Assembly: GCA_002839315.1 (NCBI GenBank)
Contig: PGXV01000012.1
Span: 1 to 64,000, forward strand
DNA from: Spirochaetae bacterium HGW-Spirochaetae-3
GTDB lineage: Bacteria; Spirochaetota; Spirochaetia; Treponematales; UBA12059
DNA length: 64,000 bases
Direction of reading: 5' to 3'
Positions 1 to 64,000 of the stretch are shown piece by piece. Position 1 is the stretch's first letter. The number at the start of each line of letters is the position of its first letter. The notes beneath the pieces were generated by a model, which saw only the letters and a program-made list of their open reading frames with translations, ran no database searches and was not told the origin of the DNA. The translations under genes and the position numbers were made by a program.

Positions 1-12
1 GCGGAGGAGGGT

Positions 13-60
13 GTCATAAGAAAATCGACCTTCGCGCAGCGAAGGCCATTTTCGTATGAC
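13..60. repeat. 48-nt near-perfect inverted repeat
   Basis: The arms GTCATA...CCTTCGC and GCGAAGG...TATGAC pair over about 22 bp with only a few mismatches around a 1-3 nt centre. It lies 70 nt beyond the 3' end of rsmE. It could be a factor-independent terminator serving both strands, although it has no clean T-run, or a dispersed palindromic element. No second copy was noticed in the window. Confidence 0.6.
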
Positions 61-129
61 AGGCCCCTCCGAGATGATTTTCCAGGCCTTTCAGAATTCC
101 CGAACCCGTCCCGGGGCGTCGTGTCGTGC

Positions 130-870
130 CTACACATACCCCAGCTTGCCCAGGGCTAGCGACACGGCTACCACGGCGGCGGTCTCGGTCTTGAGGATGC
201 GGTCGCCGAGGGTGGCGAACGAGAATCCGCCGGCGGCCAGGAGGTCGAGCTCCGCGGGCGTCCAGCCGCGCTCGCTGCCGATGGCGAGAACGAGCGACGC
301 CGCGTCGACGGCGGCGGGCAGGGTAGCGGCGCCGAACGGGACGCTGGCGCGGTACGGGTCGAAGGCCCAGAGCCCGCCGGGCGTCGAATCGCCGTGGCCG
401 ATGGTTTCCAGGGCGCGCGAGAGGGTCCACGCGGTATCCACCACAGGTAAGCGCGGGTTGGCCGCCTGTTCGGCGCCCTCTATCAACGCTGATCGGAATT
501 CGCGGTTCTTGAAGAAATCGCTCTGGAAGTACGACTTGTCGCCGAGCTCCGTGCCCGACAGCACGATGCGGCCGACGCCGAGCGACGCCAGGTCCTTGAG
601 GATGCGGTTGGCCTGTATGGGACGGGGGAAGCCGAGGAGCAGCGTTATCGGCCGTAGCGGCGGCGCTTCGCGCGCCGGCCTGAACGAGAAGGTCATCCTA
701 TCGTTGTCGTACGACTCTATACGGGCCATGCCGAGCATGCCGTCGGGCGTGCCGGCCTCCAGCTCGTCGCCCGGGCCTTTCTTGAGCACCTTGAGTACGT
801 GCCGCACGCGCGCGTCGGCGCGGGGCAACGGGGAGCCTATATCGTGCGGGTCCAGGAACAGCATGTTCAT
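130..870 (-). CDS. rsmE: 16S rRNA m3U1498 methyltransferase RsmE
   Basis: The product is a 246-residue SPOUT-class RNA methyltransferase predicted to N3-methylate U1498 of 16S rRNA using S-adenosylmethionine. The C-terminal knot is well conserved: GSERGW near residues 198-203 and LGDRILKTETA near 221-231 form the SAM pocket. The N-terminal PUA-like part contains HVLKVLKKGPGD, as in the family. Length is normal. The ATG at 870 is the first in frame, and no strong Shine-Dalgarno site was seen before it. About 270 nt of non-coding DNA separates it from fabV, so it is probably transcribed separately. Confidence 0.93.
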   Translation of the reverse strand: MNMLFLDPHDIGSPLPRADARVRHVLKVLKKGPGDELEAGTPDGMLGMARIESYDNDRMTFSFRPAREAPPLRPITLLLGFPRPIQANRILKDLASLGVGRIVLSGTELGDKSYFQSDFFKNREFRSALIEGAEQAANPRLPVVDTAWTLSRALETIGHGDSTPGGLWAFDPYRASVPFGAATLPAAVDAASLVLAIGSERGWTPAELDLLAAGGFSFATLGDRILKTETAAVVAVSLALGKLGYV

Positions 871-1097
871 GGGGGAGAGGATAGACCGAAGATCGGGTTA
901 AAGAAAAGACCGCCGCGTTACTCGAAGGACTGGCGCCGTGATTCGGCGCCGGTGGGCCGCCATCGCGGAGGCGAGCCCGTGCCCGCCGGAGATGTAGCCG
1001 GCAAGCGTGTATCCGTTAGGAATGAGTACTCGATGCCTTTCCTGATACCTCCTTACGGTCCGAAGAGTAACGCGGCGGCCGGCAGGTCCGCATCCGT

Positions 1098-1128
1098 GCC
1101 CCGGGGTAGGCGGTCAGCGCCCCGGGGC
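1098..1128. terminator. GC-rich hairpin downstream of fabV
   Basis: GCCCCGGGG and CCCCGGGGC form a perfect 9-bp stem about 10 nt past the fabV stop. The T-rich stretch lies on the plus-strand side (1131-1140), so as a fabV terminator it lacks the usual tail. It may act through stem stability or mark the end of the mRNA. The rest of 871-1138 shows no gene, only a smaller GGCGCC repeat near 923-942. Confidence 0.4.
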
Positions 1129-1138
1129 TTCTGGCTTT

Positions 1139-2332
1139 TTACCTGAACGGCACGTCGGCGTCGTAGTCGACGCCCGGCATGTCGAATCCGTGGGCCTCGA
1201 GGAAGTCGTGCCTGAACCCCTCCAGGTCGACGGTGTCGGCGAGGTTGGCCTCGGTCGCCGCGTAGAAACGGCGCGTCGTGCCTTCCTGGACGTCGGCGCG
1301 CATCTCGAGCTCGTCGAGGCGTATGCGGCCCTCGGCGTCTACCGGCACGGGGCCGGAGGCGAGCAGGCGGTCGCGGTAGAGCCTCAGCATCTGGTCCTGG
1401 CAGTCCTCGTGGAGGCCCAGCTCCTTCATCGTCTTGAACAGCGCGGCTACGTATAGCGCGACGACGGGAATCACGGCGCTGGCGCGCGTGACGACGGCCT
1501 TGTTGACGGCCACGTACGCGGCTCCGCCCAGCGGGGCGAGCTCCCTGGACAGCGAACCCGCGGTCCGTTCCAGGTCTTCCTTGGCGCGGCCTATCGACCC
1601 GCCGCGGTATATCCTGGCGGTGTGCTCGGGGCCGATGTACGAGTAGGCGACCGTAACGCAGCCGGGGGCCAGGACGCCGGCGCCCGACAGCGCCCTTATC
1701 CACAGCGCCCAGTCCTCGCCGCCCATCACCTTGACGGTGGCGGCGACCTCGTCGTCGGTAGCCGGCTGTATCGTCACCTCGCTCATGCTGCCGTCGACCA
1801 CGTCGAAGGTACGGCCGGTGAACGGCTCGGCCAGCGGCTTCAGTACCGAGCGGTGCATGACGCCCGTCGCCGGATCGGTACGGACGGGGCTCGCGAGCGA
1901 GTAGATCACCTGGTCGAAGCGGAGCCCCTCCGCCTTGGCGAGCGCTATCACCTTGGCCCGCGTCTCGTCGGCGAACGCGTCTGCGTCGAAGGTCGCGGAG
2001 AAGAGTCCCGCCTTCAGGGCGGCCGCGTCGAAGGCGCGGTTGTCGTACCAGCCCGGCGTACCGGACTTCCTGTCGCTCGGCTCGCGCTCCAGCGACACGC
2101 CGACGGTCGCGGCGCCGCACGCGAAGGCCGCCGTTATCCTGGACGCGAGGCCGTAGCCGGTGGAGCAGCCGAGGACGAGGACGGCCTTGGGTAGCGGCTT
2201 GCCAGACGCCTTCGCGGCGGCCGTGATCGTCGTCTTCGCCGCCATGACGCGGGCTATCCAGTCGCCGACCATCGCCTCGCAGCCGGCCGGGTGGGCGTTA
2301 AGGCATATATTGCTTCGTATCATCGGCGTCAT
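1139..2332 (-). CDS. fabV: FabV-type trans-2-enoyl-ACP/CoA reductase (NADH)
   Basis: A 397-residue member of the FabV/TER family, which reduces the enoyl intermediate in the last step of each fatty-acid elongation cycle. The Rossmann glycine motif GCSTGYG is at residues 55-61, and the family's Tyr-x8-Lys active site is Tyr242 and Lys251. The start ATG at 2332 overlaps the fabZ stop by ATGA, and this gives the usual family length; an upstream in-frame start would be inside fabZ. Last gene of fabH-fabF-fabZ-fabV. Spirochaete relatives include the crotonyl-CoA reductase TER; the fab operon context favours an ACP substrate here, by inference. No FabI was seen in the window. Confidence 0.93.
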   Translation of the reverse strand: MTPMIRSNICLNAHPAGCEAMVGDWIARVMAAKTTITAAAKASGKPLPKAVLVLGCSTGYGLASRITAAFACGAATVGVSLEREPSDRKSGTPGWYDNRAFDAAALKAGLFSATFDADAFADETRAKVIALAKAEGLRFDQVIYSLASPVRTDPATGVMHRSVLKPLAEPFTGRTFDVVDGSMSEVTIQPATDDEVAATVKVMGGEDWALWIRALSGAGVLAPGCVTVAYSYIGPEHTARIYRGGSIGRAKEDLERTAGSLSRELAPLGGAAYVAVNKAVVTRASAVIPVVALYVAALFKTMKELGLHEDCQDQMLRLYRDRLLASGPVPVDAEGRIRLDELEMRADVQEGTTRRFYAATEANLADTVDLEGFRHDFLEAHGFDMPGVDYDADVPFR

Positions 2333-2835
2333 CGAGCGGTCTCCTTCGTATCTTCTGTCGGGGCCGAGGCCGCGATGCATAGCCATTCGGCCTCTACCGC
2401 CAACTCGCCGCCCACGGAACCCTTGCCCGCCTGCTTGATAAGCTTGCCCGAGTCCCGTAGCGTCGTTATCTCCATCTCGAAGAGCTCGCCTGGGCGGACC
2501 TGGCGGCGGAACTTGACGTTATTGACGGTAGCGAGGAAGAACGTGTCCGAGGAGCCGCCAGGGCCAGCCGCTCCGCCTTCCTCGCGTGCTGCGGCGCCTC
2601 TCTCTCGAGAGGCGAGCGTCGCCCCGACGCCGCCCGCCTGCGCGAGCGTCTCGACGAGGAGCACGCCGGGCACGACCGGGTAACCGGGGAAGTGGCCGGC
2701 GAAGAACGGCTCCTCGGGTCGGAACAGGTGCTGGGCCCGTATCGATCCGTCGGGCAGGTTCTCCGCCTCGTCGACGAACAGGAACGGCGCCCGGTGGGGT
2801 AGGATCGCCTCTATTTCGCTTCCGGCCGCCTTCAC
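2329..2835 (-). CDS. fabZ: 3-hydroxyacyl-ACP dehydratase FabZ
   Basis: A 168-residue hot-dog-fold dehydratase that converts 3-hydroxyacyl-ACP to trans-2-enoyl-ACP. The catalytic His48 sits in FFAGHFPGYPVVPG and the partner Glu62 in LLVET. It is slightly longer than typical FabZ (about 140-150 residues) because of an Ala/Gly/Glu-rich insert near residues 73-93. It overlaps fabF at its start and fabV at its end by 4 nt each, indicating translational coupling. Confidence 0.93.
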   Translation of the reverse strand: MKAAGSEIEAILPHRAPFLFVDEAENLPDGSIRAQHLFRPEEPFFAGHFPGYPVVPGVLLVETLAQAGGVGATLASRERGAAAREEGGAAGPGGSSDTFFLATVNNVKFRRQVRPGELFEMEITTLRDSGKLIKQAGKGSVGGELAVEAEWLCIAASAPTEDTKETAR

Positions 2836-4070
2836 GGGTACTTCCTCAGGACGACGCAGGCGTTATGGCCGCCGAAGCCCAGGGAGCCGCTCGCGGCCGC
2901 GTCTATGGTGCCTGATACGCCTACCTTGGGCACGTAATCGAGGTCGCATGCCTCGTCGGGCGTTTCGAGGTTGATGGTCGGCGGGAAGAATCCGTCGCGT
3001 ATGGCCAGCGCGCAGACGATGGCCTCGACGGCGCCCGCCGCGGCTATCATATGGCCGGTCATGCTCTTCGTCGACGATACCTTCATCTTCTTCGCGTGAT
3101 CGCCGAAGGCCTTCTTGACCATCTGCGTCTCGATGGGGTCGTTCATCTGCGTGCTGGTGCCGTGCGCGTTGTAGTACGCGACCGCCTCCGGCTGGAGGCC
3201 GGCGTCCTTGAGCGCCAGGCTTATGGCGCGCGCGCCGCCGTCACCGGACGGCTCGGGCGCGGTGATGTGGTACGCGTCGCACGAGGCCCCGTAGCCGGCC
3301 AGTTCGACGAGTATCCCGGCTCCGCGCGCCTTCGCGTGCGCCTCGCTCTCGACGATGACGACGCCGGCGCCCTCGCCTATGACGAAACCGTCGCGGGCGG
3401 CGTCGAAGGGGCGGGAGGCCTTCGTCGGGTCGTCGTTATAGCCGGTCGACAGGGCCTTGAGCATGCAGAACGCCCCTACGGCGAACGCGCTCGTCGCGCC
3501 CTCGGTGCCGCCGGCCACGACGACGTCGGCGCGGCCGGCGCGTATCATGTCCAGGGCCTGGCCCAGCGCGTCCGAGCCCGAGGCGCAGGCGGTGACCGTG
3601 GTCAGGGCCGGGCCCTTGATGCCGAAGTGGATGGCGACGTTGCCGGCGGCCTCGTTGCCTATCATCATCGGGACCGTCAGCGGCAGCATGCGCGACGGGC
3701 CCGACTCCAGGAGCTTGGCATGGCTCTGCTCGAATATCTCTATGCCGCCGATGCCGTTGCCGAGGACCACCGCGGTACGCTCCAGGTCGACGCCGTAGCC
3801 TTCGAGGCCGGCCTGCCTCCAGGCCTGGACCGAGGCCGCCACCGCGAACTGGGTAAAGAGCGCCATCTTGCGCGCGTCCTTGCGGTCCATGTAGAGGCTC
3901 GTGTCGAAGTCCTTTACCTCGGCGGCTATCCTGGAGTCGAATTCCGTAGCGTCGAAGCGCGTTATCGGGCCGACGCCGCTCTTGCCCGCCTTTATGGCGG
4001 CCCAGAACGTATCGATATCGTTGCCTATGGGGCTTACGACGCCCATGCCGGTTATTACTGCCTTCTGCAT
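2832..4070 (-). CDS. fabF: 3-oxoacyl-ACP synthase II (FabF)
   Basis: A 412-residue condensing enzyme that elongates acyl-ACP with malonyl-ACP. The catalytic triad is visible: Cys162 in TACASGSDA, His303 in NAHGTSTQMND and His340 in MTGHMIAAAG, with Lys335 just before it. The ATG at 4070 is preceded by GGAGA at a suitable distance; the longer open frame upstream lies within fabH and has no family similarity. It lies 23 nt after fabH. There is no acpP between fabH and fabF, unlike many fab clusters. Confidence 0.95.
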   Translation of the reverse strand: MQKAVITGMGVVSPIGNDIDTFWAAIKAGKSGVGPITRFDATEFDSRIAAEVKDFDTSLYMDRKDARKMALFTQFAVAASVQAWRQAGLEGYGVDLERTAVVLGNGIGGIEIFEQSHAKLLESGPSRMLPLTVPMMIGNEAAGNVAIHFGIKGPALTTVTACASGSDALGQALDMIRAGRADVVVAGGTEGATSAFAVGAFCMLKALSTGYNDDPTKASRPFDAARDGFVIGEGAGVVIVESEAHAKARGAGILVELAGYGASCDAYHITAPEPSGDGGARAISLALKDAGLQPEAVAYYNAHGTSTQMNDPIETQMVKKAFGDHAKKMKVSSTKSMTGHMIAAAGAVEAIVCALAIRDGFFPPTINLETPDEACDLDYVPKVGVSGTIDAAASGSLGFGGHNACVVLRKYP

Positions 4071-4093
4071 ATCTGTCTCCTTTTCGAGCCCGC

Positions 4094-5080
4094 TTACCAG
4101 CGGATGATGACGCCGCCGTAGGTCAGGCCGGCGCCGAAGCCCATGGCCATCACGAGGTCGCCCTTTTTGAGGAGTCCCTTGCGGGACATCTCGTCGAGGG
4201 CTATCGGTATGGACGCGGCGGAGGTGTTGGCGTATTCCTCTATGTTCATGTAGATGTGATCGTCGGCGATCCCGAAGCGCTTGGCGGCCGCCTGTACGAT
4301 GCGCGCGTTGGCCTGGTGCGGCACGATCCACTTGAAGTCTTCGAGGCCGAACCCGGATTCCGCCAGCAGGGCCTCTATCGTATCGGTGATAGCCTTTACG
4401 GCGAACATGTAGACGGCCTTGCCGTCCATTATGATAGCCGGGCTCTTGCCGCAGTCGCCGACGCGCTCGAAGGTCTTCGTGCGCTCCGGCTGGCTCAGGT
4501 AGAGGCTCTTGTGCCCCGAGCCCTTGGCCCGTAGCCAGGAGTTGAGGAGTCCGCGCCCGTCCGCGTCGTCGGCCTTCTCGAGGACGAACGCGGCGGCTCC
4601 GTCGCCGAACAGCACGCAGGTAGCGCGGTCGTTCCAGTCGGCTATCCGGGACAGGGTCTCGGCGCCGATGACGAGGGCCGTCTTGCGGGAGGGAGAGGCT
4701 AGCATGGAGCCCGCGACGTCGAGGCCGTAGATGAAGCCGGTGCAGCCGGCGTTGACGTCGAGCGCCGCGGCGTTAACCGCGCCTATCTTGTCCTGTATGA
4801 TGCACGCGGTAGAAGGAAATCCGAAGTAGTCCGGCGTCGCGGTGGCGACGACGATAAGGTCGATGTCCGCGGGCGTCTTGCCCGCCTTCGATATGGCCGC
4901 GAGCGCGGCCTCGGCGCCCAGGTCGCTCGTTACCGCGCCGTCCGCCGCGAACCGGCGGGCCCCGATGCCCGTGTGCGAACGTATCCACTCGTCGGTCGTC
5001 TCGACCCTGGACGCGAGATCGGCGTTCGTCACTCGGTTGGACGGGATCGAGGATCCAGTCCCGGTTATCACTATTGCCAT
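4094..5080 (-). CDS. fabH: 3-oxoacyl-ACP synthase III (FabH)
   Basis: A 328-residue initiating ketoacyl synthase that condenses an acyl-CoA primer with malonyl-ACP. Cys113 in DVNAGCTGF, the His in VPHQANARI (about 255) and the Asn in ANTSAASIP (about 285) make the Cys-His-Asn triad. The start at 5080 is set by a GGAG site 6 nt upstream. It is the first gene of the fab operon and is preceded by a promoter with overlaid inverted repeats, so this is the likely point of transcriptional control of chain initiation. Confidence 0.95.
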   Translation of the reverse strand: MAIVITGTGSSIPSNRVTNADLASRVETTDEWIRSHTGIGARRFAADGAVTSDLGAEAALAAISKAGKTPADIDLIVVATATPDYFGFPSTACIIQDKIGAVNAAALDVNAGCTGFIYGLDVAGSMLASPSRKTALVIGAETLSRIADWNDRATCVLFGDGAAAFVLEKADDADGRGLLNSWLRAKGSGHKSLYLSQPERTKTFERVGDCGKSPAIIMDGKAVYMFAVKAITDTIEALLAESGFGLEDFKWIVPHQANARIVQAAAKRFGIADDHIYMNIEEYANTSAASIPIALDEMSRKGLLKKGDLVMAMGFGAGLTYGGVIIRW

Positions 5081-5091
5081 TGTACGCTCCT

Positions 5092-5115
5092 TGACACTAC
5101 ATAGTAATAATGTCA
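5092..5115. promoter_or_regulatory. 24-bp inverted repeat in the fabH leader (candidate operator)
   Basis: The arms TGACACTA and TAATGTCA (7 of 8 complementary) flank 8 nt. The site lies just downstream of the predicted fabH -10 box, covering about +1 to +24, where a repressor would block transcription. A second, smaller palindrome TGTCTTATTAGACA at 5127-5140 occupies the -10/-35 spacer. The shared GACA/TGTC half-sites suggest a single regulator. The repressor gene is not identifiable here. Confidence 0.5.
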
Positions 5116-5122
5116 CGTAGCG

Positions 5123-5151
5123 ATCATGTCTTATTAGACAAATGCTGTCAA
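5123..5151 (-). promoter_or_regulatory. fabH operon promoter
   Basis: On the minus strand, a perfect -35 TTGACA is followed by a 17-bp spacer and -10 CATGAT. The predicted start is about 35 nt before the fabH ATG. This is the best sigma-70-like match in the first 10 kb and fits a four-gene fab transcript. Confidence 0.65.
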
Positions 5152-5171
5152 TATGTCGAAAGCCTATGGCC

Positions 5172-7439
5172 TTACCGGGTCTCCACCTCTATTTCCGTGA
5201 GGGATCCGTCGTCCTGAGACGCGTCGACGATGTGCGCGCCCCTGATCAGGGGGAGCCAGACCTTGGCCGGGAACGCGCCGCTCCAATACGTTACGCCGTC
5301 CATCGATAGGCTCCCGGTCCCGGAGCCGAAGGCCTCGACGAGGAACTCCTGCCCGTCAATCGGCGCGGAGGGATCCAGGTAAAAGACGGCGCCGTCGACG
5401 GGCCGCGCGATGCGCAGGTCAGCCGTTTTAGCGGTACTCGCCGAGGCGTACCGGTATCGGGACAGCCACGTCCTGTATTCCTGCGGGTAGCGTACGGTTA
5501 CGCCCGAGGGCCCGGACCCGTGCCAGTCGCACGGAAGGAGACCCTTTCCAGGCAGGAAATACTCCTCGAGCGCGTGGGGGCACGCGTCGGTCGCCGCCAT
5601 GCCGGACAGGGCGCACACGCGCCTTTTCTCGAGGCCCGACAGCGGAGGGAAGGGCTCATGGGACGAGAACGCCTCCAGGGTGCTCGAAAGCATAGCCGCC
5701 GGATATCCGGAATCCGCGGTGCCGACGACGGTCGAGCCTGAGAAGTTGCCCATCCAGACGCCGCCCAGGAGGTCGCTCGTGAAGCCGACCGCCCAGATAT
5801 TGTTGAACTGGTTGCTCGTACCCGTCTTGATGGCGCCGTCGAATTTCAGCCGCCCGTGCCCGCCCCGGCCGAAGGCCAGGGTACGGTCGGGGTGCCTCGT
5901 CAAAATATCGCGCACCAGCGCGGCTACGCGGGGGTCGACGATAGCCTTCTCGTCGGCGGCGTACGGGGATAGTCCGCCGCCGTCGTTGAGCGCGGCCGGG
6001 ATCCCGTCGTTCATGAACAGCCCGTATGCCCGCACGAGCTCGAAGAGACTTATCTCGGCGTTGCCGAGGGCAAGGCCGAGGCCGAGGGAGCCGCGCTGCT
6101 CGTCTATCGAGCGGAAGCCGTCGGCGACGAGGAAGTTGGCGAACGGCTCGACGCCTATGCGTTCCAGCGTATAGACGGCCGGTATGTTGAGGCTGGAGGC
6201 GAGCGCCTGCCTCAGCCGTACGGGGCCGTTGAACTGATTGTTGAAATTCGCGGGCACGTAGACCTCGGCGCCGCCGAAATCGGTCGGCACGTCGGGAATC
6301 ACCGTAGACGCGTCCCAGCCGCTCTCCAGCGCGAGCGCGTACAGGAACGGCTTCAGCGTGGAACCGGGTTGCCTGCGCATCGTCACGCCGTCCACCTGTC
6401 CCGCGCCTTCCGCGTCGTGGAAGTCGACCGAGCCTACCCACGCGGCTACGCGCATGTCGGAAGGACGCACGAACAGGGCCGCGGCGTTCGTTACGCGCTT
6501 GGCCCTGGCCTCGTCGACGGTGCGGGCCGCCAGGTCCTCCAGCCACGACTGAAGCGCCGGTTCGATCGCCGTGCGGAACGGTTCCTTGCCGTCGATGCCG
6601 TCCAGCGCGCCGGATGATCGCAGGTATGCCAGGTAATGGGGCGCCCTGAACGGCCATACGCCGCCCCTGCTCCCGTCGAGCGCCGATGACAGCGCCTCGT
6701 CGGTCGCCTCGGCCGCCCGGGCGGGATCGTCGCCCATCGCGGCCGCCAGGCGTAGCGTCGCGTCCCTCGCCGCCTCCGGGGATTCCGCCGGGTCGTAGCG
6801 GGCCGGCGCGCGCGGTATGACGCACAATACCATCAGCTGGGCCCGCGTCAGCCTGTCCAGCGACGCGCCGAAATAGACGCGGGCCGCGGCGCCGAAGCCC
6901 TCGACGTTGCGGCCGAAGGGAATGAGGTTCAGGTACAGGTCCAGGATCCCGGACTTGCCTACGCGGCTCTCCAGCTGGAGGGCTTCCCAGGCCTCGGCGA
7001 TCTTGGCGCCCATCGTGCGCGGCCTCGGCGACAGGAGCCGCGCGACCTGCATGCTCAGAGTCGACGCGCCGCTTACCGTCCGTCCGTCGCCCGCGTTCTG
7101 GGCGGCGGCGCGGAGCAGCGCCAGCGCGTCGACTCCCGGGTGCAGGCGGAAGCGCCTGTCCTCGGCGCGCAGCACGAGCCGCTCGAGCTCGGGGGGCGCC
7201 GACGCCGCGGGGACGTAGAGGCGCCTGAGTCCGTCACCGACGGGCAAGGCCTGCAGTTCTCCCCCGTCCGCGTCGAGCACGACGACGGAGAACCGCAGGG
7301 AGTCGAGCGCGGCCTGCCCGGCATACGGCGAGAGGCGCGGCGCGATCCGGAAGCACAGCAGGTACAGGGCGGCGACCGCGCCTATGCGTAGCGCGGCCGC
7401 CCGAAGGCGCGCCCGCCTCCGGTCAGGGCTTGATGACAA
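5172..7439 (-). CDS. pbpC: penicillin-binding protein 1C
   Basis: A 755-residue class A penicillin-binding protein anchored in the inner membrane by a segment at about residues 17-32. The glycosyltransferase 51 domain shows the catalytic Glu93-Asp94 (EDRRFRLHPGVD) and SGASTLSMQVARLL. The transpeptidase has QPGSTLKPF (active Ser near 360), SSLNIP (near 415) and KTGTS (near 538). A C-terminal BiPBP_C-type beta domain (about 675-750) identifies PBP1C. The start is a TTG overlapping the end of the macroglobulin gene by 17 nt, with a GAGGG about 9 nt upstream; no ATG fits better. The pairing with an alpha-2-macroglobulin gene matches E. coli yfhM-pbpC. Confidence 0.92.
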   Translation of the reverse strand: MSSSPDRRRARLRAAALRIGAVAALYLLCFRIAPRLSPYAGQAALDSLRFSVVVLDADGGELQALPVGDGLRRLYVPAASAPPELERLVLRAEDRRFRLHPGVDALALLRAAAQNAGDGRTVSGASTLSMQVARLLSPRPRTMGAKIAEAWEALQLESRVGKSGILDLYLNLIPFGRNVEGFGAAARVYFGASLDRLTRAQLMVLCVIPRAPARYDPAESPEAARDATLRLAAAMGDDPARAAEATDEALSSALDGSRGGVWPFRAPHYLAYLRSSGALDGIDGKEPFRTAIEPALQSWLEDLAARTVDEARAKRVTNAAALFVRPSDMRVAAWVGSVDFHDAEGAGQVDGVTMRRQPGSTLKPFLYALALESGWDASTVIPDVPTDFGGAEVYVPANFNNQFNGPVRLRQALASSLNIPAVYTLERIGVEPFANFLVADGFRSIDEQRGSLGLGLALGNAEISLFELVRAYGLFMNDGIPAALNDGGGLSPYAADEKAIVDPRVAALVRDILTRHPDRTLAFGRGGHGRLKFDGAIKTGTSNQFNNIWAVGFTSDLLGGVWMGNFSGSTVVGTADSGYPAAMLSSTLEAFSSHEPFPPLSGLEKRRVCALSGMAATDACPHALEEYFLPGKGLLPCDWHGSGPSGVTVRYPQEYRTWLSRYRYASASTAKTADLRIARPVDGAVFYLDPSAPIDGQEFLVEAFGSGTGSLSMDGVTYWSGAFPAKVWLPLIRGAHIVDASQDDGSLTEIEVETR

Positions 7440-10400
7440 AGAGCTTACCCTCGGAACGCCCGAATACCTCGGGCTCGAATTCCAGGCTGGCGGTCGCCGG
7501 CGGCGTAGGATAGACGCCGGGGGTCGTCACGCGGACCAGGAAGGTGATTACGCGGCTGCCGGCGTAGAAATCGGTCCAGCGGTACACCATCATATTGTCC
7601 AGCGCGAAGGAATCGGGATCGTAGCAGTACCAGTACCAGCCGTCGTAGCCGCGGCTAGCGTAGCCCTCGGCGCCCACGCTGATCGTATCGCCGTAGACGG
7701 TCTCCCGCTCTATGGTCTGGGAGCCCGTACCGCCCGCGTCAGCGTACCGGCCCGTCGTTACGAATCCGGGGTCGACTATCTCCGCGCCGTTCGGTATGGG
7801 CACGAGTAGCTCCAGCCGTTGCCTGCGCTTCGTCGTCGAGACGTCGGCGCGGACGCGGTACGTCTCACCGAGCGCCAGCGCGTCCTCGGCGACCGCGTCT
7901 CCGTCCAGGGTCTCGTAGCGCACGTGTACCTCTATGCCCTCGTCGCGGGCATAGGCCGTCTCGGTCGGGAGGGCGTAGCGTAGGATGGTCGTATAGTACA
8001 GCGGAGCGTCTCCCCGCTTGGCGAAGTCGAGCGGCGCGACAGTGTCGCGCGGCAGGTCGGCGAGCGGCGTCTCGGAAAACTCCAGCGTCGTCGTCGATCC
8101 TGGCTCGGCGGCGCTCAGTTCCGCCTTCGCGAGGGTCGTCTCGCCGGAACTGAGCGTTAAGCTCGTCGTCCCGGTCCCCGGGCCTTCGGCGTCGAGCAGG
8201 GGGATGAAGCCCAGCATCGTCCACAGGTCGTCGTTGAGCGTGCGCCAGTAGCGCTCGCTTCGGTCCAGGCTACCGGCCAGGCGCTGCACGAAGCCCGCGT
8301 CCTCGCCGAGTTCGTAGGCGTTCTTGAGCATGATGGCCATCTCCGCCAGCAGCGAGCTCCAATAATGCGTGGCCTCGTAGCTTTCCTTGACGTCGACCTT
8401 CTGCGTTCCCATGAGGACGAAATTCTTTGACCGCTTATATACGCGCTCCGCGCCATCGCGGTCGCCTGCGGCCAGGTAGGCCTGGGCCAGGAGGCCGTAG
8501 CCGCCGAGCCCGAGCCCGTCCTCGAGCGCCTCGACCTTCTGCAGGTACGCGGCGTCCTTCCTGCCCGAGGCGGTCAGTACGTAGGCCAGGTACGCCTTGT
8601 AGTACGGCCCGAAGCGCCCGTCGTCGGGCTTGAGCGTCTCGAGGTAGGAGAGGAGCCTGGCCCTGTCGGGGCCGGGGGCCTGTTTCCAGCGCCTGGACTC
8701 GGCGAAGAGCTGGAAATGGGCCGTAAGAAGGCTTACGTAGTCGTCGGACAAGTAGGGGCGCCGGAACCAGCTGCCCGTATAGATGCCGCCGTTAGGCAGC
8801 TGGCGCCCGGCCAGCTCGGACAGGAGCCCGCGTACCGTCGCGTCGTCGCGGTTCTCGTAGACCGAGGCGAACGAGAAGAGCAGGCGTCGGTAGTAGCCCC
8901 ACCACGGATCGGGGCGGTCGAGGAGCCGGTCCATGGACGGCTCGATATACGGCCGGAGGCTCGAGGAGGCCTTGACGGTCAGGCTGCCGTAGCCGGGCGC
9001 TATAGCCGACGGGATGGAAAGCCCTTCCTGCGCGGTCTGCTCGTCGCGGGCTATCGAACCGACCGTAGAGAAGGCCTCCTTGATGAGCGGTCTCTCGACG
9101 ATGACCTTCTCGGTCAGGATCTCGCTTAAGGCCTCGCTCGCGACCGTGAAGGATACGGTTCCCTCGCCCGGCGTCGTCGCGGCCAGCACGAACGGCAGCT
9201 CGTAGACGCCGCTCGGCGGGATCGTCACGGTCCGCGTCGCCTCCCCCTCCACGCGCAGGATGTCGCTCGATGCGGTGACGGCGACCGTCTGCTCGGACTT
9301 CGTCAGGTTCTGCAGGATGACGCCCGCCGCCGCGGTGTCGCGGTTACGGAATCGCCGGGGCAGCGCGGCCCGGACGTTAATCGGATTCTGGACAAGGAGC
9401 TCGCCCTCGGACAGGCCGAGCCTGGCGCCGCTGAGCGCCACGGCCGTCAGCCGGTACGTCGTCAGCGAATCGGGTAGCTCGAACGATACCTTGGCCAGGC
9501 CCCGCTCGTCGGTCAGGACGAAGGGCTCGAAGAGGGCCAGGGGCCTGAAGTCCTTGCGTTCGTTCGGCTTCTCGCCGTCCCCGCCGGTCAAGAGGGACGT
9601 ATCGTAGGAGACCGGCTTGAGGAGCAGCCTGCGGCTGTCGTCGCCATGGACCGCGAGAGGGAAATTGCCAGGATCGTAGAAGAAGCCGACCGGATTCGGC
9701 ACGTGGTAATCGATGAGGTCGAGGACTCCGCGGTCGACGGCCATCAGCGTGACCTCTCCGCCCGCTACCGGCTTGCCCTCGTGCGTGACGCGGACGACGA
9801 CCTCGGCCTTCGTGCCCGGCTTATAGGCTCCGTCGACCGCGGCGACCTCCACGTCCAGTTCTACCGGCTTGGTGGAGACCCTGAGGCCGACGATGCCGAA
9901 TACGCCCCTGGGCTTGCCCAGGTCGGGCTCGAAGTAGTCCGAAGGCGCGGCCTCCCGTTTGGTATACGAGCTGAGCGCTACGTATACGACGGGTACGTGC
10001 TCGTCGGTAATCGGTAGCTCGACGATGGCGTCGCCGTCGCCTATCCTGACGACGCGTTCCGACAGTATGCCCTGGCGCTCGACGGTAACGAGGTAGTCGG
10101 CCTCCGGGAGCGGGCTACGGACCAGTATCCTGGCCGTCTCTCCCGGCAGGTATTCGGCCTTGTCGGGGATCAGGTCTATAGTGGAAGGCGTCTCGGTGGC
10201 GTTACGCGCCCACGCCGAGCCGGTGGCGTAGAACCGGAGGCTCGTCTTGACGAAGCGTCCCTTGGAATCCTTGCCCTCGTATGACAGGACGTAGTCGCCC
10301 GCTTCCACTGGCTTGAAGGTCCAGGAAGCCTTGCCGTCCGTGGCCGAGACCTCGGCGTTGCGCACTTCCTCCTCGACGTATTCCCATCGCGTGTTGACGC

Positions 10401-13269
10401 GGCCGTAGACGCCTTGCTGCTCGGTCGACTTCCATTTGCCTATCGTCAGCCGGACCGTCAGGCGGGCGTCCTCGCTCCAGGGCTCTCCGTCGGGGGACGC
10501 GAGCGCCGCCTCGGACTTCACGTCCTTGCCGGTGGGTACGAAGCGGCTCCACCACCCATCGGCCGACGCAGAGACGAATTTAACGCCCACGTAGAAAGCC
10601 GCGGGGTGCACCAGCACGGTCGCCGCGCTCGCGACGGCCTGGCGGTCGATGTCCTGGACCGTCGTCTCCAGCACGTAATGGTAGGCCGAGCCGCTCGCGT
10701 TCTGGCCTTCGGTGCTCTCCTTGAGGACGACCGCGCCCGCCGGGCTCAGCGCGCCCTTGCCGCTGGAAAGGTACTTCTCTCCCTCCCACGCGCCGGGGCC
10801 GAAGACGTAGCCGTTCCATCGGGTGCCGGGAGGGACGAAGCCGGCCGGCTTGCGCGTCCAGTAGTACTGGTACGACGCCTCGGGCATGGCGCCTCCGGCA
10901 AGGTATGAGGCCCTCACCTCGACGCTCGCCTCGTCGCCCTGGTAGAAGGGCCGGTCGGCGACGGAGCTGTCGACCTGGAACGCCAGTCGGCGGAACTGGG
11001 CTATCGTGAACGCGACGCCGCTCGAGAAACCGCCTCCGTGCGCGCGGTACTGGATGCTGTAGGTCCCCGGCTCGAGGCCTTCGGGTAGCTGGAAGCGATG
11101 GGCGAAGCCGCCCGATCCGGTCGTCCGGCCCTTGGCCTCCCATAGTAGACGCCCGTCTCGCGGATCCTTGAGGGTCAGCGTATAGTCGCCGGCGTACGGA
11201 GAGAATTCAGAAACGCTCTGCACCCAGTGTATGCCGCGCAGCGCGATCTCCTCGCCGGGCTTATAGAGGCCGCGGTCGGTGAAGATCATGGCGCGGTCTA
11301 CGGGGGTTTCTACGATCGCCGGCGATACATAGCCGTATAGCGTCGACGTCCAGATGTTTTGCGTATTGCGGGCGAACAGCTCGGCCGCGTCCGCCCCCTT
11401 CTGTACGCGCACGGGCAGCTCGAAGCCGGAACCGCGATTCGCCCGAATGTAGCGGCCCAGCTCGCCCGGCGCGAAGGCTATCGCCGCGAGGCCCGTGTCG
11501 TCGGTCCTGGCCGTCTTGGCCGGGATGCCGGCGGCGGCGTCTATGGTCACCCTGGCGCCGGGGATAGCCTTGCCCGTCGATAGTGAATGCGCCCAGACCA
11601 GCGCCTTGTTATGCGCGTACCGGACCGTGACGCCGATATCGGTAACCTGCACCGCGAAGCCGGACGACTCCTTGCGATCGCCTCGCGTCGTCTTGAGTAG
11701 CGACGTCCAGTTGAAGAACACCGTGCCGAAGCCGCCGGAATTAAGATAGGGCGCGAGGTCCTCCAGCGTGTAGCGGACCTTGTTGCGCTTCCATGATCCC
11801 ATGTCGACGGGGCTTAGGGGCGGACGGGTTCCGGCGCCCCGCGCCCAGTCTCCCGCCTCTCCCTTGGCGATGCCGAGCGATATAGCGTCCATATTGCGAG
11901 CCTCCCACATCAGCTTCGGCGGGAAGGCCGCCTCGAGGTGGTAGAAGGAGCGATAGGGGAACCCGACGTAGGCGCGGGGCTCGGGTATGGTCGTAGACTT
12001 GGATGAGCCGGGCAGGCCGCGGCCGTAGACGTCCTTGACGCCGGACGGAGACGTCACCGCGACGTCGTCGCCCGGCTCGAGCCCTTCCAGGCTTATCCGG
12101 ACCGTGGTGCCGAACAGTTCGACCGAAACGGCCGAGCGGGGCGCGCCGTTCACCGTCACGGGCCACGGAAAGGCCTCCGCCCCCTTGGCGAGCGGGTGAC
12201 TGAAGCGGGCGTAGACGGGCAGGGCGCCGGGCTGGTTGTTCCTCGGCATATCGTGGGCGTATGACTCGAGGCCGACGTACGATAGCGGCCGTATCGTGCT
12301 GTACCGTAGCTTCTGGTCGGCCTTCGTCTCAGGATAATCCTTGAACGGCGAGGCGCCTTTCTTGAGGGTGATCTCGACGCGCACGTTCTCCGGCGGTTCG
12401 TCCTCCAGCGACAGGAGGACGGCGCGGGGCGTCCTCGTCGCCAGTGCCTCGGGGAAATTCGGCCGCGTAGCCTTGAAGGATGCCTCGGCCTTGCCGACGC
12501 GTACGGATATGGCCTTGGCGACGTGCGACGGGTCGACGGGCTGATTGAACTCGAGTATCGCGTACCTGGCTATCGCGGTCGGGACGTCCCAGGTCAGGCC
12601 GTCCGTGTCGGTACTGGTACCGGGATAAAAATTGACGACCTTGACGGCCTCGGTATAGAAATCGAAGCTGAACGGCTTGCCGAGCCTTCGGCCGCCGAGC
12701 GACCGCGCGTCTGCCGATACGGTCACCGTGTATCGGGGGTCGCCGACCAAGGGCTCGTCGGGCTCGAACGACAGCACGCGGGTGCCGTACCAGCGGTAGG
12801 TGCCCGGGACCGCCGGCTCTATGGCCATGATGGCGCTTTCCCGCATCGGCTCGCCCAGCTTCGCCAGCGGCACCACCGGGTGATTGAACATCACGTAGAC
12901 GGTCGGCCTCCGCATCTCGACGGGTAGCTCCCCCGTCGGAGAGAAGTCGACGATCTCCATATCCCCTTCTTCGGGGGCCAGCGGAGCGGCCCCGCCTTGC
13001 GCGGCGGTCTTGGAGTAATAGGTGATGGATGACGAGCCGAGGTCTATGGAACCCCGCTTGAGGCTCCCTTCGAGCGTTTCCTGCCGGGCGAACGCCCTGT
13101 CCAGCGCGCTCGCGTCTATCGGCGCCGACTTCGAGACATCGGAAGCGAGGCCCGCCTCGGGACCCGCTTCCTTGGTATCGGAGCAACCGTTAAGCGTCGT
13201 TACGAGGCACGCGAAGGTAGCGACCGTAGCGAATACGACGATCGGGCGGGAACGGCGGTATTTTGTCAT
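7423..13269 (-). CDS. alpha-2-macroglobulin-like lipoprotein (YfhM family), no thioester motif
   Basis: A 1948-residue protein with a lipoprotein signal (lipobox TTLNGC, Cys29), so it is expected to be membrane-anchored in the periplasm. Macroglobulin landmarks are present: TDRGLYKPGE near 663 and a TDERGLAKVSFELPDSLTTYR segment near 1263, followed by the alpha-helical thioester-domain region. At the place where thioester forms have CxEQ (around 1445) it reads DRPDPWWGYY, and apart from the signal region the only cysteine is near the C terminus (YWYCYD). It therefore resembles the thioester-less class (such as E. coli YfaS), although its gene partner is pbpC. Proposed role: protease trapping or protection when the cell wall is damaged. 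A GGAGG site precedes the ATG. Confidence 0.88.
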   Translation of the reverse strand: MTKYRRSRPIVVFATVATFACLVTTLNGCSDTKEAGPEAGLASDVSKSAPIDASALDRAFARQETLEGSLKRGSIDLGSSSITYYSKTAAQGGAAPLAPEEGDMEIVDFSPTGELPVEMRRPTVYVMFNHPVVPLAKLGEPMRESAIMAIEPAVPGTYRWYGTRVLSFEPDEPLVGDPRYTVTVSADARSLGGRRLGKPFSFDFYTEAVKVVNFYPGTSTDTDGLTWDVPTAIARYAILEFNQPVDPSHVAKAISVRVGKAEASFKATRPNFPEALATRTPRAVLLSLEDEPPENVRVEITLKKGASPFKDYPETKADQKLRYSTIRPLSYVGLESYAHDMPRNNQPGALPVYARFSHPLAKGAEAFPWPVTVNGAPRSAVSVELFGTTVRISLEGLEPGDDVAVTSPSGVKDVYGRGLPGSSKSTTIPEPRAYVGFPYRSFYHLEAAFPPKLMWEARNMDAISLGIAKGEAGDWARGAGTRPPLSPVDMGSWKRNKVRYTLEDLAPYLNSGGFGTVFFNWTSLLKTTRGDRKESSGFAVQVTDIGVTVRYAHNKALVWAHSLSTGKAIPGARVTIDAAAGIPAKTARTDDTGLAAIAFAPGELGRYIRANRGSGFELPVRVQKGADAAELFARNTQNIWTSTLYGYVSPAIVETPVDRAMIFTDRGLYKPGEEIALRGIHWVQSVSEFSPYAGDYTLTLKDPRDGRLLWEAKGRTTGSGGFAHRFQLPEGLEPGTYSIQYRAHGGGFSSGVAFTIAQFRRLAFQVDSSVADRPFYQGDEASVEVRASYLAGGAMPEASYQYYWTRKPAGFVPPGTRWNGYVFGPGAWEGEKYLSSGKGALSPAGAVVLKESTEGQNASGSAYHYVLETTVQDIDRQAVASAATVLVHPAAFYVGVKFVSASADGWWSRFVPTGKDVKSEAALASPDGEPWSEDARLTVRLTIGKWKSTEQQGVYGRVNTRWEYVEEEVRNAEVSATDGKASWTFKPVEAGDYVLSYEGKDSKGRFVKTSLRFYATGSAWARNATETPSTIDLIPDKAEYLPGETARILVRSPLPEADYLVTVERQGILSERVVRIGDGDAIVELPITDEHVPVVYVALSSYTKREAAPSDYFEPDLGKPRGVFGIVGLRVSTKPVELDVEVAAVDGAYKPGTKAEVVVRVTHEGKPVAGGEVTLMAVDRGVLDLIDYHVPNPVGFFYDPGNFPLAVHGDDSRRLLLKPVSYDTSLLTGGDGEKPNERKDFRPLALFEPFVLTDERGLAKVSFELPDSLTTYRLTAVALSGARLGLSEGELLVQNPINVRAALPRRFRNRDTAAAGVILQNLTKSEQTVAVTASSDILRVEGEATRTVTIPPSGVYELPFVLAATTPGEGTVSFTVASEALSEILTEKVIVERPLIKEAFSTVGSIARDEQTAQEGLSIPSAIAPGYGSLTVKASSSLRPYIEPSMDRLLDRPDPWWGYYRRLLFSFASVYENRDDATVRGLLSELAGRQLPNGGIYTGSWFRRPYLSDDYVSLLTAHFQLFAESRRWKQAPGPDRARLLSYLETLKPDDGRFGPYYKAYLAYVLTASGRKDAAYLQKVEALEDGLGLGGYGLLAQAYLAAGDRDGAERVYKRSKNFVLMGTQKVDVKESYEATHYWSSLLAEMAIMLKNAYELGEDAGFVQRLAGSLDRSERYWRTLNDDLWTMLGFIPLLDAEGPGTGTTSLTLSSGETTLAKAELSAAEPGSTTTLEFSETPLADLPRDTVAPLDFAKRGDAPLYYTTILRYALPTETAYARDEGIEVHVRYETLDGDAVAEDALALGETYRVRADVSTTKRRQRLELLVPIPNGAEIVDPGFVTTGRYADAGGTGSQTIERETVYGDTISVGAEGYASRGYDGWYWYCYDPDSFALDNMMVYRWTDFYAGSRVITFLVRVTTPGVYPTPPATASLEFEPEVFGRSEGKLFVIKP

Positions 13270-13336
13270 CGAAGCCTCCAGCGCGGGACGCCGCGCCGGA
13301 ACAGCTTACAACGACTCGCCGCTTATAGCAAAGCTC

Positions 13337-14680
13337 CTATCTCGCCTCGGCCTTCTTCGGGCCGTACGCGGCTATCAGAGACAGGATAGCCGACGCGACC
13401 AGGCCCGCCAGCGGCAGGAGCTTGGCGGTCGCGCTCCCTTCATGCATGAAGCTGCCCGCGGTGCCTAGCGCGTATCCGGCTACGACGGCCGCGAAGGCTA
13501 TCGCCGGGTTCATCCTCCGCTTGCCCGATAGCACGATCGCGACGAAGAGCGCGGGCACGATGCCGGCGGTGTAGCCGTTGTACGTCTTGATGAGGATACC
13601 GATGATATCGGTCTGGAACAGCGCTATGGACGCGGCGACCACGCCGACGGCGACCGTCCAGACGCGTACGCCCGCGACCGTCTTGCGCTTGAGCAGGTCG
13701 TGCTCGAGTACGCCGGCGGCGGTCAGGAGGACCGTGTCTCCGGTCGACAGGATCGCGGCGAGGAGGCCGAATATCAGCAGCGTACCCAGAACGCCGGGCA
13801 GGCTGTTGTGCGCTATGTAGTTGAGGGGGTCGATCCCTCCCAGGTCGGCGATCGAGGCCCTGGCCCAGAGGCCGATGAAGGTGACGATGAGCGCGAACGC
13901 CATCATGCCGAAGCCCGACATGAAGGAGCTCTTGCGGGCGTTCTCGGGCGTGTCGGCGGACAGGATGCGGGAGAACATCATCGGGCATATGAAGTACGAG
14001 CCCCCGAGTACGATCACGTAGTACAGCAGGTCCAGGAATCCGAAATTCGCGTTGAAGACCTCGACGCTGACCGAGCCCGCCGCGGGCGGCGAACCTAGGA
14101 AGAGCCATGCGAGAGCCGCGAGCAGGGCGATGGCGAGGAATCCGAACTGGAAGAGGTCGGTACGTAGCACCGACTTCTGACCGCCGATAAGCGTATAGGC
14201 GACGAGGAAGGCCGCCGCGACGATTACGGCCGACTGATGGCCGAGGCCGGTTATGCCGGATACGATCTTGGCCGCCGCGACGAACTGCGCGGTCGCTATG
14301 CCTACCCACGTGACGAGCACGATGATCGAAGTCAGCGTCCTCATCGAGGGGCCGACGAGCTTGAGCGCCAGGTCGGGGAGGGTGACGGCCTCGGTAGCGC
14401 GGACCTTGCGCGACAGCAGCGCGCCCTGCAGGAAGTGCGCGATCGCGCCGGCGGCGACGAACCAGAACGCCGGGAAGCCGATGTTGTAGGCCCGGGTGAC
14501 GGTTCCTATCGTCAGGCCGCCGCCTATCGTCGACGCGAGCATCGACGCGACGACGAGCGTCTTACGCTGGGATCGTCCGGCGACCAGGAAATTATCGATA
14601 GTATCCGCGTACTTAAGGCTTGCCGTGGCTATGGCCAGCAAGAGGACGGCGTATAGGACGAGCAATACGGTAGGCAACAT
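13337..14680 (-). CDS. sodium:solute symporter (SSS family)
   Basis: A 447-residue polytopic membrane protein with about 12-13 hydrophobic helices. The N terminus shows the SSS pattern: a YADTIDNFLVAGR-like motif after the first helix, then STIGGGLTIGT, which in this family contributes to the sodium site. The substrate cannot be told from sequence; relatives take up solutes such as proline, pantothenate or monocarboxylates. The ATG at 14680 has AGGAG 5 nt upstream; a GTG 6 nt earlier is too close to that site. The macroglobulin gene follows after 67 nt. Confidence 0.85.
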   Translation of the reverse strand: MLPTVLLVLYAVLLLAIATASLKYADTIDNFLVAGRSQRKTLVVASMLASTIGGGLTIGTVTRAYNIGFPAFWFVAAGAIAHFLQGALLSRKVRATEAVTLPDLALKLVGPSMRTLTSIIVLVTWVGIATAQFVAAAKIVSGITGLGHQSAVIVAAAFLVAYTLIGGQKSVLRTDLFQFGFLAIALLAALAWLFLGSPPAAGSVSVEVFNANFGFLDLLYYVIVLGGSYFICPMMFSRILSADTPENARKSSFMSGFGMMAFALIVTFIGLWARASIADLGGIDPLNYIAHNSLPGVLGTLLIFGLLAAILSTGDTVLLTAAGVLEHDLLKRKTVAGVRVWTVAVGVVAASIALFQTDIIGILIKTYNGYTAGIVPALFVAIVLSGKRRMNPAIAFAAVVAGYALGTAGSFMHEGSATAKLLPLAGLVASAILSLIAAYGPKKAEAR

Positions 14681-14697
14681 GATCACTCCTTTTCGCT

Positions 14698-14709
14698 ATC
14701 GCTAGCGAT
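14698..14709. repeat. 12-bp perfect palindrome upstream of the SSS gene
   Basis: ATCGCTAGCGAT lies about 18 nt upstream of the symporter ATG, in the 76-nt gap to ftsH. It could be a dimeric operator, but it is a short single copy. Confidence 0.35.
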
Positions 14710-14756
14710 TAAAAGTGTATCGTAAACCGTATCGCATGTCCAGCTGATTCGGATCG

Positions 14757-16691
14757 TCAGGCTTGGGCCGGTTCCTCCGCCGGGGTAGCCGGGTCGGGGC
14801 CCGCGATGATGGCCTTGAAGTGCGCCTCGTCTACGGATTCCTTCTCCAGCAGCTCGGCCGCCAGCTTGTCCAGCAGGTCACGCCGCGCGACCAGCACCTT
14901 CATCGCCGTGTCGTAGCGAACGGATACCGTCTCGGCCACCGTCTCGTCTATGTATCGCTGGGTCTCCTCGCCGTACTCGCGGGCCATCACCGGCTCGGCC
15001 GACGGGCCTATCATGCCCGCGCCGCGCCTGGTCAGCGCGACGTTACGGTAGCGCTCGGACATGCCGTAGTCGGTTATCATCCTGCGGGCTATGTCGGTGG
15101 CGCGCGTAATGTCGTTGGACGCGCCCGTCGATATCTTGCCGAAGGTCAGGTCCTCGGCGGCTCGCCCTCCCATCAGCACGTCGATCTCGCCCAGGAGCTT
15201 GTCCTGGGTGACGATGTAGCGGTCCTCTATCGGCACCTGCAGCGTGAAGCCCAGGGCGCCGAAGCCGCGCGGGACTATCGATACCTTCTGTACCGGGTCC
15301 GCCTCGGGCGTGAACGCGGCTACGATGGCGTGGCCGGCCTCGTGGTAGGCGATCACGCGGCGCTCGTCGGGGTTCATCACGCGGCTCTTCTTCTCGAGGC
15401 CGGTCATGATCTTCTCGACGGCCTTCTCGAAGTCCTGCTGCTGGACCTTCTTCCGGCCGGCGCGCACCGCCAGCAGCGCCGCCTCGTTCACCACGTTGGC
15501 CAGGTCGGCGCCGACGAAGCCCGGGGTCGCCCGCGCCACCTTCTTCAGGTCGGTCGCCGTCTCGAGCTTCACGGTCTTGGCGTGGATGTTGAGGATGGCC
15601 TCGCGGCCGACGATATCCGGCCTGTCCACGCCGACCTGCCTGTCGAAGCGCCCGGGGCGGAGCAGCGCCGGGTCGAGCACGTCGGGCCTGTTGGTCGCGG
15701 CCAGTATGATGAGGCCGCTCGTCGCGTCGAATCCGTCCATCTCGACGAGGAGCTGGTTCAGGGTCTGCTCTCGCTCGTCGTTCCCGCCCATCGCGCCGTT
15801 GACGCGGCTCTTGCCTATGGCGTCCAGCTCGTCTATGAACACGATGCACGGCGCCTTCTCCCGGGCCTGCTTGAACAGGTCGCGTACGCGGGCCGCGCCG
15901 ACGCCGACGAACATCTCGACGAACTCGGCGCCGCTCATCCTGAAGAACGGGACGCCCGCCTCGCCCGCCACGGCGCGCGCCAGCAGTGTCTTGCCGGTTC
16001 CGGGAGGGCCTACGAGCAACACGCCCTTGGGTATCTTGCCTCCGATGTCGGTGTACTTCTTGGGGTTCTTGAGGAAGTCGACGACCTCGACCAACTCCTC
16101 CTTGGCTTCGTCGACGCCCGCCACGTCGACGAAACGGGTCTTTACGTCACCCTCGGCGACGATGACCGCCTTGTTCTGGCCGACGGACAGCACGTTGGAT
16201 CCCATGCCGGTCAGGCGTTTCTGCAGCATCCGCCAGAGGAAGAACATCAGTCCGATGGGCAGTACCCAGTTGAGGACGAATCCCAGCAGCGCGTTCCCCT
16301 CGCGGGAGACGGCTGAATAGACGACCTTCTTCTCGTCCAGGAGCTTCGTGAAATCCGGATCGTTTATAGGGACCGTCTTGTATACGCTGGTCTGGCCCGC
16401 CTCAGTAGTTCTGCCGTCCTGCCTGGCGGGAGCGGAGGAATAGCCGGTATAATAGTTGGAGTCCAGCTCGATACGGGAGATGCGTCCCGAGGCGACGAGA
16501 GACTTGAATTCGCTGTACGGCACTACCGAGCTGTCGGCCGATTCTACGAACCAATTGAACAGGCTAATCGAAACGACGGCTATGAACACGTACGCGATCG
16601 AATATTTCCAGTTGTTCATCGGAGGGATAGGATTCCCCTTCGAGGTCTTCTTCTTATTTTTAGGGTTCCAGGAATCATTCTTGCGGGGCAT
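14757..16691 (-). CDS. ftsH: ATP-dependent zinc metalloprotease FtsH
   Basis: A 644-residue membrane-bound AAA+ protease that degrades damaged or unassembled membrane proteins and short-lived regulators. Two membrane helices (about 29-48 and 134-155) flank a periplasmic domain. Walker A GPPGTGKT is at 228-235, Walker B FIDELD at 285-290, the second region of homology near RPGRFDRQ (346-352) and the zinc motif HEAGH at 450-454. The ATG at 16691 is preceded by GGAGGATACG; the longer frame upstream has no FtsH similarity. The tail is Pro/Ala-rich. It is divergent from groES, pairing two protein-quality genes around one 228-nt control region. Confidence 0.96.
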
Positions 16692-16839
16692 CGTATCCTC
16701 CGCGATATAATGTACGACTTCCGGGCACGATTCGGCCACATACGGACGCGGATATGGCGCGTATAACCGTAGCAACCGTGCGTTAGGCCGGGAAACAGGC
16801 GATTTGCCCCCGGCTTGACCAAACAAGGCTGATTCTTCC

Positions 16840-16869
16840 TTGACCCCGTTCGCTTCTTTTTAGTACATT
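16840..16869 (+). promoter_or_regulatory. candidate groES promoter
   Basis: TTGACC (16840-16845), an 18-bp spacer and TACATT (16864-16869) lie about 50 nt upstream of the groES start. No CIRCE inverted repeat (the HrcA operator usual at groES) was seen in the ftsH-groES gap. Confidence 0.45.
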
Positions 16870-16919
16870 TCCACCGTTATCGATACTAACACTCACATAC
16901 GTTCCAGGAGGGATACGAA

Positions 16920-17186
16920 ATGAAAGTAAATCCGTTGGGCGATCGCGTGCTCATCAAGGTACAGGAAGGCGATACCAAGACCGCCGGCGGTATCATCATC
17001 CCGCAGACCGCGCAGGAGAAGACCCAGACCGGCGTCGTCATAGCCATTGGTACTGATACCGACGTCATCAAGGTCAAGAAGAACGACAAGGTCATGTACG
17101 ACAAGTACGCCGGAACCCAGATCAAGATCGACGGAGCCGACCACCTTATCGTAAAGTTCTCTGACGTTCTCGCCGTCATAGAATAA
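16920..17186 (+). CDS. groES: co-chaperonin GroES
   Basis: An 88-residue GroES: PLGDRVLIK near the start, a GG(I)IIP mobile-loop segment (about 22-29) and the GxVxAIG and YDKYAG strands. It caps the GroEL chamber during protein folding. A strong AGGAGG site stands 8 nt before the ATG. It is not followed by groEL; a strong terminator comes right after the stop, so it is a single-gene unit and groEL must lie elsewhere. Confidence 0.96.
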   Translation: MKVNPLGDRVLIKVQEGDTKTAGGIIIPQTAQEKTQTGVVIAIGTDTDVIKVKKNDKVMYDKYAGTQIKIDGADHLIVKFSDVLAVIE

Positions 17187-17209
17187 ACCGCCCGTCCTTG
17201 AGGACGACG

Positions 17210-17251
17210 ACGGCCGCCGACCCTTCTTCGGGTCGGCGGCCGTTCTCTTTT
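17210..17251 (+). terminator. intrinsic terminator after groES
   Basis: A 14-bp perfect GC-rich stem (arms from 17210-17223 and 17230-17243) with a 6-nt loop is followed by a T-rich run, TTCTCTTTT. It lies 24 nt after the groES stop. Confidence 0.9.
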
Positions 17252-17255
17252 AGTC

Positions 17256-17317
17256 GATATCGGGGCGTCCGCTATCGGCGAAAAGCCGGTACGGCTAAGG
17301 GATATCGGGGCGTCCGC
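17256..17317. repeat. 17-bp direct repeat pair
   Basis: GATATCGGGGCGTCCGC occurs at 17256-17272 and again, identically, at 17301-17317. The 28-nt sequence between contains no gene. The pair lies between the groES terminator and the 3' end of the EIIA gene; function unknown. Confidence 0.6.
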
Positions 17318-17333
17318 GGCGTCGAGCCGCGAA

Positions 17334-17780
17334 TCAGCAGGCGATGATGGAAAGCAGCTCCGCGGGCGTGGACGCGGCGATGGCGGCAGAGCGCTTGGCG
17401 TCGCTCTTGAATAGCTGGCTGACCTCGGCGAGGAACTGCAGGTGGGGCCCGGTCTTTTCGGGCGGCGACAGGGTCATGATGAAGATCCGGGCGGGCTCGT
17501 CGTCGAGCGAATCGAAGGGCACCGGTTCCTCGGATACGCCGACGCAGGCGACGAGGGACGCTATGGACGCGGTCTTGCCGTGGGGGATGGCGATGCCGTA
17601 CTTCATGCCCGTGGACATCTTACGCTCTCGTTCGAGTACCGCCTGCAGTGCCGCCGGCTTGTCGGTGACGGCGCCCGCGGCGACGAGCAGGTCGAGCAGT
17701 TCGTTGATAATACCGATCTTGTCCCTGGAACGTAGCGCCGTAGCTACGGTCTGTTCCGTGAGGATGGTGCTTAAACTCAT
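17334..17780 (-). CDS. PTS EIIA protein, PtsN/fructose type
   Basis: A 148-residue EIIA type-2 domain that accepts a phosphoryl group from HPr-like proteins. The phosphorylated residue is His67 in GIAIPHGKT. With no EIIB or EIIC next to it, it is more likely a regulatory EIIA (PtsN-like) than a sugar permease part, by inference. The start has no Shine-Dalgarno site; the -10 box of a near-consensus promoter ends 6 nt before the ATG, so the mRNA is probably leaderless. The neighbouring DAACS gene lies upstream in the same direction but has its own promoter. Confidence 0.88.
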   Translation of the reverse strand: MSLSTILTEQTVATALRSRDKIGIINELLDLLVAAGAVTDKPAALQAVLERERKMSTGMKYGIAIPHGKTASIASLVACVGVSEEPVPFDSLDDEPARIFIMTLSPPEKTGPHLQFLAEVSQLFKSDAKRSAAIAASTPAELLSIIAC

Positions 17781-17786
17781 GGGCCG

Positions 17787-17815
17787 ATTCTAGAGCCGCT
17801 TATCTAAAATGTCAA
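17787..17815 (-). promoter_or_regulatory. EIIA promoter, leaderless arrangement
   Basis: Minus strand TTGACA, 17 bp, TAGAAT: 11 of 12 consensus bases. Only CGGCCC separates the -10 box from the ATG at 17780, so the transcript should begin at or next to the start codon. Confidence 0.7.
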
Positions 17816-17836
17816 TTAAACGTCGTTCTTGGCGGT

Positions 17837-19060
17837 TTATATGAAATGGCGTAATTCCTTTACCTGTACGTACCCTTCGATCGAGGCGACCGCGGAGACT
17901 ATGCAGGCAGAGCAGATAGCGTCGATAAAGGCCGCGATCATGGCCAGCGGCAGGGCCGCGGGGGCCAATAATATGTAGCCGGACTCGAAGCCTCGGCCGT
18001 ACGAGGCGCAGAGCGTCGTCAGCGCGACGATCGGGCCGGCGCCGGGAGCCGCTCCGAGGAGCAGCGCCGTCGCGGGTACCGTCGCCATCATCCAGAGGAG
18101 GGCGCTCGAGCCGAGGCCGAGGTTGGAATATGAATTGAGGATGGCGACGAAGGCCGTGGCCGTGACCATCGCCGTCCCGGACCGGCCGAACGCCAGCGCG
18201 AGCGGTAACGATACGGCGCCCGAGCGGCGTCTGACGCCGAGGCTTTCCTTCAGGTGCTTGGCCGCGGCTCCCGCCTGTACGTAGGTATGGCCAGAGATGG
18301 CCGCGGCTATGGCCGGCGCGGTAAGCGCGAACAGAGTCTTGTACGGGTTGGCCTTCCTGTCGATAAGCCATATCGCGAGCGGCAAGAGCGCGAGCACGAC
18401 GAACGCCGTCTCTATGCCGATCGCCGCGAATAGCGGACCGAATACGGCCAATCGCGGCGTCCTGACCATCGTCGCCGTCCTCGCCGCGGCCGCTATGATG
18501 AGCGGGATCGGCAGCACTTCCACGAAGAAGCTGTTGATCTGCCAGAGGATGCGCGACAACGAGTCGAACAGGGCTACGACCGGTTTGGTCGCGGCCTTGT
18601 CGAAGGCGAACGCCAGGCCGAGGATCGACGCGAATATAGCCGCGGGCAACAGGAAATCGAAGGCCGAGAGCGTGGACAGGGCGTCTGGCGTGATGACGGA
18701 GGCGAGCACTCCCAAGACGGCGGGGACGGTGCCGACGCTGGTAGTGGCCTCGGTCGACAGGGGGATCCTGCCCGGGGAGAAGATGAACGCGCCGGCGAGC
18801 CCGACTAGCGACAGCGCGAATACCGTCGCTATGGAATATCCGACCGTCCTGAGCCACACCCGGTGCAGCCGTCGTTCTTCGTGAAGCTCGAAGGCCGCTA
18901 TAGCGACGGAGAAGAATACGAGCGGGAGGAGGGCGTAGCGCCCGATATTCATCGTTATGACGGCGACCGCGTCTATGACGTTGCCGTCTCCCATCGGAAT
19001 GATGAAGCCGGCGGCTACGCCGACAATGGTAGCGATCAGGTACTTAAGCCAAATCTTCAT
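17837..19060 (-). CDS. dicarboxylate/amino acid:cation symporter (DAACS family)
   Basis: A 407-residue membrane protein of the sodium:dicarboxylate/glutamate symporter (SDF) family with about eight helices plus re-entrant loops. It begins MKIWLKYLIATIVGVAAGF, and the serine-rich region and the GRSGTAMVTATAFVA segment match the substrate- and ion-binding core. The substrate (glutamate, aspartate, dicarboxylate or serine) cannot be assigned. The ATG at 19060 directly follows a promoter by 6 nt with no ribosome site, again a likely leaderless start; the longer frame is unsupported. Divergent from the MATE gene. Confidence 0.87.
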   Translation of the reverse strand: MKIWLKYLIATIVGVAAGFIIPMGDGNVIDAVAVITMNIGRYALLPLVFFSVAIAAFELHEERRLHRVWLRTVGYSIATVFALSLVGLAGAFIFSPGRIPLSTEATTSVGTVPAVLGVLASVITPDALSTLSAFDFLLPAAIFASILGLAFAFDKAATKPVVALFDSLSRILWQINSFFVEVLPIPLIIAAAARTATMVRTPRLAVFGPLFAAIGIETAFVVLALLPLAIWLIDRKANPYKTLFALTAPAIAAAISGHTYVQAGAAAKHLKESLGVRRRSGAVSLPLALAFGRSGTAMVTATAFVAILNSYSNLGLGSSALLWMMATVPATALLLGAAPGAGPIVALTTLCASYGRGFESGYILLAPAALPLAMIAAFIDAICSACIVSAVASIEGYVQVKELRHFI

Positions 19061-19066
19061 TGCCGG

Positions 19067-19095
19067 AGCATACCTGACGCCGTATGCGCCGTCAA
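19067..19095 (-). promoter_or_regulatory. DAACS symporter promoter, leaderless arrangement
   Basis: Minus strand TTGACG, 17 bp, TATGCT, then CCGGCA and the ATG. The -35 element abuts the tandem palindromes at 19097-19129. Confidence 0.65.
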
Positions 19096-19096
19096 G

Positions 19097-19129
19097 TTGC
19101 GCCAGTAGGCGCATTGCGCCAGTAGGCGC
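19097..19129. promoter_or_regulatory. two tandem GCGCC-agta-GGCGC palindromes (candidate operator)
   Basis: The 16-bp unit TTGCGCCAGTAGGCGC occurs at 19097-19112 and 19114-19129, a 17-bp period. Each unit contains a 14-bp palindrome. They sit between the DAACS -35 box and the putative MATE -10 box, so one dimeric regulator could control both divergent genes. Confidence 0.55.
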
Positions 19130-19158
19130 GGCTCGTCGGCGTCGATACTATACGGCGC

Positions 19159-20556
19159 ATGCGCGACGACACCGGAATCGGACCGGCCGCTACCGGCGGC
19201 CTCACGAATAACGTCAATTCAGCGGAAGTTTTCAGGTCGCTCCTCAAGATCGCCTTCCCGATGATGCTCGGGAGCGCTATCGAAACGGTATACAACCTCA
19301 CCGACGCGTTCTTCCTCGGCAGGCTCGGCACCGCCGAGATAGGGGCTCCATCGATAGCGTTCAGCGTAGTCTTCTTCATTACCGTCTTCGGCGCCGGGTT
19401 GTCCGGGGCCGGGACAACGCTCATCGCCCAATCCAAGGGCAAGGGCGACGCCGCGAAGATGAACGGATACATGAACCAGGCGACGTCGCTATTGCTCGTC
19501 GCGTCTATCTTCCTCGCGACGATCGGAGCCGTCGTCGCGGCTCCCCTGCTCCGGGCGCTCAATACGCCGGACGAGGTGTACGGTTTCGCCCTCGTTTATA
19601 TGCGCATCATCTTCCTCGGCATTCCGTTCACGTTCATGTATTTCTCCCTGCAGGCGTCGTTCACGGCGATAGGCGACTCGGCGACGCCGATAAAGGTGCA
19701 TCTGCTCGCGATAGGCATCAACGTCGCGCTCGATCCCGTCCTTATCTTCGGATTCGGCCCTATCCCTGCCTTCGGCGTGGCCGGCGCGGCAGTCGCGACG
19801 GTCGCGTCCCAGGGCGTCGGCGCCGCGCTGTCCCTGGCCGTGCTGCGACGGGGCCGCTCCGGCCTTCGGTTGACCTTGGCCGATATGCGGCCCAAGGCAA
19901 AGGCCTGGGGGCTGCTCCTCAGGATCGGCTTGCCCGCGAGCGTCGGCCAGGGATTATCGGCCTTCGGCTTTACCGTCCTGCAGGGCGTCGTCAATATGTT
20001 CGGTACCTCGGCCATCGCCGCGTTCGGCGTCGGCAACCGCCTGATGAACCTGTTCGATATCCCCACACACGGTATCGCCAGCGCGACGACCAGCCTCGTC
20101 GGGCGGGCGATGGGCGCCAGGGACGAGCGCCTGGCGATGCGCGTCGTGCGGATCGCCCTGGCGATGGTGCTGGTCTTCGAGATACCGCTTCTCACGATGG
20201 CCTTCGCGTACGGGGGCGGGCTCGTCAGGCTGTTCGTCTCGGATCCGGAGGCCGTCAGGCTCGGCGATATCATGTTCAAGGTCGTCACGCCGTCGCTACT
20301 GATGTTCGGCCTGTACTTCGCGATGAGCGGGGCCTTCCAGGGCGCGGGGGACACCAAGGTGATCATGGTTCTGTCGGTCTTCAGGCTGTGGGGCGTGAGG
20401 GTACCGCTGGCCTACCTGCTGGCGTACCGTACGGCGCTCGGGCCGCTGTCCATATGGGCGGCGATGTTCGCGTCCAATTTCCTGACGGCGACCATAGGCT
20501 TCGTCTATTTCAAGATGGGCCGGTGGAAACGCGCGCTCGATCCGGACGGGATATGA
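19159..20556 (+). CDS. MATE-family multidrug/sodium antiporter
   Basis: A 465-residue polytopic protein with the duplicated six-helix MATE architecture: the first half starts near FPMMLGSAIETVYNLTDAFFLGRLG and the second near the GLLLRIGLPASVGQGLSAFG segment. It exports cationic drugs or metabolites using a sodium or proton gradient (family knowledge). No Shine-Dalgarno site precedes the ATG; a TACTAT hexamer at 19146-19151 lies 7 nt upstream, so it may be leaderless. Convergent with the rubrerythrin-like gene, 4 nt apart. Confidence 0.9.
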   Translation: MRDDTGIGPAATGGLTNNVNSAEVFRSLLKIAFPMMLGSAIETVYNLTDAFFLGRLGTAEIGAPSIAFSVVFFITVFGAGLSGAGTTLIAQSKGKGDAAKMNGYMNQATSLLLVASIFLATIGAVVAAPLLRALNTPDEVYGFALVYMRIIFLGIPFTFMYFSLQASFTAIGDSATPIKVHLLAIGINVALDPVLIFGFGPIPAFGVAGAAVATVASQGVGAALSLAVLRRGRSGLRLTLADMRPKAKAWGLLLRIGLPASVGQGLSAFGFTVLQGVVNMFGTSAIAAFGVGNRLMNLFDIPTHGIASATTSLVGRAMGARDERLAMRVVRIALAMVLVFEIPLLTMAFAYGGGLVRLFVSDPEAVRLGDIMFKVVTPSLLMFGLYFAMSGAFQGAGDTKVIMVLSVFRLWGVRVPLAYLLAYRTALGPLSIWAAMFASNFLTATIGFVYFKMGRWKRALDPDGI

Positions 20557-20560
20557 CGGC

Positions 20561-21016
20561 TCAGTTGTCCTTGCTTATCTCGCTTTCGTAGAGATCCTCG
20601 AAATAGCGCTTGTGCCGGCTCTCCTCCGCGACCAGCCGCTCGAAGACGGATTTGAGCCCGGGCTGCGAGGCGGCCTCGGCAAGCCGCTCGTAGAGGACGC
20701 CCGATCGCTCCTCCTTCTTGATGGCCGCGACGAGTATGTCCTGGAAGGTCATGCCCGCGGTCGGCCTCTCCTCGGCGTCCATCCTCGCGGCGAGCCCCAG
20801 GTCGACGGCGACGGTCGGAGACAATGCCACGCTCCCTTTCGCCTTCATGCCGGAGATCATCGCGACGTGGCCCTCCTCCATGGCCATGAACTCGGCCAGC
20901 GTCGATTTCTGGGCCGCGAACGACGCCATGGCCGACAGCTCGCGGTAGAACGCCACCGCCGCCTTCTCCCTTCCGAGGGCGAGGTCGAGGGCGGCGGCGA
21001 AGGTGGTAGCGTCCAT
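20561..21016 (-). CDS. rubrerythrin-like diiron protein
   Basis: A 151-residue ferritin-like four-helix protein. Predicted iron ligands are Glu17, Glu47-x2-His50, Glu102 and Glu132-x2-His135, the rubrerythrin pattern. It lacks the C-terminal rubredoxin domain of classical rubrerythrin, so it needs an outside electron donor. It starts 1 nt after the stop of the ferredoxin-GltD fusion and is the last gene of the 13-gene operon. Its likely task is removing peroxide or sensing iron/oxygen to protect the iron-sulfur clusters of the complex (inference). Confidence 0.82.
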   Translation of the reverse strand: MDATTFAAALDLALGREKAAVAFYRELSAMASFAAQKSTLAEFMAMEEGHVAMISGMKAKGSVALSPTVAVDLGLAARMDAEERPTAGMTFQDILVAAIKKEERSGVLYERLAEAASQPGLKSVFERLVAEESRHKRYFEDLYESEISKDN

Positions 21017-21017
21017 G

Positions 21018-22814
21018 TCAGGCTCCTTTCCCGTACAGCAGGCGGTCGATGCCGATGGCCGCCCGGTGGCCGTCGGCTATCGCCGATATCGCGTCCTTGC
21101 GGTCGTTGACGAGGTCTCCGCCGGCGAAGACCGGAGCTCCTCCGGCTGCCCGGGTCGCCATGCCGAAGGAATCGACGACGGGCCTGAAGCGCTTCACGGG
21201 TACCCCGTCGGACTCGGCGATGAAGGACAGGTCGGGTCCCTGTCCTATCGCCGCGATGATAGAGTCGTAGCGACCCTCGCGGACGGCGCCGGGGATGGGT
21301 TCGGGGACGGGGCGCTTGCCGGGCTCCTTCTGGACCATCGTCGCCTCGTTCCAGATGAACAGGGCGGCCTCGCCCGCGGCGTCGGGCGCATCCCTTACCT
21401 CGAGCGGGATGGCCTTCTCGACGAGGCGGGCTCCCTCGGCCTTGGCCTCCCGTACCTCGTCGGCGTCCGCGGGCATGTCCTCCTCGCGGCGGCGGTACAG
21501 GATGTCGACCGTCGCGCCGTGCCTGAGGGCCGTCCTCGCCGCGTCCATCGCGACGTTCCCTCCGCCTATGACCGCGACCCGCCCGCCCAGGCCGAGCTCT
21601 TCTCCCCGCGTCGCCCGGGCAAGCACGGCGACGCCGTCCAGTACGCGGGGATGATCCTCACCGGGCACCTCGAGGCCGTACGCCACCGGTAGCCCCGTGG
21701 ACAGGTACACGGCGTCGAAATCGGTGCGCAGCTTTGAGAGCTCGATGTCCTTGCCTATGGAGACGCCGCGGCTGATGGAGACGCCGAGGCTCTCGATATA
21801 GCCTATGTCCTTGTCCAGCGCGGGATAGGGCAGGCGGTACTCCGGGATGCCGTAGCGAAGCATGCCGCCCGCGGCCTCTTCCGCCTCGAACACGGTCACC
21901 GCGTGGCCCTGCATCGATAGGTAGTACGCCGCGGAGAGGCCTCCCGGGCCCGCGCCTACGATCGCTACCTTCTTGCCCGAGGGCGCCGCGCCCCGCGGCA
22001 GGGCCTTTGCGTAGTCCGATAGCTCAACCTGGTCGGCGATATAGCGCTTGAGCCAGCGTATCGCGACCGGGTCGCCGCCCGAGCCTATGGAGCAGGCTTC
22101 CTCGCAGCGGTGGGTGCATACGCGGCCGCAGGCCTCGGGGAAGGGGTTCGTCTCGTAGAGGAGGCGGAGTCCCTCGTCCATATCGCCGTCGCGAACGGCC
22201 TTGATGTAGCCCGGTATGTCCATGTGAGCGGGACAACTGGCGATACAGAGCCCGCAGGAGACGCAGCGGTCGGCTTCCTTCTCGGCCTGGGCCCGCGAGT
22301 AGCCCCTGACCAGCTCGAGGAAGGAGGCGACCGCCTCCGCGTGGCCGAGTTCCGGCATGGGGACGCGGTCCTCGTCGAGCAGGCGATAGCCCTCCGCCCG
22401 GCGGTAGCCGAGCGCCGAGCCGTCCCACGGCTTGGCCTCGACGCCGGGCACGTAGCGGAACACGTCGGGATCTCGGTCGATCCAGACGTACTCGTTGCTC
22501 ATGGACAGCGATCCCGACGGGCATATGTCCACGCAGAGCGCGCACCAGCAGCAGCGGCCGTAGTCGATACGGGGCCTGAGGCCGGAGTCGCCGTCCTTCG
22601 CCTCCCGTCCGGCCGCCGGCACGAGGTCGATGGCGTTGTTCATGCAGATCGCCTCGCAGGTGCCGCATCCGACGCACGCGTCGGCGTCGTTCATATGGAA
22701 CCCGCGGTAGCGCGGGGCGCCCGGCCGTTCGTCGATCGGTTTCTTGACCGTGAACGGCTTCTCGAAGGCGCGCTTCCAGACCGCGAAGGGCGCTATGAAG
22801 TCCTTTATGTCCAT
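21018..22814 (-). CDS. NuoI/MbxN-like ferredoxin fused to GltD-type FAD/NAD(P)H oxidoreductase
   Basis: A 598-residue fusion. The N terminus is a two-cluster ferredoxin like complex I NuoI or MbhN/MbxN: Cys47-50-53-57 and Cys88-91-94-98. Residues 170-600 are a glutamate synthase small subunit (GltD/NfnB) module: another Cys184-187-190-194 set and Cys229-233-237-241, an FAD-binding GAGPGG motif at 287-292, and a second dinucleotide site GGGNVAMDAA near 405-415. No glutamate synthase large subunit is nearby. Predicted role: electron entry/exit unit that links NAD(P)H to the peripheral arm encoded by the next genes. It lies 4 nt after the large-subunit gene. Confidence 0.88.
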   Translation of the reverse strand: MDIKDFIAPFAVWKRAFEKPFTVKKPIDERPGAPRYRGFHMNDADACVGCGTCEAICMNNAIDLVPAAGREAKDGDSGLRPRIDYGRCCWCALCVDICPSGSLSMSNEYVWIDRDPDVFRYVPGVEAKPWDGSALGYRRAEGYRLLDEDRVPMPELGHAEAVASFLELVRGYSRAQAEKEADRCVSCGLCIASCPAHMDIPGYIKAVRDGDMDEGLRLLYETNPFPEACGRVCTHRCEEACSIGSGGDPVAIRWLKRYIADQVELSDYAKALPRGAAPSGKKVAIVGAGPGGLSAAYYLSMQGHAVTVFEAEEAAGGMLRYGIPEYRLPYPALDKDIGYIESLGVSISRGVSIGKDIELSKLRTDFDAVYLSTGLPVAYGLEVPGEDHPRVLDGVAVLARATRGEELGLGGRVAVIGGGNVAMDAARTALRHGATVDILYRRREEDMPADADEVREAKAEGARLVEKAIPLEVRDAPDAAGEAALFIWNEATMVQKEPGKRPVPEPIPGAVREGRYDSIIAAIGQGPDLSFIAESDGVPVKRFRPVVDSFGMATRAAGGAPVFAGGDLVNDRKDAISAIADGHRAAIGIDRLLYGKGA

Positions 22815-22818
22815 CGTC

Positions 22819-23982
22819 TCACCTCTCGATTTCCGGGGGATAGGTGTGGAGGCTGACCATGAGGCCCGCCACGTCCGCTATGTTGACGCCGCGGACGAGC
22901 CGCTCCATCACCGATACCGCGTGCGTGTAGCTCGGGCCGCGCACCGCGACGCGGCGGGGCTTGTCCGAGCCGTCGGATACGACGTAGAAGCCGTATTCGC
23001 CCCGGGTGCACTCCGCCGAGACGTATGTCTCGCCCGCGGGTATCCTCCAGTACAGCGGATTCGGAAGCCGCTCGCGGAACGGGCCGTCCTTCGGCGCCAT
23101 ATCGACGATCTGCCGTATCAGGTCTATCGCCTGGTACATCTCGCCGAGGCGTAGCCTCGCTCGCTCGTACGCGTCAGACTCGGTGCCGACGATGGGCTGG
23201 AAGTCGAGCCTGGGGTAGGCGAGGTACCCCGAGTCCTTGCGCAGGTCGCGAGCGACGCCGGCGGCGCGCGCGTTGGGGCCGGTGATTCCGTAATGGTCGA
23301 CCCAGTCCCTGGGGATGTAGCCGAGGCCCTCGGCGCGCATCTTGAAGACGGCGTTGTGGAACATCACCAGCTCGATGTCGTCGAGGTTCTTCTCGACGAC
23401 CGCCATGGTCTCGAGGACGCGCTTGTAGAAGCCGGCCGGGACGTCTCCGCGGACGCCGCCGGGTATGATGTACATGTGGTATATACGGCCGCCCGTCAGC
23501 TCCTCGAAGAGGTCGAGGACGTAGTCGCGCATCGTGACGCTCCACTGGGCTATCGTGCCGTGGCCGAACGCGCCGGCCTGGCCGCCTATCCACATGAGGA
23601 AGCTGGCGAGCCGCATCATCTCCAGCGACAACGTGCGCAGCCAGACGGCTTTCTCCGGAATTACGATGCCCGCGAGCTCCTCGAGCGCCGCCGCGTAGCA
23701 GTACTCGTTGAAGTCCGGCTCTGGTACCGCGATGCGGCAGACGAGCGGGAAGTTCTGCATGTACAGGCGGCGTTCCATCAGCTTCTCGAAGCCTCGGTGC
23801 AGGTAGCCGACGTGCGTCTCGCAGTCGACGACCGTATCCCCTTCGGCCACGAGCCGCAGGGACATGTTGCCGGTGATGCCGGGATGCTGAGGGCCTTGCC
23901 ACATGACCAGGTACTTGCCCGAATCCAGGTCCGGCGTCGCCCGCTCGGCCGGGGGTATAACGCGCTGCTTCTCTCGCCTCAT
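22819..23982 (-). CDS. NuoD/MbxL-like large subunit without [NiFe] cysteines
   Basis: A 387-residue homologue of complex I NuoD and group 4 hydrogenase large subunits. It keeps GPQHPG (30-35), GYLHRGFEK and EKAVWLRTLSLEMMRLASFL. In [NiFe] enzymes two CxxC motifs bind the metal; here the first reads RIAVPE (residues 83-88) and the second, at the C terminus, HTYPPEIER, so all four ligands are absent. It is therefore not a hydrogenase. It resembles MbxL-type or complex I-type subunits. It overlaps the NuoC-like gene by 4 nt (ATGA). Confidence 0.88.
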   Translation of the reverse strand: MRREKQRVIPPAERATPDLDSGKYLVMWQGPQHPGITGNMSLRLVAEGDTVVDCETHVGYLHRGFEKLMERRLYMQNFPLVCRIAVPEPDFNEYCYAAALEELAGIVIPEKAVWLRTLSLEMMRLASFLMWIGGQAGAFGHGTIAQWSVTMRDYVLDLFEELTGGRIYHMYIIPGGVRGDVPAGFYKRVLETMAVVEKNLDDIELVMFHNAVFKMRAEGLGYIPRDWVDHYGITGPNARAAGVARDLRKDSGYLAYPRLDFQPIVGTESDAYERARLRLGEMYQAIDLIRQIVDMAPKDGPFRERLPNPLYWRIPAGETYVSAECTRGEYGFYVVSDGSDKPRRVAVRGPSYTHAVSVMERLVRGVNIADVAGLMVSLHTYPPEIER

Positions 23983-24512
23983 TGAGCGGCCTCCGGATAG
24001 AGCTTCTCTCTCATATGGGAGGCGGGGTCGTGCGTGACGCGGCCGGGCCGCTCCGCGTAGGTCGCGTCGCTATAGGCCAGCGAGTCGAAATCGCGCCTCA
24101 TCATCGGCGGACCCTCCCAGCCCTCGAGCACGAACTCCTCGTCGACCCGCGGGCTGCCCGGGAAGTCGATGCCGAACCATTCCCTCATCTCGCGCTGGTA
24201 GGTCCAGGCCTGTCCCCACAGGAGGTGGATCGAGTCTACCGTCGGCTCGGCCCGGTCGACGTCCGCGTGGACGATCAGCCCGCGCCGGGCGTCGTGGTCG
24301 CGTAGCGCGTAGCTGAGGGTGAAGGCGCCGCGCTCGATATTATCGATCGCCGTCATGAAGGACAGGTGCCCGTACCCCGCCTCGTCGCGCAGGTACGCCA
24401 TGACGTCGCGTATCCTGATTGCGTCGACCTCGACGGAGGCCAGGTCCTTTCGTATGTCGTGCCAGCCGCGGGCGCCGTAGCGTCCGGCGAGCTCTTTCGC
24501 CAGTTCGTTCAT
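23979..24512 (-). CDS. NuoC/MbhK-like 30-kDa subunit
   Basis: A 177-residue protein of the complex I 30-kDa subunit family. The signature region is visible as WTYQREMREWFGIDFPGSPR (about 113-132) followed by the RRDFDSLAYSD segment. It has no cofactor; in relatives it stabilises the NuoB-NuoD junction. A GGAG precedes the ATG, and it overlaps the next gene by 4 nt. Confidence 0.87.
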   Translation of the reverse strand: MNELAKELAGRYGARGWHDIRKDLASVEVDAIRIRDVMAYLRDEAGYGHLSFMTAIDNIERGAFTLSYALRDHDARRGLIVHADVDRAEPTVDSIHLLWGQAWTYQREMREWFGIDFPGSPRVDEEFVLEGWEGPPMMRRDFDSLAYSDATYAERPGRVTHDPASHMREKLYPEAAQ

Positions 24513-24522
24513 CTACGGTCTC

Positions 24523-25152
24523 CTACCAGTTGTAGTCGGGCATGTTCCAGTCCTTGATGACCTTCTTCTGGTTCGCCTTGTACCAGTCGAAGTTGCGGGC
24601 GTACTCGTTCTGCCCCTCGCCGCCGCCCGACTTGATTATCCTCTTGAGCTCCTGGAAGCCGGCGAGCAGCGCCTCGGGCCGCGGCATGCAGCCGGCTATG
24701 TACACGTCCACCGGGATGTACTGGTCTATGCGCTTGATGGTGTTGTAGCTGTCCCAGTACATGCCCCCGTTGATGGTGCACGAGCCGAGGGCGAGCACGA
24801 ACTTCGGCCCCATCATCTGCTCGTAGCTGCGGACGATGCGCTTGAGGGTCTTCACCGACGCGTAGCCGCCTATCACGAACACGGACGACTGCCGAGGCGT
24901 CGGCCTGGGCTGGATGCCGTAGCGGTACATGTCGAAACGGCTCGTCATCAGCGGGCGTAGCTCTATGGCGCCGCAGCCGGTCCCGAATCCCAGGAGCCAC
25001 AGGCTCTCCGATCGAGCCCAGTTTAGGAAGCGCTCCCAGGCGCCCCTGGCGGGCTCGTATTCGCGGGGGGCGGCGTCGCAGAACAGTCCGCGCTCCTCGG
25101 GCGGCAGGCCCTCGTTCGCGAGGGGCGCCGGTATCGTTTTCTTCTCGCTCAT
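24523..25152 (-). CDS. NuoB/MbxJ-like iron-sulfur subunit
   Basis: A 209-residue homologue of the small subunit that carries the cluster nearest the active site. Ligand positions seen are Cys60 in FGTGCGAIE, Cys125 in GSCTINGGMY and Cys155 in AGCMPRPEALL. Complex I has two adjacent cysteines at the first position and hydrogenases a CxxC; here residue 61 is Gly, so one canonical ligand is missing (Cys25 might substitute). A GGAGG site precedes the ATG. Confidence 0.88.
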   Translation of the reverse strand: MSEKKTIPAPLANEGLPPEERGLFCDAAPREYEPARGAWERFLNWARSESLWLLGFGTGCGAIELRPLMTSRFDMYRYGIQPRPTPRQSSVFVIGGYASVKTLKRIVRSYEQMMGPKFVLALGSCTINGGMYWDSYNTIKRIDQYIPVDVYIAGCMPRPEALLAGFQELKRIIKSGGGEGQNEYARNFDWYKANQKKVIKDWNMPDYNW

Positions 25153-25162
25153 TGCGCGCCTC

Positions 25163-26077
25163 CTAGATGACTGCGATGATGACCGAGGCTATGCCGACGA
25201 GCGTCGGCGCGCCGAGGAAGAACCTGATCGACTGGTCGGTCCGGAGCCGCGGGAAGGCCTGGCCGACGAACACGTTGACGAAGTAGATCAGGAAGGTCTT
25301 GATCACCATCGCGACGATGTTCGTGGCCCCGCCGAAGTACAGGTTCATGTACAGCACGAGCTTGGCGCCGTTGAATATCGCCCTGTTCGTCTGCAGCATG
25401 CCGAGCAGGTTGCTCTGGTACTCGGTCGGCGGTCCTATCGGGATCTCCTGCGGCGCTATGACGACGCTGAACGGGTTGTGCCCCGACATGCCGAGGAACG
25501 CCACTATCGCGGCTATCACGGCCAGCGGATTGGTCGCGAGCGTCCAGTGGGCGAAGCCGCCCTGCTGGGCCGCGACGATGGCGTTGATGTCGAGCGTGCC
25601 GTACTGGGCGGCCACCGCTATCACCGACAGCGCGAACGGCACCTCGAAGGCGGTCATCTGCGCGAGGCCCCGGCTGACGCCTATGGCGCTGTACGGGTGC
25701 CCGCCCTCGCCGGCGCCGAGCGCCATGCCGAGCTGCCCGAAGAAGATGAAGTACATCACGAGGAGGAGGTCTCCCGAGTCGGAGAAGTTCCTGAACAGGA
25801 CGGAGCCGAATACCGCGGGTATGAACATGTAGGTGCCGACGCCTCCCGCGAGCCTGAATACCGGCCCTAGGTAGAACATCGCGCCGTGGCCTATGGAGTT
25901 GCGCTTCGCGGAGCTCTTGACGATGTCTATGTACGGCTGCCAGACCGGCTGGCCGACGCGGCCCTGGACCTTGGCGCTTATCCTCGCCATCGATCCTATG
26001 AGGAGGAGGCCGTAGTTCGTTATGACGAAGAGCGAGACGAACGCGTAGCCTATGCGTCCTATGATCGTCGGTTCCAT
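25163..26077 (-). CDS. NuoH/MbxM-like membrane subunit
   Basis: A 304-residue membrane protein with about eight helices, homologous to complex I NuoH, which joins the peripheral arm to the ion-pumping arm. The conserved loop GRVGQPVWQPYIDIVKSSAK (39-58) and AFEVPFALS are present. The start at 26077 shares one base with the stop of the antiporter fusion (TGATG); the upstream extension of the open frame lies in that gene. Confidence 0.9.
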   Translation of the reverse strand: MEPTIIGRIGYAFVSLFVITNYGLLLIGSMARISAKVQGRVGQPVWQPYIDIVKSSAKRNSIGHGAMFYLGPVFRLAGGVGTYMFIPAVFGSVLFRNFSDSGDLLLVMYFIFFGQLGMALGAGEGGHPYSAIGVSRGLAQMTAFEVPFALSVIAVAAQYGTLDINAIVAAQQGGFAHWTLATNPLAVIAAIVAFLGMSGHNPFSVVIAPQEIPIGPPTEYQSNLLGMLQTNRAIFNGAKLVLYMNLYFGGATNIVAMVIKTFLIYFVNVFVGQAFPRLRTDQSIRFFLGAPTLVGIASVIIAVI

Positions 26078-29000
26078 CAGAGGGCCCCCGTCAGCAGATA
26101 GAGCGCCACGACGTATAGTACGACGTGGAGGGCATAGGTCTGCCCGTTGCCGGTATAGACGCGCCTTATCGCGCCGCCTACGGAATCGACGCCGGTGCCG
26201 AACGCCTCCCAGAAGCGCTCGCCCCTGCGTCGCGTCAGGAAGCCGAGCGCCTTCTCGTACGGCGCGTAGAAGCTCCACGCGTAGTGCGTTGTCCAGGGCT
26301 TGAAGGGCCGCTCGGCGGCGTACACGATATTGAACTGCTTGACCGGCTGCGGGTTATGCAGGTTCGCGAGCATCCAGAAGAAGCACAGCGCGAACACGAC
26401 GATAGTCACTATCATCGATAGCGTGCCGTCCCAATAGCCTAGCGGCGAGACGAGCGTCGATCCCTCGAAGCGGAGGATGGGATCGAATACATCCCCGACC
26501 ACCCCCATGACGGGATCGAGCATCAGCCGCGGGAAGGCGGACGCGGCGAGCAGGACCGCCATCAGGAAGCCTTGCGGAATGGTCAGCGCCAGCGGGGCCT
26601 CCCTGACCGTCGACTGGGACGGCTTCGGCTGCCCGAGGAAAATGGTGTGTATGAGCCTGAACAGGTACAGGAAGGCCACGGCGCTCGCGAAGAACGCGAC
26701 GGCGGCCTCGAGGTACCAGCCCTTCTGGAGGAGCGACGAATAGAGCAGCCACTTACCGCCGAACCCCGAAAGCGGAGGCACGCCGGATAGCGCTATAATG
26801 GCCATCAGTACCGACAGGAACGAGAACGGCATAGTCTTTATGAGGCCGCCCATCTCGTACATGTTGCGCGTGCCGACCCGCTTGATGACGCCGGCTATAG
26901 CGAGGAACAGCATGCTCTTGTAGAGGAAGTGATTGAGCGCCAGGTACAGCGCCGTCGTCCATCCGGCCTGGTCGTTTATCGCCAGCGCGAGTATCACGTA
27001 TCCGATCTGGCCCATCGACGACCATGCCAGCGTCTTCTTGACGTCTTCCTGATAGATAGCGTATAGCGCTCCGAACAGGGCCGTCGCCAGTCCTATCCAG
27101 CCGAGGGCCCGTAGCGTAAGCGCCTGGAACGGTACGACGCCTCCGAAGGCCGCGAGCGCGACGATCATGACGAAGACGCCGGCCTTGGACAGCGAGGATG
27201 ACAGGAAGCCCGAGACGTCGTCGTCGGACTCGGCGTAGGCGCCGGGAAGCCAGACGTGCACGCCCAGCGCGCCGAGCTTGACGAGGAGGCCGCCTATGAT
27301 GAGGAGGATAGGCCAGCCGTCCGCGCCGCCCGTCGGCCGGAACGACCACGCGCCGGGAATGGCCGCGAGGCCGACCATCAGCAGGAAGGCTCCGCCCAAT
27401 CCGAAGACGACGTAGCCGAGCGCGGCCCTCTCGCCCTTCTTGCCGCGGAGCACGAGCAGGTAGCTCGCCAGGGTCATCGTCTCCCAGGCGAAGAAGAAGC
27501 CGAGCGGCGAGTCGGCGACCAGGATCGCGCCTAGCGCCAGCGTCGCGGCCGACAAGAGCGGATGCAGGCCGCGCCTGGGGCCCCGCTTGTACATCGCGGC
27601 GAAGGAGTACATCGCTCCTCCGCCGAGCAGCATGACGGCGAAGAATAGCCGCAGGCCGTCGAGCCTGTCGAAGGCGAGCCGGCCGAAGGCGGCGACGGCC
27701 GCTATCGATAGGAGCGACTTGAGCCAGCCAGGCGCGCGGTCGACGAGGAGCAGGGCCGCCAGCGCCGCGAAGGGCGCCCAGAGGAGCGGGTCGCCGACGC
27801 CGAGGGCGAGGCCGGATGCGATACCGAAGCCGGCGAGCGCGGCGGCGCACAGCGCCGGCCCGGCGATACCGGCTTCCGGTCCCGCGTACCCGTCTTCGCC
27901 CCGCATGTCGGCGATTCTTCCGAACCAGCGAAGCACGTAGAAGGCCTCGACGAGGCTGGCTCCCAGGATGACGACGATAAGCCACCACTGCCTCGCCCCG
28001 GCGAGCGCCCTTATCAGGCTCCACTTGGCCCAGAATCCGGGGAAGGGAGGCAGGCCGACGAGGCCGACCGCCAGGACGCCGGCGATCGCCGTGCCGATCG
28101 GCGACAGCGCGCGTTCGCGCCTACGCTGGGCGCCGGCCTGCGAGCCGGGCTCGCCCAAGGCGCGCGAAAGCAGGAAGAGCCCGGTCTTGGCCAGCAGGTG
28201 GTTAAGGAGCAGCCCGCCCGCGACCATATAGGCGAAACGGTCATCGCCGAGGGATAGAAGCCTCGTAAGGGCCGCGACCGCGGCTACGAGCCCGACCTGC
28301 GCTACCGAGGAGTAGCCGAGCATACGCCTCGCGTTCGATTGCCTGGCGCCTACGAGGTTGCTCGCGGCGAAGGTCGCCAGGCCGCTACCGGCGACGACCG
28401 ATAGCTGCGCATCGCCCAGGATAGGCATGATCTTCCAGAGCGCCAGGAGCAGGGCCGTCGCAGACGCGCCCGACAGGATGGCTGAGAGGCCGGGATCGAC
28501 CGTCTGGTATACGTCGATGGCCCACCCGTTGGCCGGGAACGGCTTGAGCTCGATGAGAAGCGCGGCCAGCAGGAAGAATGCCGCGACGGTTCCCGCGGCG
28601 CCGTATAGCCCCGGCGAACGCGCCGCGAGGTCTATGTTAAGCTGGCCCCCGAAGCGGTACGCGTATATGACGCCGATCAGGTAGAGGGCGCTGGCGATGC
28701 CGCCGGCCATCATGTACTTGAATCCGGCGCGGAGCGCGGCCCTGCGGTCGTCGTAGGCGATGAGGCCGTAGGTGGCGATCGATGAAATCTCCATGAATAC
28801 GAACAGGTTGAAGAGATCCCTCGTCAGAATGATGCCCGACATGCCCATCAGGGCCATGAGCAAGGCTATTGCGCCCCCTATAGGCGCCTTGGCGAGCGAA
28901 CGGTGCATGGCGCCGGCCGAGAGAAGGCCGACGGCCGAGACGGCGAGGAGTCCGGCGGCCTCCTCGGGGCCGACACGAAGCATGATGGCCAGCGGGGCGG

Positions 29001-29199
29001 CGAATCCCGCCGTGCCGAAGCTCTCCGTCGGCGAGCCTCCCGGGAACAGCGCCCAGAGGTACGATAGCGCCGCCGCGCCCCATGCGGCCACGGTCGCGTA
29101 CGCCAGTCCGAGCGATGCCTTCCTGCCTAGCTTGTCGACGAGCGGCAACAGGAACGCCGCCGCGAGCGAGCAGGCGAATAGATAGAGCGGATTTACCAT
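26077..29199 (-). CDS. fused double antiporter-like subunit (MrpD/NuoN type x2; MbxH-MbxH')
   Basis: A 1040-residue polytopic protein made of two MrpD/NuoN-like ion-pumping modules in one chain. Module 1 (about 1-500) has Glu137 in FMEISS and Lys219 in IELKPFP, the same numbers as the essential MrpD residues. Module 2 (about 515-1040) has Glu573 in AWETMT, Lys641 and His648 in the VKLGALGVHVWLP segment, and Lys761. In Pyrococcus Mbx these are two proteins, H and H'. No internal stop or frameshift was seen. It begins 7 nt inside the mrpC gene with GGAGAGG 4-5 nt upstream. Confidence 0.9.
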   Translation of the reverse strand: MVNPLYLFACSLAAAFLLPLVDKLGRKASLGLAYATVAAWGAAALSYLWALFPGGSPTESFGTAGFAAPLAIMLRVGPEEAAGLLAVSAVGLLSAGAMHRSLAKAPIGGAIALLMALMGMSGIILTRDLFNLFVFMEISSIATYGLIAYDDRRAALRAGFKYMMAGGIASALYLIGVIYAYRFGGQLNIDLAARSPGLYGAAGTVAAFFLLAALLIELKPFPANGWAIDVYQTVDPGLSAILSGASATALLLALWKIMPILGDAQLSVVAGSGLATFAASNLVGARQSNARRMLGYSSVAQVGLVAAVAALTRLLSLGDDRFAYMVAGGLLLNHLLAKTGLFLLSRALGEPGSQAGAQRRRERALSPIGTAIAGVLAVGLVGLPPFPGFWAKWSLIRALAGARQWWLIVVILGASLVEAFYVLRWFGRIADMRGEDGYAGPEAGIAGPALCAAALAGFGIASGLALGVGDPLLWAPFAALAALLLVDRAPGWLKSLLSIAAVAAFGRLAFDRLDGLRLFFAVMLLGGGAMYSFAAMYKRGPRRGLHPLLSAATLALGAILVADSPLGFFFAWETMTLASYLLVLRGKKGERAALGYVVFGLGGAFLLMVGLAAIPGAWSFRPTGGADGWPILLIIGGLLVKLGALGVHVWLPGAYAESDDDVSGFLSSSLSKAGVFVMIVALAAFGGVVPFQALTLRALGWIGLATALFGALYAIYQEDVKKTLAWSSMGQIGYVILALAINDQAGWTTALYLALNHFLYKSMLFLAIAGVIKRVGTRNMYEMGGLIKTMPFSFLSVLMAIIALSGVPPLSGFGGKWLLYSSLLQKGWYLEAAVAFFASAVAFLYLFRLIHTIFLGQPKPSQSTVREAPLALTIPQGFLMAVLLAASAFPRLMLDPVMGVVGDVFDPILRFEGSTLVSPLGYWDGTLSMIVTIVVFALCFFWMLANLHNPQPVKQFNIVYAAERPFKPWTTHYAWSFYAPYEKALGFLTRRRGERFWEAFGTGVDSVGGAIRRVYTGNGQTYALHVVLYVVALYLLTGAL

Positions 29200-29573
29200 T
29201 TTTCCTCTCCGTATGATTCTATTGAAGAATCGCCGCCGCCCGTCCTCAGCCGCACCGCGTAGCTGAGCATAAGCGCCGTGACCGCGAGTCCGATGACGAT
29301 GGCCGTCAGCACCAGCGCCTGGGGGACCGGGTCGGTCATACGGGCGGATGCCGACCGGGCGTCGGCCGCCGAGTCGAGGATGGGCGCGGTCCTGCCGCGT
29401 ATATAGCCGACGGACAGGATGACCAGGTTGACGCCCGTCTCCATCACCGAGAAGGCTACCGCTATCTTGAACAGGTTCGGCCTGGAGAGGACTCCCCACA
29501 GTCCTACGAGCACGAGGACGGCGCCCGAGGCGGCGACCGGGTTGATCCCGGCGATGAATGCCATGACGCTCAT
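29193..29573 (-). CDS. MrpC/NuoK-like subunit (MbhG)
   Basis: A 126-residue protein with three helices of the NuoK/MrpC/MnhC family. It has GLWGVLSRPNLFKIAVAFSVMETGVNL, where the Glu in the second helix is conserved, and a DPVPQALVLTAIVIGLAVTA third helix. It overlaps its neighbours on both sides by 4-7 nt. Confidence 0.9.
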   Translation of the reverse strand: MSVMAFIAGINPVAASGAVLVLVGLWGVLSRPNLFKIAVAFSVMETGVNLVILSVGYIRGRTAPILDSAADARSASARMTDPVPQALVLTAIVIGLAVTALMLSYAVRLRTGGGDSSIESYGEEKW

Positions 29574-30265
29574 GGTCGATCCCCTTTCAGCGCCTCTATG
29601 ATGCCGGATAGCTCTGCGCCTACCTTGAGGCCGATGGCAGAATAGATAAGCGGTATGGTACCGGCGCTGACGAGCGAACCGATGGAGCCTGTCGGCATGA
29701 CGCGCGGGTCGAGGAACCCCCAGGCCAGGAAGGCGCCGAGCAGGCCTATCGCGACGTAGGCGGCGCCGGAAAGGGCCTCGACGGCGGTCATGACGCCGTG
29801 CGCCAGGTGCGATTCGGGAGCGGCGAGCACGTTGAGCAGCACCGCGGTCGCGATGACGACGCCTCCCTGGAACCCGCCGCCGGGCGTTAGGTGACCGTGC
29901 ATGAAGATGTAGGCGCCGAACATGACGATGAGGCCGGTCAGTAGCCCCGTGGCCGTCCTCAATACCTCGGTAGCTGGCTTCCTTCGGCCGACGGCGGCCG
30001 GGCCGAGGCGCTTCCTCGTCAGCATCGCGCCGACGCCGGCGGTCGCTACGAACAGTACCGCTACCTCGCCGAGGGTATCGAATCCCCGATAGCTGACGAC
30101 GATAGCGGTTACGACGTTAGCCGCCCCGAGCTCGCGCGGCGCGGTCTCGAGGTATTCCGTAGCCAGCGCGCCGGGTTCGGCCTGTACCCCGGCCCTGAAG
30201 GCGAGGGGGAGGAGCGCGAAGGCGAAGCCGATGATCGCCAGCGTCACCATGACCTTCCTCATCAT
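29570..30265 (-). CDS. MbhE-MrpB (MbhF) fusion membrane subunit
   Basis: A 231-residue membrane protein combining an MbhE-like N-terminal half (about 1-85; equivalent to part of the MrpA C terminus, motif YRGFDTLGEVAVLF) with an MnhB/MrpB domain (about 100-225; GHLTPGGGFQGGVV). In Pyrococcus Mbh these are separate subunits. GGGAGG lies upstream of the start, and it overlaps the MbhD gene by 4 nt. Confidence 0.88.
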   Translation of the reverse strand: MMRKVMVTLAIIGFAFALLPLAFRAGVQAEPGALATEYLETAPRELGAANVVTAIVVSYRGFDTLGEVAVLFVATAGVGAMLTRKRLGPAAVGRRKPATEVLRTATGLLTGLIVMFGAYIFMHGHLTPGGGFQGGVVIATAVLLNVLAAPESHLAHGVMTAVEALSGAAYVAIGLLGAFLAWGFLDPRVMPTGSIGSLVSAGTIPLIYSAIGLKVGAELSGIIEALKGDRP

Positions 30266-30561
30266 TTCGAGCCTCCCGACCGGGACGCCGGAGCCTCGAG
30301 CCGTTCGTTCGAGTCTTCGTCGTCCGCCTGCCTCGACCGCGCGAGCGCGTACAGGAATACGACCGTCGTCAGGCCTGAGCCGATGGCGGCCTCGGTCATC
30401 GCGACGTCCGGCGCTCCCATGAGGAGGAACACGACGCTGGCGGCGAGGCTGACGCCCCCTGACAGCAGTATCGATACGACGAGGCTCTTCGAGGCTATCG
30501 CGCCGATACCCGAGGCGACCATGAAGGCGCCCGCTACGATGATCGCTATATCAATCGCCAT
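30262..30561 (-). CDS. MbhD-like subunit (DUF4040)
   Basis: A 99-residue protein with three helices, matching the DUF4040/MbhD family (part of the MrpA C terminus). The motif GAPDVAMTEAAIGSGL (49-64) contains the conserved acidic residues. The tail is charged and cytoplasmic. It overlaps the MrpG gene by 11 nt. Confidence 0.87.
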   Translation of the reverse strand: MAIDIAIIVAGAFMVASGIGAIASKSLVVSILLSGGVSLAASVVFLLMGAPDVAMTEAAIGSGLTTVVFLYALARSRQADDEDSNERLEAPASRSGGSK

Positions 30562-30904
30562 GGTCTTCCCCCCTCGGCCCTTCGGCGGCGTCGGATTCCG
30601 CGAGCGCGTCCGGCTCCAGCCTGGCCCCGAGGCGCTCGCGGTAGCCGTGGGCCGCTCGGGCGAGGGCGTTGGAGCTGACGGGATTGGTAAGCACGATGAA
30701 GGCGACGAGCAGGAGCAAGCGCCCGAGATACTCGGGCCGCATGATGCCGACGCCGACGAGGAACAGTATCGATCCCAGCGTCGTCGCCTTGGTCCCCGCC
30801 TGCATCCGGTTGAACGCGTCCGGCATGCGCAGGAGCCCTATAGCCGACAGGAGGAAAAAAAGCGCCCCGACGAGGCTTACGAACGCGCCGACGATCTCGG
30901 TCAT
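30551..30904 (-). CDS. MrpG/MnhG-like subunit (MbhC)
   Basis: A 117-residue MrpG-family protein with three helices and the family segment LLRMPDAFNRMQAGTKATTLG (about 24-44). The role in Mrp/Mbh complexes is structural, in the sodium/proton-translocating part. Start and previous stop share TGATG. The C-terminal tail is charged. Confidence 0.88.
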   Translation of the reverse strand: MTEIVGAFVSLVGALFFLLSAIGLLRMPDAFNRMQAGTKATTLGSILFLVGVGIMRPEYLGRLLLLVAFIVLTNPVSSNALARAAHGYRERLGARLEPDALAESDAAEGPRGEDHGD

Positions 30905-31164
30905 CAGAGCCCCCCTTCAAGGTAGCGGGCCATGGCGACTACGCCGACGAACCCTACGAGGCCGTAGACCATGCCTACGTCGATATAGATGCGCCTTCCG
31001 GAGAACACGGCGAAGGCGACGATCAACGACGTCACGATGATCGTCATCGCGTCGAGCGCTACCGTGCGGTCTATCGCCCATGGGCCCTTCGCGAACCGGA
31101 TGCCGGCGAGAAGCAGGCCCAGAGTCGCTACGCAGGTGGCGGCGACGAATATCGAATCAGCCAC
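30904..31164 (-). CDS. MrpF/MnhF-like subunit (MbhB)
   Basis: An 86-residue protein with three helices. The family motif GPWAIDRTVALDAMT (27-41), with its conserved acidic residues, is clear. It overlaps the MrpE gene by 8 nt and abuts MrpG. Confidence 0.9.
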   Translation of the reverse strand: MADSIFVAATCVATLGLLLAGIRFAKGPWAIDRTVALDAMTIIVTSLIVAFAVFSGRRIYIDVGMVYGLVGFVGVVAMARYLEGGL

Positions 31165-31654
31165 AGATCACCTCCAGGTATTTTTCGAAGTCGCTGACTA
31201 TAGCCTCCGTGGCGCCCTGCGGATCGGCTGACGCTACCTTGATCCAATGGACGAACACGTCCTCTCCTCGCATCTCGACGGTAATGGTGCCTGGGGTCAG
31301 CGTGATCGAGTTGGCTAGCAGGAGCCTCCCGAGCGGCGTTCGCAGGGTAGTCCTGACCCTGACGATGCCGGGAGCGATCGGTAGGCGAGGGTGAAGGACC
31401 CGGAACGCTACGTCCAGGTTCGAGAGGACGAGCGCCTTCAGGAAGACGAGCGCGTACGCGACCATGTATACGATGGCCTTCGGGTTGATCCTCAGGTCTC
31501 CCAGGTGCGACGTCGGGAACCATGGAAGGATCACGATGAGCGCGGCGACGATGGCGCCCGCTACGGCTTCTTGCTCGTTCCAGGGCGAGGTCAGCAGCAG
31601 CCACGCGCACCAGAGTAAAAGGAATCCCAGCATCTTGGCCTTCAGTGTTCTCAT
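31157..31654 (-). CDS. MrpE/MnhE-like subunit (MbhA)
   Basis: A 165-residue MrpE-family protein with two N-terminal helices and a cytoplasmic domain containing NSITLTPGTITVEM, the family signature. It is the first gene of the operon. The start at 31654 is chosen because GGGAGG sits 7 nt upstream; an earlier ATG has no such site. A strong promoter lies about 55-80 nt upstream. Confidence 0.9.
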   Translation of the reverse strand: MRTLKAKMLGFLLLWCAWLLLTSPWNEQEAVAGAIVAALIVILPWFPTSHLGDLRINPKAIVYMVAYALVFLKALVLSNLDVAFRVLHPRLPIAPGIVRVRTTLRTPLGRLLLANSITLTPGTITVEMRGEDVFVHWIKVASADPQGATEAIVSDFEKYLEVICG

Positions 31655-31705
31655 GGAACGCCCTCCCATGCATTATGCCCGCCGTCGCGGGCGAATGGAC
31701 ACATT

Positions 31706-31733
31706 AGTATAAGCCAATTTAAATATATGTAAA
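31706..31733 (-). promoter_or_regulatory. promoter of the Mbx-like operon
   Basis: Minus strand TTTACA, 16 bp, TATACT, within a stretch (31700-31765) far more AT-rich than its surroundings. It is the only clear promoter for the 13 overlapping genes that follow. Confidence 0.65.
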
Positions 31734-31763
31734 ACAAAATATACAAATAGCCATATTATTAAC

Positions 31764-31792
31764 TTGCGAAACGGGTTGGCCGCCATTATCAT
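31764..31792 (+). promoter_or_regulatory. candidate promoter of the CBS-domain gene
   Basis: TTGCGA, 17 bp, TATCAT, back-to-back with the operon promoter on the other strand. The leader to the ATG at 31912 would be about 110 nt; no riboswitch-like structure was recognised in it. Confidence 0.4.
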
Positions 31793-31911
31793 TGAGTGGT
31801 GGTCATGCGCGGATCGCGCGTCTAGAAACTATAGTGGATGCGGATTCGGTTTGGCGAATATTTTTCGTTTTTTTCGATAATCGACCGTCAATCGACGAGG
31901 AGGAGAGAACC

Positions 31912-32370
31912 ATGGAAACCGTACAGAGCATCCTGGCCGCCAAGGGCAACGTCGTCGTGTCCGTAGGCCCCGAGGTCGCCGTGAGCGAGGCGCTCATCAA
32001 GATGGCCGAGCGGAATATCGGAGCCATCCTGGTGACGGACGAGGACGGGAAGACGGTCGGCATCTTCTCGGAGCGCGACTTCGCGAGGAAGATCATCCTC
32101 AAGGGACGGAATTGCGATACCACCAAAGTCAAGGAAATCATGACCACCAAGGTCACCTACGCCGAACCGCGAACCACCCTCGTCGAGTGCATGAACCTGA
32201 TGACGTCCCACCATTTCCGCCATCTTCCTATCGAAGAGGACGGAAGGCTGGTAGGCGTCGTATCGATCGGCGACGTAGTCAAGGCGCTGATACGGCAACA
32301 GGAGCGCATCATCTCGGAGCAGGCCTTCGAGATCGGTCAGAACGAGCGCCGCTCTACCGGGGCGATATGA
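31912..32370 (+). CDS. CBS-domain pair protein
   Basis: A 152-residue soluble protein consisting of two CBS motifs (about 5-62 and 75-130), ending in a short charged helix. CBS pairs bind adenine nucleotides or NAD and act as energy sensors (family knowledge). It resembles stand-alone CBS proteins of anaerobes, including HRP1/CBS types with SERDFARKII. The ATG at 31912 follows GGAGGAGAG; the longer frame is not needed. Divergent from the energy-complex operon, so a link to that complex is conceivable but unproven. Confidence 0.85.
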   Translation: METVQSILAAKGNVVVSVGPEVAVSEALIKMAERNIGAILVTDEDGKTVGIFSERDFARKIILKGRNCDTTKVKEIMTTKVTYAEPRTTLVECMNLMTSHHFRHLPIEEDGRLVGVVSIGDVVKALIRQQERIISEQAFEIGQNERRSTGAI

Positions 32371-32397
32371 GAATCGGCGGCTAGACGATAGCGATAA

Positions 32398-32428
32398 GAA
32401 AAGGCCGCCCACTCGGTGGACGGCCTTT
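32398..32428. terminator. bidirectional hairpin between the CBS gene and tRNA-Arg
   Basis: AAAGGCCG and CGGCCTTT plus an inner CCA/TGG form a stem around a 5-nt loop. It has short A/T runs on both sides, so it can end the tRNA transcript (minus strand, T-rich CCTTTTCTT) and the CBS transcript. Confidence 0.65.
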
Positions 32429-32437
32429 CGACGCTTA

Positions 32438-32511
32438 TGATCCGGGCGGGAATCGAACCCACTACCTATTGCTTAGGAGGCAATCGCTCTATCCAAGTGA
32501 GCTACCGGACC
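32438..32511 (-). tRNA. tRNA-Arg (anticodon CCT)
   Basis: A complete cloverleaf of 74 nt. The acceptor GGTCCGG pairs with CCGGATC (one G-U), the D arm GCTC/GAGC, the anticodon stem ATTGC/GCAAT with loop CTCCTAA (anticodon CCT, reads AGG), and the T arm GTGGG-TTCGAAT-CCCGC. CCA is not encoded. The mature 5' end lies 8-9 nt after the -10 box of its promoter. Confidence 0.96.
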
Positions 32512-32519
32512 CTCGCGCA

Positions 32520-32549
32520 ATACTATAGAGAAGCGGGCGGCCCTGTCAA
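32520..32549 (-). promoter_or_regulatory. tRNA-Arg promoter
   Basis: Minus strand TTGACA, 18 bp, TAGTAT. Transcription should start 1-2 nt before the mature tRNA 5' end. Confidence 0.7.
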
Positions 32550-32557
32550 CGACCCCG

Positions 32558-34951
32558 CTATTGCTTCTTGGCGCCGGTGGCGTCTCCCGTACTGGCGCCC
32601 GACGATCTGGCTCGCTCATCCGACTCCGCGGCGAGGCGCTCGAGCTCGGCGAACGGGTCGGCGAGGCTTTCGTCGTATCCCGCCTTCAGGTCGTCGAGGT
32701 AGCCCGAAAGATCGGCCGCCTTCTTGCGTATGTCCTCCAGCGCCTGCCGTTCTCCGGATTCCGGAAGCACCTTCATCCTGGCCATATCCAGCTTTAGCTG
32801 CTTGAGGGCGTTCGTCGACGACCCCAGCCTGAGCCGTAGGACCTCGCTCTGGTCCTCGAGGTCCTTGCACGCCTTCTCCTGCCTGGCTATCTCGTCGATG
32901 GAACGCCCGTACTCGTTCTTTAGAGCCTGGCTGCCGGCGTCGGCGCGCTTGGCCTCGAGCGATTCCCTGTCGCGCTTGAGGGCGTCGACGGGGATGGTAG
33001 AGACGAGGCCGTCTATCTCGTTGACCGATTGCGACAGCATCTTGACCTGCTCTACGTATCGGTCCAGCGTCGGTATCATGTCCTTGCCGAATTCGGCCGA
33101 GTCCTTGCCGGCCTTCAGGTCCCTGACGATCTCGTCCCTGATGGCCGATACCTCGGCGTACACCGAACCGTACTGCCCGGCGGCCTTGCCAGCCTTCCGC
33201 GTCTTTCCCATCCTGAAGAGTTCCCGCCACGAATCGACGCCGAGCGTCCGCCATAGTTTCTTCTCGAGGCCGCGGAGCGTGCCGGGGTACGAGACGAGAT
33301 GGCCCAGGAAGCTGAGCGCCATGATGCCGGACGGTATGGCGGCCCACAGGAAGCCCGGCGAAGTAAGCAGGTTTATCGTAAACAGAAGCGCGGGAACCGA
33401 GACGACGCTGGCGAAATGCATCGCCATCCCGTCCTTGACCCGGTTGATTTTCTTGTAGACGTCGAGCGAGCCAGGGTCGAGGTCCGGGATCCTGTCGATC
33501 TCGGAAGCCTTGGCCTTGCTCCGGAGCATCGCGAAGAAGCCGGACACGAGGCCGGTGCCCCAGCCCGCGCTGACGATGGCCGCCCACATGAAGCCGGGAG
33601 CGATCGTGAGGTTGATATACCAGAGCAGGGCGTTGACGCCTGCGAACGACAGGAGGTTGCCGACGAATCCGGCCGACGACTTGTGCGCCTTGGTCTCTAT
33701 CCTGTCGCGGTAACGGGAGAAATCGGTCTCCAGCTCCTCCGAGCCCGGCTTGAAGGCGTCGGAGCCGTACAGATCCGCGTCCCATTTGCCGGTGCCAACC
33801 TCGGCGGCGTGCCGCTTGTACTCGGCCTTCAGCGCGCGCTTCTCGTCATAGGCGCCCGATCGCTCGATCTGGCGCTCTATCCTGTCGCTTATCCTGGACG
33901 CCATCCGTTCGGCCCTGCGGCCGTATTCCGCGGCTCGCGGCTCGCGGCCACTGTCGCGCGCCCGGCCTCCGCGCCCGCCGGCCTTCTGCCAGTCGCCGAC
34001 GCTCTGCTCGATGACGCGCGCGATGCCTTCTACGGCGCGGCCGATATCGGACGCGATATCGGCCGATGCGTCCTTCGCCGTGCCGGCGGGGCCGTCGTAC
34101 GAGCCGCCGCCGATCGGCGAGCGCCTCTGGATGAGGCCCTTCTCCGTCATCGACGCGATGACTTCCTTGGCCTCGACGCCGTATTCGCCGTATCGGTCCA
34201 GAGCCTCGTCTACGGTAAGCCGGCGGCCCATGGTCTTCGTGTCCTCGAGGATAGCCTTGCGGATATCGTCGAGCACCGCTCTGGCGGCCTCTGGACCGTA
34301 GCCGCGTTCGGAGGGGGACGAAGCGCCGGGCAACGGTACGGACGCCTCCAGCCTCCTGGCCGACGAGGCTATCTCGTCCGGCTTCGATCCCGGGCGGAGC
34401 TTGTCCTTGTCGGGGTCGAATACGACGTTACGGCTCGAGATCTCGTAGGCGTGCACTTCCTTGGAGATGTTCTTGAGCGATACCTTGCCTAGCTTGTCGG
34501 CCCTGAAGTCTATCTTGTTGAGGACCTGGTTGTAGACGTCCTGGGAGAAGCATATGCAACCGGGGCGGGCGAAGGACTGGAGCCGGCTGGCGATGTTGAT
34601 GCCTTCGCCTAGCGCGTCGTTCTCGAAGAAGTAGATGTCGCCGAGGTGCAGGCCTATCCTGAGGAGGAGGGGTTGGCCGCCGGAGCCCGTGTTATGGTCG
34701 TAGACGGCGTCCTGTATCTCCATCGCGCACTGTAACGCCTCTACGGTGTTTCGAAAATCGACGAGGAACGCGTCCCCGATCGTCTTTATCACCGTGCCGT
34801 GGCGCTTCGTCGCTATCCCAGTGACCAGGCCGTTGTGAAAGCGTAGTATCTCGAGCGTGCCGGCCTCGTCGCGCTCCATCATCCTGGAGAAACCGACGAT
34901 GTCGGTATACATGATCGCGGCGAGGCGATAGTCTTTTTGTTCCATATTCAC
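32558..34951 (-). CDS. class III adenylate/guanylate cyclase with two 2TM modules and coiled coil
   Basis: A 797-residue protein. Residues 8-170 are a class III cyclase domain with metal-binding Asp17 (YTDIVGFS) and Asp60 (TIGDAF), and the transition-state pair Asn119-Arg123 (GINIASRL), so it should be active and make cAMP or cGMP. A basic linker with a helix-turn-helix-like segment (about 225-275) follows. Two similar membrane modules (about 430-480 and 505-560; both contain INL...PGF(M/L)WAAI) and a long coiled coil (about 590-780) come next. The GTG at 34951 is chosen because it lies 6 nt after a promoter -10 box; an ATG 6 nt later is the alternative. Confidence 0.83.
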   Translation of the reverse strand: MNMEQKDYRLAAIMYTDIVGFSRMMERDEAGTLEILRFHNGLVTGIATKRHGTVIKTIGDAFLVDFRNTVEALQCAMEIQDAVYDHNTGSGGQPLLLRIGLHLGDIYFFENDALGEGINIASRLQSFARPGCICFSQDVYNQVLNKIDFRADKLGKVSLKNISKEVHAYEISSRNVVFDPDKDKLRPGSKPDEIASSARRLEASVPLPGASSPSERGYGPEAARAVLDDIRKAILEDTKTMGRRLTVDEALDRYGEYGVEAKEVIASMTEKGLIQRRSPIGGGSYDGPAGTAKDASADIASDIGRAVEGIARVIEQSVGDWQKAGGRGGRARDSGREPRAAEYGRRAERMASRISDRIERQIERSGAYDEKRALKAEYKRHAAEVGTGKWDADLYGSDAFKPGSEELETDFSRYRDRIETKAHKSSAGFVGNLLSFAGVNALLWYINLTIAPGFMWAAIVSAGWGTGLVSGFFAMLRSKAKASEIDRIPDLDPGSLDVYKKINRVKDGMAMHFASVVSVPALLFTINLLTSPGFLWAAIPSGIMALSFLGHLVSYPGTLRGLEKKLWRTLGVDSWRELFRMGKTRKAGKAAGQYGSVYAEVSAIRDEIVRDLKAGKDSAEFGKDMIPTLDRYVEQVKMLSQSVNEIDGLVSTIPVDALKRDRESLEAKRADAGSQALKNEYGRSIDEIARQEKACKDLEDQSEVLRLRLGSSTNALKQLKLDMARMKVLPESGERQALEDIRKKAADLSGYLDDLKAGYDESLADPFAELERLAAESDERARSSGASTGDATGAKKQ

Positions 34952-34957
34952 GTCGCT

Positions 34958-34987
34958 AGCATAATTGAGCGAGCGTTAAAGGGTCAA
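34958..34987 (-). promoter_or_regulatory. cyclase gene promoter, leaderless arrangement
   Basis: Minus strand TTGACC, 18 bp, TATGCT, then AGCGAC and GTG. The -35 box abuts the stop codon of the upstream ribonuclease gene. Confidence 0.65.
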
Positions 34988-36808
34988 CTATACTATGGTA
35001 AACTGAAGATCCAGCTTCGCGATGTCCGCTCTAAGGAATTTTACCCTGACCCCCGCGTTGAGTTCCATTCCCGAGGCCCGGATCCTCGTCTCGAGGCCTA
35101 TCTCCGATATATAGAGCAATGCGTCGCCGCCTCCTGCCTGGACTACGATCGCGTCGCCCTCCCAACCCGGCCTGTCCAGTAGCCAGGCTATCGTCCAGTG
35201 TAGCTCGCTCTGGCGCTCCGCCTTGCGGACGGCCTGAGCTCCCGCGGCCGCGCGCGCCAGGCGCATCGATAGTTCGTCGGCGGGAAGCGGGGCGGGGGCG
35301 GCCCTGCCGGCATCGGCTGCCAGGGCCGCGCGGGCCTGCTGGTGACCCAGGAGGTCTCCGTAGCGGCGTAGCGGGCTCGTCGCCTGAGCGTACATAGTCA
35401 CCCCGAGACCCTGATGGGCGCGCGGCTGGACGCCGGCCATGCCCGCCTTCATCAGACGGCGCTTCGCGAATTCTCCGGCTAGCCCGTCGGGCAGGTCGTC
35501 GCGCGAACCGGGCGCCTCCTGGCTGTAGTAAGGGAAGGGGAGGCCTCGGTCGAAGGCCCATCTGGCCAGGCCCTCGCCTGCCATCACCATCATCTCGCGG
35601 ACGACGCCGCTCGACCGGTACCGCCGTACCGCCTCGACGCGCGGTTCTCCGCCCTCCACCCAGACCCGTACCTCGGGAATCTCAATGTCTATCGCGCCGT
35701 TGCGTAATCGATAGGCCTTGCGCGTCTCGGCTATCCTCGCCAGCTCCGCGAGCGGACCGGACCCTAGCAGGGGATCCGCTACGCCGTACGAGGTCCTCGT
35801 AACCTTTACGCGGCTCGGGACGACGCGGACGTCGGTAACGAGGCCTTCCGCGTCGATGCCGATGCGGAACGACAGCGCCCGAGACGTATCGGCCAGCCCG
35901 AGCCCGAAGCGGTCGAGCGCCGAGTCCGGTAGCATCGGGATGGCGCCCTCGGGCAGGTAGAGCGTGCCCGAGCGGTTAGACGCCTCGACGTCGGCGGCGC
36001 TGCCCGGCGTTATAGCGCTCGCGGGATCGGCGACGTGGACCCAGACGGCCTCTCCGTCCCACGAGACGGCGTCGTCCGGGTCGTGGCTCCACGCGTTGTC
36101 GATAGCCCACGCCTCCATACCCGTCAGGTCGACGCGGCCTTCGTCGTCGTCCGGCCCCAGGTCGAGCTCGGGCGCCTTGGACGGATGCCCGGAACGTACC
36201 GGATGCGGATTCGTACGGGTCGTCCACAGCCCGGACTTGATGAGCCATGCCTGGGCCGACTCGGGGCCGTCCCCGGCGCCGATGTCCGCCGCCGTCCTCG
36301 ATTTCTGCGTCTTGCCGAAGGCCAGCGCCTCGACCTCGCCCCAGAAGCGCTCGTCGCCGGGCTCCGGCTTGCAGCGCTTGGCGCGTTCCACGAACGCCGC
36401 GCGCTCGGCCGCCTCGCCTTCCTTGCGCCTGCGCCTGGCCGCTTCGGCATCGCGCTCCTCGGCCGAAAGCGCCGCGACGCGCTCGCCGTCCGGCCGGAAG
36501 AGGAGTCCGTCAGCCGCGGCCAACCTGCAGGCCAGCGCCTCCGCAGGCCCCGTCGCGCCGAACGCCAGCTCGGAAAGCTCGTCGAGGCTCAAGCCCGAAC
36601 CGGCCGTCATCTCCCATGCCGTCTCGAATTCGCCCCCCGCGGCCGGCGCGGGGACGGCCTTGAGCGGACCCCGATGGATCAATTCGACGTCCTTGTCCCG
36701 TACGCGGACCGGAGCTCCCGTCTCGAACGTCAGCTCGATGCGGTCGCCGTCGCGCTTGGCGACGGCTGGCCTGGTTTTAAAGAGTACGAGCGCTCCATCG
36801 GGTATCAT
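34988..36808 (-). CDS. RNB-domain (RNase II/R family) exoribonuclease
   Basis: A 606-residue protein with an RNB catalytic domain (about 230-520). The motif AIDNAWSHDPDDAVSW supplies the aspartates that bind the metal in RNase II, and PYYSQ plus the SPLRRYGDLLGHQQ segment closes the domain. It hydrolyses single-stranded RNA 3' to 5'. It lacks long N-terminal cold-shock domains typical of RNase R; it is shorter and more divergent. The ATG at 36808 has AAGGAT upstream, while the earlier codon is a TTG lying over the promoter. Confidence 0.87.
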   Translation of the reverse strand: MIPDGALVLFKTRPAVAKRDGDRIELTFETGAPVRVRDKDVELIHRGPLKAVPAPAAGGEFETAWEMTAGSGLSLDELSELAFGATGPAEALACRLAAADGLLFRPDGERVAALSAEERDAEAARRRRKEGEAAERAAFVERAKRCKPEPGDERFWGEVEALAFGKTQKSRTAADIGAGDGPESAQAWLIKSGLWTTRTNPHPVRSGHPSKAPELDLGPDDDEGRVDLTGMEAWAIDNAWSHDPDDAVSWDGEAVWVHVADPASAITPGSAADVEASNRSGTLYLPEGAIPMLPDSALDRFGLGLADTSRALSFRIGIDAEGLVTDVRVVPSRVKVTRTSYGVADPLLGSGPLAELARIAETRKAYRLRNGAIDIEIPEVRVWVEGGEPRVEAVRRYRSSGVVREMMVMAGEGLARWAFDRGLPFPYYSQEAPGSRDDLPDGLAGEFAKRRLMKAGMAGVQPRAHQGLGVTMYAQATSPLRRYGDLLGHQQARAALAADAGRAAPAPLPADELSMRLARAAAGAQAVRKAERQSELHWTIAWLLDRPGWEGDAIVVQAGGGDALLYISEIGLETRIRASGMELNAGVRVKFLRADIAKLDLQFTIV

Positions 36809-36834
36809 GGCTATCCTTTCGATACGGGCAACCA

Positions 36835-36864
36835 AGTATACGGGCGATGCGCTCTTCGAGGCAA
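36835..36864 (-). promoter_or_regulatory. promoter of the RNB gene
   Basis: Minus strand TTGCCT, 18 bp, TATACT; the predicted leader is about 20 nt and includes an AAGGAT ribosome site. Confidence 0.55.
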
Positions 36865-36878
36865 CGGCTCCGCCCTTA

Positions 36879-36906
36879 TTGACGAAACCTCCGTTTCGGG
36901 TATGCT
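36879..36906 (+). promoter_or_regulatory. promoter of the small membrane protein gene
   Basis: TTGACG, 16 bp, TATGCT, about 63 nt before the start at 36970. A CCGAGC-GTCA-GCTCGG hairpin (36925-36940) lies in the leader. Confidence 0.5.
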
Positions 36907-36969
36907 TATAGGCGTTGTCCGCGTCCGAGCGTCAGCTCGGGCCGTTCATCATGGTTTTGGAGGTATTCC

Positions 36970-37200
36970 ATGATAGCCCTTATAGTCGGAATTATCTGCA
37001 TAGCGTTTGCCGTATTCGCCTGCCTGCCCGGTCCGCTTGCGTGGTGGCAGGACGTCCTGATCTTCCTGCGGGGCTCCGTGCCCGTCCTGGCGGCCTTCGT
37101 CGGCCTTATAGCCGTGTTCATCGGCATCGCCGATATCAAGGACAGGATCGAGGCCAAGAAAGAAGAGGCCGAAGAGGCCGCGGGCGAGAAGAAGGAGTAA
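36970..37200 (+). CDS. small membrane protein, two helices, unknown function
   Basis: A 76-residue protein with two hydrophobic helices (about 2-20 and 31-52) joined by a PGPLAWWQD loop, and a Lys/Glu-rich cytoplasmic tail. GGAGG stands 6 nt before the ATG and a promoter is visible, so it is likely real. No family was recognised; similar short proteins occur in spirochaetes. Confidence 0.7.
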   Translation: MIALIVGIICIAFAVFACLPGPLAWWQDVLIFLRGSVPVLAAFVGLIAVFIGIADIKDRIEAKKEEAEEAAGEKKE

Positions 37201-37213
37201 GGGATTCGTCCGC

Positions 37214-37242
37214 TTGACATGATATGCGATGTATGTGATTAT
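37214..37242 (+). promoter_or_regulatory. rplM-rpsI promoter
   Basis: A perfect TTGACA (37214-37219) with GATTAT at 17 bp, or TTATAC at 19 bp. The leader to rplM is about 48 nt. Confidence 0.55.
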
Positions 37243-37296
37243 ACCGCTCGCCGTTTTTTACGCTAATGAACTCCACGAAGGTGAAGGTATAGATTG

Positions 37297-37725
37297 ATGA
37301 AGACCCTATTCGTTAAGCCGGCGGAAGTCGCCCGTTCCTGGTTCGTGATCGATGCCCAGGGCCAGCGGCTCGGCCGTGTGGCCGCCAAGGCGGCCATCCT
37401 CGTGCGCGGCAAGCATAAGGCTTGTTACACGCCGCACCAGGAAATCGGAGACTACGTCGTGATCGTCAACGCCGACAAGGTCGAGGTTTCTGGCAACAAG
37501 TTCAACGATAAGTTGTACTACAGACACTCCGGTTTCGCCGGCGGGCTCAAGAAGAACACGTTCGCGTCGCTCATCGAGCGCCATCCGGTAGATCCCCTCG
37601 AGATCGCCATCCGCGGCATGCTCCCCAAGGGGCCCCTCGGTCGAAAGCTCGCGAGGAACGTCAAGGTCTACTCGGGACCGAACCACCCGCACGCGGCCCA
37701 GTCGCCCGTCGCTATCGAAGTCTAA
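37297..37725 (+). CDS. rplM: 50S ribosomal protein L13
   Basis: A 142-residue L13. Motifs: WFVIDAQGQRLGRVAAKAA, YTPHQEIGDYVVIVNADKV, YYRHSGFAGG and MLPKGPLGRKLARNVKVY, all diagnostic. It binds 23S rRNA early in assembly. The ATG at 37297 is preferred over a TTG one codon earlier. Followed by rpsI after 12 nt, the usual pair. Confidence 0.97.
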   Translation: MKTLFVKPAEVARSWFVIDAQGQRLGRVAAKAAILVRGKHKACYTPHQEIGDYVVIVNADKVEVSGNKFNDKLYYRHSGFAGGLKKNTFASLIERHPVDPLEIAIRGMLPKGPLGRKLARNVKVYSGPNHPHAAQSPVAIEV

Positions 37726-37737
37726 GAGAGGTATACG

Positions 37738-38130
37738 ATGGTCAGGAATCTCGGAATTGGTACCGGAAGGCGTAAGACCGCCGTCGCTCGCGTCTATCTG
37801 CGCGAAGGTAGCGGCAAGATAACCGTCAACAACCTCGAGCTCGACAAGTACTTCCCGATCGCCGAGATTGCCGGAACCGTCCGACAGCCTCTCGTCGTGA
37901 CCGCGAGCGACAATAAGTTCGATATCGTGATCAACGTCGTAGGCGGAGGCCCCAACGGCCAGGCCGGCGCGTGCAGGCACGGAATCGCCAGGGCTCTCAG
38001 CCAGGTCGATCCGGCCTCGAGCCTCGCTCTCAGGAACAACGGTTTCCTGACCCGCGATTCGCGAATGGTCGAACGCAAGAAATACGGACAGCGCGGAGCG
38101 CGCAGGCGCTTCCAGTTCTCCAAGCGCTAA
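37738..38130 (+). CDS. rpsI: 30S ribosomal protein S9
   Basis: A 130-residue S9 with GTGRRKTAVARVYLREGSGKI near the start, GGGPNGQAGACRHGIARAL in the middle and the basic C-terminal tail KKYGQRGARRRFQFSKR that reaches the P-site tRNA. A GAGAGG site precedes the ATG. Second gene of rplM-rpsI-recX. Confidence 0.97.
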   Translation: MVRNLGIGTGRRKTAVARVYLREGSGKITVNNLELDKYFPIAEIAGTVRQPLVVTASDNKFDIVINVVGGGPNGQAGACRHGIARALSQVDPASSLALRNNGFLTRDSRMVERKKYGQRGARRRFQFSKR

Positions 38131-38152
38131 GAGAAAGGACGAAGGAGGCCTC

Positions 38153-38761
38153 GTGCCCCGCATCGTCTCTATCGAGGAGGGAGCCCTCGGCACCGTTAAG
38201 GCGGTCGCCGATGAAGGCTCCCTTTTTCTATATAGAGCCTGCTATCTCGCGATGGTCGCGGATACGGCCGTGCCGTTCGACGTGCCCGACGACGTTCTGG
38301 CGGCCGCGGTCGAGGCTACGCTCGCGGAATCCAGGGCCGTTTCCCTGCTCGCCCGGGCGGAGCAGTTCCGTGCCGCTCTGGAACGCAAGCTCCTCGCCCG
38401 CGGTATGCCGCGAGCCGCGATAGCCGCCGCCCTCGACAGGCTCGAGGCTGTCGGCCTGCTGTCGGACGATCGTTACGCGGAGTCGTGGATACGCCAGAGA
38501 ATACGTACCCGCGCCGAAGGCCCGCGAAGCCTAGCCGCCGCCCTGTCGGCGCGGGGAGTGGATCGTCATGCCGTCAAGCGGGCTGTAGCCCAGGCGTTCG
38601 ACGGCGATGAGCGAAGGGAAGAGCGACTCGAGATCATATCCCGAATAGCCGTGAAGTTGCTTCGTAAAGGCTTGGATAGGGCGGCCGCGAGGATGGAATT
38701 AGTCGAGTTAGGTTGGCGTCGCGGGGACATCGATGATGCCTTTGATTCGATGGAACCATAG
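38153..38761 (+). CDS. recX: RecX-family regulator of RecA
   Basis: A 202-residue RecX, a mostly helical protein that modulates RecA filaments. The family pattern is seen in RAEQFRAALERKLLARGM, LEAVGLLSDDRYAESWIRQR and the repeated three-helix units up to the C terminus. The start is GTG at 38153 with GGAGG 4 nt upstream. It follows rpsI after 22 nt, so it may be co-transcribed with ribosomal genes, an uncommon setting; recA is not in the window. Confidence 0.88.
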   Translation: MPRIVSIEEGALGTVKAVADEGSLFLYRACYLAMVADTAVPFDVPDDVLAAAVEATLAESRAVSLLARAEQFRAALERKLLARGMPRAAIAAALDRLEAVGLLSDDRYAESWIRQRIRTRAEGPRSLAAALSARGVDRHAVKRAVAQAFDGDERREERLEIISRIAVKLLRKGLDRAAARMELVELGWRRGDIDDAFDSMEP

Positions 38762-38768
38762 AAATACC

Positions 38769-38797
38769 TTGACATTCCGTCACCTTTCTTGCAGAAT
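38769..38797 (+). promoter_or_regulatory. promoter of the HTH-EIIA gene
   Basis: TTGACA, 17 bp, CAGAAT, starting 8 nt after the recX stop. The predicted leader is about 27 nt and carries GGGGAG. Confidence 0.65.
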
Positions 38798-38830
38798 GGT
38801 TGCAAATCTTACCGTATGGGGAGAGCCGCA

Positions 38831-39487
38831 ATGGATGATGACATCCTAACAATAGAGGAAGTGGCCAAGTACCTACGCGTTTCGGAGCGTACCGTTTACG
38901 ATTGGGCCCAAAAGGGAGAAATACCCGCAGGCAAGATCGGTACCGTATGGCGCTTTAAAAAAAGCGAGATAGAGCGCTGGGTGAATGAACGGCTTTCTTC
39001 CAACAAGCCGATATCGTCTCTTCATCCCGTGAGGATGCGCAACGTGCTGTCTCCCGACCGAGTCGTATTCCTCGACTATCCGAGGAAACGCGACGCCCTC
39101 GTAGCGCTCGCCGAGCGCCTGTCGGCGGCTCCCCAGATAAAGAGCAAGCAGGAACTCGTCTCCGAGCTACTTCGCCGCGAAGAGCTCATGAGCACGGCCA
39201 TCGGCCGCAATATCGCTATTCCCCATGTACGTCTCTCGAGCGTCACCGACCTGGTAGTCGCGGTCGGCATAAGCAAGTGCGATATCCAGGATTTCAATGC
39301 GTTCGACGACGCGCCGGTCCGGCTGTTGTTCATGATAGCTGCCGCCTATAACCAGCACGCGTACTATCTGCAGACGCTGTCGTATTTCAGCGCCAAGCTC
39401 AAGTCAAACGAGCTGCGCGCCGGGATCCTCGCATCCGCCGATCCGGCCGCCGCATACGAGCTTCTTATCGCCCAGGACGAGGACTGA
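38831..39487 (+). CDS. excisionase-type HTH fused to PTS EIIA domain
   Basis: A 218-residue two-domain protein. Residues 4-53 are an excisionase/MerR-like helix-turn-helix (LTIEEVAKYLRVSERTVYDWAQKGEIP). Residues 72-215 are an EIIA type-2 domain with phospho-accepting His132 in IAIPHVRLSS. This suggests a regulator whose DNA binding responds to PTS phosphorylation, by inference. The ATG at 38831 follows GGGGAGAG; an ATG 15 nt earlier is possible. A strong terminator follows. Confidence 0.86.
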   Translation: MDDDILTIEEVAKYLRVSERTVYDWAQKGEIPAGKIGTVWRFKKSEIERWVNERLSSNKPISSLHPVRMRNVLSPDRVVFLDYPRKRDALVALAERLSAAPQIKSKQELVSELLRREELMSTAIGRNIAIPHVRLSSVTDLVVAVGISKCDIQDFNAFDDAPVRLLFMIAAAYNQHAYYLQTLSYFSAKLKSNELRAGILASADPAAAYELLIAQDED

Positions 39488-39542
39488 CAGGGGCGTACCC
39501 GTAATTTCGCCGTAGAGTCGCAGAGAACCATAGTAGTCTATT

Positions 39543-39580
39543 AAAGAGGATGCCCGGGATCAGGGTATCCTCTTTTTTTT
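39543..39580 (+). terminator. intrinsic terminator after the HTH-EIIA gene
   Basis: AAAGAGGAT...ATCCTCTTT stem with inner GCCC/GGGT pairing and a 7-nt loop, followed by eight or more T residues. Strong and plus-strand oriented. Confidence 0.92.
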
Positions 39581-39734
39581 CCCTGATCCGTGTCCTTTTG
39601 TCTCTGTGGGTTCATTTTCGTCTGCTTTTACTATTTTCAGCTGTAGCTGGGCGTACGTTGCGCGGAGGGGTGTTTTATGCTACCATCAGGTGCTTGCAAA
39701 CTATCAAATCCATGCTAGAACGAGGTGCGATTAC

Positions 39735-42700
39735 GTGTTCCTGAAAAGCCTCGAAATATTCGGTTTCAAGAGCTTCGCGGACAAGGCGAGGGTAGATTTT
39801 TCGGAGGGCATCTCCGCTCTACTCGGGCCGAACGGCTGCGGCAAGTCGAACGTAGTCGACGCCATCAAATGGGTCGTAGGCGAGCAATCCGCCCGGTCGC
39901 TACGAGCCGAGTCGATGGAGGATATAATCTTCAACGGCACCGAGACGCGCAAGGCGCTCAACGTAGCCGAGGTGACGCTTACCATCTCAAACGAGAAGGG
40001 CGTATTGCTCCTCGACGTGCCGGAGGTGGCGATAAAGCGCCGGCTCTATCGTACGGGCGAGAGCGAGTACTTCATAAACAACCAGCCAGCCAAGCTCAAG
40101 GAGCTGCGCGAGCTGTTCTGGGATACCGGCATCGGCAAGAGCGCCTACTCGGTAATGGAGCAGGGCCGAATAGACCAGATCCTGTCCAGCAAGCCCGAGG
40201 AGCGCCGCTACCTCTTCGAGGAAGCCGCCGGCATCACCAAGCACAAGGCGCGCTCCCGCGAGGCCGAGTTGAAGCTCGAGCGCACCGAGGAGAATATGCG
40301 TCAGGTCGACGGCATCCTCGGCGAGGTCAAGCGCAGCCACGATACGCTCAAGGCGCAGTCCGAGAAGACCCTCGCGTACCGCTCGCTACGCGAGGAAGTG
40401 TTCAACGTGGAACTAGACCTGCATCTGCTGAAGCTCCGCGGCTTCGTCAACGAGAAGGAGCGGCGCGATACGGAGATCGCCGCGAGGACGGCGGAACGGA
40501 ACGGGCTCAAGCAGCAGATAGACGGCATTAATCTATCCCTCGAAGAGAATCTGGACATCGTCAACTCCATGGAGGCCAAGCTCGTAGACGTCCAGAAGAC
40601 GGTGTACGGCCTCGCCGTAGAGCGTGTCGGCAAGGAGAAGGAGCGCAAGCTCCTGTCCGAGCGCGTGGCGGAGGCCAAGGCGAAGATAGATCAGGCCAGG
40701 CTCAAGCTAAAGGCGCTAGCGGAGAAGCTCGAGGGGCTACGCGAGGACGAGGACGAGAAGAACGAGATACTGCGCGGCCATAAGGGGCGTATAGCCGAGA
40801 TCGAGAAGAACATCCAGGGCTTCGAGGGGTCTATACGTTCCGCCGAGGAGCGCATCAGGGCCAACGACGCCGCGATAGCCAAGGCCGAGGCCGAGATCGT
40901 CGCGTTCGACTCCGACCTGGTGACGGCCCAGTCCGAGCTGGACGCCATCACCGAGGACATCGTCAGCGAGCTGGACGCTCGCCTCAAGGAGACGGGGTAT
41001 TCCGCCAGCGAGCGCAAGGCGGCCGAGGAAGCCATCGACGGGCTGATCGCGGGAATAATCGCGCGCCTGTCCGGCAAGGCGGCCATCCTGGACGACCTCT
41101 CTAAGCTGAAGGACTACGGAGCCTCGGAAGCGCGCGCGCTTATAGAGAGCGCCAGGACCGCGATGGCGGAGTCCGCGGAGCGCGCCAGGGAACTAAAGGA
41201 CCGTTACGAGGCATACCGCCGCACGACGCCGTCCTTCATCGACGAATTCCTGTCGCCTGAAGGCATCATCACGAAGAAGCGGGCTGTAGACGCCCTGATG
41301 ACCACGATAAAAGACGGGGTCGCGGATCGGCGCGAGTGTATCGCGGAGTCGCGCGAGGAAAACCGCGAACTGTCGCTACGCATAGACGAGTATCGCAAGA
41401 CCCTCGAGGAACTGCGCGGCAACCGTATTCGCATGCAGACCCAGGTGCAGTCCGCCGAGGAGCAGCTCGCGATGATAAAGCGCGAGCTCGCGAGCCAGGA
41501 GGGCTACTACCGCGACCTCGAGAACGAGACGGAGATGGACGTCCGACGCCTCGCCGAGGCTGAGGAGGACCTCTCGTCGATCGACGAGGAGATCGCCGAT
41601 ATCGAGAAGCGCGGCCGCGAGCTTACCGCCGAGCTCGAGCGCCTGGAGAAGGACATAGCGGTCAAGAACTCCGACCTCGGCAAGCGCCAGGAGGAGCTCA
41701 AGAAGAAGATAGACAAGCTCGGATCGCTACAGACCGAGCTCGAGCGCCTGCACCTCGGGCTGGCACAGACCGAGACGGAGATTCGCAACGTCAAGGACAA
41801 TTTCCGCGAGCAGTACGGCCGCGAGCTCGTCGAGTTCGAGGAGCGAATGTACGAGCTGCGCACTCCCGCTATGGAGCTGCGCGATATGTTGTCGGAGCGT
41901 AAGCAGAGGCTCAAGGACCTGGGTTCCGTCAACCTGATGGCCCCCGAGGAATACGCCGAGGTCAAGGAACGCTACGAGTTCCTGACGGCCCAGCTCGGCG
42001 ACCTCCAGAAGGCCAGGGACGACCTTAACCGTATTACCCAGGAAATCCGCGACGAAAGCGCCGAGATGTTCCTGTCGACCTATAACCGTATAAAGAAGAA
42101 TTTTCACAATATGTTCCGCCGGCTCTTCGGCGGAGGCCGCGGCGAGTTACGCCTGAGCGATCCGGACCACGTACTGGAATCGGGCATAGAGATCTACGCC
42201 CAGCCGCCGGGAAAGAAGCTCGAGAATATCTCGCTCCTGTCCGGAGGAGAGAAGACCCTTACCGCGATAGCGCTTCTATTCGCGACCTACATGGTCAGGC
42301 CGTCGCCGTTCTGCTTCCTCGACGAGATAGACGCGGCGCTTGACGAGCAGAACGTAATACGCTTCGTCAACCTGCTCCGCGAGTTCGGCCGCACGAGCCA
42401 GTTCATCATCATCACGCACAATAAGAAGACCGTGACCTGCGCGGACGCCCTGCTCGGCGTTACGATGGAAGAATCGGGCGTGACCAAGGTTATAGCCGTA
42501 CGCCTCGAACGCTCCGACGGACAGTCGATCACGATGCCCACGCCGAACGAACCGTTCGACGACGAGGACGTGGAATACGAGCAGGGACGCGAGTTGATAG
42601 AGAGCCCCGAGCAGAAGTCACCGAAGAGGAAGCTCTATCGGCCCGAAGCGGATGATCCCGTCGAGCCCGCCGACCCGGCCGCCGCCGATTCTCCGAGCGA

Positions 42701-42791
42701 GGCGGAGCCGGGTACGGAAGAGCCCCTCGCGGAAATCGCCGAGGCGGAGCCGGCCGTCGGCCAGCCTGTCGAGGAGCCGGAGGGCGCATGA
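39735..42791 (+). CDS. smc: chromosome segregation ATPase SMC
   Basis: A 1018-residue SMC. The N-terminal head has FGFKSFAD and Walker A GPNGCGKS (31-38); the C-terminal head has the LSGGEK signature (about 835) and Walker B CFLDEIDAALD. Two long coiled-coil arms (about 170-410 and 560-800) connect them. The middle (about 410-560) does not show the usual SMC hinge motifs. An acidic, proline-rich tail of about 90 residues follows the head. Start: GTG at 39735 with GAGGTG upstream; the longer frame lacks family similarity. The 154-nt gap after the previous terminator presumably contains its promoter. Confidence 0.92.
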   Translation: MFLKSLEIFGFKSFADKARVDFSEGISALLGPNGCGKSNVVDAIKWVVGEQSARSLRAESMEDIIFNGTETRKALNVAEVTLTISNEKGVLLLDVPEVAIKRRLYRTGESEYFINNQPAKLKELRELFWDTGIGKSAYSVMEQGRIDQILSSKPEERRYLFEEAAGITKHKARSREAELKLERTEENMRQVDGILGEVKRSHDTLKAQSEKTLAYRSLREEVFNVELDLHLLKLRGFVNEKERRDTEIAARTAERNGLKQQIDGINLSLEENLDIVNSMEAKLVDVQKTVYGLAVERVGKEKERKLLSERVAEAKAKIDQARLKLKALAEKLEGLREDEDEKNEILRGHKGRIAEIEKNIQGFEGSIRSAEERIRANDAAIAKAEAEIVAFDSDLVTAQSELDAITEDIVSELDARLKETGYSASERKAAEEAIDGLIAGIIARLSGKAAILDDLSKLKDYGASEARALIESARTAMAESAERARELKDRYEAYRRTTPSFIDEFLSPEGIITKKRAVDALMTTIKDGVADRRECIAESREENRELSLRIDEYRKTLEELRGNRIRMQTQVQSAEEQLAMIKRELASQEGYYRDLENETEMDVRRLAEAEEDLSSIDEEIADIEKRGRELTAELERLEKDIAVKNSDLGKRQEELKKKIDKLGSLQTELERLHLGLAQTETEIRNVKDNFREQYGRELVEFEERMYELRTPAMELRDMLSERKQRLKDLGSVNLMAPEEYAEVKERYEFLTAQLGDLQKARDDLNRITQEIRDESAEMFLSTYNRIKKNFHNMFRRLFGGGRGELRLSDPDHVLESGIEIYAQPPGKKLENISLLSGGEKTLTAIALLFATYMVRPSPFCFLDEIDAALDEQNVIRFVNLLREFGRTSQFIIITHNKKTVTCADALLGVTMEESGVTKVIAVRLERSDGQSITMPTPNEPFDDEDVEYEQGRELIESPEQKSPKRKLYRPEADDPVEPADPAAADSPSEAEPGTEEPLAEIAEAEPAVGQPVEEPEGA

Positions 42792-43264
42792 AGGCGCCCG
42801 CCTTCCTCGGAACGGCCCTGAAGGCTCTCAGGAAGGCCGGCAAGGGCGCACTCAGAGGCGTCCTGACTGGCCTACGGCGCCTTGCGAGCGCCATGGACAG
42901 GAAGACCCGTCTTCTCGTCATGGCGATAGCGGCGGGGGCGCTGCTCCTCGTCGCCGCCATTGTCATTGGCGCTACGGTCGCAGGAACGGCGGGCGCTCCG
43001 GCCGCTCCGTTCCAGGCGACCGCCGCGACAGCCCTCCCCGGAGGCGGCGCTATGGCCATCCCTCGCTCGGGGCCGGGACTCGCGTCCATGCTGCTGATAC
43101 CCGGTTCCGACGATTGGCCCTGGCCGCTGGCGCTGGAGCCGAAGGCGAGATATACTGAGGCCGATGCCGCCGAAGTCCGACCCGACCTCGGCGAGATAGA
43201 CGTCACGGACCTGAGCGCACGCAGGAAGGCAGAGCTTGAAACGATTTTCAGCGCCGTCGATTAA
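42788..43264 (+). CDS. membrane-anchored protein of unknown function, coupled to smc
   Basis: A 158-residue protein with a very basic N terminus (about 1-40), one hydrophobic helix (about 42-66) and an outward Ala/Pro-rich domain ending in an acidic segment. The start overlaps the smc stop by ATGA, so translation is probably coupled. No known family recognised. It is not a signal-peptide protein of usual form, because the basic stretch is long. Confidence 0.72.
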   Translation: MKAPAFLGTALKALRKAGKGALRGVLTGLRRLASAMDRKTRLLVMAIAAGALLLVAAIVIGATVAGTAGAPAAPFQATAATALPGGGAMAIPRSGPGLASMLLIPGSDDWPWPLALEPKARYTEADAAEVRPDLGEIDVTDLSARRKAELETIFSAVD

Positions 43265-44600
43265 TCGTATCGTTCTATCCTACGTCTCATGGCTGCCGAT
43301 TTCGTGCCTCGTTCTGGCGATAGCCTTGGCGCAGACGTCCTGCGCCTCCGATCCTGAACCGGCTCCGACGCTCGCCGATACCGTAGCCCCCGCGATTCCG
43401 GAGGTCGCGGATGTCGTTGAATCGATGCGGCGAAATTCGCCGGGCGAGGTTCCCGTAAGCGTTCCCCTGGCCGAACCCGCGGTCCCGGAGCCGATGACCG
43501 CCGCGGTCTCGCCTCCCTCTCCCGAAACCGGTTCGACCGACATTACCGTACTATCCGTAGCGCCCGCGATGGACTTCGATACCGTCCATCTTCCAGAGCC
43601 CGTTCCCCCCGCGCCGGCCGTCGCCTCCGTCGCTAAGCCGGCGCCGGCGGTTCCGCCGGCTGCGAAACCGGTACCGGCGCCGATAAAGCCCGCTCCGGCC
43701 ACGATCGCGGCTCCGAAACCCGCCGCCGTAGCCCCGAAACCCGAAGGAAGCGAACCCGAAGTCCCGGCGCCCCTCCAGGCGATCGAGCCGAAGCCGGCGA
43801 TCGCCTTGCCTCCTACGCCTGCGTCATCGGCCCGATCGGTCGTCGCGGCGGCTGAACGGCCGGTCGCGGAGACGAGAATCGAAACGACGAAGGGCGAGCG
43901 GTTCGAGTTGCGTTTTCCGGGCACCGGCTGGGTCTTCCTCGGCGACGAGGACGGTAAGGACGGGCTACGCTACGAGACGAGGCGCTTCGAGGAAAACCAG
44001 GCGGTATTCGCGCTCGATCCGGAGAGCGTCGGAGAATACCTGCTTCGCTTCCAGCGTCAGAATCCTGTGGATCGCGCTACCGAGACGAGCTTCGTCCGTG
44101 TCGTGGTAACGGAGAAGCCGTCCGCGCCGGCCTCGCCCAAGGCCGCGGCGACGGCGAGTACCGCGACCGTTCCCCCTGCTCCTGCCTCGGCAGCGGCGCC
44201 GGCGCCTGAAACGGCTCCTTCGGCGCCTTCCGCCGCCCAGCCAGCGCCTGCCTCGCCTGTACCTGCCCAGCCTGCCCAGCCTGCCGCCGCCGTCTCTGCT
44301 GCCGCTGGCATAAGCGATCCGGCCGCTCTTATCCGCCTGGCGAAGGCGGAGCTGGAAGCGAAGCGAGTCCAGTCGGCCATAGAGGCGCTCGACCGCTACC
44401 TGTCGCTCTATCCCTACGGGAACGACGAGGTGTTTTACCTTTACGGCTTGGCGTGCGAGCAGGATACGCCGTTCAGGAACGTCAAGAAGGCGTATGAGTA
44501 TTACAAGCGAGTAAGGGACGAGTATCCGCGTAGCGCGCGTTGGCGCGAGGCGTCCGAAAGGGTCGCCTACCTGGAGCGCCATTACTTCGGCTTACGCTGA
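43236..44600 (+). CDS. Pro/Ala-rich TPR lipoprotein
   Basis: A 454-residue protein with a signal peptide and lipobox AQTSC (Cys about 37). A long low-complexity Pro/Ala/Lys linker spans about 40-210, a compact beta-rich domain about 215-290, a second Ala/Pro linker about 295-360, and TPR-like helices at the C terminus (SLYPYGNDEVFYLYG; AYEYYKRVRDEYP). Such proteins act in cell-envelope assembly or periplasmic spanning, by analogy. The start is a TTG with GGAAGG 6 nt upstream, overlapping the preceding gene by 29 nt; no other start leaves the signal peptide intact. Confidence 0.75.
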   Translation: MKRFSAPSINRIVLSYVSWLPISCLVLAIALAQTSCASDPEPAPTLADTVAPAIPEVADVVESMRRNSPGEVPVSVPLAEPAVPEPMTAAVSPPSPETGSTDITVLSVAPAMDFDTVHLPEPVPPAPAVASVAKPAPAVPPAAKPVPAPIKPAPATIAAPKPAAVAPKPEGSEPEVPAPLQAIEPKPAIALPPTPASSARSVVAAAERPVAETRIETTKGERFELRFPGTGWVFLGDEDGKDGLRYETRRFEENQAVFALDPESVGEYLLRFQRQNPVDRATETSFVRVVVTEKPSAPASPKAAATASTATVPPAPASAAAPAPETAPSAPSAAQPAPASPVPAQPAQPAAAVSAAAGISDPAALIRLAKAELEAKRVQSAIEALDRYLSLYPYGNDEVFYLYGLACEQDTPFRNVKKAYEYYKRVRDEYPRSARWREASERVAYLERHYFGLR

Positions 44601-44604
44601 TCGC

Positions 44605-44633
44605 TTGCTGTCGCTATCTCGTCATGGTATGCT
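44605..44633 (+). promoter_or_regulatory. alaX-like gene promoter, leaderless arrangement
   Basis: TTGCTG, 17 bp, TATGCT, then CGGCGC and the ATG at 44640. Confidence 0.6.
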
Positions 44634-44639
44634 CGGCGC

Positions 44640-45842
44640 ATGCCTACAGAAAAAGCATTCTACGACAAACCGGGCGCGCGCGAGTTAGACGCCTGCGTCC
44701 TTCGCATAGAAGCCCGCGACGAAGGGAAAGTCGCGCTTGCGCTCGACTCGACGATATTCTATCCGGACGGCGGCGGACAGCCATGCGATACGGGCACGAT
44801 AGCCGGGCTCCCGGTTCGCTCGGTTATAGAGCGCGGCGGCGAGGTCCTGCACCTGCTCGATTCCGGCGTCGCGGAGCTCGGGGCGGCGGGAATTATGCCG
44901 GGGGCGACGGTACGCTGCGTCGTGGACCTGGCCCGGCGGACGGACCATGCCGAACAGCATACGGCGCAGCACCTGCTATCTTCGATCCTGCTGCGGACGA
45001 TGGGCGCTACGACTCTGTCGTTCCATCTTGGCGAGCGATACTCATCGATAGATATCGACGTGCCGCCGTTCGACCGGGACGACGCGTACGCAGTCGAGGA
45101 CGAGGTGTTGAGGGTAATCGGCGACGATTACCGGGTCATCACGCACCTGTGCCCTCCCGGAGACGCGTCGCGGTTCCCGTTGCGAAAGGAGCCGAGCGTC
45201 GAAGAGGGCGTACTTCGCGTCGTCGAGATAGACGGCATCGAGTATTCGGCCTGCTGCGGGACGCATGTGGCGAGTACCCGAGCCATCGGATCGTTCAGGA
45301 TAACCAGGGTCGAGAAGTACAAGGCCGGTTGCCGCGTCCAGTACGTCGCCGGCGGCCGCGCCTTCGGCGATTACCGGCGGCTCGCCGCTATCGTACGGGA
45401 TACAGCGGCGACGGCGGGCGTTCCCGAAGACGACCTGCCCGGTTCCGTGGCCGCGTACAGGGATAGGATAAAGTTAGCAGAGCGCGCGTTGGAGACGGCT
45501 CGGGACGCGGTAGCCTCATCCTCGGCCGCGGCCCTGGACGCGTCCTCGCCCGCCGGAGCGATCGTCTTCGCGGACGCGGCCGACTTCGATTCGGCCTCGA
45601 GGCTCGGTCGGGCGCTCGCGAAGAGAGGCCGCGTCGTCGTCGTCGCGTGTCGCGCCGATTTAAAGGCGGTCATCTGCGCTCCCGCCCCGGTAGCGCCCGG
45701 CGCCTCGCCGGTAGACGAGGTCTTCGGACCGCTCGTCGCGAGGCACGGCGGCAAGGGCGGCGGCGGCAAGGCCTTCTTCCAGGCAGCGTTCACCGACGAG
45801 TCCTCGCTCGACCTGTTCGTCGCGGCGGCGCGCTTCGCTTGA
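44640..45842 (+). CDS. AlaX-L type alanyl-tRNA editing protein with DHHA1 domain
   Basis: A 400-residue protein related to the editing part of alanyl-tRNA synthetase. It removes Ser or Gly wrongly attached to tRNA-Ala. The zinc ligands are His107 and His111 (HTAQHLLS) and a Cys/His pair in CCGTHVAST (about 206-212). FYPDGGGQPCDTG (40-52) is the glycine-rich editing motif. The C-terminal DHHA1-like domain ends in GGKGGGGKAFFQAAF. No aminoacylation domain. No ribosome site precedes the ATG, consistent with a leaderless mRNA. Confidence 0.9.
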   Translation: MPTEKAFYDKPGARELDACVLRIEARDEGKVALALDSTIFYPDGGGQPCDTGTIAGLPVRSVIERGGEVLHLLDSGVAELGAAGIMPGATVRCVVDLARRTDHAEQHTAQHLLSSILLRTMGATTLSFHLGERYSSIDIDVPPFDRDDAYAVEDEVLRVIGDDYRVITHLCPPGDASRFPLRKEPSVEEGVLRVVEIDGIEYSACCGTHVASTRAIGSFRITRVEKYKAGCRVQYVAGGRAFGDYRRLAAIVRDTAATAGVPEDDLPGSVAAYRDRIKLAERALETARDAVASSSAAALDASSPAGAIVFADAADFDSASRLGRALAKRGRVVVVACRADLKAVICAPAPVAPGASPVDEVFGPLVARHGGKGGGGKAFFQAAFTDESSLDLFVAAARFA

Positions 45843-45909
45843 CAGGCACTGCGCCGTTCGCGAGACTTTTCATACTCGCTCTCCACCATAAGATTTGAAG
45901 GAAATACAC

Positions 45910-48129
45910 GTGGCTCGAAAAATAAGGTTAGGTTTCAGGGGCTCCATCGTTCTTTGGATTGCCGTCATTACGTCGATCGGGTTCCTCGGCATGGTCGGGG
46001 GCTTGTCCCTGCTCATACGGAAGGAGCTCTCCTCTTCCAGCTACTCGGCGTCGGAGATAGCCGGCAAGGGCTACGCCGCCGAGGTCGTGGGCCAACTGGA
46101 CGACGGCCTGATGGCTGCCGAGCAATTGGCCATCATCGCTGGCGCCCTCAGAAACCAAGGCGAGAGCCGCGAGGCCGCGATTGGATTCCTCGAGTACTAT
46201 GCCTCGGAGAATACCGATTTCAGCGGCGCCTGGTTCGTCTTCGAGCCGGACGCCTTCGACGGCAACGACGGCGACTACGCCGACGGGGGCCTTAAGGCCG
46301 GAGCGTTGCGAGGCGTGGCCGGCGACGGTCGTTTCGTCCCGTACTGGAATCGATTCTCGGGCGCGCTCGCCCTCGAGGAATGCGTCGATTACGAGGGAGG
46401 GACGGCGTCCGCGTACTACTCGGTACCGCTATCCTCCGGCGTTCCGTACGTCACGGAACCGACGAGCTACGCGATAGCGGGAAAGGATACGGTCGTGCTA
46501 TCGTTCTGCGCGCCTATCATGGACGAGGGCAAGGCCGTAGGCGTCGCGGGGCTCGATATCTCCCTCGAGGCGATGAGCGCCTTCGTCGCCGCGATCAAAC
46601 CGCTCGGCCTCGGCTATGCGTTCCTGCTCAGCGATACCGGGAAGATCGTAGCCCACCCGGACGCGTCAATAATCGGATCGAGCTACGCCTCGGTTACGGA
46701 CGATGAGGCCCAGAGGCGCATCATGGACTCGTATACCCAGGGATGGGTCTACATGGAGACGAAGAAGGCTCTCGTGGAAGGGTTCCTGGCCCATCTCGTC
46801 GTCGTACCGTTAGCCATGGGCAAGACCGGCAAGTACTGGGCCCTCGGCGTGATGACTCCCATAGACGGGATGTTGAAGGCGGTTTCCCGACTCGTATTCA
46901 TCGTAATCCTAATAGCGGTAGGCGTACTAGCCCTGTCGCTCGGCGCGTTGTGGTTCCTGATGGGCCGGGCGATCCAGCCGCTTTCGCGGACGGCCGTCGC
47001 GTTCGCCGAGCTCGCCTTGGGCGAGGCCGACCTAACGCGGACTATCGTCGTCACCCGCAACGACGAGATAGGCGATCTCGTAGGCGGTTTCAACGCATTC
47101 GTCGCCAAGCTACGGACCATCGTCTCGACGCTGAAGCAGGCGCAAGGATCCTTGGGCGGCATAGGCGAGGAACTCGCCACCAGCTCCCACGAGGCGGCCA
47201 GCGCCACTTCGCAGATCCTCGCCAACATAGAAGGGGTCAGGCGGCTCGCCGCTAACCAGGAATCGAGCACGAGCCTCGCGACCAGTTCCGTCTCGTCCGT
47301 CGTCGGGGGCATAGCCGACCTGGATACGTTGACGGAGACACAGGCCGCGGGCATAGCGGAGGCTTCGGCGTCCATAGAGCAGATGATAGGCAATATCGGC
47401 TCGGTCAGCGCGTCGATAGGGCACATGGCCGAGCGGTTCGACGAGCTGATGAGGACGGCCTCCGCCGGCAGGGAGAAGCAGGAAGCGGTCGTAGGCAAGG
47501 TCGGCGTCATATCGTCGCAGTCGGAACTCCTCCTGGAGGCCAACCTGGTCATCGCCGGGATAGCCAGCCAGACGAATCTGCTCGCGATGAACGCCGCCAT
47601 CGAGGCCGCTCACGCGGGCGAGGCCGGCAAGGGCTTCTCGGTAGTCGCCGACGAGATCCGTCGTCTGTCCGAGACTTCGTCGGAACAATCGAGGACCATA
47701 GGAGCCGAGCTTTCGAGCATAAAGGCGACGATAGCGGAGGTGGTCGGAGCGTCGGCAGAGTCCGAGGAATCGTTCAACCGCGTGTCGACGAGCATAGAGG
47801 CGACCGACGAGCTCGTGCGCCAGGTCGATCAGGCGATGTCGGAGCAGAGGGAGGGCTCCAGGCAGATCCTGGAAGCCCTGCGCGATATGAATACGGCCGC
47901 CGAGTCGCTCCGGGACAGGGCCCGCGCCATGACCCGGGACGCGGAACAGGCCCGGAACGGAATGTCGATGCTGCTCGAGTCGACCGCGACCATCCGCGGT
48001 AGCATGGACGAGATGGGCGCGGGGGCCCAGCAGATAAACAAGGCGGCCCAATCGGTTTCCGAGCTGGCCGACTCTACCCGCGGGAGCATACGGGCGATGG
48101 ACGAGGTCATAGGCAAGTTCGTCGTGTAG
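45910..48129 (+). CDS. methyl-accepting chemotaxis protein (dCache sensor)
   Basis: A 739-residue chemoreceptor. First membrane helix about 12-36, a periplasmic double-Cache sensor (about 45-310; small-molecule ligand unknown), second helix about 328-352, HAMP about 355-405, and a long signalling coiled coil with the highly conserved tip [20 protein letters not shown] (about 545-565). It couples to CheA/CheW. The start is GTG 45910 with AAGGA upstream; a TTG 15 nt earlier is possible. Confidence 0.93.
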
Positions 48130-48159
48130 CTCGCCGCGCGATCTCCCGGCGCGAGCCGC

Positions 48160-48879
48160 CTAGAGGTGAAACAGCTTCGCGAGGCTGGCTCTCCCCGACA
48201 GGCGGTGGTGTGCGTAGAAGAGTAGCGCGGCGATAGGGAGGCAGGCCGCCGCGACCACGGCCGACCAGTCGAGGTCCGGCGATCCCGACGCCGCGAGATC
48301 GATGGCGAGCTCGATGCATACGCAGGCTGCGGCCGCCCCGATCAGCGCGACGGCTATCGCGTTGACGCCCTTGCTCTTCATTCGGGAGATCGAGGCCGCG
48401 CAGGCGGCTATCGTCGCCTCGACGCTCAGCGTGATCGGCCCGCCTATCCTGGGGAACCAGGAGCGAGACGCGTCCAGCATGTCCAGCGATAGCACGAATA
48501 GCGGCGTGGCGATCGCGAGCGCTACGGTCGCCCTCCAACGGCGACGCCCGAGGGCGACGGGTACCGCGATGACGAAGAACAGATAGGCGATCGACGCGAC
48601 CGGATAGAGCGACCACGAAATTCGTCCGTCGACGAGCGCCTCAACGGCCAGGACCGTGATACAGGCTATCGCGGAACAGACCGAGAATATCTCCAGGAAT
48701 ATCTTCCGCCTCTGCGCGTCCGTAAGCGTATCGAAGTGCTCCGGGTCTATGGCCTTCTCCGGGTACGGCGCCTCGCGCTCCTCGGAACGGCCGCCGTCCG
48801 CTTCGATCGCGGAGCGGCATAACGGGCAATGCTTCGTAGATTCGGCGAGTTCAACGCCGCAGTTAGGGCAAATTGGCAT
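48160..48879 (-). CDS. zinc-ribbon membrane protein (DUF6320-like)
   Basis: A 239-residue protein with an N-terminal zinc ribbon (CPNCG...CPLC, residues 4-21), a linker, and six predicted membrane helices (about 65-225). It resembles DUF6320 proteins, which are often encoded next to condensation-like acyltransferase genes, as here (8 nt apart). Function unknown; a role with the acyltransferase in envelope or lipid modification is only inferred. GAGG precedes the ATG. Confidence 0.75.
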   Translation of the reverse strand: MPICPNCGVELAESTKHCPLCRSAIEADGGRSEEREAPYPEKAIDPEHFDTLTDAQRRKIFLEIFSVCSAIACITVLAVEALVDGRISWSLYPVASIAYLFFVIAVPVALGRRRWRATVALAIATPLFVLSLDMLDASRSWFPRIGGPITLSVEATIAACAASISRMKSKGVNAIAVALIGAAAACVCIELAIDLAASGSPDLDWSAVVAAACLPIAALLFYAHHRLSGRASLAKLFHL

Positions 48880-48886
48880 ATGAGCC

Positions 48887-50224
48887 TCACATATTGGATT
48901 CTATGGACACGGGAAAGCCCATGCCGGTAAGCGTCGTGAAGAAGCGGCGCTCCAGTTCCGTAGACGCCGACAGCGACCCGAAGCCGATATAGAGCGTATC
49001 CTTCCAGCTTATCGCGTTGGCGTTGGTCTTGCATCGGCGGCTCGGCGCGGGGATGAAGTCGAAGCGCAGCACCTCGCTCGCGATCGGTTCGGGTAATTCC
49101 ACGGGCCCGAGGTTCGAGAACAGTCCCGAGAACGTATCCTCGCCGAGGCGCCTGTAGACGAGCCTAGCCGCTACGCCCTTGAGCGGTAACGGCAGTATCC
49201 TGACGATCGGGTTCCTGCCTCCCCCGACGTTCCTGGATATCTGCATGGATATGTTCTTGCGGTCTACCTCTGCCTGCATATAGTGGTGCACGCGTCTTAC
49301 TATCTCGGGGAATTCGTAGACCCCGAGCCTGGTATCGAGGCTCGGTAGCACGTAGAGCGAGAAATTCCTCATAGTCGAGCTGGGAAAGAGCCTCCTCAGG
49401 TTGACGGGCACCTGCACCGATAGATGCGGGCGCATGGTCCGGCGGATCGGCGCGGGTAGCGCGTAGAATATGTCCTGAAGGCTGGCGAGGTATACGGAAA
49501 CGAGGAATTCCGTCAGCGTCGATCCGTATTCTTTCGCCTTCGCCAGCGCCGGAGCCAGCGGGACGGCCCCCGTGATGACGCGGTACTGCCCGGGCAGGAG
49601 GGGAAGGGACGGATAATGAAAAGCCCTTACGGCGATCCTGGGAGAGGGGAGGTCCTGTCTGAAGTGCGACTTGAAGGCGTCTTCCGATTCTTCCGGTGCG
49701 GGCGCCTCGCCCGGCAGGAATATGCCGCGGACCGCCGACGTGTCCATCCCCCGGAGGCGCAGGTACTCGGCCAGCAGGGACTTGAGATAACCTAGCGCGC
49801 CGTGGCCGTCGGTAAGGATGTGGCAGAATTCCACCGCTATCCTGGAACGGTACGCTCGGACGCGGTACAGGAATCGTCCGCGACGCCTGACGCGCATGTT
49901 CATGCACGGATACCTGGAATCGGCGACCGGATGGGGAGCCTTGCCCGAGAGCGGCTCGAGGTAGTACCAGAAGAATCCGTGCCGGAGTTCCACTAGATAG
50001 TAGGGGAAGCGTTCGGCGACGTTCGCGACGGCTTCCTCCAGCGCGGCCAGGTTGACGCGCTCCCTGAGCGTAGCCGAGACGCGGAAAACCAGCGTGACCG
50101 TCCGGTCCGTCAGGGCCGGCATGAACGCGGCCGCGTTGTCGAGCACGTACCAACGCTCCCCGCCTGAACCGCGCTCGGTCCCGGAGCGGGCTTCGGCGTT
50201 CGGGGCTTTTATCGCGTTAGCCAT
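48887..50224 (-). CDS. condensation/alcohol-acetyltransferase-like protein
   Basis: A 445-residue protein of the CoA-dependent acyltransferase superfamily (AATase, wax ester synthase, NRPS condensation). The catalytic HxxxD motif appears as CHILTDGHG near residue 133-141, and a SNLGPVELPE-like segment, typical of the superfamily's second half, is near the C terminus. The substrate is unknown. A TAGTAT hexamer ends 6 nt before the ATG and no ribosome site is visible, so a separate leaderless mRNA is possible even though the upstream gene is only 39 nt away. Confidence 0.75.
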   Translation of the reverse strand: MANAIKAPNAEARSGTERGSGGERWYVLDNAAAFMPALTDRTVTLVFRVSATLRERVNLAALEEAVANVAERFPYYLVELRHGFFWYYLEPLSGKAPHPVADSRYPCMNMRVRRRGRFLYRVRAYRSRIAVEFCHILTDGHGALGYLKSLLAEYLRLRGMDTSAVRGIFLPGEAPAPEESEDAFKSHFRQDLPSPRIAVRAFHYPSLPLLPGQYRVITGAVPLAPALAKAKEYGSTLTEFLVSVYLASLQDIFYALPAPIRRTMRPHLSVQVPVNLRRLFPSSTMRNFSLYVLPSLDTRLGVYEFPEIVRRVHHYMQAEVDRKNISMQISRNVGGGRNPIVRILPLPLKGVAARLVYRRLGEDTFSGLFSNLGPVELPEPIASEVLRFDFIPAPSRRCKTNANAISWKDTLYIGFGSLSASTELERRFFTTLTGMGFPVSIESNM

Positions 50225-50230
50225 ACCGTA

Positions 50231-50260
50231 ATACTACGCTATTCCCGGGGAATTTTCCCC
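50231..50260 (-). promoter_or_regulatory. -10 box and overlapping inverted repeats upstream of the acyltransferase
   Basis: The -10 candidate TAGTAT is at 50231-50236 (minus strand). Just upstream, TTCCCGGGGAA (50242-50252) and GGGGAATTTTCCCC (50247-50260) overlap and share a GGGGAA arm. A good -35 box was not found, so an activator bound at the repeats is possible. Confidence 0.4.
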
Positions 50261-50263
50261 GCC

Positions 50264-51409
50264 TTATAGATCGAGAGGCCTCCGGTTGTCGGAAAGGCGC
50301 CTTCCCAGGTACTCGCGGTCCAGGCCGAGGTCGGATACGATCCTGCGCAACTGATCGGCGGACAGCAGGTTCTGCTCCGCGAAAAGGTAGCAGAGGGCCT
50401 TCTCCGCGATGCAGGGCACGAGGAGCGCGGCCATGTTCTCTGGCCTCGGCCGGGGGCCTTCCAGGTAGAGGCGCTTCAGGCTGGCATGGAGCCTCGACCG
50501 CTCGATGTCGCCGGCGATCGCGGCCAGTTCCGCCATGAGCGGCTTCAGGTCGCCGCGGGAGGCCGCCTCGCCCATCGGCTTGAGCGTGAAGAAAGTGTAT
50601 TCCTTTCCCGGCAGGTAGTGGTGCTCGTCGCAACGCGTGCAGTAATTCGGCTCGTGCGGATCATCCTTGACGCGGTCGCCGCCTATGATGATCAGCGGAT
50701 CGAAGTACAGGGCGGGGCATTCCCGCCCGCCCGAGAGGTAGTAGCGATAGGTATACAGCGAGTCGGCTATGCAGTCCGGGTGCTCGCAATAGGCGGTCAG
50801 CGGGAACACGTCGGTCGCGTTTTCAAGGAGGAGCCGCGCGGTATGGTTGAATATCTCCTTGCGGAAGTTGAGCACCAGGGTCGGTAGGATGAATACGAGG
50901 CCGCGGGAATCCGATTCGTTGCGTATCAGGTACGCGACGCGCTCGTCGTAGAACGACGCCTCGTCGAGTATCCACGTTCCGGCCTCGGGCCGTTCGGCGA
51001 TGATCGCCTCGAGGCCGAAGGAGTCCGGCGTCTGACTGATGCAGTCGCCGCAGCGCTCGTACCCGCCGCGATAGGGCAGGGCGTCCTCCGGGTACTCCTT
51101 GAATCGATCCTTGTCTATGCCGAAGCGGACGAACTGTATGCGGCGCCTGTCGGCGCCGGCCGTCGTCGTGCGCGCGGCCACGGAATCGCCCTTCCTGAGC
51201 GCCACGCGGGAGTCGCGCCAGACGCGGGCGCTGTACTCGGTCTTGCCGGAACCCATCGGCCCGATGACGAGGATGCGGCGGCCGGGCTTGGAGAAGTCGA
51301 AATGGTCGAAGGACCTGTGGACCCTGATGCTCGGGAAGCCGAGGCTCAGTAAAAAGGAATTCCCCGGGTCGCGCGAGGCGCCCGGGGTCGCGTTCTCGTC
51401 CGGATTCAA
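50264..51409 (-). CDS. thymidine kinase-like P-loop protein (enlarged)
   Basis: A 381-residue protein. Residues 45-280 resemble type II thymidine kinase: P-loop GPMGSGKT (50-57), a DEASF Walker B (about 145) and a zinc-binding pattern CEHPDC (about 215) plus CTRCDEHH (about 262). Classical thymidine kinase is about 190-230 residues; this one has inserts and an extra C-terminal helical domain of about 100 residues. Whether it phosphorylates thymidine is uncertain. Start: TTG at 51409 overlapping the previous stop (TTGA), with GGAGG 7 nt upstream. Confidence 0.7.
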   Translation of the reverse strand: MNPDENATPGASRDPGNSFLLSLGFPSIRVHRSFDHFDFSKPGRRILVIGPMGSGKTEYSARVWRDSRVALRKGDSVAARTTTAGADRRRIQFVRFGIDKDRFKEYPEDALPYRGGYERCGDCISQTPDSFGLEAIIAERPEAGTWILDEASFYDERVAYLIRNESDSRGLVFILPTLVLNFRKEIFNHTARLLLENATDVFPLTAYCEHPDCIADSLYTYRYYLSGGRECPALYFDPLIIIGGDRVKDDPHEPNYCTRCDEHHYLPGKEYTFFTLKPMGEAASRGDLKPLMAELAAIAGDIERSRLHASLKRLYLEGPRPRPENMAALLVPCIAEKALCYLFAEQNLLSADQLRRIVSDLGLDREYLGRRLSDNRRPLDL

Positions 51410-52368
51410 TCCAGGTCCTCCTCTTCGGGTAAGGGCAGGGCGCGCTGTACCGATACGAGGGCAGTGCCGACGCCGAGCCCGATCAGCCCCGACGTAAGGA
51501 AGCCGGCGCCAAGCTTCGTAGACAGGAAGCGCAGGTATTCCGCGAGGTCGGGTAAAGACGCGCCGCCCGCGCCCGAGGGCAGGCGCGTGAACGTTCCCGG
51601 GAAGAGGCGGGGACCGAGGCCGATGGCCAGCACGATGGCGCTGGGTACGAGGACGCGCGCGCCGAGCCTTCCGAGTCGCTTGCGCCAGTCGGAATCCGAA
51701 ACCATGACGCTCGCGAAGCAGAGCCCCGCGCCGGTGACGAGTAGCCATACGCTCGCGGACGCCAGGTTCGCGCCCATGGCGCCCATCTTCGCGGGCGCCT
51801 CGAAGCGGGATCCGGGTTCGCCGACTATCCACTCGTCTGGTTGCTCGTTAGCCGCCTCGATGACGATGGCGGCCGCCGCGACGCGGCCGGAGGCGTCGGC
51901 GGGTAGGGTTATCGCTACCGATCCGTCCCTGTCCGCGGGCTGCGTCGACCGGGCCTTCTGTACGTAGACGTCGGCGAAGACGGGAGCGCCCGCCTTGACA
52001 GCCCCCTTGAGCGGCCTCGCGTCGACGGCGAAGAATGCTTCATGGCGCTCCGCGGCGGCGAAGCCGGCGTCGATGGCGGAGGTGACGGTAGAAACGAGCA
52101 CGCTCGACGGGACCGACGCCTGGAACGCGGCGGTCGCCGCCTTGCCGTCGAGCGTCGCGTCGCCGAGCTCCATGGTCTCGGGCGCCAGCTCCACGAGGTC
52201 CGGCGACCGGAGAAGGGTGGAGAATCGGCTGTCCATGATCAGCGATTTGACGGCCGCGGGCTCGCTCGCGAACGGCCTGACCGAGGCGAGCGCCAGTCCC
52301 CCGAGCGTCAGGGGGAACGCCATGAACAGATACAGCGCGAAACCCAATAGTCTACGGAAACCTTTCAT
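51406..52368 (-). CDS. membrane protein of unknown function
   Basis: A 320-residue protein with an N-terminal helix (about 8-30), an extracytoplasmic Ala-rich domain (about 35-195), and three more helices (about 203-222, 238-254 and 283-306). No family recognised. It overlaps the peptide-binding protein gene at its start (ATGA) and the kinase-like gene at its end (TTGA), so all three are translated together. Confidence 0.68.
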   Translation of the reverse strand: MKGFRRLLGFALYLFMAFPLTLGGLALASVRPFASEPAAVKSLIMDSRFSTLLRSPDLVELAPETMELGDATLDGKAATAAFQASVPSSVLVSTVTSAIDAGFAAAERHEAFFAVDARPLKGAVKAGAPVFADVYVQKARSTQPADRDGSVAITLPADASGRVAAAAIVIEAANEQPDEWIVGEPGSRFEAPAKMGAMGANLASASVWLLVTGAGLCFASVMVSDSDWRKRLGRLGARVLVPSAIVLAIGLGPRLFPGTFTRLPSGAGGASLPDLAEYLRFLSTKLGAGFLTSGLIGLGVGTALVSVQRALPLPEEEDLD

Positions 52369-53963
52369 GGCGTTACTCCTTCGGCTACGGCGACGTACGG
52401 CCTGGCTTTAGGCGAACCGAAGCCCAGGGCCTTGAAGGGATGCATATCCAGCGGGTTATTGTACCAGCCGGTTATGGATTCCGTATCGATGACGTTAAAT
52501 GATATGGAATGGTACAGGGGCAATAGGGGCGCGTCGGCCAGGAGCTTGGCCTCGGCCTGAGCCAGCGTCGCGAGGCGGGCCGAGCCGTCCTCGTTCATGG
52601 AACGGGCAATGAGGGAGTCGTACTCGCGGCTCCGATAGCCGCTCTCGTTGAGGCCGGAATCGCCGGTCCACATCAGGAGGAAGGCCGCCGGGTCGGCGAA
52701 GTCGCCTATCCAGCTGGTGAACGACATGGTATAGCCTTCCTGCCGGATGTCGCGTATAGCCGTTCCGTCAGGCGCCGAGACGCGCTCCACCGAGAGGCCG
52801 ACGCGCTTCCAGGCTTCCTCCATGACCGCTAAGTTGGCGTCGTGCGTATCGGATTCGTAGGTAACGAAACGCATGGTCGGAAGGCCCTTGCCCTCAGGAT
52901 AGCCGGCCTTCTCGAGTAGCCTGAGCGCTTCTTCCTCGTCCCGCTCGCTAATGCCCTTAGGGGACTCGTAACCCGCGAACGGCAGCACGAGGACGCTCGT
53001 CGGCGCGTAGTAGCTGTCCTCGGTCCGTATCTTTTCCCAAGGCACGAGCAGTGCGAGCGCCCGCCTGACCCTCGCGTCGTTCCATGGCCGCTTCGACGCG
53101 TTCCAGAAGTAGTAACCGGTCGCGAACATCGGCGCGAACTGTATGGAATCCGGGTCCAGGAGCGAGTCGACGTCGGCCGTATCGGTCAGCCAGTCTATGT
53201 CGCCGTCGTTGAAGAGGCTCGTCGCCTTCTCGTTCTCCTCGATGAAGAGCACCCGAATTGCCGGCACCGCGACGCTGGACGCGTCCCAATAGGCGGCGTT
53301 CTTCGTCATCACCATCGACGATTCGTCCATCGAAGATAGTGTGTACGGGCCGTTGCCTATTACGGAAGACGGCTTCCACGAGCGCACCCCTCGGAGCGAG
53401 CGATGTACCGGCACGAACGCGCTATGGCAGAGTAGCCGGGTGAAGTACGCGGCCGGGGTGACGAGCTCTACGACCAGTGTCTGTTTATCCTCGGCGCGGA
53501 TACCGACGGATCCCGGCGACCGGTTCTTGCCCGTCCTGTACGCCTTGGCGCCCTTGACGATATCGAAGAAGACCGCGTACTCGGCCTTGGTCTCGGGCTT
53601 GAGCAGGTATAGCCAGGATTCGACGAAGTCCTCGGCCGTCACGCTGGTACCGTCCGACCATTTGGCGTCCGGCCTCAATCGGAATGTCCACGTCTTGCCG
53701 TCCGCCGATTTCTCGAAGGATTCAGCCTGAGCGCGTACCGGATCGAGACTCTGCGGATCGTAGCTGAACAAGCCTTCATAGAGCGCCGTAAATATCTGCA
53801 TCTCATGCGCGTAAATAGACTTATATGGATTGAGCTCTACTTCGTAACGGCCCATCCCGACGACGAGTTCTCTCGTCGCTCCGGCAGTTCCCGACCCTTG
53901 GGCCACGCAGGGGCCGATCGCGGCCGTCAATACCATCGCGAGAATGGCTGGAGAATGTTTCAT
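52365..53963 (-). CDS. ABC transporter substrate-binding protein, peptide type (OppA family)
   Basis: A 532-residue SBP_bac_5 protein with a signal peptide (about 1-22). Family landmarks: YEGLFSYDP, WTFRLRPDAKWSDGTSVTAEDFVESW and SWIGDFADPAAFLLMWTGDSGLN. It binds oligopeptides or similar ligands in the periplasm. No permease or ATPase gene is nearby, so it either uses a transporter elsewhere or serves as a sensor. GGAG precedes the ATG. Confidence 0.87.
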   Translation of the reverse strand: MKHSPAILAMVLTAAIGPCVAQGSGTAGATRELVVGMGRYEVELNPYKSIYAHEMQIFTALYEGLFSYDPQSLDPVRAQAESFEKSADGKTWTFRLRPDAKWSDGTSVTAEDFVESWLYLLKPETKAEYAVFFDIVKGAKAYRTGKNRSPGSVGIRAEDKQTLVVELVTPAAYFTRLLCHSAFVPVHRSLRGVRSWKPSSVIGNGPYTLSSMDESSMVMTKNAAYWDASSVAVPAIRVLFIEENEKATSLFNDGDIDWLTDTADVDSLLDPDSIQFAPMFATGYYFWNASKRPWNDARVRRALALLVPWEKIRTEDSYYAPTSVLVLPFAGYESPKGISERDEEEALRLLEKAGYPEGKGLPTMRFVTYESDTHDANLAVMEEAWKRVGLSVERVSAPDGTAIRDIRQEGYTMSFTSWIGDFADPAAFLLMWTGDSGLNESGYRSREYDSLIARSMNEDGSARLATLAQAEAKLLADAPLLPLYHSISFNVIDTESITGWYNNPLDMHPFKALGFGSPKARPYVAVAEGVTP

Positions 53964-53994
53964 CGTCGCTCCTCGGTGTTCGCGTGAAAAGGCC

Positions 53995-55413
53995 TCAGGC
54001 TTCCCGGATGCCCAGACGTTTCATCTGCTCGAGCTCATCTTTTTGCGCGATATATTCGTGTCGCTTCTGGTTAGCCTTTATTATTGCGTTCTTGAGCGCG
54101 CCTAACTCGATCTTGACGCTGCGGACGCGTCCCTTGAACTCGGGATCGACTACCACGCCCTGGAAGAACTCGTCGAGCGCCGACAGCTTCCTATGGTACG
54201 ACTGGAGCTCCTCGATACTCTTGGACAGGAATTTATAGATTATATCTTCCGACGAACCTTCCATGCGCTTGAACGACGAGCTCGTCTTGGAGACCATCGA
54301 GACGAGGCTCTGCGCGCGACGCGTCGCCTCGGCGCAGAAGTCGGTGAAGTCTATCGACTCGTTCTTGCGCTCGCTCGATACCGGATCGAGGTATTCCACC
54401 TCGTGGACGACGTGCTCGCCCTTCTTGCCGAACATCTCGCGTAGCGCCCGCTTGACCTTGGTCATGAACGAGCGGTCCATCGAATCGAGCAGGGCCTGGT
54501 TCTCCTCGAGCTTCCTGACCGCGTCCTCCAGCTGGAATCCCACGCCGATGATGACCCGGGATCCGTCGAGCAGGATCGACTTGAAGTTGCGCTCGGCGGA
54601 TTTCGATCCGCCTTTCTCGTCCGCTATCTTCATGCGGTTGATGATATCGTCGCGTAGCGAGTCCCCTTCGGAGCCGTAGTCTTCCTTGAGCGCCTCGGCG
54701 ACGAGTTCCGCGTAGAACGGCTTGTCCCCGGCGACCTCGGCGAATTTCTGCCTGATCTTGCGAACGGCGTCGTCCTGATGGGTAACGACATAGTCGTGAT
54801 CGAGCGTCATGCCGTTGAGTACGAGCCGTCTCAGTTCCAGCTTATAGCGTTCCTTATGGATGAGCGTCAGGTCTTTGAGCGTCTGGAAGATCTTTCGGCT
54901 GGTCTTCTCGAGCTGAAGCAATCCTTCGCTTATTATCCCGGTGGACAGCGGGTCGGTACCCTTCCTGACGAGGCCGACGATCTCGGCGAAGTAGCGCGTA
55001 TTGATATGCTGGCTATTCTCGGTGAATTGGGTGAAGGCGAAGTACTTCGTCAGGGCCGCTAGACGCTTGATACGTCCCATCGTCAAGAAATCGACGCTGA
55101 ACTGGTAATAGTTGTTGAGGAAGTCGAGGTACGACTCGAATTGGGACAACCTGATACACATCTGGTCGATCTTCTCGCTCTCGGCGAAAGGACCCTCGGG
55201 CGGCGTCGTGACCTCCGATATCTTGAGCTCGTATTTATAGGGATCCTCACTTATGAGGCCCTTCTTGAGCAGGACGTTATATATGGCCTGAAAGGCCGAT
55301 TGATAGAGCTTGAAGTCGTCCTTGAGCTGCTTGAGCTCGATCTGATCCATTCGATCGATCTTCGCGAGCAATGCCTGTTCAAGTCGATCCGAATACGCGG
55401 CGCTTTCTTCCAT
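53995..55413 (-). CDS. DUF5312-type spirochaete protein
   Basis: A 472-residue, mostly helical, charged protein without membrane segments. It resembles the DUF5312 family found in spirochaetes; function unknown. The ATG at 55413 is 10 nt from a promoter -10 box with no ribosome site, so the leader would be only a few nucleotides. It starts the run of genes leading to the peptide-binding protein (31-nt gap). The flanking + strand lipoprotein gene is divergent. Confidence 0.75.
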   Translation of the reverse strand: MEESAAYSDRLEQALLAKIDRMDQIELKQLKDDFKLYQSAFQAIYNVLLKKGLISEDPYKYELKISEVTTPPEGPFAESEKIDQMCIRLSQFESYLDFLNNYYQFSVDFLTMGRIKRLAALTKYFAFTQFTENSQHINTRYFAEIVGLVRKGTDPLSTGIISEGLLQLEKTSRKIFQTLKDLTLIHKERYKLELRRLVLNGMTLDHDYVVTHQDDAVRKIRQKFAEVAGDKPFYAELVAEALKEDYGSEGDSLRDDIINRMKIADEKGGSKSAERNFKSILLDGSRVIIGVGFQLEDAVRKLEENQALLDSMDRSFMTKVKRALREMFGKKGEHVVHEVEYLDPVSSERKNESIDFTDFCAEATRRAQSLVSMVSKTSSSFKRMEGSSEDIIYKFLSKSIEELQSYHRKLSALDEFFQGVVVDPEFKGRVRSVKIELGALKNAIIKANQKRHEYIAQKDELEQMKRLGIREA

Positions 55414-55423
55414 ACTGTCGCCT

Positions 55424-55452
55424 AGTATGGAATAAAACCGCACCGGAGGCAA
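55424..55452 (-). promoter_or_regulatory. DUF5312 gene promoter
   Basis: Minus strand TTGCCT, 17 bp, CATACT, 10 nt before the ATG. Confidence 0.5.
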
Positions 55453-55515
55453 GCGCAATCGCGCGAGAGCCTGTTCGCGAGCATGCGCCGATGCCCGCTC
55501 CGGCGTAGGAGTGTC

Positions 55516-56322
55516 ATGAAGCCGTACGTAGTACCCGGAACACTGCTCTGCGCTGCGCTCTGCTGCTCATGCTCGCCGTCGCTTGGCGATATGGCCGTCC
55601 GGGTGGATCTCCCGGCCTTCCCCGCGGCATGGTCGGGAGCCGAAGCCTGGGAGCTGTCGTGGGTCTCGGCCGCGGGATCGGGCGGGCCGTTCCGGGTTAT
55701 GCCGGGAACGGCTGCGGAACTCGATCTGCCGCGCGGCTACGAAGCCGCGGTACTATGCCGGGCCGTATTCGACGGCGGGCTTAGCCTGCCGTACGGGGCG
55801 CCATGGCCTCAATGGTTAACGGAGGACGGCGTATTGCGCCCGAGCGCGGCAGGCGGGTTCGCCGCGAGTTTCGCCGCCACGTTCTACGCGGCGGGATGCG
55901 GCGCGTGCGGCTTCGATCTACGGAGGCTCGCGGTGGAGGCGGAAGCACGATTATCAGACCCTTGGGACGTCGTTCCGATAGTGCTGGGCCTTATAGCGTC
56001 CGAAGGAAGCTTCCGCGTTGATTACTTGAGGGCGCCGGAGCTGTTTCCAGTCGAAATACTCGGATTACCGTCGGCTTTGTACCCCGACAGCCCCTGGAAC
56101 GAGCCGGTCGTTCCCGACGCTCTGGGCGCGGCGGTCGTCGCGGTGGCGCGCGGTCGCGTCCGGCGATGGATCGGGGGCGGTTACGAGTTGCGGGTAGGCG
56201 TCTCACCGTCCGGAGTGGCGGCATGGACGCTATCTAGCGCCGAGTCAGCCCGAAGCGGTATCGTTATCGAGAAGATGCTACCGAAACCCTCCCTGCTCTC
56301 CGCCGAGGCGTCGCCGCCGTGA
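55516..56322 (+). CDS. hypothetical lipoprotein
   Basis: A 268-residue protein with a lipoprotein signal ending around CCSC (Cys about 19). The rest is soluble, rich in Ala, Pro and Trp, with a CGACGFD motif midway. No family recognised. A TAGGAG site 4 nt before the ATG at 55516 supports this start. Its last 142 nt overlap phoR on the opposite strand. Confidence 0.7.
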   Translation: MKPYVVPGTLLCAALCCSCSPSLGDMAVRVDLPAFPAAWSGAEAWELSWVSAAGSGGPFRVMPGTAAELDLPRGYEAAVLCRAVFDGGLSLPYGAPWPQWLTEDGVLRPSAAGGFAASFAATFYAAGCGACGFDLRRLAVEAEARLSDPWDVVPIVLGLIASEGSFRVDYLRAPELFPVEILGLPSALYPDSPWNEPVVPDALGAAVVAVARGRVRRWIGGGYELRVGVSPSGVAAWTLSSAESARSGIVIEKMLPKPSLLSAEASPP

Positions 56323-58049
56323 GCTAGCGCTATATGCCGCACGATGGCCAATCCGAGACCCGTACCTCCCAATTCACGGCTTCTCGCCCGGTCGACGCGG
56401 TAGAAGCGCTCGAAAAGGCGACTCAAGTCCTTAGCCGGGATGCCGGGCCCCTCGTCGGCGACGGAAAACATCGCCGACTCTATTCCGTTTTCTGTAATTT
56501 TCGATGCTTCTAGCCGTATCGAGCCGCCGGACGGGCCGTACTTGACGGCGTTATCCAGCAGATTGACGAGGGCTTGCTCGAGGAGGCCTTCATTGGCATC
56601 GACGACGAGGCCGGGTTCCGAGCCTACGCGGATAGCGACGCCTTTCTCTTCCGGCCGGTCTCCGAGGGATTCGATCGCGCGGGCCAGCACGAATCCAGCG
56701 TCGACCGGCGCCGTCTCGAGCCTGCCGCGTTCCGGGTTCTCCAGCTGAGCCAGGGTCAGGAGATCGTCGACTATCGACGCCATCCTGTCGGCGTGCCGCT
56801 TGACGATGCCGAGGAATCGGCGCGCCTCCGCGGGATCGTCTACCTCCTCGAGCGTCTCCGCGAAACCCTTGATCAGCGTGATCGGCGTACGCAGCTCGTG
56901 CGACACATTGGCTACGAAGTCCTTGCGGACCCGCTCCAGGCGCTTGAGTCTCGTAATGTCGTTGAGCACGATGACAGCGCCCGATCGTCCGCCTTCGAGG
57001 GGTAGCGACGACGCGCTCGTCAGCAGGTAACGCGTTTCCTCGCCGTACAGCGCTATCTCGGCCTCCTCGCGCGCGCCACCGGCGGCGCAGCGCCTGGCCA
57101 TCCCCTCGAGGTCGATGCTGCCCGCGGCCTGCAGCACGCTACGCCCCTCGAGGCCTCTCCGATCGCCGGGGCGGGCGAGCAACGCTCGCGCCTTCGGGTT
57201 GGCGAGCCTGATGACGAGGTCGGCGTCGGTGGACAGTACCGCCTCGCCCATGCCGTCGAGTATCGCGCCCAGTTCGCCCTTCTGACGTTCCATGGCGACG
57301 ATGCGGCCAGCCAGTTCGGCGGCCATAGCGTTCATCGTGTCGGCGAGCGGCCCGAGCTCCGGGTCTTCGAAGCGCCTGACGCGACGTTCCAGCCTGCCGG
57401 CCGACCACTCGGCCGCGGCGGCCGTCAACGCGCGCATCGGCTCGGCTATGCCCGCGCCTATCCGCGCGCTCAGCGTCGCCATCGCGGCTATCGTAGCGGC
57501 GGCTATGAGCGCCGACGCGACTATGAACGGGACGAGGCCGGCCCGGAGCTCGGGCGCGCTCATAGCCACGCGCACGACGCCCGAGACTACCCCGTCCGCT
57601 CGGACGGGCGCGGCGGCATAGGCCATAACGAGCCCGAGGGTAGGGGATCTCCGAAGGCTCGTCGCTATCTCGCCGCGGAGCGCCGCTACGATCTCGGGAC
57701 GCCCCGCGTGGTTGTCCATCGCGCCGTAGTCCGAGCCTGAATCGCCTAGTACCCTTCCGTCGATCGCGATGACGCTGATGCGCAGCCTCGTGCCGGCCGC
57801 CATACGGCGGCAGAACGCGTCGGTCGCGTCCAAGGGATCCCCGAGTGCGGGATCCCCCGGTACGGGATCCCCCGGTATGGGGGCTACGTTGGCGAAGGCG
57901 GCGGCGGCCTGGCCGAGCGCGGCCAGCGTCGAATCGGTTTGCAGTCGCCTCATCGCCAGGGCCGAGCCTAGCGCCATGGCCGCTATCGCCGCGGCCGACA
58001 CGGATACGAGAATCCCGAAGATCCTGAAGCCGAACGTGCGCCTATGCAT
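56181..58049 (-). CDS. phoR: phosphate-regulon-type sensor histidine kinase
   Basis: A 622-residue membrane histidine kinase. Two helices (about 8-28 and 170-195) flank an extracytoplasmic sensor domain; then HAMP, PAS (about 255-350), HisKA with the phospho-His near 380 (FVANVSHELRTP) and an ATPase with DEGPGIPAKDLSRLFERF and GTGLGLAIV. It is longer than E. coli PhoR, resembling Gram-positive PhoR/WalK layouts. It starts at the phoB stop (TGATG-type overlap) and is last in the pst-pho operon. The last ~25 residues extend past the usual end and overlap the convergent lipoprotein gene. Confidence 0.9.
   Translation of the reverse strand: MHRRTFGFRIFGILVSVSAAAIAAMALGSALAMRRLQTDSTLAALGQAAAAFANVAPIPGDPVPGDPALGDPLDATDAFCRRMAAGTRLRISVIAIDGRVLGDSGSDYGAMDNHAGRPEIVAALRGEIATSLRRSPTLGLVMAYAAAPVRADGVVSGVVRVAMSAPELRAGLVPFIVASALIAAATIAAMATLSARIGAGIAEPMRALTAAAAEWSAGRLERRVRRFEDPELGPLADTMNAMAAELAGRIVAMERQKGELGAILDGMGEAVLSTDADLVIRLANPKARALLARPGDRRGLEGRSVLQAAGSIDLEGMARRCAAGGAREEAEIALYGEETRYLLTSASSLPLEGGRSGAVIVLNDITRLKRLERVRKDFVANVSHELRTPITLIKGFAETLEEVDDPAEARRFLGIVKRHADRMASIVDDLLTLAQLENPERGRLETAPVDAGFVLARAIESLGDRPEEKGVAIRVGSEPGLVVDANEGLLEQALVNLLDNAVKYGPSGGSIRLEASKITENGIESAMFSVADEGPGIPAKDLSRLFERFYRVDRARSRELGGTGLGLAIVRHIALAHGGDASAESREGFGSIFSITIPLRADSALDSVHAATPDGETPTRNS
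57834..57878. repeat. three tandem 15-bp repeats inside phoR
   Basis: Units begin GGGATCCCC at 57834, 57849 and 57864 and are nearly identical. They are in frame and encode PGDP-type pentapeptides in the sensor domain, so copy-number change would not disrupt the reading frame. Confidence 0.75.
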
Positions 58050-58747
58050 TACTCGTCCTTGAAGCGATAGCCGACGCCTCGGACGGTCTGGACGAGGTCG
58101 GCCGCGGCTCCGAGCTTCTTCCGTATCGATAGCACCTGCACGTCTACGGAGCGGTCCGTTACCGGATAATCGTGGCCGCGGACCTGATCGAGTATCTGGG
58201 ATCGCGTGAATACGCGGCCGGGGGCCCGCGCCAGCCGCTCCAGTATGGCGAACTCCGTCGCGGACAAGTCTAGCGGCTCTCCCGAGACGCGAGCCTCGTG
58301 GCGGTCGGGGTCGAGGAATAAGCCGCCGAGCTCGATCGCCCCCGGCCTATCGTCGCGCGCCGCGGTCGCGTCCACCGACCTGCGAAGCGAGGTGCGGACC
58401 CTGGCTACGAGCACCCGCGGGCTGAAGGGTTTTGTCACGTAATCGTCCGCGCCGAGCTCGAGCCCGGAGACGACGTCGACCTCCTCGCCCCTGGCGCTGA
58501 CCATCAGCACGGGGATGCCTCGTAGCGCCTTGTCGGCCTTGGCCCTCCGTAGCAGCTCCAGCCCGTCCATGCCCGGTAGCATCACGTCGAGGAGCACGAG
58601 ATCCGGCTTGCGCTCCGCCATCGCCTTGAGGCCGTCTTCCCCGTTCGGCGCCTGGGTCGTCTCGTAGCCTTCCTTGCCGAGCGTGTACGCGATCAGCTCC
58701 CTGATGTCCGGATCGTCTTCCACGACGAGGATCATCGCCTTGGCCAT
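58049..58747 (-). CDS. phoB: PhoB-like response regulator (OmpR family)
   Basis: A 232-residue regulator with a receiver domain (phosphorylated Asp54 in LLDVMLPGMDG, acidic pair Asp11-Asp12 and Lys107 in TKPFSP) and a winged-helix DNA-binding domain ending in VQTVRGVGYRFKDE. Pst genes upstream and phoR downstream indicate the phosphate-starvation regulator. GGAG precedes the ATG. Confidence 0.93.
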   Translation of the reverse strand: MAKAMILVVEDDPDIRELIAYTLGKEGYETTQAPNGEDGLKAMAERKPDLVLLDVMLPGMDGLELLRRAKADKALRGIPVLMVSARGEEVDVVSGLELGADDYVTKPFSPRVLVARVRTSLRRSVDATAARDDRPGAIELGGLFLDPDRHEARVSGEPLDLSATEFAILERLARAPGRVFTRSQILDQVRGHDYPVTDRSVDVQVLSIRKKLGAAADLVQTVRGVGYRFKDE

Positions 58748-58757
58748 ATTCGCGCTC

Positions 58758-59414
58758 CTATTCGTTCAATTCGGTATGGGCCCCGGTCAGCATGAATACT
58801 ACGGCCTCGCAGAGATTGGTGACGTGATCCCCGAGGCGCTCGAGGAAGCTCGACGTCGCGATAAGCCTCGTAGCCTGCTGTGCCTTATCCGGATGCTCGG
58901 TCAGGTAGGCCAGCACCTCCTGCACGAAGGCCTTGTGCTCGGCGTCCACCTGGTCGTCGCGCGCGGCGGCGTCGCGGGCCATCGCCTCGTTCTGCTCGAG
59001 GTAGGCCGCTACCGCGTCGTGCACCATGGACACGTCTATCGCCGCCATGCGCTCCAGCCTATCCAAGGGCCTCGGGTACGGATCGTTCGACAAGCGCTTG
59101 GCGGCCTTGGCCAGGTGCACGGCGTGGTCGCCTATGCGCTCGAGGTTGTCGGTTATCTTGAATATCGTGACGAGCTCCCGCAAGTCCTTGGCGACCGGCT
59201 GCTGCGTCGCGATGAGCATCGCGGCCTGGTCCTCTATCTTCATCTGCATCGCGTTGACCAGCTCGTCGCCGGCCTTTACCTCGTTGGCAAGCGCTACGTC
59301 GCCGGTCTTGAAGGCGAGCAGCGCTTTCTGGAGGTCCTCCTCCACGCGGCTACCCATCGCGAGAATGTCGTGGTGGAGCCGTCCAAGCTCCTCGTTGAAT
59401 TGAATGCGCATCAT
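58758..59414 (-). CDS. phoU: PhoU phosphate-uptake regulator
   Basis: A 218-residue helical protein made of two PhoU repeats (ALLAFKTGDVALANEV...; KITDNLERIGDHAVHLAKAA and SFLERLGDHVTNLCEAVVFM, with metal-binding E-x-x-x-D patterns). It restrains the Pst transporter and PhoR signalling when phosphate is plentiful. It lies between pstB and phoB. Confidence 0.94.
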   Translation of the reverse strand: MMRIQFNEELGRLHHDILAMGSRVEEDLQKALLAFKTGDVALANEVKAGDELVNAMQMKIEDQAAMLIATQQPVAKDLRELVTIFKITDNLERIGDHAVHLAKAAKRLSNDPYPRPLDRLERMAAIDVSMVHDAVAAYLEQNEAMARDAAARDDQVDAEHKAFVQEVLAYLTEHPDKAQQATRLIATSSFLERLGDHVTNLCEAVVFMLTGAHTELNE

Positions 59415-59428
59415 AGAAGCCTCCGTTA

Positions 59429-60244
59429 TCAGCCGAAGCGGCCCGAGATGTAGTTCTCGGTGCGAGGGTCCTTGGGATTGAAGAAGAGCGTCTTGGTGTC
59501 GGAGTACTCCACGAGCTCCCCGAGGAGCATGAAGCCCGTCTTGTCCGAGACTCGGCCGGCCTGCTGCATGTTATGCGTCACTATAATTATAGTATAGCGT
59601 TTCTTGAGATCGTCGAGCAGCGATTCTATCTTGGCCGTCGATAGAGGGTCCAGCGCGCTCGTGGGCTCGTCCATCAGGAGTATCTCCGGCTTGAGCGCTA
59701 CCGCGCGCGCGATGCACAGCCGCTGCTGCTGCCCGCCCGAGAGCGCGTAGGCGCTCTCCTTGAGCTTGTCCTTGACCTCGTCCCAAAGCGCGACCTGCTT
59801 GAGGCTGTTCTCGACGAGCTCGTCGAAGTCGCCCTTGTAGCCGTTTATCCTGGCGCCCCAGGCGATATTCTCGTAGATGCTCTTGGAGAAGGGGTTCGGT
59901 TTCTGGAATACCATGCCTATCCAGCGCCTCACCTTCACCGCGTCGACGTCACGCTCGTAGACGTTGACGCCGTGGAACCGGACCTCGCCTTCCGTGCGGA
60001 CACCGCTTATCAGCTCGTTCATCCGGTTGAAGGCGCGGAGGGCGGTACTCTTGCCGCAGCCCGACGGGCCGATGAGGGCCGTCACCTTCTTGCGCTCGAA
60101 TCCTATCGATACGCGCTTGACAGCCTCGAACCCGCCGTAGAATACGCTCAGGTCCTTCGCCTCGAGCGCATGTTCGGATTCGCCCGGTCCTATGACCGCG
60201 TCGAGCCGGTCTGACCCGGCGGCGTTCTTCTGGAATAGTCTCAT
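59429..60244 (-). CDS. pstB: phosphate ABC transporter ATPase PstB
   Basis: A 271-residue ATPase: Walker A GPSGCGKS (59-66), signature LSGGQQQRL (about 163-171) and Walker [14 protein letters not shown]. Powers phosphate import. The start at 60244 shares a base with the pstA stop; the longer open frame lies in pstA. Confidence 0.95.
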
Positions 60245-61488
60245 CAGCCGAACCTCTTCTGTTTGCGCAATCGGTTGCGCGTGATTATGGCGAAGGCGTT
60301 GAGCGATAGCATGAGCGCCAGTAGCACGATTATGGCCGCCGCCGCTACGTGCCTGAACTCGGCCTGCGGCCTGCTCGTCCACTGGTATATCTGGATCGGC
60401 AGGGTCGTGAACTTGGAGAATACGCCGGAGGGATCCTGCGTCAGGAAGGTCGACGCGCCGACGACGACCAGGGGGGCGGTCTCGCCTATGGCCCGCGAGA
60501 CCGCGAGCACGGCGCCGGTGAGGATGCGGTCGAAGCTCGCGGGCAGTACGTGGTGCCATATCGTCTGCCACTTGGTGGCGCCCACGGCGAGGCTCGACTG
60601 CCGTAGCGAGCCGGATACGGCGCGTATCGCCTCCTGCGCGTTGATGATTATGACCGGCAGGATGAGCAGCGCGAGCGTGAGGCCGGCTGAGAGCACGGTC
60701 CGTCCGTTGGCGACCTCTCCGGCCGCCGACGCTCCGAAGGCGCTACCCGAGGTGAATCCCTCGAGGCCGCGAACGAAAATGGCGAGGCCGAGCATGCCGT
60801 AGATGATCGAGGGGACGCCGGCGAGGTTGTAGATGTTCACCTGTATGAACCGGTTCAGCCTGCTGTCGCTCGCGTATTCCTCCAACCAGATAGCGGCCGC
60901 TATGCCGATGGGGAACGAGAAGAGTATCGTTATCGATATCGTCAGGAGCGAGCCCTTGACCGCCGTCAGGACGCCGGTGGTCAACGGCCTGGCGGTCAGG
61001 GACGTAGAGAGGAAGCGCATGCTCGCCCAGGAGCGGAAGATCAGTTCTCCGTCCGGGTGGGCCCGCGTCGTCTCTTCCACTATACGCTTCCTCTCGAACA
61101 GGGACTCGAACAGCGTGTACGTCTCGGCGACCTGAGGCTTGACGATCTCGTACAGTACGATGTCGTACAGATCGGCGCCGCTCCTCTCGTCGAAGGGCTT
61201 CTCTCTCTCCAGCGCCCGGTAGCGACGGGGGCTCAAGCCTTCATCGATGATAGCGCGCAGCGTCTCGGCTCCCGCGCCCTCGAGCCTCTGGCCGTCAGGG
61301 ACGAGGCTCCGCTGGTCGACCTCGTCGACCATCACCACGTAGCCGAACGCGTCGTCGACTATGGTGAGTATCAGGGCTCCGAGGAACACTATGGCGAGCA
61401 TGGTCGATAGCATGAACATGAGCCGCCACCGGTCGCCCCTCGCGTGCCTCGAAGCCAGGTTGGCGGCGAAGTCCTCGGAGCCGCTCAT
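60244..61488 (-). CDS. pstA: phosphate ABC transporter permease PstA (long form)
   Basis: A 414-residue permease. The permease core (about 165-414) has the [21 protein letters not shown] EAA loop and [14 protein letters not shown]. Between the first helix (about 24-44) and the core there is an extra ~115-residue extracytoplasmic, charged segment (about 46-160), which classical PstA (about 290 residues) lacks. It overlaps pstC by 4 nt. Confidence 0.93.
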
Positions 61489-62426
61489 TCATACACCTCC
61501 CGGTATTTCTTGACTATGCTCCTGGAAACCATATTGAGAGCGAGCGTCGTTACGAATAGCACGAGCGCTATGGCGAACAGGCTGCGATAGTCCATCGAGT
61601 CGTAGGATATGTCGCCGCCGGAGATGCGCACGATGTGGCCGGTCATCGTCTCGGCGGCCTTGAGCGGGTTGAGCGTGAGTTTGGGGCCGGCGCCCGCCGC
61701 GAGCGCGACTATCATCGTCTCGCCGACCGCGCGGGACAGTCCGAGTATGAACGCCGCGGCTATCCCGGAGAAGGCGGCCGGCACGATGATCATGACGCTG
61801 GTCTCAAGCTTGGTCGCTCCCATGGCGTATGCCGCCTCGCGGAGGCTCCGTGGGACGGCGGAGAGCGCGTCCTCGCACATCGAGCTGACCAGGGGCAGTA
61901 TTAGGACGCCCATGACGAGTCCGGCGGAGAGAGTATTGTAGACCTCGATGGAGTCTTGTCCGAACAGGTTGCGTAACGCGGGCGTGACGACCGTCAGGGC
62001 GAAGTAACCGTATACTACGGTAGGCACGCCGGAGAGCACCTCCAGTATCGGCTTCAGCGTCTCGCGTACGCGCTCGGACGCGTACTCGGCGAGGTAGACG
62101 GCGACGCCCAGGCCCAAGGGCAGGGCTACGAGCATCGCCGCCAGGCTGGTCATGAGCGTCGCGTTGACGAGGGGCAGTATGCCGAACTCCCCGATAGAGG
62201 GTTGCCACGACCTACCGGTGAGGAACTCCCGGAGGCTTACCTCCCGGAAGAAGGCGGAAGACTCGGTGCCCAGTACCACGATGATACCGAGCGTCGTGAG
62301 TATGGATACGGCGGCGCAGAATACCAATACGGCCTGGATGATATTCTCGTGCGGCCTTGAACGCTTCCCGAAGGAAAGCACGCCGCGCGTCTCCTCCGGG
62401 TACATCGCCGTCTGGACTGGTTTCAT
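61485..62426 (-). CDS. pstC: phosphate ABC transporter permease PstC
   Basis: A 313-residue permease with six helices, the family stretch YLAEYASERVRETLKPILEV (about 110-130), VPTVVYGYFALT and the loop AMGATKLETSVMIIVPAAFSGI followed by SRAVGETMIVALAAG. It partners PstA in the membrane. Confidence 0.94.
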   Translation of the reverse strand: MKPVQTAMYPEETRGVLSFGKRSRPHENIIQAVLVFCAAVSILTTLGIIVVLGTESSAFFREVSLREFLTGRSWQPSIGEFGILPLVNATLMTSLAAMLVALPLGLGVAVYLAEYASERVRETLKPILEVLSGVPTVVYGYFALTVVTPALRNLFGQDSIEVYNTLSAGLVMGVLILPLVSSMCEDALSAVPRSLREAAYAMGATKLETSVMIIVPAAFSGIAAAFILGLSRAVGETMIVALAAGAGPKLTLNPLKAAETMTGHIVRISGGDISYDSMDYRSLFAIALVLFVTTLALNMVSRSIVKKYREVYE

Positions 62427-62469
62427 CGATCTCTCTTTCGGCTGGGCGGGCGCGGTTTACGCGGATACG

Positions 62470-62509
62470 GCCGAGGGCGGACGGGGCAGGGCCCGTGCCC
62501 GCCCTCGGC
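62470..62509 (-). terminator. stable hairpin between pstS and pstC
   Basis: Arms GCCGAGGGCGG and CCGCCCTCGGC (perfect 11 bp, with further GC pairing inside) and no T-run. In binding-protein operons such stems often protect the pstS mRNA and lower expression of the downstream permeases. Confidence 0.55.
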
Positions 62510-62526
62510 GAGACCTGGACCTCGGT

Positions 62527-63501
62527 CTAGTATCGGCCCTTGACGGCGTCCAGCCATGCCTGCTTGGCCTTCTTCTGCTCCGCGGCGGGGGCGGGGAAGT
62601 AGCCGACTTCCTTGAGCGCCTCGTTCACGTAGGTCAGGTAATAGGCGATGAAGGCGGCGACCTGGGGCTTGTCGTTCATGATCTTCGCGTCGCTGTATAT
62701 GAAGAGCGGGCGCGCCAGCGGGTAGGTCGCGTTATCGACGTTGGCGGCGTTCGCCTCTACATCGTCGATGGCGAGCACGTTGAGCTTGGCCTTATTCTCC
62801 TGGTAGTACGCGAAGCCGAAGAAGCCTATCGCGTAGGCGTCGCCGGATACTCCGCGGACGAGCACGTTGTCGTCCTCCGACAGCTGGAGGTTCTTGGCGT
62901 CGAGTATGGGCTTGCGGTCCTTCTTGTACAGGTGCTCGACGAAGTAATCGAAGGTGCCTGAATCGGTGCCGGGGATGAAGCGCTTGATCTCCTTCTTCGG
63001 CCAGCTGGCGCGGACGTCGGACCAGTAGACGGCCGTCGAGAACGCGAGCCTGAGCTCGGCCTGGCTCATGTCCTTGGCGAAGGTGTTCTTCTTGCTGACG
63101 ACGACGGCGAGGGCGTCGGTCCCGAGCCGGAACGCGATGGGCGAGCGGCCTATCGCCTTGGCGGCGTCGATCTGGCTCTGCTTGATGGCGACCGAGGCGT
63201 TGGATATGTCGGTCTCGCCGGTCTTGGTGAAACGCTCGAACCCGGCGCCCGAGCCGATCGAGTCTATCGTGACCTGGCCTGAGAATCCGTCTTCCTTGAA
63301 CATCGACGCGATCAGCTCCGATACCGGGAATACCGTGGAGCTACCCGCGGTGATGACCGTGCCTACGACCCTGGAGGGGTCGACGCCGGGTAGCATCCTG
63401 TCCGGGTCGTCGCTGGTCTTGCCTATCCATCCGAATTTTCCCTGCGCGAAAGCGCTTGCGGCCATCAGGCTCAGCGCCGCGATCATCGCCATCTTCTTCA
63501 T
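62527..63501 (-). CDS. pstS: phosphate-binding protein PstS
   Basis: A 324-residue periplasmic binding protein with a clean signal peptide (cut near AFAQ, residue 19). Phosphate-loop motifs: TAGSSTVFPVS (about 52-62), SIGSGAGFERF and PGTDSGTFDYF. The ATG at 63501 is preceded by GGGAGG; the longer frame is unrelated. First gene of pstS-C-A-B-phoU-phoB-phoR, with a candidate Pho box upstream. Confidence 0.95.
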   Translation of the reverse strand: MKKMAMIAALSLMAASAFAQGKFGWIGKTSDDPDRMLPGVDPSRVVGTVITAGSSTVFPVSELIASMFKEDGFSGQVTIDSIGSGAGFERFTKTGETDISNASVAIKQSQIDAAKAIGRSPIAFRLGTDALAVVVSKKNTFAKDMSQAELRLAFSTAVYWSDVRASWPKKEIKRFIPGTDSGTFDYFVEHLYKKDRKPILDAKNLQLSEDDNVLVRGVSGDAYAIGFFGFAYYQENKAKLNVLAIDDVEANAANVDNATYPLARPLFIYSDAKIMNDKPQVAAFIAYYLTYVNEALKEVGYFPAPAAEQKKAKQAWLDAVKGRY

Positions 63502-63588
63502 GCGTTTCCTCCCGAGAACGAGTAGGTCGGCCACAGAGGCCGTCGGGAAGAAACATACGGGATCGATATTCGGCTTCCGTGAGCCTAC

Positions 63589-63606
63589 TGTTAGGAAACG
63601 GTTAAG
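63589..63606 (-). promoter_or_regulatory. candidate Pho box upstream of pstS
   Basis: Minus strand CTTAACC-gttt-CCTAACA: two 7-mers with an 11-bp period, as PhoB/PhoP sites have, about 90-105 nt before the pstS start. A weaker third unit GCTCACG continues the 11-bp period at 63578-63584. Confidence 0.5.
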
Positions 63607-63629
63607 CCGTCGGGCCGAGCCCCGGCTCG

Positions 63630-64000
63630 TCAGAGCAGGAGCGCTCCGATGTCGGCGACGCTCGATAGGCCTTCCTTCTCCATGAAGGCGCGTATGCCTT
63701 CCAGCGCCTCCAGAGGAGCCTCGGGGCGCGAGAATACGGCGGTGCCGAGCTGTACCGCGACCGCGCCCGCGAGCAGGTACTGGAGCGCGTCGTCGGCGTC
63801 GCAGATGCCGCCGAGCCCTATCACCGGTATCGAGACGGCTCTGCTGACCTTGTATACGCAGGCAACGCCGACCGGCCGTATGGCCGGCCCGGACAGGCCC
63901 CCGGTCCCCATCGCGAGCGTCGTGCGCTTGGCCTTCACGTCTATAACCATGCCGACCAGGGTGTTGATGCACGACACGGCGTCGGCCCCGCCGGCCTCGG
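63630..64000 (-). CDS. pyrD: dihydroorotate dehydrogenase, C-terminal part (cut by window edge)
   Basis: About 123 C-terminal residues of a class 1 dihydroorotate dehydrogenase, which oxidises dihydroorotate to orotate in pyrimidine synthesis. Visible: SCINTLVGMVID, GGLSGPAIRP and the FMN phosphate-binding VIGLGGICDADDALQYLLAGA and AVQLGTAVF. The class 1B form (with PyrK) is likely from sequence style. The 5' part lies beyond 64000. Confidence 0.9.
   Translation of the reverse strand, partial: EAGGADAVSCINTLVGMVIDVKAKRTTLAMGTGGLSGPAIRPVGVACVYKVSRAVSIPVIGLGGICDADDALQYLLAGAVAVQLGTAVFSRPEAPLEALEGIRAFMEKEGLSSVADIGALLL

Follow-up and report, generated by a model that had tools for sequence, protein, structure and literature searches.

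The window (the whole stretch of 64,000 nucleotides from Spirochaetae bacterium HGW-Spirochaetae-3 that was analysed) contained a tight minus-strand run of genes in the order MnhE, F, G, MbhD, MbhE/MnhB, MnhC, a fused antiporter-like pair, NuoH, NuoB, NuoC, NuoD, a fusion gene and a rubrerythrin-family gene (Table 1), with a promoter-like site at 31733-31706, before the MnhE-like first gene. The fusion gene was the 12th of the run, with gaps of 4 bp and 1 bp around it, and encoded a 598-aa protein; a plus-strand reading of the same interval was rejected, as that frame is closed and the ORF sits on the minus strand.

Table 1. Features of the minus-strand run, in order of transcription.
Feature	Positions	Strand	Basis
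MnhE-like subunit, first gene of the operon	31157..31669	-	profile match
MnhF-like subunit	30904..31164	-	profile match
MnhG-like subunit	30551..30904	-	profile match
MbhD-like subunit	30262..30561	-	profile match
MbhE + MnhB-like subunit	29570..30265	-	profile match
MnhC/MbsG-like (NuoK-like) subunit	29193..29573	-	profile match
Two antiporter-like subunits (MbsH and MbsH' counterparts) in one ORF of ~1040 aa, with C-terminal extension	26077..29199	-	
NuoH/MbsM-like membrane anchor	25163..26077	-	
NuoB/MbsJ-like subunit, three-Cys proximal cluster (C60, C125, C155), TGCG for the complex I CC	24523..25152	-	
NuoC/MbsK-like subunit	23979..24512	-	
NuoD/MbsL-like large subunit without [NiFe] cysteines; His38 (Nqo4 numbering) replaced by Thr, MbsL-like VPEPD in the Tyr87 region	22819..23982	-	
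Fusion: MbsN/NuoI-like 2x[4Fe-4S] domain (aa ~1-115), linker, NfnL/GltD-type module (aa ~147-595)	21018..22814	-	profile and structure matches
Rubrerythrin-family protein with a ferritin fold, ~1 bp past the fusion and closing the run	20561..21016	-	

Several features of the gene neighbourhood recurred elsewhere. Antiporter-like ORFs of the ~1040-aa class were found at 47 loci and separate ORFs at 9. A rubrerythrin-family gene was the commonest immediate downstream neighbour of the fusion (about one third of the loci, in several phyla, e.g. L088, L035 and L095); CBS-domain proteins (14) and DHODH-like proteins (11) were further recurrent neighbours of the operon. In the window, a CBS-domain protein (31792-32370, plus strand) was encoded divergently from the operon start, and CBS proteins recurred downstream of the operon at other loci.

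The two halves of the fusion protein matched different families. Residues 5-111 were nearest, among solved structures, to MbsN (6u8y_N, 80.9 bits), with NuoI of complex I second (49 bits), and residues ~147-593 matched NfnL/GltD (5jca_L, 265 bits). The Pfam domains detected were Fer4-type domains near the N-terminus, Fer4_20 (E 3e-29) and Pyr_redox_2 (E 7e-22), and at the sequence level the protein resembled GltD (TIGR01316, 283 bits). In the AlphaFold2 model (pLDDT 87, pTM 0.84) the fold of the C-terminal module was nearest to NfnL of Nfn (5jca_L, TM 0.89 by target length), with GltD (6s6t) behind at 0.85. The proposal of the sequence-only reading, a NuoI-like ferredoxin and a GltD-type flavoprotein in one chain, was therefore confirmed by the domain matches. 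Its count of sixteen cluster cysteines was also correct: these lie in three CxxCxxCxxxC motifs (C47/50/53/57, C88/91/94/98 and C184/187/190/194) and one CxxxCxxxCxxxC motif (C229/233/237/241), and the GltD-type module itself bears two of the four [4Fe-4S] motifs. All 17 cysteines of the protein were invariant among the 94-95 homologues aligned; the 17th, C89, lies outside the motifs, beside ligand C88, and was kept in every aligned relative.

A single FAD site (GAGPGG at 287) and a single NAD(P) site (GGGNVA at 417, with YRRR) were found. The second Rossmann motif reads ILYRRREEDM, and its YRR aligned with the YRR of the NADP(H)-bound Pf NfnI (5jca); judging from this motif of an NADP(H)-binding NfnL, use of NADPH is expected in the clade of the window. 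About half of the relatives carried T(S/C/A)LE plus an insertion instead of YRR, and this LE motif is possibly NADH-specific. On the family tree (a quick tree, motif columns included) the two motifs marked two clades with one change between them (47/47 rows, SH-aLRT 100). Among cultured relatives, Thiothrix caldifontis DSM 21228 belongs to the LE type and 'Candidatus Marispirochaeta associata' JC231 to the YRR type. Another GltD-type protein of the genome of the window (L002 1075-3825, minus strand) had an LE-type motif, FCLETRDIM, and not YRR.

The upstream genes were compared with the solved complexes. NuoD scored 325 bits against MBS (6u8y), 215 against complex I and 136 against MBH; NuoB scored 221 bits against MBS vs. 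135, and NuoH 143 vs. 57; NuoC matched weakly, with MBS still first; and for the antiporter-like ORF the MBH and MBS chains were near-equal at the top. In MBS, the proximal [4Fe-4S] cluster has only three ligand cysteines, from MbsJ, His38 and Tyr87 of complex I are missing, the [NiFe] cysteines are partly lost, and MbsN carries the distal and medial clusters, where electrons enter from ferredoxin (PMC7684303). The three NuoB cysteines of the window aligned with C28, C93 and C123 of MbsJ, and the non-ligand C25 was replaced by Gly; the three-Cys pattern, without the second cysteine of the CC pair, was present in 76/76 readable NuoB. An equivalent of Tyr87 was found in 0/87 readable NuoD, and His38 was absent from most (a few kept a His); in the window, VPEPD stands at the complex I DY site, as in MbsL. 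The two CxxC motifs for [NiFe] that characterize Group 4 [NiFe] hydrogenases were absent from this NuoD, and no second NuoD-type (PF00346) protein was found in the genome of the window.

The nearest solved relatives of NuoB, C, D, H and of the NuoI domain were thus those of Pyrococcus furiosus MBS (PDB 6u8y), of which MBX is the Thermotoga homologue, and the three-Cys proximal cluster, the lack of [NiFe] cysteine pairs and of the quinone tyrosine, and the Mrp-type Na+/H+ arm with two antiporter-like subunits are shared with it. There were also differences: MBS receives ferredoxin electrons via a stand-alone MbsN, whereas here the MbsN-like domain is joined to an FAD/NAD(P)H module; the antiporter-like subunits are in one ORF; and equivalents of MbsJ C25 and MbsL C85/C385 are absent. 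As a stand-alone MbsN was missing, the complex was classified as a variant of MBS, not as MBS proper. The label NuoI/Mbx-like, given on first reading, missed the MBS type (three-Cys proximal cluster, no quinone tyrosine), and with an MBS-type core a different electron acceptor is predicted. Complex I and the Nuo-Bfu complexes, in which BfuABC replaces NuoEFG (PMC9304861), share with this system the homology of peripheral arm and antiporters and a flavin module that feeds the arm, but the gene run contained neither NuoE/F/G nor Bfu, and the quinone-site tyrosine and the CC motif were absent.

Fusion and NuoD were tightly linked. NuoD was in view at 91 of 94 fusion loci, and at 84 of these 91 it was located on the same strand, no more than 300 bp upstream; at the other 3 loci the contig stops just upstream of the fusion. 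The 80 loci that came from the GTDB genome scan were best matches, many of them close kin, and are biased to similar contexts; a sample of 296 Spirochaetota genomes was a fairer test. Thirteen of these genomes carried 15 fusions, and exactly the same 13 carried 15 NuoD relatives scoring at least 288 bits, a 1:1 match; the next full-length NuoD relative scored 225 bits, and the complex I-type or [NiFe]-type NuoD of this sample, all at 225 bits or less, kept the THG/DY or CGIC motifs. The two genes were adjacent in 14 of the 15 pairs, and in the remaining one (G089) both were at contig ends. The sequence-only reading had suggested co-occurrence with MbxL-type genes as a check; the fusion did co-occur with the complex I-like operon and was not found mainly outside such operons. 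In Thiosymbion nematode ectosymbionts (L052, L053) the fusion was 1-2.8 kb from NuoD, and the other operon genes detected were limited to NuoB, NuoC and NuoD. Taken with the fused domains, the linkage to a complex I-like operon makes the wiring of NAD(P)H to the peripheral arm through a single chain, as predicted from the genes alone, well supported.

The fusion architecture was already known by name only: the protein matched the NCBIfam model NF010590/PRK13984, “putative oxidoreductase”, over residues 2-595 of 598 (E 2e-193), with the same full-length domain architecture but a score under the cut-off (644 vs. 946 bits), and 48/48 aligned relatives scanned matched the model, which assigns no function or complex. 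The GTDB scan confirmed 566 loci as relatives; the best 80 of the 566 were retrieved, and most of these matched over the full length. These relatives and the full-length match to NF010590/PRK13984 indicate that the fusion is not a product of chance or of assembly. The hosts belonged to Spirochaetota, Cloacimonadota, Bacteroidota, Neomarinimicrobiota, Fermentibacterota, Aminicenantes and Pseudomonadota, and the relatives listed included sulfur oxidisers and their kin (Thiothrix, Thiohalocapsa, Thiosymbion, Magnetospirillum). No description of the fusion, of PRK13984 or of an NAD(P)H-linked MBS was found in the open-access literature searched, and the arrangement, common to hundreds of anaerobic and sulfur-oxidising bacteria, has apparently never been studied.

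Electron bifurcation, raised as a possibility if two hydride-transfer sites existed, was not supported for the fusion chain, which carries a single FAD site and a single NAD(P)H site and whose operon contained no NfnS-like gene. The module resembles NfnL/NfnB and the GltD-type subunits of NfnABC/Stn in fold, FAD and NADP(H) sites and YRR motif, but it lacks an NfnS partner in the operon, and its output would go to the MbsN-type domain of the same chain. A role of the fusion as an Nfn subunit was rejected, since a genuine NfnS-NfnL pair is encoded elsewhere in the genome. At two relatives (L063 and L023) nfnSL flanks the operon; this connects the system with the NADPH pool and does not make the fusion itself bifurcating. 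C229 was considered as a hallmark against Nfn and dropped, as the NfnL of this genome also has Cys there. A 979-aa HydB/NuoF-like protein fused to another GltD-type module (L004 1273-4212, minus strand), with an [FeFe]-hydrogenase-like ORF after it, is a second case in this genome of a GltD module wired into an electron-transfer chain.

It is extremely improbable that the fusion is a GOGAT small subunit or a soluble oxidoreductase which adjoins the complex by chance. The resemblance to GltD seen with TIGR01316 speaks for it, and fold and cluster motifs are like those of GltD (6s6t), but the protein has an added MbsN/NuoI-type ferredoxin domain, NfnL folds are nearer, and PF01645, the glutamate synthase large subunit, gave only weak partial matches in the genome, none near the fusion. 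A position beside that subunit, which the sequence-only reading had named as evidence against itself, was therefore not seen, and the GOGAT role was rejected as the large subunit was not evident and the fusion was linked 1:1 to the MBS-type NuoD.

On balance we lean, by a modest degree, towards an MBS-type ion pump linked to NAD(P)H, with the fusion as the subunit where electrons enter and a sulfane or disulfide as the substrate, which would be reduced or, if the complex ran backwards, oxidised. By homology, NAD(P)H would bind at the NfnL/GltD module and pass a hydride to the sole FAD, from which single electrons would leave via the two [4Fe-4S] clusters of the module to the two clusters of the MbsN/NuoI domain, and then to the proximal [4Fe-4S] cluster of NuoB/MbsJ, with three Cys ligands as in MBS. 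This site-differentiated cluster might split the S-S bond of a hydrophobic polysulfide or disulfide, the exact substrate being uncertain, in the NuoB-NuoD-NuoH chamber, and the redox step would power the movement of Na+/H+ via the Mrp-type arm, with uncertain direction and stoichiometry; if the ion gradient were large, the flow could reverse, with reduction of NAD(P)+. The terminal acceptor, deduced from the MBS site, is energetically tight. MBS with ferredoxin yields 41 kJ per 2 e- (PMC7684303); calculated from this figure and textbook potentials, electron transfer to polysulfide would yield ~10-20 kJ per 2 e- from NADPH and ~2 from NADH, and transfer from NAD(P)H to menaquinone ~40-57 kJ. 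The NADPH value is little for two antiporter-type pumps, and this is the strongest argument for a quinone or for the assistance of ferredoxin, and for easy reversal. Two further points weigh against the sulfane/disulfide reading: the recurrent neighbours of the operon are rubrerythrin-family, CBS-domain and DHODH-like proteins and include no genes of sulfur metabolism, and the genome has a UbiA that would fit a quinone.

An NAD(P)H:quinone oxidoreductase, a substitute for complex I in which the GltD-type module stands in for NuoEFG and which reduces menaquinone and pumps ions, would have energy enough for two or more ions and would suit a genome that has no other NuoD-type protein and in which UbiA adjoins UbiD-/UbiX-like ORFs (by reading of translations); some family members also keep His at the His38 position. 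We nevertheless regard it as unlikely: Y87 of Nqo4 was absent from every readable relative and His38 from most, the CC pair of NuoB was lost, and MqnA/MqnD-type proteins were not found in the genome of the window. Rnf/Nqr-type genes are present in that genome. Six proteobacterial relatives that were checked (G296, G302-G306) also had a high-scoring complex I-type NuoD, which speaks against the quinone and is in favor of a main flow in the opposite direction, with thiols, persulfides or sulfide donating electrons at the three-Cys cluster and the ion gradient driving NAD(P)+ reduction. The small driving force would make such a reversal easy, and the sulfur oxidisers and kin named above include the genomes with both types of NuoD. 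As the main direction, however, it appears decidedly improbable: most of the relatives listed, including the lineage of the window, belong to Spirochaetota, Cloacimonadota and Bacteroidota, which are not known for sulfur oxidation, and no sulfur-metabolism gene recurred beside the operon at the ten loci inspected.

The complex might also be a ferredoxin/NAD(P)H hub, with ferredoxin docking on the MbsN-like domain, the flavin module exchanging electrons between ferredoxin and NADP+, and the MBS core reducing its acceptor, either by confurcation or as an overflow valve. Ferredoxin would supply the energy missing from NADPH; the N-terminal domain is nearest to MbsN, whose clusters take ferredoxin electrons, the folds nearest to the C-terminal module are NfnL of the bifurcating Nfn, and nfnSL stands next to the operon in two relatives. 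The single flavin site, the lack of an NfnS-type partner in the operon and of a second electron branch in the chain, and the separate nfnSL, which already handles ferredoxin/NADPH/NADH exchange, make this hub doubtful.

With the NAD(P)H-linked MBS-type pump as the preferred reading, the family could tentatively, with a chance somewhat short of even, represent a widespread undescribed class of bacterial respiratory complexes in which pyridine nucleotides are linked directly both to reactions of S-S bonds, carried out by a site-differentiated [4Fe-4S] cluster, and to the movement of Na+/H+, in two old lineages (YRR with NADPH, and LE possibly with NADH). MBS, in its known form fed by ferredoxin, is seen as connecting complex I with hydrogenases and Mrp antiporters; if the reading is true, an NAD(P)H-fed MBS would be another, independent pyridine-nucleotide input for this machinery besides NuoEFG. 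In the genome of the window it would be the role of the sole NuoD-type complex, and a “putative oxidoreductase” family present at hundreds of loci would gain a concrete candidate function.
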